Part shown: piece by piece, positions 1 through 64,000 of the stretch
How the letters are laid out: the number at the start of each line of letters is the position of its first letter
How positions within the stretch are numbered: the first letter of the stretch is position 1
NCBI GenBank assembly: GCA_018389105.1
Contig: JACATO010000648.1
Span: forward strand, 2,400,746 to 2,464,745
DNA length: 64,000 nt
Source of the DNA: Nautilus pompilius
Lineage: Eukaryota; Mollusca; Cephalopoda; Nautilida; Nautilidae
Direction of reading: 5' to 3'
The notes under the pieces: model-generated
Databases searched by the model: none
The model's input: only the letters and a program-made list of their open reading frames with translations
What the model was told of the DNA's origin: nothing
Made by a program: the position numbers and the translations under genes

Positions 1-200
1 CAGCAAACTGACTAATAACACTAGGTAACAAAAATTTAGTTAATTTCATTTTTAAACATTTCTCATGGCATTCTGCATGTCAAATACAGTTCCAGCATTG
101 GATTTTGGTAAATGTCAAGCATATTAGAAATAATTATACCATTATAGTTGATAGAATGGGTGCACAATGTGGAACATCCTAAAAATTCCTGGATTTTTTA

Positions 201-290
201 GAACTTTCTAGAATATTCTATCACTTTCTGGAACATTCTAGCTCTTTCTAGAAGTTTCTAAGACTTCCATCCATAAACCAAGGTATATAA
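201..290 (+). promoter_or_regulatory. Heat-shock-element array followed by TATA box
   Basis: From 201 to 260 the sequence is six consecutive 10-bp blocks of the form GAAnnTTCnn. Four blocks keep GAA (201, 211, 231, 251) and two are degenerate (TCA at 221, GCT at 241); all six keep TTC in register. This is the alternating inverted 5-bp unit layout bound by trimeric heat shock factor. A TATA box (TATATAA, 284-290) follows 24 bp after the array, and the first ATG of the decayed gene downstream is at 365. The geometry array-TATA-ATG is that of a heat-shock promoter. Activity is inference; the gene behind it is broken. Confidence 0.7.
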
Positions 291-364
291 ACTCTTGTGC
301 ACACTTAGCCCATATGAAATAAAAGCATTTAACAGGTGATTTTTAATTCTGTTATTAAGTAAGA

Positions 365-2032
365 ATGGCTGCAAATCGGAAATGCAAGCTCTCTGTAGAC
401 TCATTTTGTTATGTTTGTGAATTCTATGACTGCAAGATCACACCGAACAATAAATTTTCACTGGCCTGTGAATCGTACTTTGGAATGAAGATTGGTGATC
501 AAGATAAAGCATGGGCACCTCATGTGGCTTGTGGAACATGCAGATCAGCGCTAGAAGGATGGTTAAGAGATCACAAAGCGATGCCATTTGCTATCCCTCG
601 CATTTGGCGAGATCCTAAGAATCACATAGATGACTGTTACTTTTGTCTAGTGGATGTGTCAAGATTCAGGAACACCAAAAACAGACATGATGTTGTGTAT
701 CCAAATATTCCATCATCCACTGCACCAATTCCACACAATGATGACTTTCCAGTGCCACAGCCACAATCCAAATCCAAAGAAGCAGATTCATCAGAAAGTG
801 AAAATTCACCTGTAGATGAAAACTATGGTTCTGACTTAATTTCAAAGTCTTATTTTCCAAATCAGTAAAAACTGAATGACTTTGTACGAGATTTAGATTT
901 AACAAAATCTAACGCTGAACTCCTTATATCAGGCTGGAAGAATGGAATCTCTTGAATAGCAGTTGTAAATCTACATCTTCCAGAAAGAGCCATGAAAAAT
1001 TCTCAAGATACCTCTCAGCGAATGGCAGATTGTGCTTCTGCAGTGACATTAATAGCTTGTTTTATGAAATGGGTATTATGCACGATCCTACTGAAAGGTG
1101 TCTCTTTATTGACAGTTCGGTGAGAAGTCTCAAAATAGTCCTTCACAATGGAAACAAATATCCATGGATACCCATTGGCCATTCTGTACATATGAAGGAG
1201 GATTATGGAAATGTTAAGTTTCTGCTGGAGAAAATTGACTACAAAAACATAACTGGGATTTTTGTGGAGATTTTAAGATGATTGGTTTTTTGAAAGGACT
1301 GCAAGAAGGGTTCACAAAATACTCATGCTTTCTCTGCCTTTGAGATAGTCGTGCCACATCACAGCATTACAGAAGAGTGGTGTGGCCAGCCAGAGATCAG
1401 TTTATTCCCTGAACATAAAATGAATATGAGCCCTTGGTGAGATCAGAAAACACCCTCATGACTCCACTGCACATAAAACTGGGGCTTCTGAAGCTGGTCA
1501 TTAAAGATCTTAACACAGAAAGTGAAGCATTCCAACACATTTGCGAATTGTTTCCAAATCTTTAAGAAGCAAAAGTAAAAGGTAAGATTTCTGTTGGGTC
1601 GAAAGTTCGTCAAGTGCTCAAATCAGAAGAAAAGATGTCAGAACAAGAAAAACAAATATAGAAGGCATTTTGTTTAGTTGTCAGAAGAAACTTCCTGGGA
1701 AACAGAAGTGAAAAATATATACAATTGATTGAAGATTTAATCAATGAGTGTGAAAAGCTTGGATGCAGAATCTCTCAAGCTTCACGTCCTTTATTCTCAT
1801 CTAGATTTCTTCAAAGAGAACATGGAATATTTCAGTGAAGAGCATGGTAAAGAGATTTCACCAAGACATCCTAACAATGCAAAAGAAATATCAGCAAAGA
1901 TGGGATGTCAGAATGATGGGTGACTATATTGGGGGTCTAATTCGTGGTGACACTTCAATGTATAGAAGTCCGAAAAGTTGTGCAATTTAGATTTTTGCTG
2001 TACTTAATAATTAAATAAATGTAATGAATAAA
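365..2032 (+). pseudogene. Decayed CxxC-rich gene of a repetitive invertebrate family
   Basis: An open frame from ATG 365 to 868 encodes 167 residues with three paired cysteines of zinc-ribbon type (CYVC, CGTC, CYFC) and a serine/acid-rich tail. Homologous-looking coding sequence then continues in shifting frames: 952-1281 is open, and downstream fragments (for example around 1470-1560, 1660-1760 and 1780-1960) still read as protein but are broken by stops and frameshifts. AATAAA signals lie at 2014 and 2027. From memory the sequence resembles a large family of multi-copy uncharacterised proteins seen in arthropods and other invertebrates; I cannot name its function. The copy is dead as a full-length gene, though the first 167 codons are intact and sit behind a heat-shock-like promoter. 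It could be a mobile element cargo or a host multigene family. Confidence 0.75.
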
Positions 2033-2059
2033 CTTTTTTCATGAGTTAAAATGATTTTT

Positions 2060-5000
2060 TTTTTGGTTTGGGAAAAGTTAGTTAGTTGTACCCGTATTAT
2101 CAGTAATGATGTGTTATAAAATGTTTAAAGTAACATTCTGAGTGAAAAACTGACACTTTAGAAAAAACCAGAGTGCTGTTAGTAAGCAGCTCACCAAACC
2201 CGACCATTGCTGGTAGCGGTGGTTAATAGACAAATCAATTTTAAAATTGCATTCATAAGCATTTCTTTTTCCTACTGACTTTGTATAAGCCATGATGGTT
2301 CATCGTAAAAATTGAAAAAGTAATGTGTGCGCTGTTTAGTAACGTATTTGGCTGCACAAAATCTGAGACAGAACTATTCACATGGAACATTATACCATTA
2401 ACACAACTGAAAAATAGATTTATCAGCATTGTCACATCCAATCTCTCAGCAGGATCCTCGTCAGTATTCAAAATTTGGGATCCCCCAGGATGAGGGGGAA
2501 ATGATGCACAACCTTAGTACACCATTGTTTAAGTGAAAAAATGTGTGCTTCACCTGCAAATGACATTTGTGGACAGTGGCCAGTTAATCTCTGCAGTGGA
2601 AGGCCTAGTGTTTCTGGACTAGTCTGCCAGCACCAGATGATGGAATGGCACTTCAGCAATGTATATCCACATTTAACTTCTAGTCCTAAAGGTCAGCAGC
2701 CTTTTTGCTTTATGGAGCAGATATCCTGCAGAAGATATCCACCGGGTCAAAACATCAGAGTTGGCAAGTCTGTCTGTTTTCCATGTCCTGTGGGGTTCAC
2801 TTGTATCTCAACTTAGTCATTGGTGACCATACCACCATGTTAAGTCCAGAAAATTTTGTTTTAAGTTTAATGGTAAAAATAACTGCAAACTGTCATGGGT
2901 TTTCATTTTGTGAATATATAGTGCCAAGGAAGAATAAATGGTATCAATGCCTAATATTTGATCAACTTCATGTTTTCACTGCTCAGCACAAGTTCAAAGG
3001 TGCTGACAAATCCAAAAGATTCTTCCTTCACATGTTGTGATTTTTGTTTATTTCCTTTGTATGTAAAAGTAAAATACAGTCAGCATGTCTTTCATATTGA
3101 AATGTTTTAAGCAATGTCAGCCAGCAACTGCTCACCAAATCTCAGCAGGCTGCCTTTCCGTCAATATTCTTTATCTGCACTTTGTTAACCCACTGAGAAA
3201 TACAAAATATTTATTGACCATTTAATTTTGATCTGTAGCCAAATGCAGGAAGCAATTTTACGATCGCCTGTAATGACACATGGCCAATTCCCCACGGGGC
3301 ACTGAAAATACTGTCCATAAGTTGTCCCCATAACGCATGTTGATGACACAAACTGCACAACTGCTGATGCTTTCAGATTCTTACTTTCCACGCATCACGC
3401 TGAGTCATCTTCAAACGTGCGTGTGTAGCGTTTCTTTTCTAAAATTTTGAGCAAAGTCTGGAGAGTTATAGAGCAAAATGGAAAATTCTGGTTAGCTACA
3501 TCACTTAAATGAGACAAAATTCTGCTTCGTTCGTGCTTGCATCCATAACAAGTAGCTATGCAGAAAACGTAGCAAGATATTCTTCCACATAGTTCATAAT
3601 TATTTCTGCATATGATTTGAAAGCAGATTCACATTTATGTATAAAATTGTGTGTATGTGTGTGTGTGTTGTGTGTGTATATAGACACATACATAATTATA
3701 TTGTGTCAGCATTACAGAATTAAAAATTCCATATCAAGGTTATACTAGGTTTTTTTTAAGTAAATCAGATTTAGAGCTGTCATCCATAGAGGTGATTTTT
3801 TGGGCTTATCAAATTTTAATTTTTTTAAAAGAAATCACGTTTACAATAAATATGAGGATTTAATATAGGATCTGCATTAATCTTAAAGCAAACAAAAAAT
3901 TTGGCTGACATTAGTTTGAAGCGAAAGGGGGTGTTCCATATATCATTTCGCATAATAAAAATTTAATGTAAGGCCGCCATCAATTACAAATAGTCTTTCA
4001 TTTAGAATTTGCATAATAAAAGTTTTATTAGAATTCTAATAATTTCTAATAGGATTGGAATCAATTACATGGGGTTTAGATCCCTTACAAGGCACGAACT
4101 CATGAAGTAACTTTAATATCAGGTTAAAAATTTTTGTTGTACAAAATTCACATCAGTGACTGAGTTTTGTCAGGGCTGATAATCATCAGATAACTTTCAT
4201 ATACGGGCTTACATCGGTGGTTATGTAATTAGTTTCGTACATTTATTTAAGTTAACTTATGATGGGTAGAAACTTGTTTGGCCACTTACCAAGGTATGAG
4301 CAGTTTTTTCACCTGAAGAACCCTTAATGAGATCCCAGGTTGTAGTTTCTTAGTAAACAGTCTGTTTTCATTAAAGCTGCACAGTCAGAGATCAAAGTCC
4401 AGCAATAAGACCAATGGATCATTAGTAACCAGACCGATGGTGGCACAAATATACATTCAACTGTGAGGGAGGAGAAAGTTAATGCGGAGTAGTGGTTTAG
4501 AGAGATAAGACTCTGTGCATTTCACTTTCTTCAGGTTCCAACAACCCAGAAAACAACCCAGTCATTTTTTACACCCTGGCTGCTTTTGATGCGGGGCTGC
4601 ACTTCAGCTGAGGTCGTAAACAAACATCAGTCCAAGGATTTGACTAATGAGACAGAAGTCAGAGAAGGCTTCTCACCAGACCTGTTTAGCTCCACCACCA
4701 ATGGCTGACCATCATTTTTCACTGCGCCCTCTCGGCTTTATCTGTGATGGCTGTCAAAAACTTGGAATACTGGAGCCCCTGATTTATGCTCCGTCTGTCA
4801 GCAAAAATAAATCAGATCTGTGCTGTGATTTTCTGCTGTCACCTGCATTAAGGAAGAAATACGAGAGTCTTCAGTACATGAGAATTTCAGCCTAATGCTT
4901 ACATGGGTGTACAAAGTCTTTGATTGCTAAAAAGCATCCAATTACTTTTGTATTATTTATTTATTTTTTTTTTTCTTTTTATTCTTATTGTAAATGGTTT

Positions 5001-8000
5001 TGATAGAAGTTGGTCAACATCCACCACACTAACAGGTTTTGGGAGTCTGTATACTCAATGTGCTATCTTGTAGTTTCTCAAGAGTTATGTTTAGTTGCCT
5101 GTGTAATTGAATCTATGCCACATAATGGCAGCAGTGCCTTATTAAAGTCACCAGACTAAAATAACCTCTTTTTTTTTTCTTTACCCCTGCTCTCGTGCAT
5201 ATCGACATGTAAGTACATGCACACAGGTAATATACCCCACAAAAATATCAATATTCTGTGTAAACTTGATGAAAAAAAAACAACAAAACTTGCATAAATG
5301 TACCAGTTGTTGTTGTTTCTTGCCATAAATACTGGTTACCAATTTGATATTCCAAACAGTTATTCATTTTGTATGTGTCGTCCTTGTAATATGTATTTGA
5401 CTTGTAGGCTGTATGTATTTCCTAGAATGCATAGAGTACAGCTCACATGCCCTCTTCTGGTCAGTGACTGAAGCAACATAACCGAGGTCAGTAGAAATAG
5501 TCTGCACAGCAAACTAAGTGTCCACCGATCAGTTAGTTTATTTTACCTAAAGAAAACCCCCTTCTCTTCAGACTTTGAAAATTTTACCAATACAAACTAC
5601 ACTGCATTACAAAAATGTCAGTCACTCTTAAACAGATCGCTAGGTGGCAGTACATATTTTCATTGCTGATACTTTCTCAAAATGCAGGATGGAGAAGAAC
5701 TGGTAAAGTGAATGTATGAACTATATCACCTGATGTGTTAATACAGTGCAAGAGTCTGAAGTGTTGTTGTTAAGATCTGTACATAAAGAAAATCACTGTA
5801 ATTCTTTTGGTTTTCAAGCCCATAGTTTACCACAACATATGATGAAGCATGCGAAGCAGCATCATGCTCTTCATGGTGTATTATCTCCTTTTGTGAAGAT
5901 TAGCAATAAAGAGAATATCAAAGACACTGCTAAAAATCATGTATGACAGTTATTTTAATGCCCCCCCCTCCATCTGAGACTAATAATAAAAGTTTAGTTA
6001 TCTAACCTCTGTATGGGCATCACACAAAAGTATAAGCTTCTACCCTTAGTATCTGAGCATTCAGGTGTATTTATTTTTAAAAAATAAGAGCAAGTTTTTA
6101 AACTTAAGCTGAATATTTTAAATCCTCCTTCCCAAACAAATGAAAGTTTTGTGCATTAGCACATATTCTTTTTTCTTTTGTTTTTTGCTATAAAATATTT
6201 GAATACATTCCAGTGTATTCTGAAACATGGCTGCACTGTTAGAACCAATGGGTGTGCACTTTAAATGTGTACCTTGCGATATAATGAATTTCTAGACCAC
6301 TGATTGGGTCTCATTTTTAAAAACTTCATCAGTTCACCTCCCACATAGGTTATTAATGAGCAGCCAGGGCTCTTAAAGAATAAATTAGAAAAGGAACGAG
6401 GAGAAAAAAGTGAAAGTGAAGATTACAAGCAGCAATGTCCAGATATATTAAAACTTTAAAACTGGTGATATTACATCTTGAGATTTAAAAATAAATATTA
6501 CTGCGTTATACTTAAAGTTGAAAAAGTTATCCCTTACGATATGATAGGACAAAAATCACTAAATAAGAAGAAATTCCTTCAAACTGATGTTTTCAATATG
6601 GCTCCCGAATCACTGTTTTCCAGATTTTCTTACTATTATTAGAATTTTGATTCCTTTTCAGAAAGTGCCTACTGTTCTGATCACAGGACAAACAACACAA
6701 CCTTGAAGAATAGTGATGATGATAATAATAATAATAATAAAATTAAGTTTTCACAGCTGATGTACTTAGGACATTTTTACCAATTAGAAAACAGCCTAAA
6801 TGCAGTATCTAGAGAGGGCACTGGCAGCATTAACTAAAGCAGAAAGATTTAAATAAATTGAACAGTGACATCTCATAGGGTCCAACAGAAAACTGCACCA
6901 AGATGAAAACTGGAACCAAACAGAGAGAACAAAAAGAATAAAATAATAAAGTCTAGAAACACTAAAACAGTTCAGAGGATTTCATTTTTAAATAGGGTTT
7001 TTTGACCATTCTCAGATGATTTTAAGGATTCTTCCTATTTCGATTTTCCAAAATACGAAATGAGCTGAAGAATTCACAAGTACATTTTATCACCTATGAC
7101 CATCAACCTACATAATTCTTCCAGCTTTCACCAGGCTGATCATCTGTTCTAGTGGCAAGTCTGGTGGGATATGATTAAAACGTTTCCATTCTCCTTCTCT
7201 TTACTTTTCTCTCTCTCATTTAAGATTCTGTTTAAGTCAGGTCGATTACTTTCTGAAAGAAAAAAAATGGGGTTGGGGACTATTTATAACAATAAACTTT
7301 AATTTGTTTTGGCAGCTAAATAAGTTGAAAAAAAATGCTCTTGTCTGAGATCTTAAAATTAATTTATCAGAAAATTTTTTTTTTTTAAAAAAAAAAAGAA
7401 ACTATATGGTTTGCTCTAATTATCTGGTTTGGTTTTGAATAACTAAATTTTTTCTCATTCTCATTAATGTTTTATACATCATAACCACCTTCCATAACCT
7501 TGTCATTTTACTTCAATAAACTATCCTACTCTTGTTAATTATTCCAGTGTTTCTCACATCTCAAAAACAACAAAGTAACTGCTTTATTCTTCTGTTCACC
7601 ATTTGTAAAGAAAATTGTTCACAATCACTTAATGAGTTCACAAGAACAGCTATCATCTTTCATGATTACATTATTTTCAGAAATCATGCAGAGATGCAGC
7701 TTTCTTTTGAACTTGGTCAAAAGGTTGAGATACTGTTTCCATGGCGATGTGATAATCAAGATGGCTGTTGATTCTTCAGATCAAAGAAAATGACTATTTA
7801 AAGGTTTTGGCACTTTTTCCCAGTATGAAAATCATATACAAATGATTGTCATCTCACTACAGTTTCCCTTTAAGTCTGTATATTATTGGATAGACAGTCA
7901 ATGGTAATTCTGCCTATCTGCATTATCTTGCCACTTGAAAAGCAACAGGAAATCTTGTGCACCTGGAGATAAAGGTCACTAAGGCAGCCATGGCTAAAAT

Positions 8001-8230
8001 ACCTCAAACAATCATAATCTATTTGACAAAAGCTAAATATAAATATATATAAAAAGTGACACATTTCAGTCTCAAAGTCCACTGTAAGTTTACCCCCCCC
8101 CAGTAAGAATTAAAACGAACTAAAAAGTAAATAATACTTTGATCTGAAAAAAAAACAAAAAAAACTGCAATATAATTTATTTACCTTCACTTTGAACAAC
8201 CAACCATAGCGTTGTTGTTGTTTGTTGTTT
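2060..8230. other. AT-rich noncoding stretch
   Basis: No convincing gene is visible beyond one coding-like patch at 2541-3040, annotated separately. The stretch holds homopolymer runs, a short GT-rich run near 3655-3680, an ATA-type run near 6720-6740, and one GGGARRTAAC motif just beyond it at 8501. The open frames of 60-110 codons in this stretch lack splice signals and protein-like composition. Confidence 0.6.
2541..3040 (+). pseudogene. Possible eroded coding patch, unidentified
   Basis: Two overlapping plus-strand frames look protein-like and run on from one another: 2541-2816 (91 codons, with the phrase CGQWPVNLCSGRPSVSGL) and 2705-3040 (111 codons, ending in a basic FKGADKSKRFFLHML stretch). 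The handover from one frame to the other near 2705-2816 would be a single frameshift, which suggests an old coding sequence that has decayed rather than chance. No splice sites frame it and I do not recognise the family. It may equally be a fragment of a transposable element or random open sequence. Confidence 0.25.
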
Positions 8231-8239
8231 TTTCTTTAG

Positions 8240-8247
8240 TATAAAAG
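8240..8247 (+). promoter_or_regulatory. TATA box (TATAAAAG)
   Basis: A consensus TATAAAAG lies 58 bp upstream of the ATG at 8298. A transcript start 25-32 bp downstream would fall near 8265-8275, leaving a short leader before a signal-peptide exon. Confidence 0.55.
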
Positions 8248-8297
8248 TGGTATATAGAACAAACCACTGGACCAAACCTCAGACAGCAGGTGAGAAA

Positions 8298-10123
8298 ATG
8301 GCCACGACTAAGATTCAAGACATCTCAGCATGGTTCTGTATTATCCTAGCTGTGGTGGGTAAGTTCACCTGATTAAATTGAAATTTTCCACGCCCGTTAA
8401 AAAGAACAGTTATTCAGGGTTGTCAGCAATAAGACAGACATTATTTTTTTTACCTGAGTTAATAATAATAACAATTGAGGAAATGTGCCATATGATTGAA
8501 GGGAAGTAACTTTTACTTAGCACTCTGCAAAAGCTTTATCGGTATTAGTAATTGTATTAGAAATACATAATGAATCAATATTATTCTGTTTGAAAACAGC
8601 CCCATCACCAATGAGATCAATAACAATAAACATTTATTATCCAGTACATAGAGGTGTGTATATTCACAGATGGAATACGATGTCACATTCCGCGTGATTC
8701 CCAAAAGCTTTTATCATCACTGCTTGAATGGTCCTACCTTTCATTGACGTTTCAAACCTTCCCTTTCCTGTCAGTCTTCAGAATCTGATGAAGCCAGCAG
8801 CAGCTGAAGATTCCGAAAACATCAGTAAAAGTAGGATTGCCACTGTGACGTTTGATGTAAAGTTAAAAGTCCATTGCAGGTTGGCAATCAGTTGTGACCC
8901 AGAAGCCTCTGCAGGCTGCTACTTGTGAGGTTAGCCAGGTCAGTAAATGGAGGTTGTGTCTCTCTCAAGCTGGGGTCTATCGAGTCAATGGTAGCACCAT
9001 AGTGACTCCAGGTAAACTAAAAACAGTCTGCAGGTGAGTACGAGCACATGTTGAGTGTACCAGTTCTGATGGGAGTTCTCCAATAGAAAGCAATTCTTCT
9101 TTTTGTTGTTGTTGGAATTCTTACAAATTTGACAGCAATTTTTCTGTTGTTAAAAATGTTAATCTGTTAACAGGCAATGCTTAGATTCAAAGAAGGATGC
9201 CAAACTAAAAATGCTGTTACCTTTTTCTGGGTATTAACAGGTTGCAACTGGGTGTCAATCATTTTAGCCAGTCCGACGCTCCGCATCTAAAAGTGCTCCT
9301 CTGGCATACAACCGATGCTCCCTCCACACATGTAGCAACCAGCTACATCCAAGATGACCCTGCCTACTATTAAAACACTCGGGTTCCTTTCCTAGTCTTT
9401 GGCGTTCAGGTTGCGGTACAGTCAGCAGCAGAGCAAACCCTGACCGAGAGGCAAACCAGGAATGGGTGCTGTGGGTTTCTGTGCCAGCAGCCCCTGTGCC
9501 CACAGCACACGGGAAAGGGGCCAAAAACCGGAAATCAAAAGACATTTTTTGCTCCATGTATGAAGCATGCTCAAAGCTCACATCTACATCACAAACTGAA
9601 TACATGCTTTCCTATGCTTGGCTTGACCTTCCCTGTACTACTGTTTCATCCTGAAAATTAGCAGCAAGTCTGTTCCCTGCCGAGAAAAGTCTGCGAGTCC
9701 CCCCCCCCCCCGCACCTCGACCCACTTTTTCTTCTTCTTTTTTTTTTTTTATTCACAGAAATTTAAATAAACTGTTGCTGTGCATAGATGAGGGCTTGGA
9801 ACTATGTCCAGAGGCATTCACTTTACAAGCAATTAGCGGGGCCGACCTCACATCGTACAAGATCGCTTACAGCGGACTGTGTGGAAACATGAAAAGTAAC
9901 AAAAAATCTTACAACAGAAAAAAAAAAAAGTTTTCTATAAGTTTCTTTTTTTGTTGTTTAACTTAACATAATAACAAAGTTACCATGGAAACCAGAAAGG
10001 AAGATTCTCCACACACACCCGCCAAAACATTCTCATGTTGAGATGAGCTGGTAGTGACATAATGTTAAAAACTGTTGAAAACAAAGACTGAAGAAATTCA
10101 CTAATTTCAGCAACCAATTGTCT

Positions 10124-10181
<58 letters not shown>

Positions 10182-12630
10182 GAGGTAGTTCCCCATTTTG
10201 TCGCTGTTGACTCTCTCTCTCTCTTATATCCACTTATCTTTCTTCCATTCTCTCTACAAACTACATCATGCTGGACACGCACAGACACAGTAGGCTGCAT
10301 TCTCCCCTTAATAAGACCCTTAAGCAGACACGAAGCCATACCTTGTTTTGTTTCTAATTTCATATCATAAAAACATGTTGGAAAAAACCTCGAGAGATGT
10401 TCCTAGTAATTTAACACGAAACGCTGAATTAAAACTCCTCCCATTTTTCTCATTAATCTTGTTATCAATCACCCCTTTTTTCCTACTGACGTGGTAATCA
10501 CCAAAAATGTTGCTTGGGAAATTACCGCGTAATAGCAAGCAAATTTCCTTTACGTCAAAAATCAAAACAAGTACACCTTAACTTGCCTTTTACTTAACCC
10601 AGAATCTCAATACTTATCAAACATCTATGGGCATCACCATAGCTCTTCTGTGTAAGAAGACTACAAACAACTTTGTGCACATCATAGTTGTGCAAAGACG
10701 GCGAGTGCCACATAAGCTGCACAGGCAGGTATTACATCCCTACTTTTTTTCTTCTCACTTCAAAAACAAAAAACCCATTGCCACAAGCATAGCACTGCCC
10801 AACATACTGCTACAAGGATATGCAAGCAGCTGTCTGTTTTCTGTATCTGATCACATACAACTGGTAATCTTAGTAATGAAATTGAATCGTGCATAGTAGT
10901 GACCTGTGCTAAGTGGAAATTTCAGCTTTCCTTAAAGTTCCCCTGTGGCCAAAATTACCTAAACTTCATGGCAAAAGCCCCACAACTAACCCCGCAACTT
11001 CTCTCAACTGGCTATGGTTAGAAATCCATTCTGAGCAGTCACCCATCGGCCATTAGTGGAGTTCTAAATCACAAAAATGACAGCATTCTGCAGCATAATC
11101 TCAAGCTCACAGTTCACATTCACACTTAACATTCATTTTTTAAAAAAAAATAAGGAAGTGTTTTCGCGTTGTTTTAGAGAGTCAACAGATCTCATGCATG
11201 TGTGCATACATTTCAGCTTACCTGGAAGGCTACAGTTGCTACAAACAGTTCTCTCTCCACCTGACGGCCTGCGTCAGCGTATTGAAAGGCAATTTCATGA
11301 AGAAAGTTATTGCTCTACTTTCCAAAAGGATCACAAAAAAGCAGTATTACAGTCAAATGTGTCTGTAAGTATAACCCATAATCCTTTACATTCACACCTC
11401 TGTTGCCATCCTTATTAGTTCAAATGCAACCAATCAGATTTGGCAGCCAAATTTTGCCAAAACTGCCCGGTTAAGTTGTCTACGTTACTTTCCTTTACAG
11501 TTTAACTGTAAGTTGGTACAAGGATCAGTAATGAAGCCTAATTAATTAGAGAAAATCCCACTGGTCCATAAAATCCCCTCTGTAATTTTATTCATGCATA
11601 ATGTAACAACTCGAGAAAACATCAGAGCAATCCAAAAGGGGACGGGGTTCAGATCAGTTCATCCGCTTGTGTTATGTCAGGTGTTGCACTGCTACGGCCA
11701 CAGCCAAAAATTTTGCATCACCCCACAAAAAAAAGGAGGGGAACAACAACAAAACTTGTCTTCAGATCTTGCTCCATTTTTCCACTAAGTAGAAAACTAC
11801 AAAGAGGTATGCACTTCAATACGCTAATTTAAGTTTATTATGAGAGTTCAGGAGCTTAATTCAATGTTATCAAGCAAAATTAGAAAATTCTAGGATGGAA
11901 AACTTTTAGCCATCATCTCCCTGAATGTGGTTTGTCTTTAGTGTCGCTCTTGAAATGTACAGGCTGACATTTCACACCTGCGTGCCTGACGCTATACTAA
12001 CCATACGTCTTACAGTCACACACAAATGTTTACATCTTCCTTTGTAAGAAACTCTGTCATGGTTGTTTCAACATAATATTCATGATAAACACCATTTGCA
12101 ATGGCTACCGTGCTGTGATCTGTTGAGCAACAGTAGTACACTGACATTTATAAGTAGAACTAACATCACATTTTGTGGGAATAAAAGTGCAAATTTTTCT
12201 GTAAATAACTGAGGCACATCACTTTCAGTATAACCCCTGTGAGGGAAACATTTCAGCATTGGGAATTTTAGAAGTTTCCTTTTCTGCTAATGTAGACAAG
12301 ACTAACTTGTCTAGTATCCACAATAAACTCCATTTTTATTTCCATTCTCATTTTCTTCCACATTTAGTAACTCTTATAGGTTTTATCCATATTGGCCCTT
12401 ACTTCTTCCACCACACACACACACACAGTGTCAACTTAAAAATTGTTTAAAACTTTAAAGTGAGATGAGTTATTCCCTTTGAATGGTGCCGCTGATGAGT
12501 AGTTAACAAGCTGTTTTTGTTTCTTTTAGTGAATGGAAACAAGCAATTAAGTGCCAAACGAATTTCGCCATCACCTGTGGAAAGCCATTTGCTGATGTAA
12601 TGTATAACTTTGAGATTGCACTATTGCCTG
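8298..12630 (+). CDS. Small secreted cysteine-containing protein, 3' end uncertain
   Basis: Exon 1 (8298-8358) encodes 20 codons plus one base: a polar start MATTKIQDIS and then a hydrophobic AWFCIILAVV, a signal peptide, ending at a perfect GTAAGT donor in phase 1. Exon 2 (11217-11364) follows a CATTTCAG acceptor, is open for 148 nt in phase 1, and ends at another GTAAGT donor in phase 2. Exon 3 (12530-12630) follows a TTTTTGTTTCTTTTAG acceptor, is open in phase 2 and ends at GTATGT in phase 1. The phases match at both joins. The mature part has cysteine pairs with C-10-C then C-8-C-7-C spacing (for example CLEWKQAIKC, then CGKPF), suggesting a small disulfide-bonded helical domain. I do not recognise the family. 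A terminal exon is proposed separately. Introns are about 2.9 and 1.2 kb. Confidence rests on the agreement of TATA, signal peptide, splice sites and phase. Confidence 0.55.
10126..10183. repeat. (AAT)n microsatellite
   Basis: About nineteen uninterrupted AAT units. The long isoleucine or tyrosine runs it encodes on the minus strand are artefacts of the repeat. Confidence 0.95.
11825..11925 (+). repeat. Copy of a dispersed AT-rich repeat (3' part)
   Basis: The segment with ATCAAGCAAAATTAGAAAAT matches, with scattered differences, the segment at 26355-26400 (ATCAAGCGAAATTAGAAAGT) and the surrounding 80-90 bases also align by eye. It appears to be the end part of the same repeat family found within NXT intron 2. 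Confidence 0.45.
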
Positions 12631-12768
12631 GTATGTGCAAGAAGGTGATGTCTACCACATCCAAATATGACACCATATATAATTCAACACACCATCCAGC
12701 TCCCACACTGCTGCTTTTCCTACTTGCTACTTTGTTCATGTTAGTGTGCGCAAATCTATAAATCTTAC

Positions 12769-12857
12769 CTGTTCCTATATCTTCATCTGTCTCTGCCAAC
12801 AAGTAACTCCTGCCTCTTCATGTCAAAGACCGTCGTGAATGCTTTCAAAACTGCAGC
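12769..12857 (-). other. Orphan minus-strand exon-like segment
   Basis: On the minus strand a very strong acceptor (a long T-run ending TTCAG) precedes an 89-nt segment ending at CAG|GTAAGA. One frame reads AAVLKAFTTVFDMKRQELLV and then meets a TGA before the donor; the other two frames stop earlier. It could be a last coding exon with an intron in the 3' UTR, an untranslated exon, or chance. No upstream partner exon was found. Confidence 0.2.
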
Positions 12858-13185
12858 CTGAAAAAAAAAAAAAAGTTCAATTTAATGCGCATAAGCTGCC
12901 CGCAAGGAACTGAAGACAGAATATGATGCATGAACAGATTTTGCTTTATCCCTTCGAGGTAATTAGGAAAATGAAGGCTTCAGTTTCAGATAATTAATTC
13001 AATCAAGTTACATAACTCTGCTAAGCCTGCACTTATTTAGCAGATAATAGCTGCTGCTGTGAGGTTACATCTTAGTTAGCAATTCTTGCATAAGAATATA
13101 ACAAAGTTAATTTAAACAATATTTTATATTCTATTTAACTCTTTTACGCTGATATCGTTTAGTTTTCCAATTGATGTCTTTAAAG

Positions 13186-13307
13186 GAACTGTGTGGAAGA
13201 TTTCCATGATACTGCTTCGTGAAGAATACTTTCTTGGTTATCAGTGGATAAAAACCTGCCACAGATTTCTCCAAACACTGTACTGGAAAACATGGGCAAT
13301 CTCTTAG
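13186..13307 (+). CDS. Tentative last exon of the secreted protein gene
   Basis: After a GATGTCTTTAAAG acceptor the frame that continues from exon 3 (phase 1) stays open for 40 codons to a TAG at 13305, and AATAAA signals follow at 13479 and 13483. Joined to the first three exons this gives 143 residues. Composition is plausible (one cysteine, aromatic-rich end) but not decisive. Competing acceptors near 12743, 12805 and 12820 also give short open tails, so the true end is unsettled. Confidence 0.3.
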
Positions 13308-13754
13308 TTGATTCAAATATAAACAACTACTTTAATGGATTTCAAAAGGTTTATTTATCTCCCTATAAAAATAGAATATTGCTACTGAAATATACTAATA
13401 TGTGACATAACTGATGTTTTTGTTGGTATTTATCAATACAAAAACATAAATACATTCAGCCATCTTTGCAACATAACAAATAAATAAATCACCAACTGTA
13501 AGATCAGTTCTTGTGTACATATAAACATAAAAACATCTCATACATTATTAGGTCTTTCTTGGTTTTGCATATTGAGTACGACATTTAAACTGAAATGAAA
13601 ATGCAAAAGTTATGGAAATTTCTGAGCCTTCATTAATTTTTTTTGGTAAGATAAAAAATAACTAAAATATCTTAAAAATTTCTATATAAAGTTATAAATT
13701 GTCCCAGATGTAAAGAAAGGAAAGGTCATGTAAATGTAGTGTGTGCATCTTTAT

Positions 13755-14392
13755 TCTGACTCCAATAAATGTTTCCAGCTATGTGAAGCTTTGGTCAGAC
13801 TCCAATAAATGTAGTGTTTCCAGCTGTGTGCAGCTTTGGTCTGACTCCAATAAATGTAGTGTTTCCAGCTGTGTGCATCTTTGATCTGACTCCAATAAAT
13901 GTAGTGTTTCCAGCTGTGTGAATCTTTGGTCTGACTCCAATAAATGTACTGTTTCCAACTGTGTGAAGCTTTGGTCTAACTCCAATAAATTTACTGTTTC
14001 CAGCTGTGTGCATCTTTGGTCTGATTCCAATAAATTTACTGTTTCCAACTGAGTGCATCTTTGGTCTGACTACAATAAATGCAGTGTTTCCAGCTGTGTG
14101 CAGCTTTAGTCTGACTCCAATAAATGTAGTGTTTCCAACTGTGTGAAGTTTTGGTCTGACTCCAATAAATGTAGTGTTTCCAACTGTGTGAAGTTTTGGT
14201 CTGACTCCAATAAATGTAGTGTTTCCAGCTGTGTGCATCTTTGGTCTGACTCCAATAAATGTAGTGTTTCCAGCTGTGTGCATCTTTGGTCTGACTCCAA
14301 TAAATGTAGTGTTTCCAGCTGTGTGCATCTTTGATCTGACTCCAATAAATGTACTGTTTCCAACTGTGTGAAGCTTTTGTTTGACTCCAATG
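13755..14392. repeat. 45-bp minisatellite, about 14 copies
   Basis: A head-to-tail array with the unit TCTGACTCCAATAAATGTAG followed by TGTTTCCAGCTGTGTGCATC and TTTGG. Copies differ at a few sites (GTAGTG or GTACTG or TTACTG; GCATC or GAAGC). The unit is a multiple of three and free of stops in several frames, so long open frames of up to 223 codons arise without being genes. Every copy contains AATAAA, a poly(A) signal on the plus strand. Confidence 0.95.
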
Positions 14393-14399
14393 TAGAATT

Positions 14400-16055
14400 T
14401 CGTTTGGTTTTTAAAAAAGAAAACAATGTCAATCCTAATTAAAGCCTTCATTTTTATAAATAACATTAAAATGCACGAGAAATGTAAATAGAATTTTTCA
14501 TTTCTCCGATTTTGTCGAATTTTTATGCTGATAATTTACTGTCAGTCAGAAGTTTTATGAATTAGAGACAACTATGTTAAGAAAATAGAGATGTGAAACA
14601 ACTATCCTGAAGGCTTGGGGAGCCTTTGTGCACCAATTAATAAATAGAGCAACGAAATCCAGATAGAATGCAGATGGCAAGACAACAGAAGGTTAAGACA
14701 AATGCATATTTCCAACAAGAAAAAAAAAAATTAATGTTTGTTAGTATCTGGAAAGTTTCTAGAATGATCACCCAGCCAAGGGTGGTAGGGTTAGGGTTAA
14801 ACCGTTTTCTGTCCTGGGGGGGGGCTTCCAGGTGAAAGTTTGTTGTGTGGTGTGTCTCGTGATTCAGGATAAATAAACAATAGATAATGCAACGGACTCG
14901 ATTTCTTTCCGTATGAGAGGGGGCACCCGGCCCTGACGCGTCCGGAATCGCATCTGAGTTACGGGTGTCCATCCATACCCGGCTCCTGGTTGTATTGTAT
15001 TCCAACCTGTTGAGCCATTGCACACACACACATATAGGTTCTGCAAGGGAGACTACTTCGGTAGGGAAGGCATCTATCTCTGCCTGCGCCACAAGGGCCC
15101 GACTCTGTTGACTTCAGCAGAAAGACCCAATTTTTTTTTGTTTTTTTAAACTCACGTGAAAAAGAAAGCGAGAAGAACCCCTTGATGCCGGATCCTCAGC
15201 CTTAATATATATATTTAGCTGGTTAGGTAGAATTATTTCCCTTTTATTCATTTTTTTAAAAATTGAGTTATCTCCCTTTAAACTAAGTTATCAAGCGCGA
15301 TTGAAGAAAGTTGGAGAAATAGGCGATAAATAAAAGGGAGACCTGGAAGGGAGACGATATCTCCAGCCATTGGTTTTCCTGATGAACCCTAATTTACTGT
15401 CAGTACAGATGGCCTCCTGCTGATTATCGGGGAGTATTAAAACTCTCTTCGAGTGGGTGATTAGCCAGGTAAAAACGTTATGGCGGATAAGCAGGCAGGT
15501 AGATCCGACGGGACGAAAAGCAGGATCCCTTTCCGAGCGGGCGGCTCTTCTCGGTGACAGGGACCGAGCCCGGAATGAGGGGATGAGTGCAGTCCCCTAA
15601 CAGGTTAGGTTGAGGGCCTTTCAGGGGGGGGGGGTAAACAAGGCTAACCCATGCATTCTGTTTCCTGCGTATTAATATCCGATTCAACAACGAACCCCCC
15701 ACCCCCACCACAACCCCCCCCCTGACTTTCCCCTTATTGTTTTATAACCGGCCAAAGGTGTGGAGGGGACGACGGGGTTATAAGGGGTCGGTTATTCAGG
15801 TCTCTCGGTTAGTTTCGTCTCTCTCTCTCTCTCTCTCTCTTATCTCACCTCGATCATCCCCCACGGTGGACTTCGACCTGGACCCGACTGCGCATTCACG
15901 CGCCAGGAATGTTCAGGTGAAAGAAGCCGGCCGGCCGTCGCCGTAACCAGGGTATCGAAGAGGTTTGACGGAGGGCCCCCTCCCCCCTCCTCTCTCACCA
16001 TATTATTTGACGGAAGTAGATCTCCTGTGCCGGAGGCCGGTATAGTCGCATTATC
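14400..16055. other. Intergenic stretch and presumed NXT promoter
   Basis: 14400-15690 shows no supported gene. From about 15690 GC content and CpG density rise toward the first NXT exon, with a (CT)n run at 15822-15842 and C- and G-runs near 15628 and 15710. No TATA box is evident near 16056, consistent with a CpG-rich housekeeping promoter. A GGGAGATAAC motif lies at 15267-15276 (minus). Confidence 0.5.
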
Positions 16056-19000
16056 ATGGCGGGCGTCGCGATTGAGGTAAGGGTATCTCGTGTACAATAT
16101 TGTGGTTTCTGGTAACCAACTGGAAGACTGCGATGCATGCTGCGTGTGAAGGTGTGTGGCTGGCCTTGCTCTGGTCAGCCGACCTCGGCAAACTGCGGAG
16201 CATCCGACGGGGGGAGGGGGGAGGTAGCCGCTGAATTACCCTCCGCGTACCGCATCAGCTTTTACCCCCCCACCCGGAGACAGTTTGCCCAGAAGCGCCA
16301 TCGTGTGTTGAACTGGCTGTATATTTAGCCAGATATTATCCGTAATCTAAGACCTGGGGTTGGAGCGATATACTGTATTGATGGTGGTTGGACTTTGTCG
16401 CAGCCCCCCCCCCCCCACCGCGGTCCAGTCCCCGCTGACTAATACGGATTTTAATGTGGAGTGTTTCCATTAAGTACCAGAACAGTTCTGACGGCGGTGG
16501 GTTGGCCGTCCTAGCTGTTTATAGGCGGGGATTATCCCACTACCTGCGAAAATCCGCGTACTATGAGGCAGCTGGCCGACTAACGTCTTCCCTTTGGGGC
16601 AGGGGAGAGGTGCGATTCTGTCCGTGCGCTTGCCTCAGAAGCAATACTTTCATTCCCTGTGTTCCCTATCAGCTGAGTAAGAAGAAGCTACTTCTGGAGT
16701 ACCTGAAGCACTACTAGTCGTCCTCGCCCAGCCTGGTCTCGTGAGTTCTGCTCTGAAATGGTATAAAGAAGAAGGAAGTGATTGTTTCAGTCGTTAAGAA
16801 GCAGACATTCTTTGGTTGATTGGAGATGTCTGAGTCCGTACTTAAACGTGCAAAGCTAGTTTATTGTTGGAATTTATGTGGCCTAATGCGTTTGCTGGTT
16901 AACCAGAGGTCTGAAAAGAGTCCTTGGTCAATAGCATTAGAGTTCTGAAATGTAATGGTGTTTCTGAAAATTCGTACACAAAGATTACTTAAAGACGAAT
17001 TCAGCTGTAGTGAATTTCCCATCTTCTAAATCCCTGTGGCTACTCAATTGTTCGTTGGGTCAGAAAGGTGGAGAAGTTTAGGAGGTAGTTCTGATTGTTT
17101 TATGCTGAAGAACCAAAGATGTGCCTGAACAGATTAATTCTGGGTGGACAACTTTTAATGTACTGAACCAAGTTTTGAACTAGGTTTCAGGCCACCCATA
17201 CCTGTGGACAGAGAAAGGTGGCTTAGATGGCTTTGTAATCATGGTTCCTGCAGTGTAGACATTTTGGCAAATTTACTAGTTTATAGTAAACTTGTTTTCC
17301 TGGTTGAGAAGATCTCATGCTTTACTTTCCAGTATTTATCTGAAGTATGGTTGTCAATCCAATAATTTTGACTGTTTTTCCACAAGTTACACTAGGGTGG
17401 AGACCTCAAGTTTAAGTACCCATGCCACGAAATTTCATGTTGGTAGTTTACTTTTTTCTGTGTGATTAAGAAATTATAAATGTCTTGCTGTGAAGTATTT
17501 GTTATTTTTTGAGTGTGGTCCTTAAATTTAAGTGAATTCTCAGTAACAGTTAGGTTACTTTACTATTTCTTTATGTTTTTAAGGATATTGGGGTGCAACA
17601 GTTAATGAAGAGTACCAACAACATTTAGTATTAAACTATAAATACATCAAAATGAATAACTTTAGTACTCTTCAACTTTGTATTATATCCACTACCCTAG
17701 ATTTGAAAGTAAGCTAATTAAAAGATATATTCATTGCCGTCATCTGGGAACAAATATAGAGTTTGAATGGTGTTTCATTTAAACAGTATTATGTTCAGTT
17801 CATTAGGAGGAGTCTTTCGAATTTAAAAGATGATTTTTGTTGGTTTTTTTTTTTTTTTTGAAAAAGTGACTCTTTCAGATATACAGTAAGTACCAATCTT
17901 ATGCAGACTTGTTTTATTTCACATTTAGATTAAATGTTGCTTTTTTAAAAATTTTTAAATCTGACAAGTTTCAACTGTGCTTTAGTGTTTTATGAATTCA
18001 AACCAGGAACCTGATAGCAAATAGAGGATATAAATAAAGGCTACCCAGAGAAATTTTTGATATCTTCATTAGTTTAAGAATATAGCATTTAATACAAATG
18101 TTACTTTCTCTCACAGGATACGAGAGCCAAAATTGATCAGGCTTGCCAGGCTGGAGATGAATTTCGCAAGCTTTACTACGACACATTTGACACAAAAAGA
18201 CATGTGAGTATTCATTTAAAGTTTAATTGTAGTAGTCTTTAAACTTTAGATGGGAGTATTGGATCACATTTAGTCTTTATACTTGGTTATCATTAGCTAG
18301 TATGGGATATAGAATGATGTTGACATTTTTTGTTCTCAAATGATTTTCATGAAGTATGAACAGAATTCTAATAACTGGATAATTTTTTTTTTTATCTCGT
18401 TTAAGTCATAGAAGATGCTTATGAGGACATTTGATTTTAAAGTTACGAAGATCATTGGTTCGGTAAACAGTACTATCCTTTTTTTTTAATTAGGCAAAAA
18501 TCAAAGGACGTTCTCATAGATAATTAAAATGTTTGATATTAGAAAACACTTTTTTAACAGAAGAATCAACAAGGTAAAAAGAGTGCAAGCTGCACACAAC
18601 CAACTTTAAAAATTACATAAATATTTCTCTACTCTTTGGTTGTGGGGAGGAAAATAATGTATAAACCAAATGTTTTTTTGCTCAGCTTTTGGCTATCTTT
18701 TGATTCTGTGTGTAGCTGAGAATATCCCACTTTACTGCTGCTTTGCACGGCTAATAAGAGCTTAAACTGTAAGAAGCACATCTATGGGGTACAGTAAAAA
18801 GAATAAAGAGTATGCCTGCATATACAGGGAGCCAGTGCTTATCCTGACAGTTGGGATTAAGAATTGAATTGCATACTTTTATTGTCTAATATTTTATAGT
18901 ATGCATCACGTGCATACATTTTTTATTTTGTTTTGATAAAGCAGTAAGTTTCATGTGAGTTTTTATTTTATCCAACTCCTAATAGATTCTCATTAGCTAG

Positions 19001-22000
19001 GGGAGGGGGAGAGAATGAGAAATTCAAGAACTAACCAAAAGTGATTTTACTCCACAAAATGTTCAAGGGAAATAAAAGTGCAGCATTCTTGTTGGGGACA
19101 CTGAGGCGCCAATCTCAGATCTGAAGGATGGTTTAAATTTTGTGTGGTTGAGAGGAGACTGGTTTAGCTGAGACAGTCTGAAATACCAAGAAGAAACCAG
19201 GTGCATAGTTTAGAGGAGGAGCAGCAGCAGCGTTGTTTTTTATGTACTGCGTATCGTGTAAATGTTAAAAGATATCATGATGATGATGATGAGAGATGCT
19301 TAAAGGTGTTTGTCAATTTGGTTTTTGGAGAGTTTTGCCCCCCCCCTTTTTTATTTTTCAATGACCCCCCCCCCCCTAATGGTGTTGCTGGCTAACAAGG
19401 TTGGCGCATAACAAACGTTGAATGTTGCCCGCTTTCCTGGGAAAAAGTAGAGAAGTTGACCTCGGTGGATTTAGCATTTTTCAGTATTCGGTGAAAGGCC
19501 AAATTCTGGGGGGGGTGTTGTTTTTTGTTTTTTTGAGGGTTATCCATCATTAAAGAAATAATGTGCAGTTTTAAAATCTTCGGTGATATTGTGTGGACGA
19601 GTTATTTCACCGCAGGCGTAAAGATAGTAGAATCTCAGAGGTGAAAAAAAAAATCAGCTCTTACAAAGCCATGCGCTGCTTAGTGTTTGAGCGATGCAGC
19701 GGTGGATCCTTAAACTTCCACATAGCCGCCGTCTTTGGTGACGCCTACTTACCAAAGTCTTGAACACTTTCCATCTTTTGGGGTGCAACGTGACCGATAA
19801 CTTTTCCACTTCTCGCCCTGTTGATACAATCCAGATTTTTCTGTGGGCTTTAAAATACTTTGTCAACAGCTTCAGTGACCCCTTGATTTACAGAGAGCAT
19901 TTTCTGTCATTATCTGAATCTGTTTCTTTAAACCTTATCTGACTTTTAATGGAGTTGTTTGGTGGTGGATTCTGGTTGTGATGTATTCTAAACTTTCGTT
20001 TTATTGTGGTAACTGCCCGGGCTGGAGTTAATCTACTTAATAATTGTTGCAATTTTGGTTTCACAACGGTCTGAACAACAACAAAAAAGAAGCTATAACA
20101 ATTTTAAGCATGTAGCTTTGTAGTACAATGTGATTTTTTTCTGTCATGTGCAATTATTAAACAATGAAATCCTTCAAACACCTCATAAGTGTGATAGTGT
20201 ACTGACATTTTTAGAAGGATGTTTGAATGTCGTCTGGTTGGGTGGTGTGTTGCTTGAGAAAACTTAGTGCATGTTTTTGTTGCTAACGTTACTGAATTTA
20301 ACACTTTCAGGCTTGTCATGGAATACTTTTCTAAACTGAGAGATGGAAACCCCCATACATGCTGTGGTGGTGTTTCTACCTTCATATATATATATATATT
20401 ATTTCTGCAGATCTCTCTCATAATAATAATTCAAACAAGTGAATTTCTGTGTGATCTGTATGTCGTGTTCTTGTCACTACTACACTGAGGTCTGCGAGGG
20501 AGCCTGGTGCTCAGAGCTTTTGGTTGTCATTGTTGTCATATGCTTCCCAAGCTGCAGGGATTTGTGGATCCCTAAAAGATTAGGGACTGCATGCTTACAT
20601 ACTGTGTGGGTTGCATGACCACTTCTCAGCATGGGAGGAGACGAGCAAAAGTCTCCTAGAAGAAGCCATGCCTGGGAGGTGTATTTCAAATCAAACTGGT
20701 CTCAGCTGAGATTCCGACTTGGGGCCCCCTCAACTTTAACAGTCTAATAACCACCTGACCATGGAGCATGTGTGGTGGCTGGAATGTCTTCCTATTTACC
20801 ATTGGTCATTTAATTGGCTGGTTGGAGGTTAGTAGGGCAGTCTATATGCTATATTGTTGTTGGTCTTTTGCTCTCCTAACCCAGTAAATAAATGCTGAAC
20901 CATTGTCACAACCAATAACAGGCTATTATTTATATATAGTAAACGGATTATTTGCGATGTCAGTTTCTAGTACAAATTTTCTCTGTCTTTTTAGTAAGAT
21001 TTAGTTTTTTGCCACTGCTCTTTTTTGGAAGATGGCTGACCCATTGTGCTCAATCTTGGGAGAAATTTAGGATTCAGTTGGACAGAATGGAATATTTTAT
21101 CCTTCTGTTTCTTAAGGAACCTGGTTTCAGTTCTCATAAGTAGGGGAGATTGTAATACTGTTAAAAGGCCATCCTTGAGTATTTTTGTGCTAAAAATTAA
21201 ATAAAAACACATGTATAGAAAAATGTGTGCATAATCTGTGATGGCTGAAAATTAATGAATATCTGCCCTTAATGCTTAATCTGGATTTATTTTCAAAAAG
21301 CTTCTGGTATTAAGCAGATAATTAGTATTCTGTATAGTTCAGTTTCTGGTATCTGGTGTTGCTTAACTCTCTACAAATTGCTCTTTCTGTTTGATAAATG
21401 TAAGAAAGGACAGAATTCAAAACAGTAGGACTGAAGCAACTTTTTCTCCTCCTTTCAGAATGGTGGGGAGGCAATGACAGCTTCCCTGCAAAACAGCAGT
21501 AACTCTGGTTCTGGGGGGATGACCATCAGAAGGATTACTGGGTTGGACTCTGAAGAGCTCCCTGTTGAGCAGTTGAAAGGAGCAGGTGCCAAAGCTTTCT
21601 ATCATGCTTTGATTGAGAGCAACTTGCAGCTTGTTAAAGAGCAGCTCATCCATAATCCCTCTTTGGTCAATCACATTTTCATAGAAGATTACATCCAGTT
21701 TGGACACAAGGGCTCTGCTGCCATCCATGTTGTATCGAGCATTGGGATTGTGGAGGCTGTGGTTCTGTTGATTGAGTATGGCGGCCAGGCGGATCTACAG
21801 AACAAATCTGGCGACACCGCACTGCACATCGCCTGCAAGCATGCCCATCACAAGTGCGTGCAGCTTCTTCTGGGCTACAAAAATGAGATGAAAGATGCAG
21901 TGAGTAAACACGGGTTGACTCCCCTTCTAAAAGCGATATTTCGTTACCAGCATGAATACAAAGTACGGCTGTACAAAACTGTCAGTCACCTGATCTCTGC

Positions 22001-25000
22001 TGGTTGTGATGTCAACATTTGTTCTGCATTGGACATATCTCCGCTGCACTTAGCTGTTTCAAACAATGATGTTATCTTGTTGAAGCTGTTGATTAATGCT
22101 GGAGCAAATGTAAATGCTGTCTGCAAAAAAGGGACCACACCTTTGCTTGACCTTCTCTATGTGAACTGTGTGAAAACTGCATGTGTAAAGGTGCTTTTGG
22201 ATGCTGGAGCAAGGGTTGATAGTTGCAATCTTGTAGGCCGCACTCCTCTGCACATTGCTGTGTCAAAAAATGACTTTGACACTGTGCTCTGCTTGATAAG
22301 AGCTGGCTCAGACCCCAATAGAATTGACCATTTTGAGGAAACACCTTTGTGGATTGCTGTCCAGGAAGACAACATTAGTATTGCTACGTTGCTGGTGGAG
22401 CATGGCGGCAATGTTAATTATTGCCAGATCAAAACTAAAACTGCACTTGTGTTTATCTCAATCTGTAAACAGTCTGTCAGAATGTTGAACATGCTCGTCT
22501 CTTTTGGTGCATCTCTGTTTGTTGAAGGCTTTCTGGGTCTCTCACCCCTATATTATGCAGTTGAGCTGCAAAATTTGGAAATTATTAAGCTTCTGCTCAG
22601 GGAGAATTGTGAATTGGGCACGCTCAGCAATAAACTCTCTCCCTGCAACCCTCAGAGGCCAATACAGTTGGCCTTTAAGAATGGAAACAAAACTGTGATT
22701 AAGCTACTGTTGTTAGCTGGGTGTTCAGTGGAGGTGCTATGGCTGAGCCCTGGAAATTTACCAGCAGCTCTTGCCAACAACTTGGAACTGCTAGATTGGA
22801 TTCTGCACTATCTCCACACACCTTGCTCTTTGGCTCACCTCTGTAGGTTATTCTTACGAAAATATCTTCGTCAGAATCTTAAGAGTAAACTTCAGCAGCT
22901 CATCACTGAAAATCACCTACCTCAGCGACTTCTCGCTTACATCTTGCTTGCAGACATCTTGTGATTACTTCAAATCTCCATTATTGCTGTCATTTCTCTT
23001 TACACACACATTACACCAAATAAAATGCATAAATGTTGCCTTACTTGGGGAGAAATCTTTCTATATTATGCACATATTTTTATTTATTTACCTTTGGGGG
23101 AAGGTATTGTAGCTTATGCTAATTTGAGCTAAAGATAATTCTAGAACTAAGCTGATATCTGTGTGATAGCATTGATGTGAGTGGTAAGTCAGTTCAGGCA
23201 TGGTAGTGATTTTTGCCATCTTCAAATCAATATGGTATACAACTTTCCCCTCTTTTCCTTCCTTTCAATATTAAAACTAAATCACATTTTGAACTCTTGA
23301 GTTTTGTTTTGATGTTTGTGTTGTTTTTTCCTGTATGTTAATTGATACATTAGGAAAAATTCCTCGTTATCTTTTATTAGGGATATTTTCAAAAACATGG
23401 AAATATTAATTCACTTGAAAATATCATTACAAATGAAAGCAGGATTTGAAAACATCTTCATTAATACAAAAAATATTAAAATACTTAATGTATAAAGCAG
23501 AGTCTCTTCTGCAGCAGAGACTTGTTAAGAAGATAAACTTCAGTTTAATGAAATAGCTTTAAAAATAAAGGAAAAAAGATAGCTTGGTTTTCTGAACAAA
23601 TCAGGAACTTTTAAAAATATTTCCAGTTTGGAATTTTGGACTTCAAGAGAGTAAAATGGGGAAAGAAAAAATATCAGGCAAATAGGAATACCATCTTCCT
23701 GACTAAAACTGGTGGCTGAGCTAATTACCATTAACTGCTGGAACTTCCGTAAATGCTCGCTCGCTCAGCAGCCATTCTGTGAATGGTTTGGGTTTTTTGA
23801 TCAGCGTACTTAGAGTCCTGTCATTGATGGATGAAGGTGGATTTTTCAGCTCTTTGTTTAATCAGGCATTTTTTGTAGTTTGTATGACATCAGTTTTTTT
23901 TTTTTTTACAGAATTAGCCTGCATAGTTTTTCTATACTCTTGTGTGTGTTGTGATTTTTTTTCTTCTATCTGGGTCAAAGGTCAAATGATGACGACTTTA
24001 AAATAAGTCTCTTTAATATTCCTGAGTACAGATCACCCTGGAAATGATGACAACAATGTCTTCAGACCGTGCTCATGTGACCTGACACTACCCACGATCA
24101 CTTCAGAACGTCTGCTGTTGAATACGTACTTCTGGTTGAGTCAGGTGATTTATAAGGTGTTTTTTTTAGAAATCATCTATTCGCATGTTAGATTAGAATT
24201 GTCAGGTTTTATGGTTTTGGTAGACACTAGAGACTTCTGGTGATTACATACTGCTACTGAAGACAAAGGTTGACATACATAACATTAATCTTTATACTCA
24301 TTGAACAGAATTTATTTCTTTTATGATGTTTAAAGTAGTTAACACAGAACTCACTCACTCTCTAAGTCAGTTGAGAAAGTGTCAGTTTGGATATTTCAGT
24401 TGTGTATAATTTGAGGTCTTAGTTCTGCGAGGGTTGGGAGCTCTGACAGAATTCCTCTCTATAATCATCTAGCTTTCAGGTGAAGAGTTAATGGGTAACT
24501 AATCTTCATTGCAGTAGTATGGAATTAACCAGAATGGCTTGGAAACAGCTTGTCAGTACTGCATATTAGCCATGTTTCAATTTGAGTTGGCAACATTGTG
24601 CATGGAAGAAGCTCATGTGCTCAATCTTTTCTGCTAGTAGTAACCATAGTGTCAGTTCACATGATAGGCAATCTGATTGATGATGAGACACTGGTTGTCT
24701 TTGTCTGCCTACTCCATTATTGTTTTCCAAACAGTGATCAGATAGTTGTTTTGCAGAACCATCTTTTGTCACAATCATCTCACCAGGCGGGTTTGCTGTA
24801 GCACTGAGGTGAAATTTGTTGTTTGAAAACCTTGGAAGTTTATCAATAATGTAATGGATACTTTACATCTTTTCTATCAGAATTAATGATACTCTGATGT
24901 ATAATTTCCAGTTGTGTTGTATATCTATCCATCTGTAGTCAGTGCAGTTGGTATTTAACATGTGCCACAGGAATATTAAAACTGCAGATAACATAAAATT

Positions 25001-28000
25001 GTCTGGAGTTTTCAGACTTAATTCTGAATGAGCAGGTAGCATGTTTTTATTATTTCTCCATTACTATATTAATTAAATGAGAGAAACTCAGCTATCTTTG
25101 GCCAACTAATTTTAAAATTCTTTAACAGAATTTGTGAGTGATACGCGTATGCATGCTAGATAGACAACCAGTTAAATAATTGTTTGTAGATCATGTCCAC
25201 TGTGAGAAAATCATTAAAATAGACCAGGGGCACACAGTGATCATTTCAGACAGGTTTCATATGTACGTCTAGCATGTCTGCCATCATAGAATCGTTGTGG
25301 CTCTAATATTTATGGTGACAACACTTTTTAGAAATCCCAATATTTGCAGCTGACAAGTTAGACTGTGATAAAATTTTATCAGGTTTCAGTGTAACCATTC
25401 CATTATAAATTTGTATGTTTTTAACCTACTGTTTAAAATGTATATGAATTAAATGAATGATTATGTCATTGAGATCTCAATAATAAAAAAAATATATAAT
25501 TATTTAGTTGTTTGTTTTTTTTTACTGACTTTCCTCTGAATAATTATGCACAGTACTTTAAGATGGCTGCTTCGTATGGCTAAGCAATTTTTATGTGCTT
25601 TTTTTTTTTGTCTAATTGACCTCTTCACAGGCTTACATCTTGGACATTCATAAGTACCTTTTTAAAAAAAAGATTAATTTGATTACTTATGTAAGTGCAA
25701 TTTTGCAGCCTCTATTTTCCACAATTTAATGTGTTCTAATATTTCTTACTGGTTTTGCTCAGGTGAAATGGAGATATTAAGGTTGCTAACTGTAATGTAG
25801 TCAGTTGGCTTCTAATCTGTTGAGGTAGGCACCATGATTTTCTATTTATTTAATTAATGAGGATTTTAAAGGGGGCAAAAAATAAGGAATTTTGCTGTTT
25901 GTTTAGCTTATGGTTGAATTCCAAAATAAAAACTTAACTCACAGTGAGGATGCCCAAGATTTCACATTCTTATTGATCATCGTAATACAGTATTGAGATA
26001 CTTTTCGTGTAGTAGCTTAATACTATCGACACAAAGTCTCTGTTAGTGTTATCATGGAACAGAGTGTTATGTATATATATTTTTAGATGTTTTTTATTAC
26101 TTAAGCGATGTTATTGGACACCCACAGCCATTCCCAATAAGTGCATCACCCTAGATTTGAATAACAAAATCTGTCTTCAAGATATTCTCATGTAGCTTGA
26201 CATTGTACCTCAAACCACTTCAGAATGGCTGTTTCAGATACTTTTAATGGCGTCACATTTACTGTCATGATTTATAAGGTCTTTACAGAGATCACTTATT
26301 TTGAATGTTTGTTTTCTGGAATGCATTAATGTAACATTATGCAAATTCAGCAGGTTTAATTTGACACTATCAAGCGAAATTAGAAAGTTCTACGGAGTTG
26401 CAGAACTTTTGATCATGCCTCTAGAACATATTAACTGGTTTTAAAAAGGGTCAAATAGGGTGCTTTCTTAACCCTTGGCTGAAACTCAAGAGCTCTCTCA
26501 CTTTTGGATTTAGCACAGATCAGGACCACAATCCTAAAGTGCCTCGGCTATGTGTGTACCTTTCAAGGCTTTTGAGAGAAACATTAACCATCCTTTGATG
26601 CTGACTGTTCCCAAGCTAAGCATATTTAATCTGCAGGAATATGTAAAAACATCTTGTCACATCAGGCAGTCTGAAGTGAATGCCTTTTTGTTGTGCGAGT
26701 TGTGTAGAAAACTATCGTACATGAACTGGTGTGAGGGTCACATTTTCAGGCAAATTAGCAACTGGCCCTGGCTCTGGGTGGTGGCATCATAATCAGTCTA
26801 ATTCAGTTCCCCGAGTAAGAAGCAGAAAAGAAATTATGCCATTTTTCCACTTTGTTTTCAGCTCTTGCATAAATTGTATCTAACTGATGCCTCACTGCTG
26901 TGGAATGGAAATCCTGTAAGTGGTTCAGCAGAGATAATGAAGTTTATTGAGAATCTCCCCAGTTCAGAACACATTGTGGATTCTCTGGATTGTCAACCAA
27001 TGATTGGCAAGTTTACTTCCTTTTTTCTCTCCTCTCAATCAGTCATCCAGTTGTGCTGCAGAAATATCACTTTGTTATCATATTTTCTTCATTTTGTAAT
27101 GTAATTACTTTTCTATGCATCAGTTACTAGCCTATTAATGTTTAGCAAACCATGTGTAAAAGTTATTACCGAATATCTTTATTAGAAAAACAAAATTTTT
27201 TTAATTTATTTAACCTAATTATACATATTTGATTAAGAAAACTGCAGTATTTATAATAAACTGAAACTTAATCTTTTAGCCTTTTTAAACCCCATGAGAA
27301 TCCCAGTCAACTTTTCCCTTAATAGCTTGAATACTGCTTTTATTAACCCTCTAACTCCAAAATTCAATATTCCAGTTCTGCTCTAACTTTTGAACTCCAC
27401 TGTTCCGTGGTAGACAACAGGACCACTTTTGTGTTGATAATTAGAAGGAAAAAACTCATCTCTGATAAGAATATGCAGTTGAAATTGGCTGTTGTTCTTT
27501 CAGAAAGTTTTGATTTTCTCCTAAATTCACCCCCCCCTTAATTTAGAATGTTTTGTTTAGAAACTTAAGTTAATGTATTGCATATTAACTGAAGAACTTT
27601 GGAAAGTGAATAGATATGTAAATAAACAACAAGTTGCTTATGTTTAAAGTCACTAGAAAATAATTCTTTCATAGCAGAGACAGTAATGCAGGTTTTTCTC
27701 TCTCTCTCTCTCTCTCTCGTGCGTGGTGATTTAAAAAGTTTTCTTTTTGGTTTGATGTAATGTTAGTTAAATCATTCTGAAATAACAGGTACCAAAATTT
27801 AACAATCAAACTATTGTGTTATACGGTGGTCAAAGATGGTATACTTGAAACTGTTAAAGCATTTCTTAGAATCACCTGGTTCCACCTGTGCAGCTTTGAA
27901 TTCAGACCACAGCACTATTATTTTTTTTAATTTACTAACAAATGTAATAGAAATATTTTAAGAGAAAAAAAAGCAACTGATCTATTCAGCACTGTTTATC

Positions 28001-29053
28001 TAACACACCTTGCTATACCCATCAATTTAAACTTCTATCCGAAATGATCGAAATTTTAACACAAGTTTGTCAATCATTGCAAAAGCTACTTCCCCTTTTA
28101 AGTTCCAGATTATAAATACCATATAAAGATATCATGCCGACCGTTTTGTAATCTTAAAAAAAAGTCAAAATAACTATGTATATAGTGTGTGAGGGAGGGA
28201 TGAAGTTGTATAACGGCTAAACTAGAATTTCAAACTTTTTCGTGTGTGTGTTAATTATGCTAAACTAGTTCAAGTGGTTCATGTGATAATATTGCGCAGG
28301 TGATTGGCTCGGTGTGCTGCTTTTAAGTGTTTCTTCAGATACAAAGCTTATTAAACTTGGACCAATTTGCTTACATTTGGAATATTTTTTTTTGGCAGCA
28401 ACTGTGTGTGGTAACTTTTATGGGTAAATATTGTGTGGCTATCGTTTTGATATGAAAACCTTAACACCGTGTGCGTTGTTTTAACAGATAATTCTATAGC
28501 AACATTACAGCCTTAAATCCAGTTGGTGTAACATGAAAATAAGGCATCTTGTCGGCAGATTAATCTGTCTGCTTTGCTAAGTGGTAATGATGGTTTAAAC
28601 TCATTTAAAATACAGTACCTGCCCAGTTAAATTTTGAATTTGTGGACAATTTATCACCATTACTAGAATATGTATTGATAGTCACCAGATATAGTAAGGT
28701 GGTTTTGTTATTGTTATTCCCCGCTACCCAGAGAAGAAAGTTGATTCTCCTAGAGCAGAAAATAAAACTGGCTTTAGTACTATGAATCAGAACAAACAAA
28801 CAGCCCAAAAGATGTGGACTACTGAGATGTAATGCTAAAATTAATTGTGCTGCAGTGTGACAGGCATAACCTTTATTTTTCATGCTTCATTTCAGATGCA
28901 GTATCCCAGGGACAGATCACAATTATTGTCACAATGTACGGGACAGTACGATATCTGAAGAAGAAACACCGATCATTCAACCAGAATTTTATGCTCACAT
29001 CTCAAGACAATGTGTGGAAAATCGTCAGCGACTGCTTTCGTTTCCAAGACTAA
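16056..29053 (+). CDS. NXT1/NXT2: NTF2-related export protein (p15)
   Basis: Four exons give 136 residues: 16056-16076 (MAGVAIE, phase 0, GTAAGG donor), 18117-18203 (phase 0, CAT|GTGAGT), 26862-27006 (ends in phase 1 at G|GCAAGT) and 28896-29053 (stop TAA). The product matches animal NXT1/NXT2 along its length: the helix IDQACQAGDEFRKLYYDTFD, then LYLTDASLLWNGNPVSG, DCQPM, and the C-terminus FNQNFMLTSQDNVWKI and CFRFQD. NXT is the NTF2-fold partner of the NXF1 (TAP) mRNA-export receptor and acts at the nuclear pore. Length fits the family (about 140). Intron 2 is 8.7 kb and contains a second gene. Intron 3 starts with GC instead of GT; the adjacent GT at 27011 would break the frame. A poly(A) signal lies at 29269. 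Which vertebrate paralogue it matches cannot be decided, so the symbol is for the family. Confidence 0.95.
18204..21458 (+). other. First part of NXT intron 2
   Basis: Noncoding apart from a possible upstream exon or promoter of the nested ankyrin-SOCS gene, which I cannot place. Contains poly-C and poly-T runs near 19335-19375 and a tRNA-derived SINE-like copy near 20480-20765. Confidence 0.5.
20480..20765 (-). mobile_element. tRNA-derived SINE-like copy
   Basis: On the minus strand TGGTCAGGTGG (20762-20752) resembles a Pol III box A and AGTCGGAATCT (20719-20709) a box B, 43 bases apart as in tRNAs with a long variable arm. A further 200 bases of unrelated sequence follow. No clean tail or target duplication could be fixed. 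Confidence 0.4.
21474..22964 (+). CDS. Ankyrin-repeat and SOCS-box protein
   Basis: A single 496-codon frame encodes about ten ankyrin repeats (roughly residues 80-425), with repeat cores such as GDTALHIACKHAHHKCVQLL, DISPLHLAVSNNDVILLKLL and GRTPLHIAVSKNDFDTVLCL, followed by a SOCS box at about 450-492 containing SLAHLCRLFLRKYL. ASB proteins are substrate receptors of Elongin B/C-Cullin 5 ubiquitin ligases; the ankyrin domain selects the target. The SOCS box has the BC-box leucine/cysteine pattern; a Cul5-box LPLP-type motif is only weakly kept (LPQRLLAY). ATG 21474 lies 16 bases after a CTCCTCCTTTCAG acceptor at 21458, and the frame is open back to that acceptor, so an upstream exon, coding or not, is likely. 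AATAAA is at 23019. The whole gene sits inside NXT intron 2 on the same strand. Which ASB subfamily is unclear. Confidence 0.95.
   Translation: MTASLQNSSNSGSGGMTIRRITGLDSEELPVEQLKGAGAKAFYHALIESNLQLVKEQLIHNPSLVNHIFIEDYIQFGHKGSAAIHVVSSIGIVEAVVLLIEYGGQADLQNKSGDTALHIACKHAHHKCVQLLLGYKNEMKDAVSKHGLTPLLKAIFRYQHEYKVRLYKTVSHLISAGCDVNICSALDISPLHLAVSNNDVILLKLLINAGANVNAVCKKGTTPLLDLLYVNCVKTACVKVLLDAGARVDSCNLVGRTPLHIAVSKNDFDTVLCLIRAGSDPNRIDHFEETPLWIAVQEDNISIATLLVEHGGNVNYCQIKTKTALVFISICKQSVRMLNMLVSFGASLFVEGFLGLSPLYYAVELQNLEIIKLLLRENCELGTLSNKLSPCNPQRPIQLAFKNGNKTVIKLLLLAGCSVEVLWLSPGNLPAALANNLELLDWILHYLHTPCSLAHLCRLFLRKYLRQNLKSKLQQLITENHLPQRLLAYILLADIL
24030..24200 (+). repeat. Copy of a dispersed AT-rich repeat
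   Basis: Aligns by eye with 26150-26310: both carry ATCACCCT, TGTCTTCA, CTCATGT, CACTTCAGAA and GATTTATAAGGT in the same order and similar spacing. Confidence 0.5.
26150..26410 (+). repeat. Longest copy of the dispersed AT-rich repeat
   Basis: Its left part matches 24030-24200 and its right part (ATCAAGCGAAATTAGAAAGT) matches 11860-11900, so it links the two partial copies into one family. No coding capacity seen; a nonautonomous transposon or a SINE is possible. Confidence 0.5.
27007..28895 (+). other. NXT intron 3, GC-AG type
   Basis: The exon sequence CAACCAATGATTG is followed by GCAAGT, and joining to ATGCAGTATCCC after the TTTCAG at 28895 restores the conserved NXT frame. GC-AG introns are a known minor class that normally keeps a strong match elsewhere in the donor, as here. 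A (CT)n run lies at 27698-27718. Confidence 0.8.
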
Positions 29054-29274
29054 TATATCCTTAAGACACTGCGGCGAGTTTTGTTGCCGGGTATGTGTGA
29101 GAGTACAACAATCATGAGACACTGCATGTTTAGTACACTTTAGGTTATTTTATGTAAGTGCTGGGAGTGCATTACTTAACCCTATTCATGTGCAAATACA
29201 GCCCTAGTTTGGATTCATCTCAATGGGTTTTCATGAATTTATATCACTAACTTGGAAAGTATCATTTTAATAAA

Positions 29275-32200
29275 CAAAAGAAATTGAAATTGAGCTTTTT
29301 GTATGTTGAGAATGTATTTTAACCAGCTTAAATAAGGTTAGGCACCCTGACATTGCAGTTAGTCTTACTGGTGAACAGACTATAAAACACACACATCACC
29401 CGGTGTAGTTAGGGGACAGATCCCTTACTCAAAAAAACATTCACAATTCACAAATTGCTCAAAAGTAGTGAATGCAGGTGTTTTTATTAGTGTCTTTGTC
29501 CCCCCCCCCCCCCGATCATTCTAGCAAGAAAATCCTCCTCCCCTAAACCCAAACTTTGACTTCAGCTGATCTAATGAACCTAGCCGACCTCTCAGATGCG
29601 GGAGGAAGTACTTTCTGTTGAAGAGAAACTCCACGCTCCCCTCTCTGGAAGATGTTTTTTTTTTTTTTTTTTGTAGTTGATATTCTTGTAATGAGCAGCG
29701 TTACAACTTCCAGTCTTGTTCCCCATCACGACTGATTCTGAAACGGGGATAAGTTTAAACGAGATTACCTTTCTATAATAACACAGAGGTTTGTTTGATT
29801 GTCAGTCAGAAAAGCCCAGGCTGCTAACAGCTCCCAGTTGTGTGGATGGAACTCAGATACCCAAGTACAATAGAGTGATGCTACCAGCAGATCTGGAAAT
29901 TTTCAGCATTTCTTTGTTTTAACTTATTATAATAAAAACAGTAGTGCAAAATCAAACAGCTGTCAAGTGATTTCTCATCTGTCTTCTACTCTTTAAAAAA
30001 AAAAAAAATTTTGTTTTTGAATGTGTTAATTTAATATGAACAAATGATTGTTGACATTTCCTAGTTACATATGCAAATATATATATCCATTGTTTGTCTC
30101 TATTCTACTGAACATACAAAATTGGTTGCTCGCTAACTCCAATTAAATAGCAGCTTTGAAGAACTGAGTGCTTTGCATAAACTAATTGGTCTGCAGGAAG
30201 TTTTAAATATGTTTTAATAATTTTAATCGAAATGTTTATATTAAAAAGAAGGGAATTTGGGCTATTCATATGCTGCTAATAACATCTCAAACATTTGCTA
30301 ATTCTTCCTAATTAGCCCATTTGTTGCATTGACAAGCAAATTTACATAGAGTATTATGTGGAGGTAATAATTAAACACACTTAATAAACCGGAAAAAAAA
30401 AAAAAAAGATACCTGTTAACCTGATTTGTTTCACTTTTAGATGACTGGCCGGCCCATAGTAGATAACCGTTAGCTTGGGATTGATTGATCTTTATTATAA
30501 TGAATTACATGATGTCTGAAATGTTCTGTTTGCCAGTTCATTTTCTTGTAGAATGAATGTATGCAGTACTTCTTGAGGGGGGGGTATTTTGTTACTTCAA
30601 TCTTTTCATTTGGCACTTTAAGACGGCCCAAAATGATGTGTTTTTTTAATGAATTAAAAATTAAGGGAGGTAACTATATACAAGGGAGGGTTCGTGTAGA
30701 TTAATTCTACACTGACTGCTAGTGATATGAAAAGTTTAAGCTATTCTTGAATACTGTTTGACACTCCTTTGTACCAATTTTTTTTAGCTACAGAAAAATA
30801 CCAATGAACATTGACCTGCTTACTATTAGTTATTGGTGGATTGTATTGAGTACAACTTGAAGAAAAATGTAAAAAATATTAAGAAACCAAAAAAATTGTA
30901 AAAATTACAGGTATAGTTTGCATTGTTTAGAGATTCTCGGGAAATTTTAAACATGTCAGGATGGAAGAATAATTCATTGATTAAAGGGTTAATTAACTTT
31001 GTGCTTGTAATAGACACATCAAAATTCATGGTAAAGTGAAAATCTGTTCAAATCATCAAACATTAAAAGCAGGTGAAATAATGACCAGTCCCGTTGCCAT
31101 CATAACTTCAATGAGTTGGTTGGATCCAAATTGGCAGAGTTTGGAGAGGGGGAGGTTGAAAATGGAGTTGTCCTGCCCTATTCCTGGTTTGATGTTGACA
31201 TGTTATTTGCACTATTTTGAAGAAAAGATTTATCAGATCAGTTAATGCATAAAACTGCTAAAATACACAAACAAAAAGTGTCTGTTACCTCCCTTTGTGA
31301 GCATTATAAAGCAACTTGTTTGTTGGATACTGCATATGGCAATGAGAGATCCCCTCAATATCTGTAACCAGAAAATGGGATAATGAACATAAATGGTAGC
31401 TTCTAGCTAGTTTGTGGTTCAATAACATTAATACACACAGCCAACTTCCAATGGACAGAAGCAGATACAACTGCTAATGGATGACAAGCAAAGGCCTTTG
31501 GTAGAAAATACAACTTCAAGAATGTCTCTAGGGTGACCTTGCAAGCTTCTGAATGGTAACAAAACCTGTGCTGCTGGATAGCGACTGTTTTGTCACAGTC
31601 CCTTGAGCTTGGCAGAGTCCTTCTATAAAGATGGTTTGTCACTAACCCTTACCAGGTTTTGCCGGTGGTCTAATTTCTCCTTTACAAGTTAGTCCTTTGC
31701 TCTGCAGCTTTAAGTGTTGCAATTATAACCATATACACACAAAACAGGAGATGAACAGACTTTACATGAAGGAGTTTATGTTTTTAAAACAGATCCGGTA
31801 CATAAAAACACTGACGTTTTCTCCAAAAGGCAATCTAAAAAAATTAATAAATTCAAAAGTATTTGGAGAAAAAAATAGATATTCCAATACAAAACTTCTT
31901 GTCTTTTAACTTTTAAAATAAAATCAAGGGAGCCGTCTTAAATTTCCTAAATACTTATGGTAAAATTACTTAATTCAAATACATTTTCATACACGGGTGC
32001 ATGCACACACGAGACAGGCAGTGAGTGAGATACTCTTCTTTTTTTAAACATAAAAGTGACTTTAAAAAAATGGTTCAAGTATTATAACTGAAAAGGTGGT
32101 TAAGTGACATTTTTATATAGCTTTCGATGCTAAAAAAAACGCAAAAGGGGCATATGCAATATGGTTAAGTATATATATGAGTATTTGTAGCAGGCAGGGA

Positions 32201-33535
32201 GTCTGTTTCATGTATGTAAATCCTATGAAAGAACCTTTCCACATGAAAACTAATTCATTTGAAAGACTTAGGTCAGGGTTGTTTAAAAAAAAGAATCTTG
32301 AAATTTAGCCAAAAATGAAGCTTGCCTAAAATATGTATAAATGTTGGATAAATCAGCTTATCAATGAGAGGATATCACACTCTGCAAGTTGTCTGCACCA
32401 GGAAATGAAACAATTTGGCTTCCTATCTCATTCGTAAACAGCAACAGATACTGAAATCTATAAATGAAGAAACTTCACATCTCGATTAATGGGATGTCTC
32501 ATGCTATCATGAGTATCTCAATAAATTAATGTTTTACCTCTTCACTTAAAAGTAGCACAAGATGTGGGAATGAAATACATTGAATATCAACACAATCGTG
32601 ATTTTCGTGCATATTGCCAGAAGGCAACAATGAGAAACGGCTGGTCATTCAAGCAGTGCAAATGAGAGTCAGGCTAATGAATCCTGAAGACAGTTGTGGT
32701 GGTAAAATTTACGTCCTCTGTTGCTGTGCTGTAGCATATTGACAGTTCACTGAACCTTTTTGGGTTTTTGTAAGGGTGGAAACCTATTTAAAAGGGCACT
32801 TTTTTTTTTTTTTCAGAATGACTGGCCTGTGTGTGAATGCGCGGCATCGGCTTTCCTCAGATGTAATTTTGCACCAGATTTCCCGAAAAGAAACAGCTTT
32901 ACAAGCTAACGGTGGTGATGTTGAAGTGGTACTGCTGTGGCGATCTGCCTTCTGGAGGGGGTGGTGGTTCTAAACACTGCCGCCTAGCAGAATTTCCTTA
33001 CAGCGTCCGTCCACATCTGATCAGCAACCTCGTTTCTTGGAGATGACGAACTGTTCCCAAGTCAGGTGACCTGTCTCAATAGGTTAGTTGCTAGTAGCAT
33101 CTGGTTTTTAAACAGAGCACCAAGGGGCAAACTGAAGAGGCAACAGTAAGCAAGGCCTGGTTCTGGCTCAGTTGCCTTTTTAAATGCCCCAAAATCAAAA
33201 TTGTATATGATAATTTACGAATGATACCATTTGGTGTTTTCTTCTTCACAAGGGCAGCGGTTTTCAGGAGTAATAAAATCAACTGCAAGCTGATGACTAA
33301 TTTCTCATGGATGCTGGGCATCCCAGATCCCGTTCTACAGCATCTGAATGTTAAACAGCAAAAATTTTTTTAATACTTCTTAAGAGATCATCCTTCGAGA
33401 TGCGTTATTCTGACATCGACTGCCGGTCAGCTGATGGCATCAATGTCGTGCCCTGGTGGTGCAGCACTTCAGAGGATATTCCCAAGGGTAGGCGCCAGTT
33501 GCTACGCGAAAAGGCGTTAGAATCCTTCCTTCCGT
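29275..33535. other. Intergenic stretch
   Basis: No firm gene. Contains a 14-bp C-run near 29500, long T- and A-runs, a SINE-like copy at 29770-29890 and GGGARRTAAC motifs at 30665 (plus) and 31284 (minus). A T-run ending in CAG at 32817 precedes a plus-strand frame of about 51 codons ending at 32973; it has an acceptor but no donor and is not called. Confidence 0.5.
29770..29890 (-). mobile_element. tRNA-derived SINE-like copy
   Basis: Minus strand TGGTAGCATCA (29887-29877) fits box A and GAGTTCCATCC (29854-29844) fits box B, 33 bases apart, the normal tRNA spacing. Flanks are not tRNA-like, so a SINE remnant is more likely than a tRNA gene. Confidence 0.4.
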
Positions 33536-34723
33536 TCAGAGTTCCTCCTTCTCCAGGGGATACTGCAGGCCATACTCCTGCTTGAGGCCGACCAGCACCT
33601 GGAGCGGTCGCCTGGTCAGGTATGTCTGCATCAGCCGTATGATGTCCCTCCTCGGAACCTCCAAGTCCGGGTCGGTGAGGGCGCGCTCGTAAAACTCCAT
33701 AGTTTCCTCTATGGCCTGATGAAGGGGCGTGGGGTTCCAACCCAGCAGGTGGCGCGCCCTCGACGTGTTCAAGGGTCCCAGCTTGACCGAGGGGAAGAGG
33801 TAAACGGAATTGGACGTCCCCGGCTCGATGTCGATGTCGATTTCCGGCAGATTTAGAATGCCCTTCATCTCCGTCAGCAGTTCGTGCAGCGTTGGGGTCT
33901 CGGTAAATGCGAGGTTGAAGGCCTGGTCGCGGATTTCGGGGCCCGCCGACCGACATCGAACTATGACATCCACGATGTCGTTCACGTAGACGAAACTCAG
34001 GGGCTGGGTTAGCAGGAAGCCGGGGATGGAGACGGGTCTCTCGAGGTACTTCCTCAGCTTCATCCACAACTGGTATATCCACAGGCGGTACGTGTTGTCC
34101 CTGGGCCCGATCACGTCTGGCAGGCGGAGGGCGATGTACGGGACCCCTCCGCCCCCCCGTCTCTGGGCGATCAGCGCCTCTTCGCAGGACAGCTTCCTGT
34201 CCCCGTAGTCGTCCTCGGCCGCGTACTCCGCCCTGGTCCGGTCGTCGGCCGGCCGGACCGCGTCGGTCTCCAGCGAGGACCCCGTGTGGTTCTTCGGGCA
34301 GACCTCGTACACGGAGTCGGAGCTGATGAACACGTACAGCCCCACCCGGCCCCGCAGCGCGGACAGGGCCTCGGTGATTTCAAACGGGTGGTAGGCGCTG
34401 AAGTCCACAACCGTGTCGAAGTACACCCCGCCGCCCAGGAAGTGCATGAACTCCGTGCACTTCTGGAGGGACTGCATGCGGTCGCACGCCACGTGGCGGA
34501 CGTGGGGCTTGATGCGCTTGGTCGAGTCCCAGTACCAGTTCCCGCGGTTCACGATTGTAATAGAGTCGCCCAGCTGCAGGAGCCGCTCGACGGTCGCAGA
34601 CCCCATGAACCCATTTCCCCCGAACACCAGGATGTTCGATGGGAGCAGGTCCGACCCTGGTAGACCCACGGGCAAACACAGGCAGCAGGCGAGCAGCACC
34701 CATCCCGCGGCTGAGGGGCCCAT
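33536..34723 (-). CDS. ER-luminal NAD(P)-dependent epimerase/dehydratase (extended SDR)
   Basis: A 395-residue single-exon protein. Residues 1-24 are a signal peptide (WVLLACCLCLPVGLPG). The Rossmann glycine motif GGNGFMG is at 35-41, the catalytic serine region FISSDSVYE at 132-140, and the YxxxK pair as YGDRK at 173-177, so the extended SDR catalytic set is complete. Later motifs ALRLPDVIGPRD and FVYVNDIVDVI are typical of the substrate-side half. Two N-glycosylation sequons (NHT at 145, NTS near 319) fit a luminal protein. The C-terminus is KEEL, an ER-retrieval variant of KDEL as on PDIA4/ERp72. The family includes sugar-nucleotide epimerases and CSP41-like proteins; the substrate cannot be read. 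The gene is much richer in G+C than its flanks. ATG 34723 is the first in-frame Met before the signal peptide. A weak ATTAAA lies near 33371 on the minus strand. Confidence 0.92.
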   Translation of the reverse strand: MGPSAAGWVLLACCLCLPVGLPGSDLLPSNILVFGGNGFMGSATVERLLQLGDSITIVNRGNWYWDSTKRIKPHVRHVACDRMQSLQKCTEFMHFLGGGVYFDTVVDFSAYHPFEITEALSALRGRVGLYVFISSDSVYEVCPKNHTGSSLETDAVRPADDRTRAEYAAEDDYGDRKLSCEEALIAQRRGGGGVPYIALRLPDVIGPRDNTYRLWIYQLWMKLRKYLERPVSIPGFLLTQPLSFVYVNDIVDVIVRCRSAGPEIRDQAFNLAFTETPTLHELLTEMKGILNLPEIDIDIEPGTSNSVYLFPSVKLGPLNTSRARHLLGWNPTPLHQAIEETMEFYERALTDPDLEVPRRDIIRLMQTYLTRRPLQVLVGLKQEYGLQYPLEKEEL

Positions 34724-37122
34724 AACTGCACAATGGCGGCAGCTGATGGAAAAGATGTTTGTCTACATTCCTGCCCCAGTTCGACAGGAAGGATAAGGTT
34801 ACAAATAAATAAGGGGAAGTAACCCTTAAGCGTCAAGGGGAGATAATAACGTTGGCACAGAAAGAAAAAAAACAAACATAAATAACATTAAACATTAATA
34901 ATTAAGACGATTCCCTATTCTTTATGAAATAGTCGTACTTATTTAGAGAATTACATACTGATTCAAGGAGCCTTTGGAAATAACTTTTGATGCATTCATT
35001 TCCAAATTATGGCTTTACTCCATCAGTTGGTAAGTTAAGTCCGGCTGTTTTACGTTTGATGTGTAAGTATATTCTTAGTACCTAGAATTTACTCTTCCTT
35101 TTAAAATTTAGTTGTATTACAGACAATAAAATAAGTACAGTCATTATGTCTTTTTAATACCAACTAAATATTAAATAGAATTCCTGGTTCTCTGTACATC
35201 TGTATATCACGTCTAAAGACTAGAGATTTAAAAAGTGAAAGTAAAACCATCCAAACTTTTTCTTTACGATTATAGATTTAGATTTCCTTAAGATTGTATT
35301 GTTTTGTTTAGACAATAATAATGATAATAATAAACATCTGACAAAATAAAAATAAAACTTTATATATGCAGCATATTTACGAACTATTTCACCTTATACG
35401 TTTGCATTAATTGTTTTTAATGTTTAATGTGAGAAGGATTTACTTTGTTTTAAGTATCGTGTTCACACAAACAACTTTTATAAGGTCAAAAAAGAACTGA
35501 AAAAATTGTCTTCGCCTCAGTTGTCAGCCATGCGGTTATTCTTGGCGTTGGAGTTACCTCCCATCGGCAATATCTCGTATAGTTCCGTCAGACATCTTCC
35601 GCGAAGCGTAGTCGGTGACAAGCAAAACAGGAACGAGAAATGTCGGGAATACACAACGGTGTGGTGATATAAGCGTTTCGCGCCTTACAGCGGTTGACAG
35701 TGTTTTCCTTTCAACTGCTTCATTTACAAATACTGTCGTGTATCGGGTCACATACACGTTGTTGCTCGTTCGAGTTATCTACCGTGGCCCTCAGTGAAAG
35801 AGACTCTCGGTCTCATAGGCCTGCAGGAAAGGGCTCGACGTGACCGCGCTGTGTGCTGGCCGAGCCCCGTTGAGATTGTAGACAGTGTATTCTGCGCATA
35901 AAGTTGTGGCCAAACTGACTGCATCACTTTTCGAGAGAGAGAGAGAGAATTAAGGGAGGCACAGTTCTCCGGTAGATAGCCTACTAGACTGTTGACGGCA
36001 AAGGTCCGGTCAGGACCGTACTTCCTCCCCGGCATAAGCTTCACCCAGACACTCACCGGTTGCCTGTCTGAACCAGTAGAAGTCTGGCCACTGGTTACAG
36101 GAAAGGAAGCCCTACTGGGCGCCTGGCAGAAGAGGGAAGCCAATGAAACTGTTTATGTATCATCAGAAGACACCCGAGACGTAGATACATTTATAAAGTG
36201 ATGAAGCCACAAACTTCCAATAAATTAAAGAAGCACGTAGATGACAAACCAGAGAGAGAGAGAGCAGATGTCTAAACAATAGATTTGTTGTCGCATGGTT
36301 ACACTTAAACGTAAAAGAAGGCGGATTGTTCTGACTCTGGGTCGGGCGGGATCCCTTAAAAGTGACGATGAACGCTTCCTTTAGAATTTCGTACCTCCCT
36401 GAATTTTTCGGATTAAATGGCAAGTTTTTGTAAGAAAGAATGGATATGTGTTCGGTTCTCGCACTTACTAGACTTTGGTTTCTGATGCAGATATTCAAGC
36501 GAAAATTTAAAATGAAGGGGGCCGTCCGAAAGGTTTGGGGGGGGAGTTCTGCGCGAAGGTGAGCAGCCCTCGAACACCCACGCCTCGTTCACCATAGACA
36601 AGATGGAGGGCGGTCTGTTCGAACTGCAGCCCTAACTTTCCGCACTGGTACATCGGGGTCGCAACTGTCGTTCAGTCTAATATCCCGCGGCGCAAGATTA
36701 GGGGACAAGGCAACCGACCTTCTAGTCTGGGCCGAGACAGAACACTGGCGGTGATGGTCCCGAGCGATGTTAGCCTACTGTGTCGTTGCCGTGGCAGACT
36801 GAACCGCGCCTAGCGTCTCCCGGTGCTGTTCTGCCAATTTCCGCACGGTGAAGCTTCCGCCAGGGTCCGGCCTACATTTGGAAAAGCCATTCACTTGACA
36901 GCCGGTTTACTTGCTTCCTTGTCCATTCAAAAGAGGCCATTGTTTAAACGGGCAAACAGATTTCTAAAACTAAAGAATAAAACACAGAGCCCCGCAGTAC
37001 ATGGCGGGGATCCCACCCAGAAAGTCTTTTTCAGCAACTCATTCCCATCAACACCGTAAAATACGTGAAACCTTTCCTTTGTACCACTCTCCCCACCGGT
37101 ACAGTGAAAGTAGAGTATCGAA
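34724..37122. other. Intergenic stretch
   Basis: No firm gene. GGGARRTAAC-type motifs occur at 34814 and 34838 (plus) and 35553 (minus). On the minus strand ATG 35604 starts MSDGTIRDIADG and reaches AG|GTAACT at about 35562, a possible first exon, but the donor coincides with the dispersed motif and no partner exon was found. Confidence 0.4.
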
Positions 37123-37406
37123 TCAAAGTAAGTAACCGTAGTCGTCTGACTCGTTGGCCAGCTGCCAGCTCGATTTTTTACATCGCCTGGCCGCCTGGCG
37201 CTGCTCGAATGTCAGGGGCTCGTAATTCCTCAGATATTTGCAGTGGCTCAACGCCTCCGTGGAGTTAGGGTCCAATCCCGTGGCCAGCTTCTCCTGCCGG
37301 AACACCTTGAACACGATATCGGCCAGGCTCTCCTTGGAGACGAACGTGGAAGCGACTTTCTCGTCATTTTTGACCGCGGGCTGTGGCAGGGCCGCCATCT
37401 TAGAAC
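37123..37406 (-). CDS. Exon encoding MAALPQPAVKNDEK..., 91 residues
   Basis: After the TTCTCCAG acceptor at 37407 the ATG at 37398 has a good start context (AAGATGG). The 91-codon frame to a stop at 37123 is well balanced and protein-like (ESLADIVFKVFRQEKLATGL, NYEPLTFEQRQAARRCKKS). It is either the first coding exon of a small gene with a spliced leader exon, or the last exon of the coiled-coil gene. No domain recognised. Confidence 0.6.
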
Positions 37407-40400
37407 CTGGAGAAGAAACAAATGGTCTGAGACATAAGCGTAGTAATAGAAACAGAAATGCAGCTCCACACACACACACAAATATCTATCTTTTGATTTT
37501 ACTTATTATTGCGTATAATACTTTTAAAATCTGACATCTATATATACAGGGGTATCCAATATTTCATCCGAGACTCGTCCATGGCCTCCTCGAAGACAAA
37601 ACTGCTTCACAGCATATGACATCATGGTATGGTACCTCACTGTGTACAAAGACGTGCCCCGGTGTCGTGGTTTTGTAATGAGTATGGATCGGTGGCGCCG
37701 CCTGGCCCGATTTTCCTTGAGTGCAGCATGGTGACGAAAGAGTCTGTTCGCAGTACCTTCATGCGAGGTGGAGCAGCCGGCGATAGTTTGGCAGATAGGA
37801 TTTCGTCCATTGAACTTTTGAGATCTTGTGCTTTAACCCTCCAGAGATTTTCTGGCAAGAAATCATGAAAGAAACGGGTGCATGATAAGAAGCCAAACAC
37901 CACTGCTGAACCACACAAAAAAAGAATGAAATAGCTGAGGATTATCCGTGGAATCAGTCCGGAAATGTGAAAATTGCATCATTCTGCAAGAATTCTTGGA
38001 TAAAAACGGGGCACATACCGTTTGTTTCTCGTGTTATTTCGGTAATGGAATATGAAGATTTAGATCTTGTTGGTTAATTGTGGAACAACTTGTACAGGTA
38101 TGGTGTCTTTGTCACATATTCTAAACACCCTGACAGTTAGTATCTAGCCTTAGACAGTCAGGCAAGCAAGGACTGGATTGTGGCCGCAGTTTACAGGGGC
38201 TAGCCCCCATATCAGGAGATGATACTGATGGAGTCAGTCCTCCGTTACGACAAGCGGGCATTATCCGTTCATTTACGGAGAGAGGGGGGCGGGCTAAGGT
38301 AACTGCGTCTCATGGTCGCTGGCCTGTAAAAATGCGCGCAATGGCGAGAGATTCCGCCCCACACAATGACAGTGCTGGCTGGCGGACCGTAACACCAGCA
38401 CAGCCTTGATGACTTTCCGCAGCAGCAGCCCTTCCGAGAACAGTCACTCTCACACACACACACACACACACATATATATACAGTCTCATTATCAGTACAA
38501 GGAGATTTGGTCTGATTTATTTGCAAGCAGAGCCGAGTTTGTAGCTAATAAACCAGAGTCGTTGACCGGGCTGTGCGTGCTGCGTAGAAATACTTTTTTT
38601 GTTTTAGGAAACAACAACAACAACAACAGATCGGCCGAGCGGAAGCCGTAAAGATGTCGGTCTGAAACTTAGAAGCAGCCATTGCACGAAGAGAAGACGC
38701 CGGAAATAACGGAAGCAATAAAGGCGCGTAACGCGCCATCTGTTGGTCAGTGAGGACCTTTTTTTTCTCTCCAAAGTAGAGGGCAACACGAGAAGGAAGG
38801 GGGGTATGTCGTCAGAGGAAGTAATATGCGAAGACGAGGGTTTGTCTGCTCTCAGCCTGTCGTTATCGGGGTCGGTCTACGCGAGCACCGGTTCTTTCAC
38901 GTGCCGGGTAAATCACTCGAGAAAAGACCCGGGCCCCTACCGCAAAGAAACTTTAGGGGAAGAGAAGGAAACATCCTCCACCGTTGCCAACGAAAAATGG
39001 GAACCGGGGGGAAATGAATCCTTTTCATAGTAGATTTTACATAAACAGAACAGAGAAAAGGTCTGCTACACTGACGTCCATTTCGATAGAGGCTACACAG
39101 AGTGTTCAGCCCCTTCTCTCTCCCATCACAATTTCTGGAGAGCATAGTGGCAATCACTTTCACTTTATTCTCGAAAATCTAAACTTTTCATCCAGGCTCA
39201 GTGGGAAACCTCTTCCGACTGGGGCAGCTGGATCCTAGCTTTTGTCCCTGAGGTTTGTAGTTAGCCAAGTTGACGATATGGATATCATGGAGGGCCATTA
39301 AATTAAGGGTCAGGGCAGAGCATATTTACTGGACTTCTTTTTATTATTTGGCCCTCTAACCTATGGATATTGTATTTATTTATTTTATTAATAAAAATGT
39401 GTGATTTTTTTAACTGATAATAATCACAGTCAGGAACCAAGCTCAGGTAATGTCAGAACCAGAGAGAGAGAAAGTACCGGAGTTATTTGTTGAGTCAGCC
39501 ACCTCCAGGGTCGAGGTGAAATTCTAATTTAACCAGGTTTATACTAGAAACCTGAGATGATCAACCAGTTGAAAACATTTCTCCACCGAAGGAAAAACCT
39601 ACAAATAGTATCCCCCTGTATTTTGTTTGCTTTTAGACGCCAACACAGCAAATACTTTTCCTCTTAAGATTTTCTAAAGATTTGACTTACGATTAAATAA
39701 TAAAAAGATTCCTAAAGCTCGAGTATAAAGCGGGTATTTGTCAACAGCTTTTGCACGCACTCACAGGTACACACACACACCTACTCTCACTCACATATAC
39801 ACACACTTAAACTCACACAGACTTACCCTCACTCACACTCACAGGTACACACACACACCTACTCTCACTCACATATACACACACCCTCACTCCCACGTAC
39901 ACTCACTTGCACTCTCACTCACAGGTACACACACACCTACTCTCACTCATATCCCACATATACACACACTTACCCTCACTCACACTCTCACTCTCACAAA
40001 TACACGTAATAATGAACACGTGACTAGTGATCGCCCTACCAGAGAGAATTGTACTACAGAAGAATTTTACGTGTCAAATATACTTATCTGCGAACTCTGC
40101 TGGTTATTGCTAACATAACGAGGTGTGTGTGTGTGTGTCGTTTATCTCTTCTGTTGAAGGAACCGCGGCTTTGGTGATTTATTTCCAGCACTGGACTCGC
40201 CATAAATTTCCCCCTAATCCCCACAAGTAGGGAGCTCGTGTGAGTTATCAGCCTCTTATCGTCTCAAAGGGGACAAAGACAGCAACAAAAAGCGACCAAA
40301 CCGGCTCTCACCGCCAACAGGAACCACGGGTAGAGGGAGAAGAAGAAAACTGGTGGCGCTGCTCGTGGCTTTGGGCCGGCACCGAAGATCGGTCGGATAT

Positions 40401-43400
40401 GTAAAGTACGGACCCGCTAAGAGGAGACAACTGTAGCGATTTTAAAGCTTCTCATTTAAAAACAAACAGAAAGTGAGAGTATCGCGGAATATTCGATTTT
40501 GCAAAAAGTCTCTTTAACCGCAGAGAAGAGAAGCCAAACTGATGTATCGGATTTCTGATGTCTTCATAGGGACCGCAAGAACTTCCGTTCCCGAGGCGAA
40601 CCCCAGTATTTAAAAATAGAAAGACTTTTGCTCCCTCGAGGAAGAAGCAGGATGAGCGACCATCCAACTTCCAACTGACTAACAGCCGCAACCACGACAT
40701 GTACCCCCAGCCCTTAAAAATATGGACTTTCTGGGAGAAATAAAGGATGGCAGCTGCATCCTCTCTGTCCTCACAGAACCCTGTTGTTTTGTCATATCTC
40801 TCTCTCTCTCTCTCCCCCTCTCCCTCCATATCTCCAAGTTATTAAACATCTCTCTCTCTCTCTCTCTCTCCATCTCTCCAAGTTATTAAACATCTCTCTC
40901 TCTCTCCATCTCTCCAAGTTATTAAACATCTCTCTCTCTCTCTCCATCTCTCTCTCTCTCCCCCTCTCCCTCCATCTCTCTCTCCATCTCTCCAAGTTAT
41001 TAAACATCTCTCTCTCTCTCTCTCTCTTAACTTCCTTTAAAACAAACAAAGACCTGAACCAGATCGAAACATTTCACCAAATTTCTTCTCGTTTGGCCCG
41101 AAGACCTCCGCACAGATTGTTCCATTGCAAGAAAGAAGAGCGAGATGCAATAAATGACCCAAAGCAACAGTGACAATAAAGACCCATTAGAATGAGCGGA
41201 AACACCGGACGATCATTCCATCGGTCGAAATCCTGTAGCACTTGGTAAACATCAACAAGGATGTGTCTCGACGTAAATGCGCGAGAGCTAAACCTGAGAG
41301 CCGTTTTTTATCCATAGTATTACGTGGCCACCTATTTATTTCTCAGAGGCACAAAAATAGACCTTTCTACCGCAGCAATACCTAATGGTATTGTGGCCAA
41401 AACACAGAAACGTTGAGTTAATGTCTGGGCAAATTCCATTCTTTATGAGATAATCTGCTTCACAGGTTGGAGAAGTCACCATTTTACCAACCATCCATGC
41501 CTTTAGTGTCCATATTATGCAGATTATATGGCGAAATATACTGAACAAGAAAATATGGGCTACATTATTCCATCTTAGAAACTATCAGGTCGTTACCAAA
41601 GTTTTGTCAGTTTTTATGTTTTGTTAATTTAGGGTTCGTGTTTTGCAAGCTTGTGAAGGTTTATGTAGACAAGTTATAGATCGTTTTGTAGCGTGAACTT
41701 TGGCGTACATTTTGCAAAAAACTATCTTTTTAAAAACCATTAACTGGATATTTGTTTCAGGGTTCTGAGTGAAGAATGGATAGAAAAGTTTTCGTGCCAT
41801 TTTGCTTCACGAGTTCAAACCGGGCCACAAAGGGATCGAGGCGACTCGTGACATCAAGCGACCACGGGGCGAGGACACAGTGAATGGGCGCACAGTACAA
41901 CGATGGTTTGCAAAGTTTCCATCAGGAGATGTGAGCCTCGAAGATAAGGAAGGTAGCGGACGTCCTTCCTGCTGTGATGACGACCGTCTGAAAGCTTCAG
42001 TTGAAGCCGATCCAAGGAAAACAGTGGGAGAAATTGCTGGAGAGCTTGATGAAACACTGCAACTGTTTCCCGGCATCTTGAGGCAATCGGCCAGGTGTTG
42101 GGTGCCTCACGAGTTGACTGAACAACAACAAAACCGTCGACTGGAGATCTGCTCTTAGCTTGTCATAATAAGAAACCCTGGCGAAACCATCACAGCTGAA
42201 AGGTGCTGTCGTGAATTAAACGTCGTTCATCAGTAACTCTCCCTCGGAGATCTGCTCTTCGCTTGTCATAATAAGAAACCCTGGCGAAACCATCACAGCT
42301 GAAAGGTGCTGTCGTGAATTAAACGTCGTTCATCAGTAACTCTCCCTCGGTGAATCGAAGAGGCCCGATCCTGCTCCACAACAATGCTCGTCCTCGTGTT
42401 GCAAAAGGGACTCTTCAGAAACCGAACAGGATGAGGTACCAAGTTCTCCCTCACCCGGCCTATTCACCAGACCTTTCTCCCACAGACTACCACCTTTTCA
42501 AACACCTCGGCTCAGCTTCCTCCGTATGAAATCCTTCTCCAACCAAGCAACAATGGAAACTGCCTTCCAACAGTCTATCGACTCCAGAAATGCAGGGTTT
42601 TTTTTCAAAATGGTATAAATGCGCTTGTATGACTTTGATTAATAAACTTCAAGTTCAGCAACGATATGAAGTCTCGTTGTTGCGGTAAAATAACCGACGA
42701 AACTTTTGTGACAACCTAAAACATGGTCTAAGAAAGATGAATATATTCTTCTTTATGTAATATCCTGGGGACGTGATGCTGAGTTATCCTTCCACTTATC
42801 CGTGCCATACATTCTTCAAAAAATGCACAATACAGTCAAGAAATCTGGTATTGGTATCCTTTCTGGTCCTCTCTCATCCCCTCTCTGCACCTCAACCGCC
42901 ACATTTACTACTTTATGCGCTTCAGCCAAATCGGTATCCTCACGTCGCGAAAATACAAGTGCAGAGGTTCTGGGCTCCCAGAATGGACTCTACACCCACC
43001 TACCCGACAAAGAAATCAAACAGTGATAGAAAATGGAAAACTTCAGCATCGCTGTCAAACTTTGCAGATTTCTCCAGGGTGCTGATACCAAAACCGCTTT
43101 CTGGCTCACAGAAGACTGTCCGGGTGCTTGGAGTTTCTGGGAAACTTTACTCTTGAAACAGGTGAAGCCCAAGACGTTGATACAGCTGCTGGCCGATCTC
43201 GTTGTTCGTTTCGAGAACACGCCTCTCCTTAAAACCCGCACCAACCGGCAGCGAGGACCCCGTGAAACAGCACTACAGCTTCCTTCCTGCAGACTTCTCC
43301 GACTTGCGGGTTCTCTTATCGATCATAAGGACACCAGTCACATGCTTGCTCGGCTGTTCAGTGATTCCTTAGTATAATTTCGCAGCCCCACTTCGCCCAG

Positions 43401-44030
43401 TCGGTCGGGGTGCACATAGAAAGGCGAAGCGTCCAGCGCCCAGCCTTAGACAGAACCGGAGAGCCAGTGCGACAAATCCATCCCACCAGTCAACCTTTGT
43501 TGCCCCCGCGGTCATATATATCCACACATGAAGTCGGACGTGATGAGAGGCCTCGAGTCCGAACAACGAAGGGCGTCTGCGGTTTCGTCTCCTCTATCTC
43601 TACCATCTTTCCGAGGCTTCGAACTCCGCCATCATCCCTCGCACGAGAATTGGCACCAGCAGTTTCCGTACGCATTCCATTCGACAATAAAATAAGGGAG
43701 AAACAAAGGTGAAATCTGGAATCAGATATTTCGCTGCCGAGTTTATTGTATCCTCACACGTTTCTTGCCGATCGGCTCTTTTCGACCCAGGAAAGGTCTT
43801 TATTTTTCAAAAAAAGAAAGGTATATATTTCATAATTATTCGGAATGTGATATGAAACACGAATTGACGTCTCCACGACTTAATTGTGCCCTAACCCCCT
43901 TAACAGTTTCCTCACGTATTTATTCTAAAAAACCGGAATCACCAAGATACGTAAACACAGAACAATGATGATTTAAATCCCCACCTTTTTACCAACCTCG
44001 TGTTAACTGCCTGTTTTCAGTGTAAAGAAC

Positions 44031-44081
<51 letters not shown>

Positions 44082-44401
44082 TATTATTATTATTATTATT
44101 ATTATTGTTATTATTATTATTATTATTGTTATTATTATTATACAAGGAAAATAATGCAATTTAAGGACTAGAGTTGATTCTGAAATTCACTTTAAAAAAA
44201 ATAGTCAAAACAATCAAATTGGGTCCTCTCGTTTTAAAGGAAGTCACCTGACAGCGTTTGATGACATAAGGGGCCACAGAGTGAACTTACTACTGGTCCA
44301 GAAACGACCGCGGTTGCTCGGTAAGTGGAGCGTCGCACATCTCTTCATCCCGCGTGGGGGGAGGGGGAGTTCTTCTGTTCGTCCCCGAAATGGTACCATT
44401 T

Positions 44402-44450
<49 letters not shown>

Positions 44451-47400
44451 ATAGTGAAAATTTAATAGAGTCGGCTGTAATAAAAACTCGCGGATTTTTT
44501 TAATCTTGAGAGAGAGAGAGAGATGACGTCAGTACAGAGAGATGACGTCAGGACGTCAGTACAGAGAGAGAGAGATGACGTCAGGACGTCAGTACAGAGA
44601 GAGAGAGATGACGTCAGTACAGAGAGAGATGATGTCAGGACGTCAGTATATAGAGAGAGATGACGTCAGGACGTCAGTATATATAGAGAGAGATGACGTC
44701 AGTACAGAGAGAGATGACGTCAGGACGTCAGTATATATAGAGAGAGATGACGTCAGTACAGAGAGAGATGACGTCAGGACGTCAGTATATATAGAGAGAG
44801 ATGACGTCAGTACAGAGAGAGATGACGTCAGGACGTCAGTATATATAGAGAGAGATGACGTCAGTACAGAGAGAGATGACGTCAGGACGTCAGTATATAT
44901 AGAGAGAGATGACGTCAGTACAGAGAGAGATGACGTCAGGACGTCAGTATATATAGAGAGAGATGACGTCAGTACAGAGAGAGATGATGTCAGGACGTCA
45001 GTATATAGAGAGAGATGACGTCAGGACGTCAGTATATATAGAGAGAGATGACGTCAGTACAGAGAGAGATGACGTCAGGACGTCAGTATATATAGAGAGA
45101 GAGATGACGTCAGTACAGAGAGAGAGATATGGTGGTGGTGGGTAATGATTGATATTTTCAAGGATTAACTCCCTTTAAATGGCTTCCAAGTAAAGCACTC
45201 ATTTATTTCCCGTACAATTCCACTGCGGAATAGATATGGTGATAAGGTCAGTCTGTTCCTCACTCGCAGTTCGTATCAGCCTAGCGGGATCGCGTTACCC
45301 TAAGAGCAGAAAGATATGCATTCGTTAAAAACGAACTGGCCCCATCTGAAACAACAAAGAGTATGGTGGTAACTACGTCGTAATTCGAATCATGCTTTTA
45401 GATAATAAAATTATGATGGAAGAGAGACAACTATGGTCGCTTTATTTGCTGGCTGTCTTGAGAATTAATCAATAATTAACGTATTGCGCGAACGTCGGTC
45501 GATAGCACCCTGCATATCTCTGAAAAGTACTGAAAGTAAGATAGATTTTAGAAGGATTCCCGTCATTTCATATTACACTGAATAACCGAGAGATCAATTA
45601 AAATGGGTCCATATTATCCAAGCGCCTTATCACCCTCTGTTACTTGCTTAAGATTAAGTCTAACAACGAGTGGTGTTGGGCCTCACGTCAGACCAACAAC
45701 TCGACCAATTATTTAAAATCTTAGACGGACAACTGAGAACTCACCTGGGGGGCGTTCCCCTGTTAACTGTAAGAGTTCTACGTGCCTGCAACCGTGTGGC
45801 TTGTACCGCTTCCACGAGCCGTTTACTGTGAAGAGGCTTTTGATCGCCGGGTAAGACTTAAAGATGAAAGGAACCCTAACCGCTAGGTGCGAACCCGCGA
45901 TGTCTCGGCAGCTGAGAGGGGGTGCGGCCACCTGTTTGTCGGGATTACGGTCCTCAGGAGAACAGCCTTTTAGGGAAATTACTGTTATTAACAGAGAGCG
46001 AGGGAGACCTTTGAAAGCATTAAGTCCCCTACCTGTCCCCGTCCTTTCGTACATTAAACGTTTTCTATCGGTCGGACCCGAAAACCTACTGCGATCATTC
46101 GAATGTGTTTACCTATCTCGGGTCAGAGTCCGACATGAAAACAGACAGAGCGTTTTCCGGTCCTTTCACTATTTCAAACGCCTCAGCTAAATCTCCGGGT
46201 AACCTCGGATCTTCGATGAGCAAGTTTAGTTGGCGTCTACTTCCTTCGCTTATTTGCTTCCACCAAACCAGTCGATCCGCCCCCAGCTGTTCTAACTCAG
46301 CGAGATGAAGCCACTAAGCGTGGACTGCACCCCGCAAATGAGGTCTAACCAGAGTTTAAGAGATAGGAACGAGAACACCAGGTGTCGTCATTCCAGTAGT
46401 CACTCCCAGAGAAAAACAGGAATTCCGTCCACCCAGCTCTGGCGTGCACTGGGTCCTTGCTAATGTTTAAGATTCGGTTTTAACCCCAGAATTATTAATC
46501 ACAGATCGAAAGCTTATAAGAAATAACCAATTGAAGGTCATTCTTATATCACTAATTTAGAGATCATGTGTGCTTTAATAGACTAGAGAACCCGAAAGAA
46601 TGCCGTGCATCACATTGTCTTCTTATTCTTTGTACTCTTCTTGGCAGAAGAGCTCTGGTTCGCACTGTCTGCACCTATTTTTAAAAGATCGAAAACTCGA
46701 AAAGTACTTTGTCGAACCAAAGTGACGATTTTTATAACGATTGACAACTCGCCTTTACCTGCCTCTTCTACGTCCTTGAAGAACTGCTTGATCTTCTTTT
46801 TCTGCTCGTTCATCGCTTCTCTTTCTTCCATCAGCAGCTTCACCTGCTGATGTTTCTCGTGGTGATTGGGCGGCTGGAAGAACGGCCCGCGGGGCGGACA
46901 CGACAACTCGGTCAACTGACCCTCGCTCGTCCTTCTATAGTACGTGAAGTTTTCGGTCCTTAGCTCCTCTTCCACCTTTTCCCGGGCTTTCTTCCTCCTC
47001 TTCTTCAGAATCGCCACATTGGTCATCGTCCGGTCCGGTCCGGGCTCGACCAAGTCGGACTCGGACGCATGCGGCCGCCTCTCTCGCGCCGCGACCCTGC
47101 TGCCAGTCCTTGTCCCCTTGCCCCTCAGAGCCGCCATGTCCGACTCGGAGACGATCTGGCGAAGCCTCGCGACCTTCTCGCGCCTTCTGCCCGGCGGGCT
47201 CTCGTCTCCGCCATTTGCAAGCCTCGGGAGAACCATTTTCGACTTCAGATCCCTGTCCACCGCCCTCCTCTCTTTCCCCCTTCCGTCCGGAGGCGTCCTG
47301 GAACCCCTCTCGCCGCCCTCGGCACCGTGTGGACAGCAGCCCCTCAGGTTTCCCTGCAGGTAGAGTTTCGGCGGCGGGGCTACTTGGCGCAGCCCGTGTC

Positions 47401-48232
47401 TCCGAACCCTGACGGGCGGCAGGGCTCTCTCCTCCAGATACTCTCGGGCTCCCGCGCTTGCGCCATCGGCCATCCCGCTATTTGTCGTCGCGCTCTCCGG
47501 GAACTCGCACGAGGCCCTGTTCCCGCCACCCGCCGCCGCCAAGTCCCTGCCCTCCAAGCTTTTTGGTCGTCTTGTCTCGCTCCCTCGATCTCCGCTGTCG
47601 TTGCTGTTCGTCCGGTCGGAGCTCTTTGGGACCAATCCGCCGGTCGTGGTTGCTTTCCCGCCTAAACCGGGGCCCTGCCGACCGTCCGCGACCAGCTCTT
47701 CCCTCGCCACCGCCATGCAGGTCGTGGCCAGGGTGTCCAGCCACACACTGTCCGCGCAGATCTTGCTCCGTCGGTACGCCCCCATCGCTTTCCACCACGA
47801 CATATCTTGCCTTCGGCTTCCTCTCCGCTTCAGCAGCCGACTGGTCGCCAGGGCGCCGATCCCCTGCCCCCCGCACGGCCCCTCTCGCCGCCTCTGCCTC
47901 CTCCTCCTCCTCGCGTTTTCTCGGAACTTCTCCACCACTTTACGCGCGAGCTCCTCCAGCCTCCCCCGCTCGTCCTCCCCCGCCATCGCCTCCTCTCTCC
48001 TCAGGCGCTCCTCTTTCTGTAGCCGTCGCTTCTCCCGACAGACCCTCACCAAAGACTTGTGGGCAGACAGCTGCTTCCTCGTCAGCCTGTTCAGGACGGA
48101 CGTCTGCTCCTTAAACCACAGGTCCACCTTCCTCGTCATCTCCACCTTCGCCGCCATGTTGAGTCCGCGGACCGCGCGGCCGAGCTCGCTTTTCCTACTG
48201 TACCGCGTCTCCATCGCGCAGTTCCCGACCAT
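37123..48232 (-). CDS. Basic coiled-coil protein, multi-exon, unknown function
   Basis: Exon 1 (about 48232 or 48157 down to 46759) is GC-rich, open for some 490 codons and very basic, with a charged helical stretch near its start (REKRRLQKEERLRREEA, REN, RRRR) and KKRRKKAREKVEEEL plus EEREAMNEQKKKIKQFF near its end. It closes at GCAG|GTAAAG in phase 1. Exon A (37851-37648 or -37641) begins after TTTCTTTCATGATTTCTTGCCAG in phase 1, continuing as ENLWRVKAQDLKSSMDEIL. A 237-nt cassette (45745-45981) is phase 1-1 and could lie between. Exon B (37406-37123) begins after TTTGTTTCTTCTCCAG and reads MAALPQPAVKNDEK to a stop; joining it in frame needs a weak GTACAC donor at 37647, while the stronger GTGAGG donor at 37640 gives a stop three codons later. 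Exon B may instead be a separate small gene. The intron of about 8.9 kb holds mariner and satellite DNA. I do not recognise the protein. Confidence 0.65.
38269..39740. other. Part of the long minus-strand intron; possible plus-strand first exon
   Basis: A plus-strand ATG at 38806 opens MSSEEVICEDEGLSALSLSL, an acidic/serine-rich frame reaching CGG|GTAAAT at 38907 in phase 0. Upstream sequence is CpG-rich. It could be the first exon of an antisense gene, but no partner exon is seen. A (CA)n run lies at 38447-38470. Confidence 0.25.
39755..40010. repeat. (CA)/(CT) compound low-complexity repeat
   Basis: Variants of ACACACACCTACTCTCACTC and ACATATACACACAC recur in tandem. The threonine/histidine-rich frame across it is an artefact. 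Confidence 0.9.
40797..41030. repeat. (CT)n minisatellite with CATCTCTCCAAGTTATTAAA unit
   Basis: Five CCAAGTTATTAAACAT segments alternate with (CT)n runs of variable length, 30-60 bp apart. Confidence 0.9.
41776..42640 (+). pseudogene. Mariner transposase, broken
   Basis: ATG 41776 begins MDRKVF; a one-base loss then shifts the frame into LLHEFKPGHKGIEATRDIK. The helix-turn-helix half is well preserved (VNGRTVQRWFAKFPSGDVSL, DPRKTVGEIAGEL, WVPHELTEQQQNRRLEICS). Directly after LEICS the frame jumps to NPGETITAE, so roughly 70 codons including the first catalytic Asp region (TCDEKW in the family) are deleted. A 103-bp tandem duplication follows (42143-42245 and 42246-42348, one mismatch). The C-terminal part with HNNARP and PHPAYSPDLSPTDYHLFKHL remains in another frame. 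The protein would bind and cut DNA in the intact family; this copy cannot. Confidence 0.93.
42143..42348 (+). repeat. 103-bp tandem duplication inside mariner
   Basis: Two head-to-tail copies starting GGAGATCTGCTCTT at 42143 and 42246 differ at one base (A at 42157, C at 42260), so the duplication is much younger than the decay of the element. Confidence 0.93.
42717..44032. other. Noncoding part of the long minus-strand intron
   Basis: Several open frames of 60-127 codons overlap on both strands, none with splice signals or recognisable motifs. No gene is called. Confidence 0.4.
44033..44143. repeat. (ATT)n microsatellite
   Basis: About 35 ATT units with a few interruptions (ATA, GTT). Confidence 0.95.
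44405..44448. repeat. (GT)n microsatellite
   Basis: About 21 uninterrupted GT dinucleotides. Confidence 0.95.
44510..45130. repeat. CRE-bearing minisatellite with 54-bp higher-order unit
   Basis: The unit is GATGACGTCAGTACAGAGAG, AGATGACGTCAGGACGTCAG, TATATATAGAGAGA (54 bp), with shorter 20-34 bp subunits at the left end. Each full unit holds two exact TGACGTCA palindromes, the cAMP response element bound by CREB/ATF, plus one GGACGTCA near-match. By eye there are about twenty exact TGACGTCA copies. Because 54 is a multiple of three, a 158-codon frame crosses it; it is not a gene. Confidence 0.95.
45131..45744. other. Unique noncoding stretch
   Basis: Part of the long minus-strand intron. 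A degenerate relative of the dispersed GGGARRTAAC motif occurs near 45168; nothing else is recognised. Confidence 0.5.
45745..45981 (-). CDS. Candidate cassette exon of the coiled-coil gene
   Basis: The segment runs from a CTCCCTCGCTCTCTGTTAATAACAG acceptor to a perfect CAG|GTGAGT donor, is open for 237 nt, and is symmetric (phase 1 in and out), so it can be included between exon 1 and exon A without changing the frame. It encodes phrases such as VRVPFIFKSYPAIKSLFTVN and GSWKRYKPHGC. A GGTTCGCACC box-B-like stretch inside leaves open that it is an exonised SINE. Confidence 0.4.
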
Positions 48233-48280
48233 CCCGTCGAAAATCGGCGGGGATACATCCTTCATGTTTCCGGCCCCACC

Positions 48281-48312
48281 TTTTATATAGCGAACCGCCC
48301 CCTGTAGCCAAT
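48281..48312 (-). promoter_or_regulatory. TATA box and CCAAT box
   Basis: On the minus strand CTATATAAAA occupies 48290-48281; a CCAAT pentamer (on the plus strand) is at 48308-48312, about 20 bp further upstream. Transcription starting about 30 bp downstream of the TATA would begin near 48258, just past the first possible ATG (48265), favouring Met at 48232 or the Kozak-perfect ATGGCGG at 48157 as the start of the coiled-coil protein. Confidence 0.6.
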
Positions 48313-48747
48313 CGGAGAACACCGCCGCCGACCCGCCTTACTGTCGTCTGCCCGCCCGTCGTCAATGGCTCGTAATGGAGTCCGCCCCCCGACCCCGATC
48401 ACAAACATCCGCGGCCCTCAGAACGAAGCCGCAATCATTTTCGTCTTAGTGTCGGAAATTATGATTTATCTCCGGCAAAATCTCCCCCCTCCTTTTTTAC
48501 GACAAAAATCTGTCGCTATGGAGGACAGAACCAGAGCCAAGAAGGAAAAACAACAACAACATTCCAGTCTATCGAGGCCCCCATTGCACTGTCGGAACTT
48601 GTCGGGGGAGAAAGAAAGGGGGCCGCAGCAGGGGCCGTCTGCCACGGGTTTGGCTGGATCCGTGGGGAAATCCTTCAGTTGTTGTTGTATTAAGGTTCTC
48701 CCCGGTGATTTTGTAGGGCTGTTTTCCTTTACAAGACACCGAGTAAA

Positions 48748-49123
48748 TACTACTACTACTACTACTAATAATAATACTAATACTACTACTACTACTAATA
48801 ATAATAATAATACTAATAATACTACTAATAATAATAATACTAATACTACTACTACTAATAATAATAATAATACTATAATACTACTACTACTACTACTACT
48901 AATAATAATACTAATACTAATAATACTACTACTAATAATAATAATAATACTAATACTACTACTACTACTACTACTAATAATAATAATACTAATACTACTA
49001 CTACTAATATAATAATAATACTAATACTACTACTACTACTAATAATAATAATAATACTAATAATACTACTACTACTACTAATAATAATAATACTAATAAT
49101 ACTACTAATAATAATAATAATAA
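48748..49123. repeat. Alternating (ACT)n/(AAT)n compound microsatellite
   Basis: Blocks of two to seven ACT units alternate with blocks of two to five AAT units over about 375 bp, with recurring longer patterns. Homopolymeric Asn/Thr or Val/Leu/Ile frames over it are artefacts. Confidence 0.95.
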
Positions 49124-49225
49124 AGGAGTTAAACAAACGTGGGTGTCATGGGAGGGAGCTGCCAGACGAACGTGCCAGCAAATTGCCGCTGTCTTCAGGT
49201 GTCGTCTGCCGCTCTCCGTAATATA

Positions 49226-49253
49226 CACGCGCGAGAGAGAGAGAGAGAGAGAG
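49226..49253. repeat. (GA)n run
   Basis: About thirteen GA units, then AGGAG. Confidence 0.9.
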
Positions 49254-49604
49254 GAGAACGCAAAAGAAGACCTACAGAGGCTCGGCAAAATTCTCCGGCT
49301 CCGGACTGTGCGAATATGCGTAGGTGGGCATCATTCCTGCTCGGGTAGCACTTTCGCCCGACATGTCCCGCCTCGGTCTCTCACGATGTCGAGGTGGGGG
49401 GGTTCGTACTTATACTGCAGTTGTTACCGGGACCTCAGGAAGTGGAAAAGCTAACAGAAGGGCCAAATCTGCCCCTAAATTATCTCGGAGTTAGGATCTT
49501 TAATAGCTCAAACGTCGATTTGGAGAAGAGCTTTTCTGGAGTCCACCCCCACCCCCTGGATCTACGGGTACGGATTAGCAGACATCGCACCGGTCATTCC
49601 CATG

Positions 49605-50243
49605 CACCCAAGGATACAGACAGACAGATACAGGTGCTGCACCCACGGATACAGACAGACAGACACAGGTGCTGCACCCAAGGATACAGACAGACAGATA
49701 CAGGTGCTGCACCAATGGAGACAGACAGACAGACACAGGTGCTGCACCAATGGAGACACAGACAGATACAGGTGCTGCACCAATGGAGACAGACAGACAG
49801 ACACAGGTGCTGCACCAATGGAGACAGACAGACAGATACAGGTGCTGCACCAATGGAGACAGACAGACAGACACAGGTGCTGCACCAATGGAGACAGACA
49901 GACAGACACAGGTGCTGCACCAATGGAGACAGACAGACAGACACAGGTGCTGCACCAATGGAGACAGACAGACAGATACAGGTGCTGCACCAATGGAGAC
50001 AGACAGACAGATACAGGTGCTGCACCAATGGAGACAGACAGACAGACACAGGTGCTGCACCAATGGAGACAGACAGACAGACACAGGTGCTGCACCAATG
50101 GAGACAGACAGACAGATACAGGTGCTGCACCAATGGAGACAGACAGACAGACAGATACAGGTGCTGCACCAATGGAGACAGACAGACAGACAAAGGTGCT
50201 GCACCAATGGAGACAGACAGACAGACAAGGTGCTGCACCCACA
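49605..50243. repeat. 35-bp minisatellite, about 18 copies
   Basis: The unit is GGTGCTGCACCAATGGAGAC followed by AGACAGACAGACACA, with ACA/ATA variation near its end, one copy short of four bases near 49755 and one copy with an extra AGAC near 50150. The unit contains no stop codon in any of the six frames, so long frames (203-307 codons) exist on both strands. GGTGCTGCACC is nearly self-complementary. It is a repeat, not a gene. Confidence 0.95.
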
Positions 50244-50907
50244 GATACAGACACACCCTATCTACACTGAGATGGCATGATGGACCAATAAGGACATATT
50301 TGCACATAACTGTATGAAGATTAAAGTCTAAACACAATTAAGTAAAAAAAAAAAAGTCTGTGGCAAAATGAGACATGAAAGATTTGTTTTGGCGGTCGGA
50401 GAGGCATAGCTCTGAATGTCTCGTGCCTGATCAGCTGCCATGGAAGTCAGAGCACCAAGAACGAGCATCTCCGCTTTGTTAAAGTTTTGCCAAAATTTCC
50501 CCAAGTAAATCTAATATTTTTTTTAATGTTCACATCATCGTGTTACGTGTTTACTTGGTTTACTGATCTACAGTTAATGTTCAAAATTTTAGATTTAATG
50601 TTAAACCAGCAGAAAACTAGTTAGTGGTGGGGGAGTTTCTTGTTGGAATAACAAATTTGATTTGCTGCCAAGCAGTAAATCAAGGGAAATAAGTCTCTTC
50701 ACCTTCTGTGACCTTGTTTCCATGAGTTCACTGTCAGGAATATTGTAGTACTATTTCTTTTCTTTTTTAAATATTATTAAACAGGTATAAATTATATTAT
50801 TATTGTTATTCACAAATTTACATTTCTAACTCTAGGTCAGCTTTTAAAAAGAGGTTCAAAAGAGCGAGACGCCGATGAAAAGCTGGCTAAATTTACTCAC
50901 TTTACAG

Positions 50908-50948
50908 ATTGTAGAAAGAAAAACCATTAGGCGCAGAATTCGAAAGCG
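50908..50948 (+). other. Micro-exon-like segment
   Basis: TTACTCACTTTACAG, then 41 bases open in one frame only (IVERKTIRRRIRK), then G|GTGAGT. Both splice signals are good but no partner exon was found. Confidence 0.2.
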
Positions 50949-51739
50949 GTGAGTTCATGCCTCTGTTTAGAATTATCCCAGATAGGGGGAGATAACTACA
51001 AGTGTAGTTTTCTAAAAGGTTGTCAGTTTGGCACAGTACCAAAAATCTAAATTTTCTTTGTAAAGAATTTATTTTTTTTTTTTATTTGTTGTCCAAAAAA
51101 TAAAAGATCTCCATACCACTTCTTTGGTATCTATGGAAATGCAAAAACAAAACCTGCATTATTGTTGTTTGCTTTCTTTTTAGGCCGCTGGAGTTGCTTC
51201 TCTGGGAAAATCGTGCGTTGCGGGTGTTAACCCCTAACCCTGCAAAGCTCCCCCTTTCATAAAATGAGTTATTTCGCGCACACAACTGATGGCAGATAAT
51301 GTCTTCCTGCCTCTATGGTGGTTTTTCATATTTTGATAAACATTTTAAAAGAAGAGAGAGAGAGAGAGATCTCAGAAAATAGCAGTCGAAAGAAAAACGA
51401 AAACAGAAAACTTAGGTTTAAATTAAAGGAAAATATCTTTTGAAGAGCCATTTCTGCTGCTTGGAATAGCAAACGGGTGGTGGGGGGGCTGAGTTTAAAA
51501 TGGCAACAGAGGAGTTCATTCTGCTCCAAGGGGACAATGAAAATGGTTTCCTGCATATCCAAACTACTACTCGCTTTGGGTTAGCTTAATCTGTCGCTCA
51601 AATCTGAGGAGGGGAATTAATGACAATCACAAGCTCTGCGTATACAAAACCAAATTCTTCGACAATCTAATTTTTTTTTTTTTTCCTTTTTCAACATTTA
51701 AAAAAAAAAAAGAAATTCTTATACAGTTTTGATGATGAT

Positions 51740-51865
51740 GATGACGATGACGAGGTGATGGTAACCGTTTAGCACATTTCATCATGGAAGACCAATTCTG
51801 CCTGAGTTAGGATTTGCACCTGTATCAAGCAATAGTAGTTTCAGGTCGTAATCTCTGCTACTGTG
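51740..51865 (-). mobile_element. tRNA-derived SINE-like copy with TCA-rich tail
   Basis: Minus strand TAGCAGAGATTACG (51860-51847) resembles box A and GGTGCAAATCC (51820-51810) box B, 40 bases apart. The minus-strand 3' side ends in a TCATCATCATCA-type run (51750-51731), a plausible SINE tail. Confidence 0.45.
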
Positions 51866-54800
51866 TATTTTTCTTTGTTCCTTGTGCTGACAATCAGCTA
51901 AGCAGAAAAAAATACACACGTGGGGGGGATCCCTTATTGGAACATTAAAAAAAAAGCAAGCTATCTTTGAAATCTGGAAGCCAACTCGTATGCAGGTAGA
52001 AACACGTAGACCTTTCTTTGTTCACGAAAGAATAACATTGGACTGGTTCCACATTCACTGACCTCTATCCTGTTTATGAACTTTCAAATAAAGGTTGCTC
52101 CAACATACAGCACCCGGTCATTAAAATCCACTGGGGCAAAGCTGTAATTAACTAACTATATATATTTGTATGTTGCTTTTTTCTAGTTTTTGGTCCATAA
52201 ATGTAACCTGTTGCTTTAAAACATTTTACTAGCCAGCTGGGTTTAAACCCATGACCAGGACAGCGATTACTGTCAGTTCAGTAATGGGTGACAGATTCTT
52301 TTGGCCAATGTCTTTCTTTCACGGTGATTATTAATAATCCACTAGAAGCAGGAGCTAGGAGAAAACTGATAGAAATGTATTATAAAGATTGGGTGCTGCG
52401 TAACTCTGGTCAAACATCGCGAATTCTTTCAAATGGTATTTGGCTGCTGAACTAATAAGTACACACTAATCAAAACACCAACTTGCTTTTCTCATGACTG
52501 GCTAAAGAAAATAACATTATCAAAGAACAACAACAACAATGATGCTGTGTTTGACTGCATTGTTTTTTAAGAGACAAAAGTTTTGCATGTGTGAGAGAGA
52601 GAGAGAGACTGGGAGCAAGAGGTGAGAGAGAGGAGGGGGAGATGCAGGAAAAAGATAGATGTGTGAGAGAGGTGTTTGAAAGAGAATGAGGGTATATGTA
52701 TGAATGTGCAGAATAGACACAGGAGTGCACAGGCGTTAGAGACAGACAATGTGTATGAAAAAAGGAGGGGAATTATTCAAAATAATCTTCCCACCCAACA
52801 TAATTATGAAGTAGGCAATTGTTTAAGATATTTAACTCCTAATGCAGTTGCTACAGTGTTCAGTTAACACAAATTCTGAGCATCAATGATGGCTGTGACT
52901 TTTCAGTGTATGTTGTGGGTTGAATTAAGCAGTTGCAAAGCAGAAACCCATCAAGATTTATGCAAAGAGAGATGGTCTTCATCATTATTCCTAAATTGAT
53001 TAATTAAACGTTTTTTTTTTTTAAATTATTATCATCATCATCCAGGTTCATCCTGATAGTTTACATTTGTTTAGTATTTCTGTAAAAAAAAAAAAAAGTG
53101 CCGGCTTATGCATATTTCCTTCTTGTTTCAACAGTTAGTGTAAAGAGATTTTCAACTTTAAATTACTAATAACCCTGAAAAAAATAAACAAATTTAAAAT
53201 TTGGGGAAAATATTCTCCCCAAAAACAGCAAACAAATAACTTTTCCTACTCAAAGGCAGAGAAATAGAATGGTTTAGCTAATCAACTTAATACCAGATTC
53301 TCGTTTTGTGAGATGGAATACATTTCTCAAATATATTAGCACTCCATATTTTTTTTTAAAAAATCTGTTTTAAAAACAACAAAGGGTCCATTACCTAATC
53401 CCACACACACAAAAAAGGGGCCAAACACACACACACACAGATCTGCATTTTTTCAAATACAAGTCTCATAATTTATTCTGCATCAGTAAAAATTTACAGC
53501 TAAACCAACAGAATTACTGAATCATCAAAATCAACATGGCCGCCAACTTTATATACTGTATGCTAACATCTACCATCCTTCATCTAAAAACTGCACGTGT
53601 CTCAGATGATACTCTGCTGTCAGCATCTCAACTCCTTGGTTATAGTTACTACGTGCTGCTTAGACCTACAGTAGGGTCAAGGGATTTTTTTTTCCCCTTT
53701 CTGTTGCATAGTTTTGATAAACAAGTTTTTACAGTTCCTCATCCATTTTTTCTTTCATTAAAGGGCAGATACAGTACTTAAATAGTCGCTTACATAACTT
53801 CTCTTGGGCTATTTCTTCAATCAGAAAAACATTTTAAAAAATTTTTTTTTTTTTTTTAATGGGGCAGACAACAACTTGAAAGTATAGGATCTATTCGAGC
53901 TTCACCTTATATTCGAACTAATCTCTAAACATTTCAGAAATCTTCCCATAACAGGTGGCATTTAGCGAAGTCTTGCTTGTTTGCGGTAAACGTTAAGTTT
54001 TCGTTTTAGCGTCTTGAACCTGCCGCCTAATGGTTACCAGATTCAATACTTTCTAATAGTTTAGTCTACTTGCTATACAAAGGCCAGAAGATATCTTACA
54101 CAAACAAAAAGAAAACCTACAGCATCTTTGCATTCTTTCAATATCCTGTCTTAAATACAAGTCTCCACAGCATATCCGTGGTTTGTACAAGCTAAATCTT
54201 AAATAATGGGCCCAAAATTCTTGTTACTTCATTAATTACCCCTAGCAGCGGAAATAGGGACTCCTTCATGTTTAAGATGTTCAAAAATCATTCATAACCC
54301 ACCCTCCAGATCAGTTTTGTGCACTAAATTGTTTCCACTCATTCACCATCGTGATCAAATATTCTCGTCCATCATCTGAAACTTCAGGCCTGTGGCAGGT
54401 AAAGCTTGAATAGTTCCTTCACTCCATTGGTCATGTGTTGTCATTTTAACGACACATATTTAAAGAAAAACTAAGCCCGCATTTTTGTTTTCTTTAAAAA
54501 AGGAGAGAGAAAAAAAGAACAGTAAAAAAACATTTTTAGTCTGAAGACATTAGCAGGTTTTTTTCTTCTTTCATTGGCAACACAAAGATAACATCTGGCC
54601 AGTAGCCACAACAAAGAGAAGTAAACAGAACAATCTCTTAACCCAACACTTTCTTTCAAAAGGCATAACATGGACAGTTCTTTCTCTCTTGTCCAACAAT
54701 AAAACAATCATAAGTAAAATTCTGCTTCAATTCCAGATGCTGAAGATAAGGTGCACAGATGAACCAATCAACTTCTGGAAAAGACTAAACTGAATATAGT

Positions 54801-55228
54801 TTGGTTATTCTCAAAAAAAATATTATATATATTTATATAATTTTCGTGTTATGTAACAGAAACAGATTTACTTTAAAAGATTTGTAGAAAACACTTGAAA
54901 TAATCAAATATTGCAATGTTATGTATTTTTAGAATTAAAGGTATGTAACTTCCAGTAAATCAAAGCAAATATTTTTTACAGAATCTATGACTAACATCAA
55001 GACTTCTAATTTTATAATGCAGATGCTTCATATTTTTAAAAAAAAAAAATAGCAATAATTCATGAACTTTAGCTTGAAGATGTGTATTTGTAATTAAATT
55101 GCAAGTTATGCATTTTTCTAACTATCAAAAGAATTCTCTTATTAGAAGCAACACCATCAGCTTCTGCTGGCAAACTGCATATGAAAGGAGGTAGGCAGAC
55201 CCACTCACATCTAAACATGTGAAATATG

Positions 55229-56118
55229 CTAAATCTTTTTAGTATCTTCTTCTTCAATATTTATCACTCGTTCATTGGGCTGCGAAGCACCTTTTGTGTT
55301 GGCTTGGATGCACAGAATTCCTTTCTTGGACAAATTAGATGTGATGGAATCCGGATCAATGTCCTATTAAAAACAGCAAAAAAGAAATGTTAGTAATACC
55401 AGTTATACAAAAAATTGGAGAAATACCAAGGAATCTAAGACTTTAAAGCCTGTACTTAGTCAGATATTTTAATCACAGTTCTTCCAGAAATCCCAAACAA
55501 TTTAAGCTGAAGAAATCTTGTAGTTAGAGGACAGGAAGTTTATTCTCTTAGATAATACTCCCATTTATTGAAAGCACATGCTCAAGGAATTCTTGAATGT
55601 ATCTATTTCAGACCAGGCAACAGTTCCATAAGAAATAAATTTAAGTTTGGATTAAGATGGAAATTCATTTCATAAATCATTCCAGTAATAAAAGTCAATA
55701 TCAGATGATTGATAAAAATGGGTTTTTAACAAAATTTACTGAGTCATCATTTGAAATCAATGCAAATAAAACTTTAAAAGTTGAAATATGCCCTCTTCAA
55801 CTTTGAGTATTTAATAGATGCACTGGAATGTCTGATCATATGAAATTTTAAATTTAATCTCTGAAGCAGTAAATCAATCTGCCAGGAATGTTTTGCCAGC
55901 GGGATTGAAGATTTAGCAGAAACTTTAAAATTAATTAAACAAATACAAAAGTAAAAATATTGTTGATATAGGAAATAGCGAAAACTAGCTAAAAAAGCAA
56001 TGCTTCAGTGATCTTTCTTGTCGCCAACGTCAAGCCCTAATAGTGAAGAGAATCAATTTATTATATTTTTTATTTTACAGTAACTTTTTAAAATAAAACT
56101 TGTAGCCATACTCTCTGT

Positions 56119-56153
<35 letters not shown>

Positions 56154-58767
56154 TGAGAGAGAGAGAAAAGGGAGCGAAGTCTAAGGGAAATAACTCTTGT
56201 TAAAATTTTAAAAACAAAAGTTTCTTCTAAAGTTTCATTAGATTCATTTAGAAATAATGCATATGCTTAAAATTACTAACATCTGGCAGTAAAAACTGCC
56301 TTGTGAATTGTCTAGCAACAAATCCATGATCGTCTGCTCTCTCTTCATGCTTCCCTGACACGACCAGCTTGTCATCGACAATTTTCACCATCAAATCTTC
56401 AGGCGTGTAGTGTTGGACGTCCAGCTTCAACTCAAATTTGTTGCCATCATAGTTCAGCTGAGAAAGAAGCAAACAAATAATCACAATATGACAACACTAA
56501 AGATGTTTTTAGTTGAAAGATAATTGTAGATAGTGTCTATGAGGTATACTAAATCACATTCACCCCCACATACTCCTGAGGTTAGAAAGGCATTCTGGAG
56601 AAAAAGCGTAACAAAGCCCCAAGTTGTCGTTATCACATTAATCCAAGTCTACAGTAAATTCTCGTTCTAAGATACCTTAATTATATTTCCTTAATGAAGG
56701 TTGGCCTAATGTTGTTTAATAGTGGAAGTTACCAAGCTAAGTCTTACCCTTAACCAGGAACCATTTGCCAGTTACAATTTAGTGAAAACTATGAATTATC
56801 TACCCAATTATCATCATCCCATTTGTCCATTTTTTTTCTTTCTTTCAATTCCCTGACAGCTGATCTGATCTGTGACTAACATGTCTGGTGCTGAAGCTGT
56901 GCTAAATCATAATGTTAACAAAAATCAGGCTAGAAAAAGAAAATCAACTGCAGATGTCACTAAAGTTTTTTTTTTGACACAATTACCATATTTTTCGGGG
57001 TATAAGTCGCATAGGTCGATTTTCCTGTTTTCCAAGCCTTCATTTACATATAAGTTGAAGTGGTGTATAAGTCGATAGTGCTCTTGTACAGTAACAACAG
57101 TATAAAATTTCTGTCAGGGTTATAAAACAGCAGTGTTGGATAACATCAAAGCAAGGGATTTGGGGAAGGAAAAAGTTTTAGGCAAAAGAAAGAGAATGAA
57201 GGCAAAATAAAGCTTCAATCTGTATTGAACACAGTTCCATATGATTTTTGCCTATTGAATACAAAGTTGAATCATCCAGCTTTGCAACCACGGTTTGCTT
57301 TCTTCAGTCTGTCGTAATAATGAATCCTTCGCTTTTCGCCAATCACAAACGTTTCTCACCAACGCCATACTGCTGTTCCGCTGCCATATTTCCACCATTG
57401 TTTTCAGCAAAAATCACCACTTCCAGTTTAAAAGCCGCAGTAGGTGCTTCCCTTTTCTTTATAGCAGGCGCATTTTCTGGTGAACTAAAGCTCCCCTAAC
57501 ACCATGATATCTGTGCCCCCAACTAAGCACTAAACAGAAGGCAGGTAACTGAATCCAAGTCGGCATGCACCAACACGTGCAATCATACATAAAATTTCCC
57601 CACGGTACTTAAGGGTGCCGTGTTTCTGGTAGCGTGACTTCATCCATATATAAGTTGGAGTGGAGTATAAGTGGATGGTGAGGCCCTTGCAGGAAAAAGC
57701 ATCGACTTATACACAGAAAAATACGGTAATCTATCTTATCGACAAGCTAGGCTCCCCAGAAAAAAGCAATGGGTGAAGAGAAGAGATTTAAATGCGTTTG
57801 AGAGTAAATGTGTTAATGGGAAGCAACTCTTGAAGAATGAGTGCTATACAGATATAGGGGTAGGACCATCTATCCGAGCATATTACATGGTTGATGAAGA
57901 TAGGGTTAAATAAAGATAAGGTACTGCTTAAAGTTCAAAATGAATGAGTAATACTAATACCTTTTTTTTTTTTTAAATTAAACTTAAAATTTTAATTTAA
58001 AAAAGGGGGGGTCAGGGGATTTTCTACTATTGACTTTGGCCGTTAACGTCTCAAGTCGGGTTTTTACGGAAGACGAGAGACTCCGCGAGGCTGGCAAACT
58101 TTTACAGAATACGCTCCGTGATGGAGAGGAGAGGAAGCAGGGGGAGGTAACCGTGTCGCGCCAAAGAGAGATCACTCTTACAAATGAGTGTAACAACTTC
58201 TTCAAAAGGGGAAATGAGTTTAAAATTAATAAACAGATTAAATGGAGGGTTTATATTACGGATACGAGGAGAGGTGGGGGGCGGTAACAGAATTAGACGG
58301 CATTTATTTAGGGAGCTGCCCTCTCCCATCCAAAACAAGGGGGGATATTTCTAGGCCCCGTTTTCCTTAGATCCAGACATCAGCCAGTTCTGCCGATGTT
58401 ATAATGGGGTACAAGTAACCCTACAGGCGGCTCGGGGGGGGGTGGGGACTATGTTCTGATATACGGAGAAAACAGCGACAAAGGGGGCTTATTATACCTC
58501 CGCGACCTCCGACTCCCGAGTCCCAGTGACATCACCTGGCCTCCTCCGGCAGTAGGGCTCCACTCCGAAAATCCTGGGCCCCATCTGATTAACCAAGTCT
58601 CTCAGGTCGCGGAAATTCTGATCCAAGGCCCTGCCAAAGGGCGTCCGGACACCAACCCCGGGCCAGTCGTCCCACCCTCTCCGGAGATGGAAGGGGCCGC
58701 TTTTCGTCAGGGATCTCACCTGGGCGAACCTGCCGCAGACTCGCGGGACCGCCAGCGCGCGAAGCAT
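55229..58767 (-). CDS. Small heat shock protein with alpha-crystallin domain, probably mitochondrial
   Basis: Three phase-0 exons give 193 residues: 58767-58498, 56457-56281 and 55363-55229. Residues 1-25 (MLRALAVPRVCGRFAQVRSL) are arginine-rich and free of acidic residues, as in mitochondrial presequences. A Trp/Phe-rich N-terminal arm follows (RGWDDWPGVGVRTPFG, LDQNFRDLRDLVNQM). The alpha-crystallin domain spans about 90-170: FELKLDVQHYTPEDLMVKIV, DDKLVVSGKHEER, RQFTRQFLLPD, then DIDPDSITSNLSKKGILCI. A C-terminal I-x-I motif (INI, 183-185) fits the oligomer-anchoring motif of the family. These proteins hold unfolded clients in an ATP-independent way. Splice sites are TTTCTCAG at 56458 and TTTTTAATAG at 55364, with donors GAG|GTATAA and GAT|GTTAGT. 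Upstream are a TATA-like element and heat-shock elements. Mitochondrial location is inferred from composition. Confidence 0.93.
55364..56280 (-). other. Intron 2 of the small HSP gene
   Basis: A 917-bp intron with a (GT)n/(GA)n run at 56114-56165 and a GGGAAATAAC motif at 56185-56194. No other feature seen. Confidence 0.85.
56986..57726 (-). mobile_element. Tc2/pogo-type DNA transposon remnant
   Basis: Inverted ends TACCATATTTTTCGGGGTAT and TACCGTATTTTTCTGTGTAT are flanked by TA (56984 and 57727), the target duplication of Tc1/mariner-superfamily elements, and both are followed by ATAAGTCG. The motif TATAAGT recurs inside each end. The element is about 740 bp and lies in intron 1 of the small HSP gene. 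Confidence 0.75.
57260..57480 (-). pseudogene. Fragment of a psq-type HTH transposase
   Basis: On the minus strand, in shifting frames, FKLEVVIFAENNG then MAAEQQYGVGEKR and WRKAK-like sequence match the N-terminal helix-turn-helix of Tc2/pogo/Kanga-type transposases (pattern: K..V..FAE..GNR.AER.FGV.EK.VRDWR). Stops and frameshifts make it nonfunctional. Confidence 0.6.
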
Positions 58768-58804
58768 CGCTCTCCTTGACTCTCTCGCGGCCAGTTCGCT
58801 GTCT

Positions 58805-58815
58805 TTATACCTCTG
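58805..58815 (-). promoter_or_regulatory. TATA-like box of the small HSP gene
   Basis: The minus strand reads GAGGTATAAAGAC about 40 bp upstream of the ATG at 58767, the right distance for a short leader. Confidence 0.5.
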
Positions 58816-58859
58816 TCCCCTAACCCCCCTCCCCTCCCTTCGGGGACAGGAAATAACTG

Positions 58860-58885
58860 ATGCAACCGTCGGCCCGGATTACGAA
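58860..58885 (+). other. Possible divergent first exon
   Basis: ATG at 58860 encodes MQPSARITK and ends at AAG|GTAAGC in phase 0, pointing away from the small HSP start 93 bp to the left. It could be the first exon of a gene sharing a bidirectional promoter, but no partner exon was seen. Confidence 0.2.
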
Positions 58886-58893
58886 GGTAAGCC

Positions 58894-58903
58894 GGAAGAT
58901 TCT
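58894..58903. promoter_or_regulatory. Heat-shock-element dyad
   Basis: GGAAGATTCT contains GAAnnTTC, the minimal inverted pair of HSF units, about 85 bp upstream of the TATA-like box. A single dyad can occur by chance. Confidence 0.35.
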
Positions 58904-59027
58904 TTGGTCAACTGCGCATGCGGCCAGACGGTGGGTCAACCTGACCTCCGGGTCTTCTGTTAGGGGTGGCCGCAGTGCTTCGCGTGGCGCTGTTCGAATC
59001 TCAGGACCTTGGCAACTCAATGTCCAC

Positions 59028-59068
<41 letters not shown>
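59028..59068. repeat. (AAT)n microsatellite
   Basis: About thirteen AAT units; a (CAA)n run follows at 59178-59200. Confidence 0.95.
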
Positions 59069-59327
59069 CGATATGGTGGCACAGTTTATGTTAACCAACA
59101 TCGCAAAGCGTTTTTATCTCCCTTGTGTCAAATCTTGTATTGGTAACGGTAAGGGGAAGCAACTCTTACTGCATCCGCAACAACAACAACAACAACAAAA
59201 GGCAGCCTAAGTTAAAGAGCGCCTATACCATTCAGCTTTTTTAGGGGTTGAGAGAGAGAGTAAGATATCTTTGCGATGAAACATTCTATAGAGTATTCGG
59301 GATTCATAATCAGAATACACTCCCTTG

Positions 59328-59466
59328 ATATTCTAGAATAGGCCATACTAGATAATAATGACTCAGAACACTACGGGGTATACTGTGAATATTCTATAAC
59401 ATTCTAGAACATTAGTAAGCATTTCCGAACAGTCCAGAATATTTTCTTGAATATTCTTTTATATAA
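59328..59466 (+). promoter_or_regulatory. Degenerate heat-shock-element array and TATA box
   Basis: After TTCTAGAA at 59331, a 10-bp-periodic array runs 59387-59446: GAATATTCTA, TAACATTCTA, GAACATTAGT, AAGCATTTCC, GAACAGTCCA, GAATATTTTC, then GAATATTC at 59449. GAA is kept in four of six blocks and TTC exactly in two, so it is more eroded than the array at 201-260 but has the same phase. TATATAA follows at 59460-59466, and the piggyBac ORF ATG is at 59561. The array also lies 560-690 bp upstream of the small HSP start on the opposite strand and could serve it. Confidence 0.55.
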
Positions 59467-59560
59467 CTGTCTGGAAACATGTAAAATGTATATATATATA
59501 TATATATACGGAACTTCAACAATATATTTACGTTTGCTTTTCACACATTATATCCAAAAT

Positions 59561-60690
59561 GGCTCATTGAATATTTGATATTTTGCTGAAAGAACTAAGA
59601 AAATATATAAACACTGACAGTGACCCCATCGTTAGCGAAATAGAATCCTAAGCTGCAGATGCTGAAGTTAGTGGCGATGGAGAATAAAAAAACAAACAAA
59701 CCCAGAGTTCTATGTTGGAAGGAATAGAACACACCGAAAGTAAAATCCACCATTTACATCAACAGCAAGCCACGTAATATAATACAGGGTCGTCTTGATG
59801 ATGTGCGCGTTCACGAGCAGCTGAGTCAACCATCGATCGCTAACTTATGGCCTTTTCATCGATGACAAACTCATCCAGCTCACGGCGGACACCACTGACA
59901 AACAAACTGAAGGTCTGAAGACTGTAACCAAGTCATGAACAAAAAAGCAAAAACAGATTCTGTTGAGATAAAAGCCTTTGTTGGATGGCTTCTTGCAGCA
60001 GGACGTCTGAAAGCCAACCACCTCAATTACCAACTTCTCTGGAGTCGAAAGTATGGCCTACCTTCGGTTCAAGATTTTCCTTTCCGCAAAGAATCTCGTA
60101 CTGAAAGGCACAGACATGATCGGGATGGCGTTGGTACAGACCTTAAGAATACGTAACGATTTAAGTCTCTTTTCGCGGACAGTACCAGCCTTCTATACCC
60201 GACAGTTACAGGAGAAAGTATTCTGGATATATGCTACACGAAAACATTCTATCCTCTTAAAGACAAGATATGCAACATGGCACCCAATTTGCAACTAGTT
60301 TCAAATTCTTCAATGTTGAAATATGCAGATCATTTTTATACCAAAGGAAGAACTTCTTCCAAACGGACACCGGCAGCTTCACGGCCCCATTTCTCAGATT
60401 TTAAAAAAGGTTATATGCTCGTCTCGTCGGGTAGAAGAACTTGTATCCTTTCTGTCAAGTATCCGCCATGATGGAGACATCGGTGTTGACGACGACGACA
60501 AACCAGATATCAATTAATTTTAAAACCAAACGAAGAGCGGCTTGGGTTAGCTCTGGATTAATGGGGGTACTAGACATGCATAACAAAACGACAAGCCGAC
60601 AAATGACCTTCGACTCCTTTCGTGTTGTTGGTTTCTTTCTTTTTTGCAATTTTTTTGGGATATTGCTGAAGTAGCATCACTTGTTGTGTA
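59561..60690 (+). pseudogene. PiggyBac-type transposase, decayed
   Basis: ATG 59561 is followed by an in-frame TGA at codon 4 and the coding sequence continues in three frames. Recognisable piggyBac pieces in order: the FIDDKLIQLTADTT-like start of the catalytic region (about 59850), VEIKAFVGWLLAAGRLKANH (59960-60020), a WIYAT...FYPLKDKI piece (60220-60270), HGPISQILKK and FLSSIRHDGDIGVDDDDKPD (60380-60510), then NQTKSG and a DIAEVASL tail (60530-60690). Order and spacing follow the family; many stops and frameshifts show that it is dead. PiggyBac elements insert at TTAA; the ends of this copy could not be fixed. Confidence 0.85.
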
Positions 60691-60699
60691 GACAGGTTA

Positions 60700-60985
60700 G
60701 CTTAACGTTCGAGGCGCCACCTGTGGAACTGGAGGGAAAACCGAAAATCAGAGCAATTGTATGGGAGCGTTATATAATGACTGCAACGCTATGCCGTTTA
60801 TTTATTCTTCAACATAAAAAACAGCATGTAAATAATACACTCGGAGTTTAAGGTTAACTGTTTTTGAAGTAATCAAAGTAAGAAAAAAACTTGATTTACA
60901 ATGACTTAAAAAGTACAATATTGCCACCAGCAAGAAAACTGTTCAGAGGACATTATATTTCCTAGCACGACAGTTATTCTTAGCT
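60700..60985. other. Noncoding stretch
   Basis: Nothing recognised; it may include the eroded 3' end of the piggyBac element. Confidence 0.4.
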
Positions 60986-60988
60986 CAC

Positions 60989-61084
60989 CTCAAACTATAT
61001 GAACGAGTTTTTTCACAAAAGAAAAGGGGTGGAGATACTGGGATGGCCCGGCCACCCCCCCTCCCAAAGGCTCCAGATGAAGAG
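60989..61084 (-). other. Exon-like segment on the minus strand
   Basis: Between TTCAATGCTTCTCACAG and GAG|GTGAGC, 96 bases. One frame is open throughout (phase 2-2, containing GAFGRGGGRAIPVSPP); the frame that continues from the candidate first exon at 62161 (phase 1) reads LHLEPLGGGVAGPSQYLHPF and ends at a TGA on the exon border. Either may be real. Confidence 0.3.
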
Positions 61085-61301
61085 CTGTGAGAAGCATTGA
61101 AGTAAAGAGTGAGCCAGAGAAAGCCTACATCCATCTTTGCCGAATATTGTAGAAGTGTAATTTCCTCCATGTCAGAAAGCTGTTAAGTGTGGTCAAGCTA
61201 CATATTAACACCGAAAGTGGAACATCAATATTCTGCCATTTTAAACACCTGGTTGTTTGGTTGGAAGTTTGCTGATGCAATAAACGATGCATAATTAGCA
61301 T

Positions 61302-61633
61302 ATGCAATTAAAGATACTAATTACACTTCTAGTTCTTGCTGTATTGTTATGTATGAAAACTCCAGGTGATGTAAACAATACAGGTATGTAAATACATTTT
61401 GTTAGCAACCGTCTGTCGAAAGATATTACTCTGAGGTTTCCGGATACTTTTTGCTTGGCTGTATATTGAAACTGCGCTCTTTTTTTTTTTCTGTGTATGC
61501 AGCCAGCGTCATTCTACCTTTGTGTATCCGTAATGAATCACCGCATCCAAGGAAACTCTTCTGTCGGTCTCCCATCGTCTGTTACTGTTATCTGTTCCTT
61601 ATTTTGTTTATATATATAAATATATACAGATGA
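61302..61633 (+). CDS. Putative small secreted peptide precursor
   Basis: Exon 1 (61302-61383) encodes MQLKILITLLVLAVLLC followed by MKTPGDVNNT: a textbook signal peptide with a basic start and an uninterrupted hydrophobic core. It ends at ACAG|GTATGT in phase 1. Exon 2 begins at 61503 after a T-rich acceptor (TTTTTTTTTTCTGTGTATGCAG), is open in the matching frame and reaches TGA at 61631. The total is 70 residues. The exon 2 part has cysteines spaced C-12-C-5-C-1-C (LCIRNESPHPRKLFCRSP, then VCYCY) and then a hydrophobic tail that may be a read-through of a missed donor. Intron 119 bp. The family is not recognised and no function is assigned. No clear TATA box upstream. Confidence 0.45.
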
Positions 61634-62097
61634 AAACTGCATTTACCAAAGCGCGCTTGTTAGCCTTTTAGTATCAGCAGCAACCGGTTGTCTTTCAGCA
61701 TGAGATGAAGTCCAAGAGCGACGTAATATTAATCAGTCACCTGGAAACAGCGGCAATTAATTTAACGAGGGTATCGATGTTCACGAGGTGCGAAGTCGGG
61801 CTCAAGGCCTAGAAGATCGCGGGTTTTACTAGAGTCCATATATGGCGTCCAGACCACGTGACGGAACACATGACGGGCTGGAGTACCGAGGAACGCCGTA
61901 GTTTAGACGCGTGAGAGGTTGTTATATCTCCCGGTTAGTGCCAGCCGGCATCGGGCCGATAAAAATCAGCAAGAGTGGTGAGAAAATATATAGAAATTTG
62001 TTTAAAAGATATTAATGTTTTTTCCTTCTAAAATTTGGTTATTGTTTTTGGCTCAGGCATTGTTTTATTCCTAATTAAATATTTAACATTCACTCAC

Positions 62098-62161
62098 CTT
62101 GAATTAATTTGGAGGATCGAATGCGTGCGTATCTCTTTTCGGTATTCAGCACACCTGACAT
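62098..62161 (-). CDS. Candidate first coding exon
   Basis: On the minus strand ATG 62161 opens MSGVLNTEKRYARIRSSKLI and ends at CAAG|GTGAGT, a consensus donor, in phase 1. The purine-rich tract upstream (GAGA repeats on this strand, 62259-62640) could be part of its promoter. Partner exon uncertain (see 60989-61084). Confidence 0.35.
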
Positions 62162-62258
62162 CACTAACTCCGACCGTAGACGCATGAATTCGTCCGATTT
62201 ACCTATCGAACCTACACCCAGTTTTTATCGGAGCCTCCCAATCTCCACGCCAGAGGCG

Positions 62259-62528
62259 CTCTCTCCTCTCCCCCCCTCTCTCTCTCTCTCTCTCCCTCTC
62301 CCTATCTCCCCCCCTCTCTCTCTCTCTGTCTCCATCTCTCCCCCCTCTCTCTCCCTCTCTCCCTCCCTCCTCTCTCTCCCCCTCTCTCTCTCTCCTCCCT
62401 ATCTCTCTCTCTCTCGCTCCTCTCCTATCTCTCTCCTCCTCTCTCCCTCTCCCTATCTCCTCTCCCATCTCCCCCCCTCTCGCCTCTCCTCCCTATCTCC
62501 CCCTCTCTCCTCCTCTCCTCTCTCCTCG

Positions 62529-62560
<32 letters not shown>

Positions 62561-62640
62561 CTCTCTCGCTCCTCTCTCTCTCTCCATATCTCCTCCCCCC
62601 TCTCCTCTCTCTCTCTCCCTCTCCCCCCCCCTCTCTCTCA
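62259..62640. repeat. Polypyrimidine tract, (CT)n-rich
   Basis: About 380 bases almost wholly C and T on the plus strand (CTCTCTCCCTATCTCC-type variants). Long Ser/Pro/Leu or Arg/Glu frames across it are artefacts. Confidence 0.95.
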
Positions 62641-63239
62641 TCTCTCTATTTGGGTTTTAATCTTTGTTCAGAATAATATCCAGATTTATTCAAAATTCCT
62701 AACCCTGACACTTTCTCCATTAATTCTGCGGGCTGCAGATTCTTCATTTCTTATCCTAGCGTAATGTCATCGTGTTTTGGAGCAAGTTGTACTTATCGAT
62801 TACTCAGCCTGATCTAAACCTGGTGCATCATAGATACCTACGAACACTGCGACAACGATTCGAGTGGGTGTGTGGGTAGTGGTGACAAAACGCTTAGCCA
62901 GCTTGTTGAACCATTGACTGAGAGTAACTCCCGCGCCCACAAAAGGGAGTCGAAATAGGTTGATACTAACCAGACGCCGACAAAGATTCTCGTTTAACCT
63001 GATGGATAATATAATGCAGCGTTGGTAAAGATAGGAAAAAAGCAACACCAATCTTAAGGGACAAATTGCTTTTTGAGGAAAGTATTAATATGGTTGCTTT
63101 TTTATTTATGAAAATTGTGGAATAATACAAGTCTGCTCTGACAGAGGTAGTTTGTCTGCGTGTTGTAGTAGAGACGGGCATATTCAAGTTACAAAAATAC
63201 GTATATAGCCGGCGGAAACCTGGCACCGCCATCCGTTGC
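62641..63239. other. Unique spacer between the two tracts
   Basis: No gene or RNA recognised in these 600 bases. Confidence 0.5.
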
Positions 63240-63368
63240 CAGGAGAGAGAGAGAGAGAGAGATGGGAGAGAGAGAAGAGAGAGAGAGCGGGAGAGAGAGG
63301 GGAGAGGAGATAGGGAGAGAGAGAAAGAGAGAGGCGGGAGAGTAGAGATGGGTGAGAGAGAGAGAGGG

Positions 63369-63400
<32 letters not shown>

Positions 63401-63605
63401 GAGAGAGGAGGAGAGAGGGGGAGGTTCGGGAGAGAGAGAGATGGGAGAGGAGAAAGCAGAGAGGGGAGAGGGGAGAGGGAGGGGGTAGGGAGAGAGAGAA
63501 AGAGAGAGGGCGAGGAGCGAGAGAGAGGAGAGCGAGGGGGAGAGAGAGAGATGGAGAGATGGGGAGAGAGAGAAGAGCGGGATAGAGATGGGGGAGAGAG
63601 AGAGC
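63240..63605. repeat. Polypurine tract, (GA)n-rich
   Basis: About 365 bases almost wholly G and A on the plus strand (GAGAGAGGGGAGAGG-type variants), the opposite polarity of the tract at 62259-62640. Confidence 0.95.
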
Positions 63606-64000
63606 AGGCGCAAACATTTTCGTTCTGTAAAAGCCGGGTGCAGGACCAGAGATCGTTGGCTGTCACAAAGACCGCTTCGCTGCAGGGCTAATGTCAGAAG
63701 CCGCCGGATCGTCTTTGTCTTTGGTTATCCACGGTTCACCGAGGTCCACGAAAAAAAAGGGGGGGGCGGGTCTCCAAGAGGCCATCTCGGACCGACCCGG
63801 TTTCATCGTTGGCACCGAGGGGCAGGAATACACCGCAGTTGTGTGACGAGAATCGAACTGATCGATACGACATTGGAGGAGGGGGTGAGGTCGCTGCGGT
63901 ATAGTCCGTTATTAATGCCGCCCCCTGTTCCTGAACTAATCCTCGAAAAACGCGCTGCGCGACTAAAGGAGAAAACCCCTTTGAATCGCCACTTTAGGCG
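63606..64000. other. Right flank, no gene seen
   Basis: CpG-rich with a G-run near 63761. No open frame with splice signals; it may be a promoter region extending beyond the window. Confidence 0.35.

Follow-up and report, generated by a model that had tools for sequence, protein, structure and literature searches.

Heat-shock elements at the probable transposase promoter of a decayed DNA transposon family in Nautilus pompilius suggest that it was once switched on through the host heat response

At the left end of a 64,000-bp stretch of Nautilus pompilius DNA (the window; contig JACATO010000648.1, positions 2,400,746 to 2,464,745), an array of heat-shock elements and a TATA box stand in front of a decayed gene. 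Which kind of gene would carry such a promoter, and what would the array do there? The preliminary description had counted six GAAnnTTCnn blocks with ten of twelve HSF units exact, and this was confirmed. Positions 201–258 (+) hold 12 five-bp units whose orientation alternates; 10 are exact and two carry mismatches (TCA and GCT), which gives a score of 32 of the 36 fixed positions of six GAAnnTTC blocks. The best scores in 100 simulated 64-kb windows of the same dinucleotide content (Markov-1) had a mean of 21.8 and a maximum of 24, and in the real window the reversed pattern, used as a control, topped out at 24. Away from the neighbourhood of the array, the sole higher-scoring stretch of the window was that at 59387–59456 (29/36). 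A chance origin of the 201–258 array is ruled out by its score of 32 against the simulation maximum of 24. Degenerate blocks flank the exact array on both sides. TATATAA follows the array as had been described, but at 25 bases beyond the last exact unit instead of the 24 bp given, and the ATG of the window copy lies 3' of it, at 365 (Table 1).

The gene behind the array can be assigned to a DNA transposon of the cut-and-paste type with terminal inverted repeats (TIRs). When the source genome (728 Mb, 2558 contigs) was searched with the 167-aa open reading frame (ORF), at least 153 matches of at least two kinds were obtained: one with approximately 51–87% identity, many of them with stops, and a subfamily with approximately 42–46% identity and mostly long open frames. 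The decayed copies of the family are approximately 2.2 kb long. Homology starts at approximately positions 11–19 in most copies and stops at approximately 2207 of the window copy, which lacks approximately 60 bp, including the right inverted repeat, relative to other copies. Many copies have inverted repeats at both ends, of which the window copy keeps only that on the left. The inverted ends of the family (CACTAGGTAACA.../CACAGTGTAACA...) are of the CACT type (CACTAGG/CACAGTG), and the right ends of other copies are the imperfect inverse of the left end (CACTAGGTAACAAA versus CACAGTGTAACAAA). The flanks differ among copies and are usually TWA. In 14 of the 16 copies with TWA at both ends the same W stood on both sides (by eye), although 11 of these 14 matching pairs are TAA, so that part of the agreement is expected by chance; the tally left out 11 copies, in which a flank was not TWA (8), the ends were shifted (2), or no clean right end was present (1). 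A 3-bp TWA target duplication is probable for the family, with moderate support.

These inverted ends and probable TWA duplications, together with the genomic matches that include a related subfamily, bear out the earlier view of the gene as mobile or multi-copy rather than a chaperone. The view that it is decayed also held: the ORF at 365–868 was confirmed, and from its end to approximately 1990 the frames are broken; three fragments there (952–1281, 1434–1565, and 1835–1990) resemble, by eye, segments of the 556-aa protein encoded by open copies. With its right end missing and its reading frames disrupted, the window copy is dead. No Pfam match was found for the 167-aa ORF, and the 556-aa protein of two open copies matched neither a Pfam model nor a PDB entry; no transposase domain was recognised in it with Pfam, and no Transposase_21-type protein (the CACTA/En-Spm model, PF02992) was present among its Pfam matches up to E 5. 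We infer that the family protein is a transposase. A chaperone gene was rejected as an identity for the gene, with no chaperone match for either the 167-aa ORF or the 556-aa protein. In viral contigs no relative of the family was confirmed in a search with two short peptide patterns. Elsewhere in the window are two likely host genes, encoding an ankyrin-repeat protein with a SOCS box (21480–22961, +) and an NAD-dependent epimerase-like protein (33536–34690, −), and long tandem arrays of 45-, 54-, and 35-bp units at 13740–14391, 44511–45131, and 49603–50253.

Table 1. Coordinates of the array-bearing elements in the window, and family copies that carry a common internal deletion.
Feature	Position	Strand	Basis
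Decayed DNA transposon copy	15–2207	+	Homology to other genomic copies; flanks differ between copies
TAA beside left end, probable 3-bp target duplication	16–18	+	TWA flanks in other copies; right partner lost
Left terminal inverted repeat CACTAGGTAACAAAAATTTAG	19–39	+	Imperfect inverse CACAGTGTAACAAATTTTC at right ends of other copies
Degenerate left extension of array	171–200	+	Scoring starts at 171–191 give 29–31/36, partly via the exact array
Heat-shock-element array, six GAAnnTTCnn blocks	201–258	+	10/12 units exact, 32/36
Degenerate last block GACTTCC	262–268	+	GAACTTTC in majority of aligned copies
TATA box TATATAA	284–290	+	TATAWA 79–82 bp before ATG in 28/41 copies
5' part of transposase-like ORF, 167 aa, CxxC-rich	365–868	+	Genomic matches; no Pfam family
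Rest of gene, broken by stops and frameshifts	869–1990	+	Fragments resemble open-copy protein
Second heat-shock-element array	59387–59456	+	29/36
TATATAA behind second array	59460–59466	+	Window sequence
Decayed gene of second, perhaps piggyBac-like, transposon	59550–60560	+	13 genomic matches; PF13843 only at E 0.2
Copies with 1319/1753 deletion	L009, L014, L015, L016, L017, L019, L021, L025, L026, L027, L032, L037, L039, L041, L042, L047		

The preliminary description had proposed a search for the array upstream of other copies, and it was found there, in the corresponding position ahead of the same TATA box. The region scored in each of 41 copies was the 450 bp between 500 and 50 bp upstream of the ATG. 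Thirty of these (L005–L034, the window copy included) had been picked by protein similarity alone and form the unbiased set; the other 11 had been fetched for their perfect three-block element and form the biased set. The window copy apart, 25 of 29 unbiased copies scored at least 24/36 and 16 of 29 at least 28, the remaining four having weak arrays (21–23/36). A cluster of heat-shock elements in the element's own promoter and common to its copies, as in HSF-responsive mobile elements, is thus present in these 25. Among 820 shuffled upstream sequences, one reached 24 and none reached 26. TATATAA is retained in 18 unbiased copies, and in ten of them a gap of 15 bp separates it from the last exact GAAnnTTC; in the remaining eight the gap is 14–64 bp or no exact pair is left. 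The array can accordingly be regarded as belonging to the transposon, and many relics keep intact heat-shock elements.

Genome-wide counts gave a similar distribution. The perfect GAAnnTTCnnGAAnnTTCnnGAAnnTTC was found at 16 distinct places in the 728-Mb genome (18 matches per strand when overlaps are counted, versus 0 for the reversed control), and family copies lie downstream of 11 of them, which makes rewiring of the host heat response by relics directly testable. With one mismatch allowed there were 172 matches per strand versus 1 in the control. The first 50 sites listed of these 172 formed 44 clusters, 32 belonging to the family (27 at known copies and 5 identified as family after fetching) and 12 not. 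From the latter, 11 were fetched (L044, L045, L046, L049, L050, and L074–L079; C96:370123 was left out), two of which (L044 and L049) are one duplicated segment. Beyond repeat matches of 33 bp (L078) and 53 bp (L046), none of the 11 had homology to the family. L046 (2525–2590; G000:C960:361936–361983) contains the longest perfect array seen outside both transposons (35/36). The combination of TTCTAGAAnnTTC, 10–40 bases, and TATATAA gave 71 matches versus 8 in the control. As a repeated genomic feature, this layout is mostly that of the transposon: judged by linker similarity, 59 of the 71 matches (53 loci) have the family linker, and the remaining 12 are close to the control count.

HSF genes are present in the host, and heat-shock elements stand at two of three of its hsp70 promoters. 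HSF-type DNA-binding domains were found at three places in the genome. In the hsp70 promoters examined, four exact units precede a TATA box in L062, a partly degenerate element (26/36) stands approximately 60 bp before TATAAA in L059, and no heat-shock element is present in L066; the window array, at 32/36, outscores all three (26, 19, and 17). For molluscan-type haemocyanin, 14 matches to PF14830 were found in the genome, seven on each of two contigs. We consider it likely that the array and TATA box formed an HSF-driven transposase promoter of a TIR DNA transposon, which would have been stress-induced while the element was active. Under heat or other protein-damaging stress, host HSF would bind the tandem units, occupying adjacent units beside the TATA box in the manner of hsp70. 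Initiation at this TATA box, 15–25 bp downstream of the array, would then lead to production of the transposase under stress. The lineage would have expanded, produced internally deleted copies probably moving in trans, and then decayed. HSF binding, heat induction, and stress-timed transposition are predictions for the family drawn from its sequence, which suggests a transposon once switched on via the host heat response. A real alternative, although an unlikely one, is that HSF drove the promoter in the germline or during development and not in response to heat. A transposon gains only from germline expression, and the three matches to the HSF domain in the genome would also fit such use, but arrays of such length are typically found at strong inducible promoters.

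The distribution of the array within the transposon bears on another reading. CACTA/En-Spm transposons carry subterminal repeats that are bound by their own transposase, and the array could be of this type, its likeness to HSF sites being incidental. The CACT-type ends, the variable number of units, and the distance of approximately 180–240 bp from the left end agree with this. However, the array was absent at 36 of 36 right ends (15–20/36), among them the truncated end of the window copy, the position of the array is tied to the TATA box, and it was also missing from a sister subfamily that has ends of this type, so that we regard subterminal repeats as an improbable explanation. A 37th right-end region (L073) scored 28/36, the left array having been brought close by an internal deletion. 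The sister subfamily has approximately 43% protein identity to the window family and open frames. All six of its open-frame copies (L051–L056) scored 17–19/36, which is background, over the 600 bp that precede the start codon, and in at least two of them, L055 and L056, the left end (ATTACACTGGTCAACAAG) resembles in type that of the array-bearing copies. The upstream regions of five piggyBac loci, a small control in which three loci are near-identical and two are without a sure start codon, scored 18–20/36. The array as a general feature of transposon promoters is disfavoured by this control. From these scores, one subfamily probably acquired the array or else the other lost it, and the change affected only the promoter end. 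The two subfamilies offer a natural comparison with and without the array.

Median pairwise identity was 83% among array-bearing copies (435 pairs) versus 96% in the open-frame subfamily (15 pairs), and on this measure the array-bearing subfamily is the older. As the window copy is dead and the array occurs in one subfamily only, the heat-shock claim concerns a once active ancestor and not the window copy. One internal deletion junction (window 1319/1753) is common to 11 of the 30 unbiased copies, and because they have this one junction in common, the internally deleted copies were probably mobilised in trans. The deletion was seen in 16 fetched copies, which keep the array, TATA box, and right end and represent a non-autonomous derivative. 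L073 (G000:C320:1731400–1732100) is a short derivative in which the 5' part (to approximately window 424) is joined to the right end (from approximately 2095), with the array, promoter region, and right inverted repeat kept.

Within the arrays, the main base was kept on average at 0.72 at the six GAA/TTC positions versus 0.54 at the four spacers (221 blocks). The blocks were cut by a fixed phase from a right-hand anchor, independently of score, in 28 of 30 copies (L011 and L019 are without the right anchor). Since phase slips in some copies blur the two values, this retention lends modest support to selection on HSF contacts.

A comparable layout was found at the second array of the window, which the preliminary description had not mentioned. 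The family behind it is rare, and it is perhaps piggyBac-like; the label is weak because it follows the look of the fragments and the marginal Pfam value, and none of the 13 places of the family was among the matches listed in a genome search with PF13843. Seven relatives were fetched (L080–L086). In three of them (L081, L082, and L083), four or five exact alternating units lie at most 50 bp upstream of a TATA-like sequence. L085 contains a 27/36 stretch, and its three exact units stand further upstream; in L080, L084, and L086 there are never three exact units in a row. The motif plus linker of this family occurs at five genomic places, two of which are L081 and L083 (control, 0), and the spacers of its arrays differ from those of the first family. 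We tentatively raise the possibility that two unrelated DNA transposon lineages, one CACT-ended and the other perhaps piggyBac-like, independently acquired transposase promoters made of an HSF array plus TATA, and that heat once drove bursts of both. If so, ready-made heat-shock promoters would have been spread in large numbers through the genome by two kinds of transposon.

The concern in the preliminary description that the periodicity might be that of a minisatellite, here a neutral one of period 10 resembling heat-shock elements by accident, was right as to length, which ranges from two or three blocks (some copies) to 20-bp units extending over hundreds of bp (L021 and L023), and as to the Tandem Repeats Finder call (10- and 20-bp periods), but such an origin is very improbable, for the array keeps its fixed place before TATA and its GAA/TTC positions, is absent at right ends and in the sister subfamily, and recurs in a second family with the same layout and other spacers. 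Both transposase-binding repeats and a passive minisatellite are therefore less likely, given the TATA-tied place, the absence elsewhere, the GAA/TTC retention, and the second family.

The idea that stress induces transposition is old, yet few mechanisms for it are clear in animals. The array described here stands before a transposase-like gene, is kept across old copies, is absent in a sister subfamily, and scores above the three host hsp70 promoters examined. Helitrons are rolling-circle elements without terminal inverted repeats, ONSEN is a copia LTR retrotransposon, and DIRS-1 of Dictyostelium is a tyrosine-recombinase retrotransposon with a heat-shock promoter. The mollusc family resembles DIRS-1 as a mobile element with a probable heat-shock promoter and differs from it in kind. 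Its ends, which begin CACTA/CACAG/CACTG, and its probable 3-bp duplication recall CACTA/En-Spm (CMC) elements, whereas its 556-aa protein matches no Pfam model. The best animal case that we found in the literature is that of the nematode Helitrons (PMC6927752). In Caenorhabditis, Helitron1_CE carries tandem heat-shock elements before its transposase gene (14 before F33H12.6); HSF-1 binds there, heat shock induces the element, and relics have spread heat-shock elements through the genome (Garrigues et al. 2019, PMC6927752). ONSEN of Arabidopsis, a heat-driven mobile element, is also named there (PMC6927752). In Cryptococcus, the TCN3/TCN12 LTR elements are described as having one or two putative heat-shock elements in the promoter region and heat-linked mobility (PMC12810828). 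A review lists satellites, telomeres, and SINEs as non-coding HSF1 targets, and a term search of its available text gave neither Helitron nor DNA transposon (PMC9032817). A Nematostella preprint discusses heat-shock elements and cites the Helitron work (PMC13104882), and the accessible portion of a paper on hsp70 clusters contained nothing on transposon heat-shock elements (PMC3071340).

No TIR DNA transposon with a heat-shock-element array at its transposase promoter was found in the open-access literature searched, and on that basis what is new would be the presence in a TIR transposon of an HSF-driven promoter comparable to those of Helitrons and ONSEN. With ONSEN the mollusc family may share the use of the host heat response, although ONSEN is a plant LTR retrotransposon. 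With TCN3/TCN12 it shares putative heat-shock elements in the promoter of the element, but those are fungal retrotransposons with one or two such elements. Helitron1_CE is likewise a DNA transposon with a heat-shock-element array at its own transposase promoter, and the layout works in Caenorhabditis; it differs as a rolling-circle element of a nematode for which binding and induction are known, whereas the mollusc family is a TIR transposon known from sequence alone.
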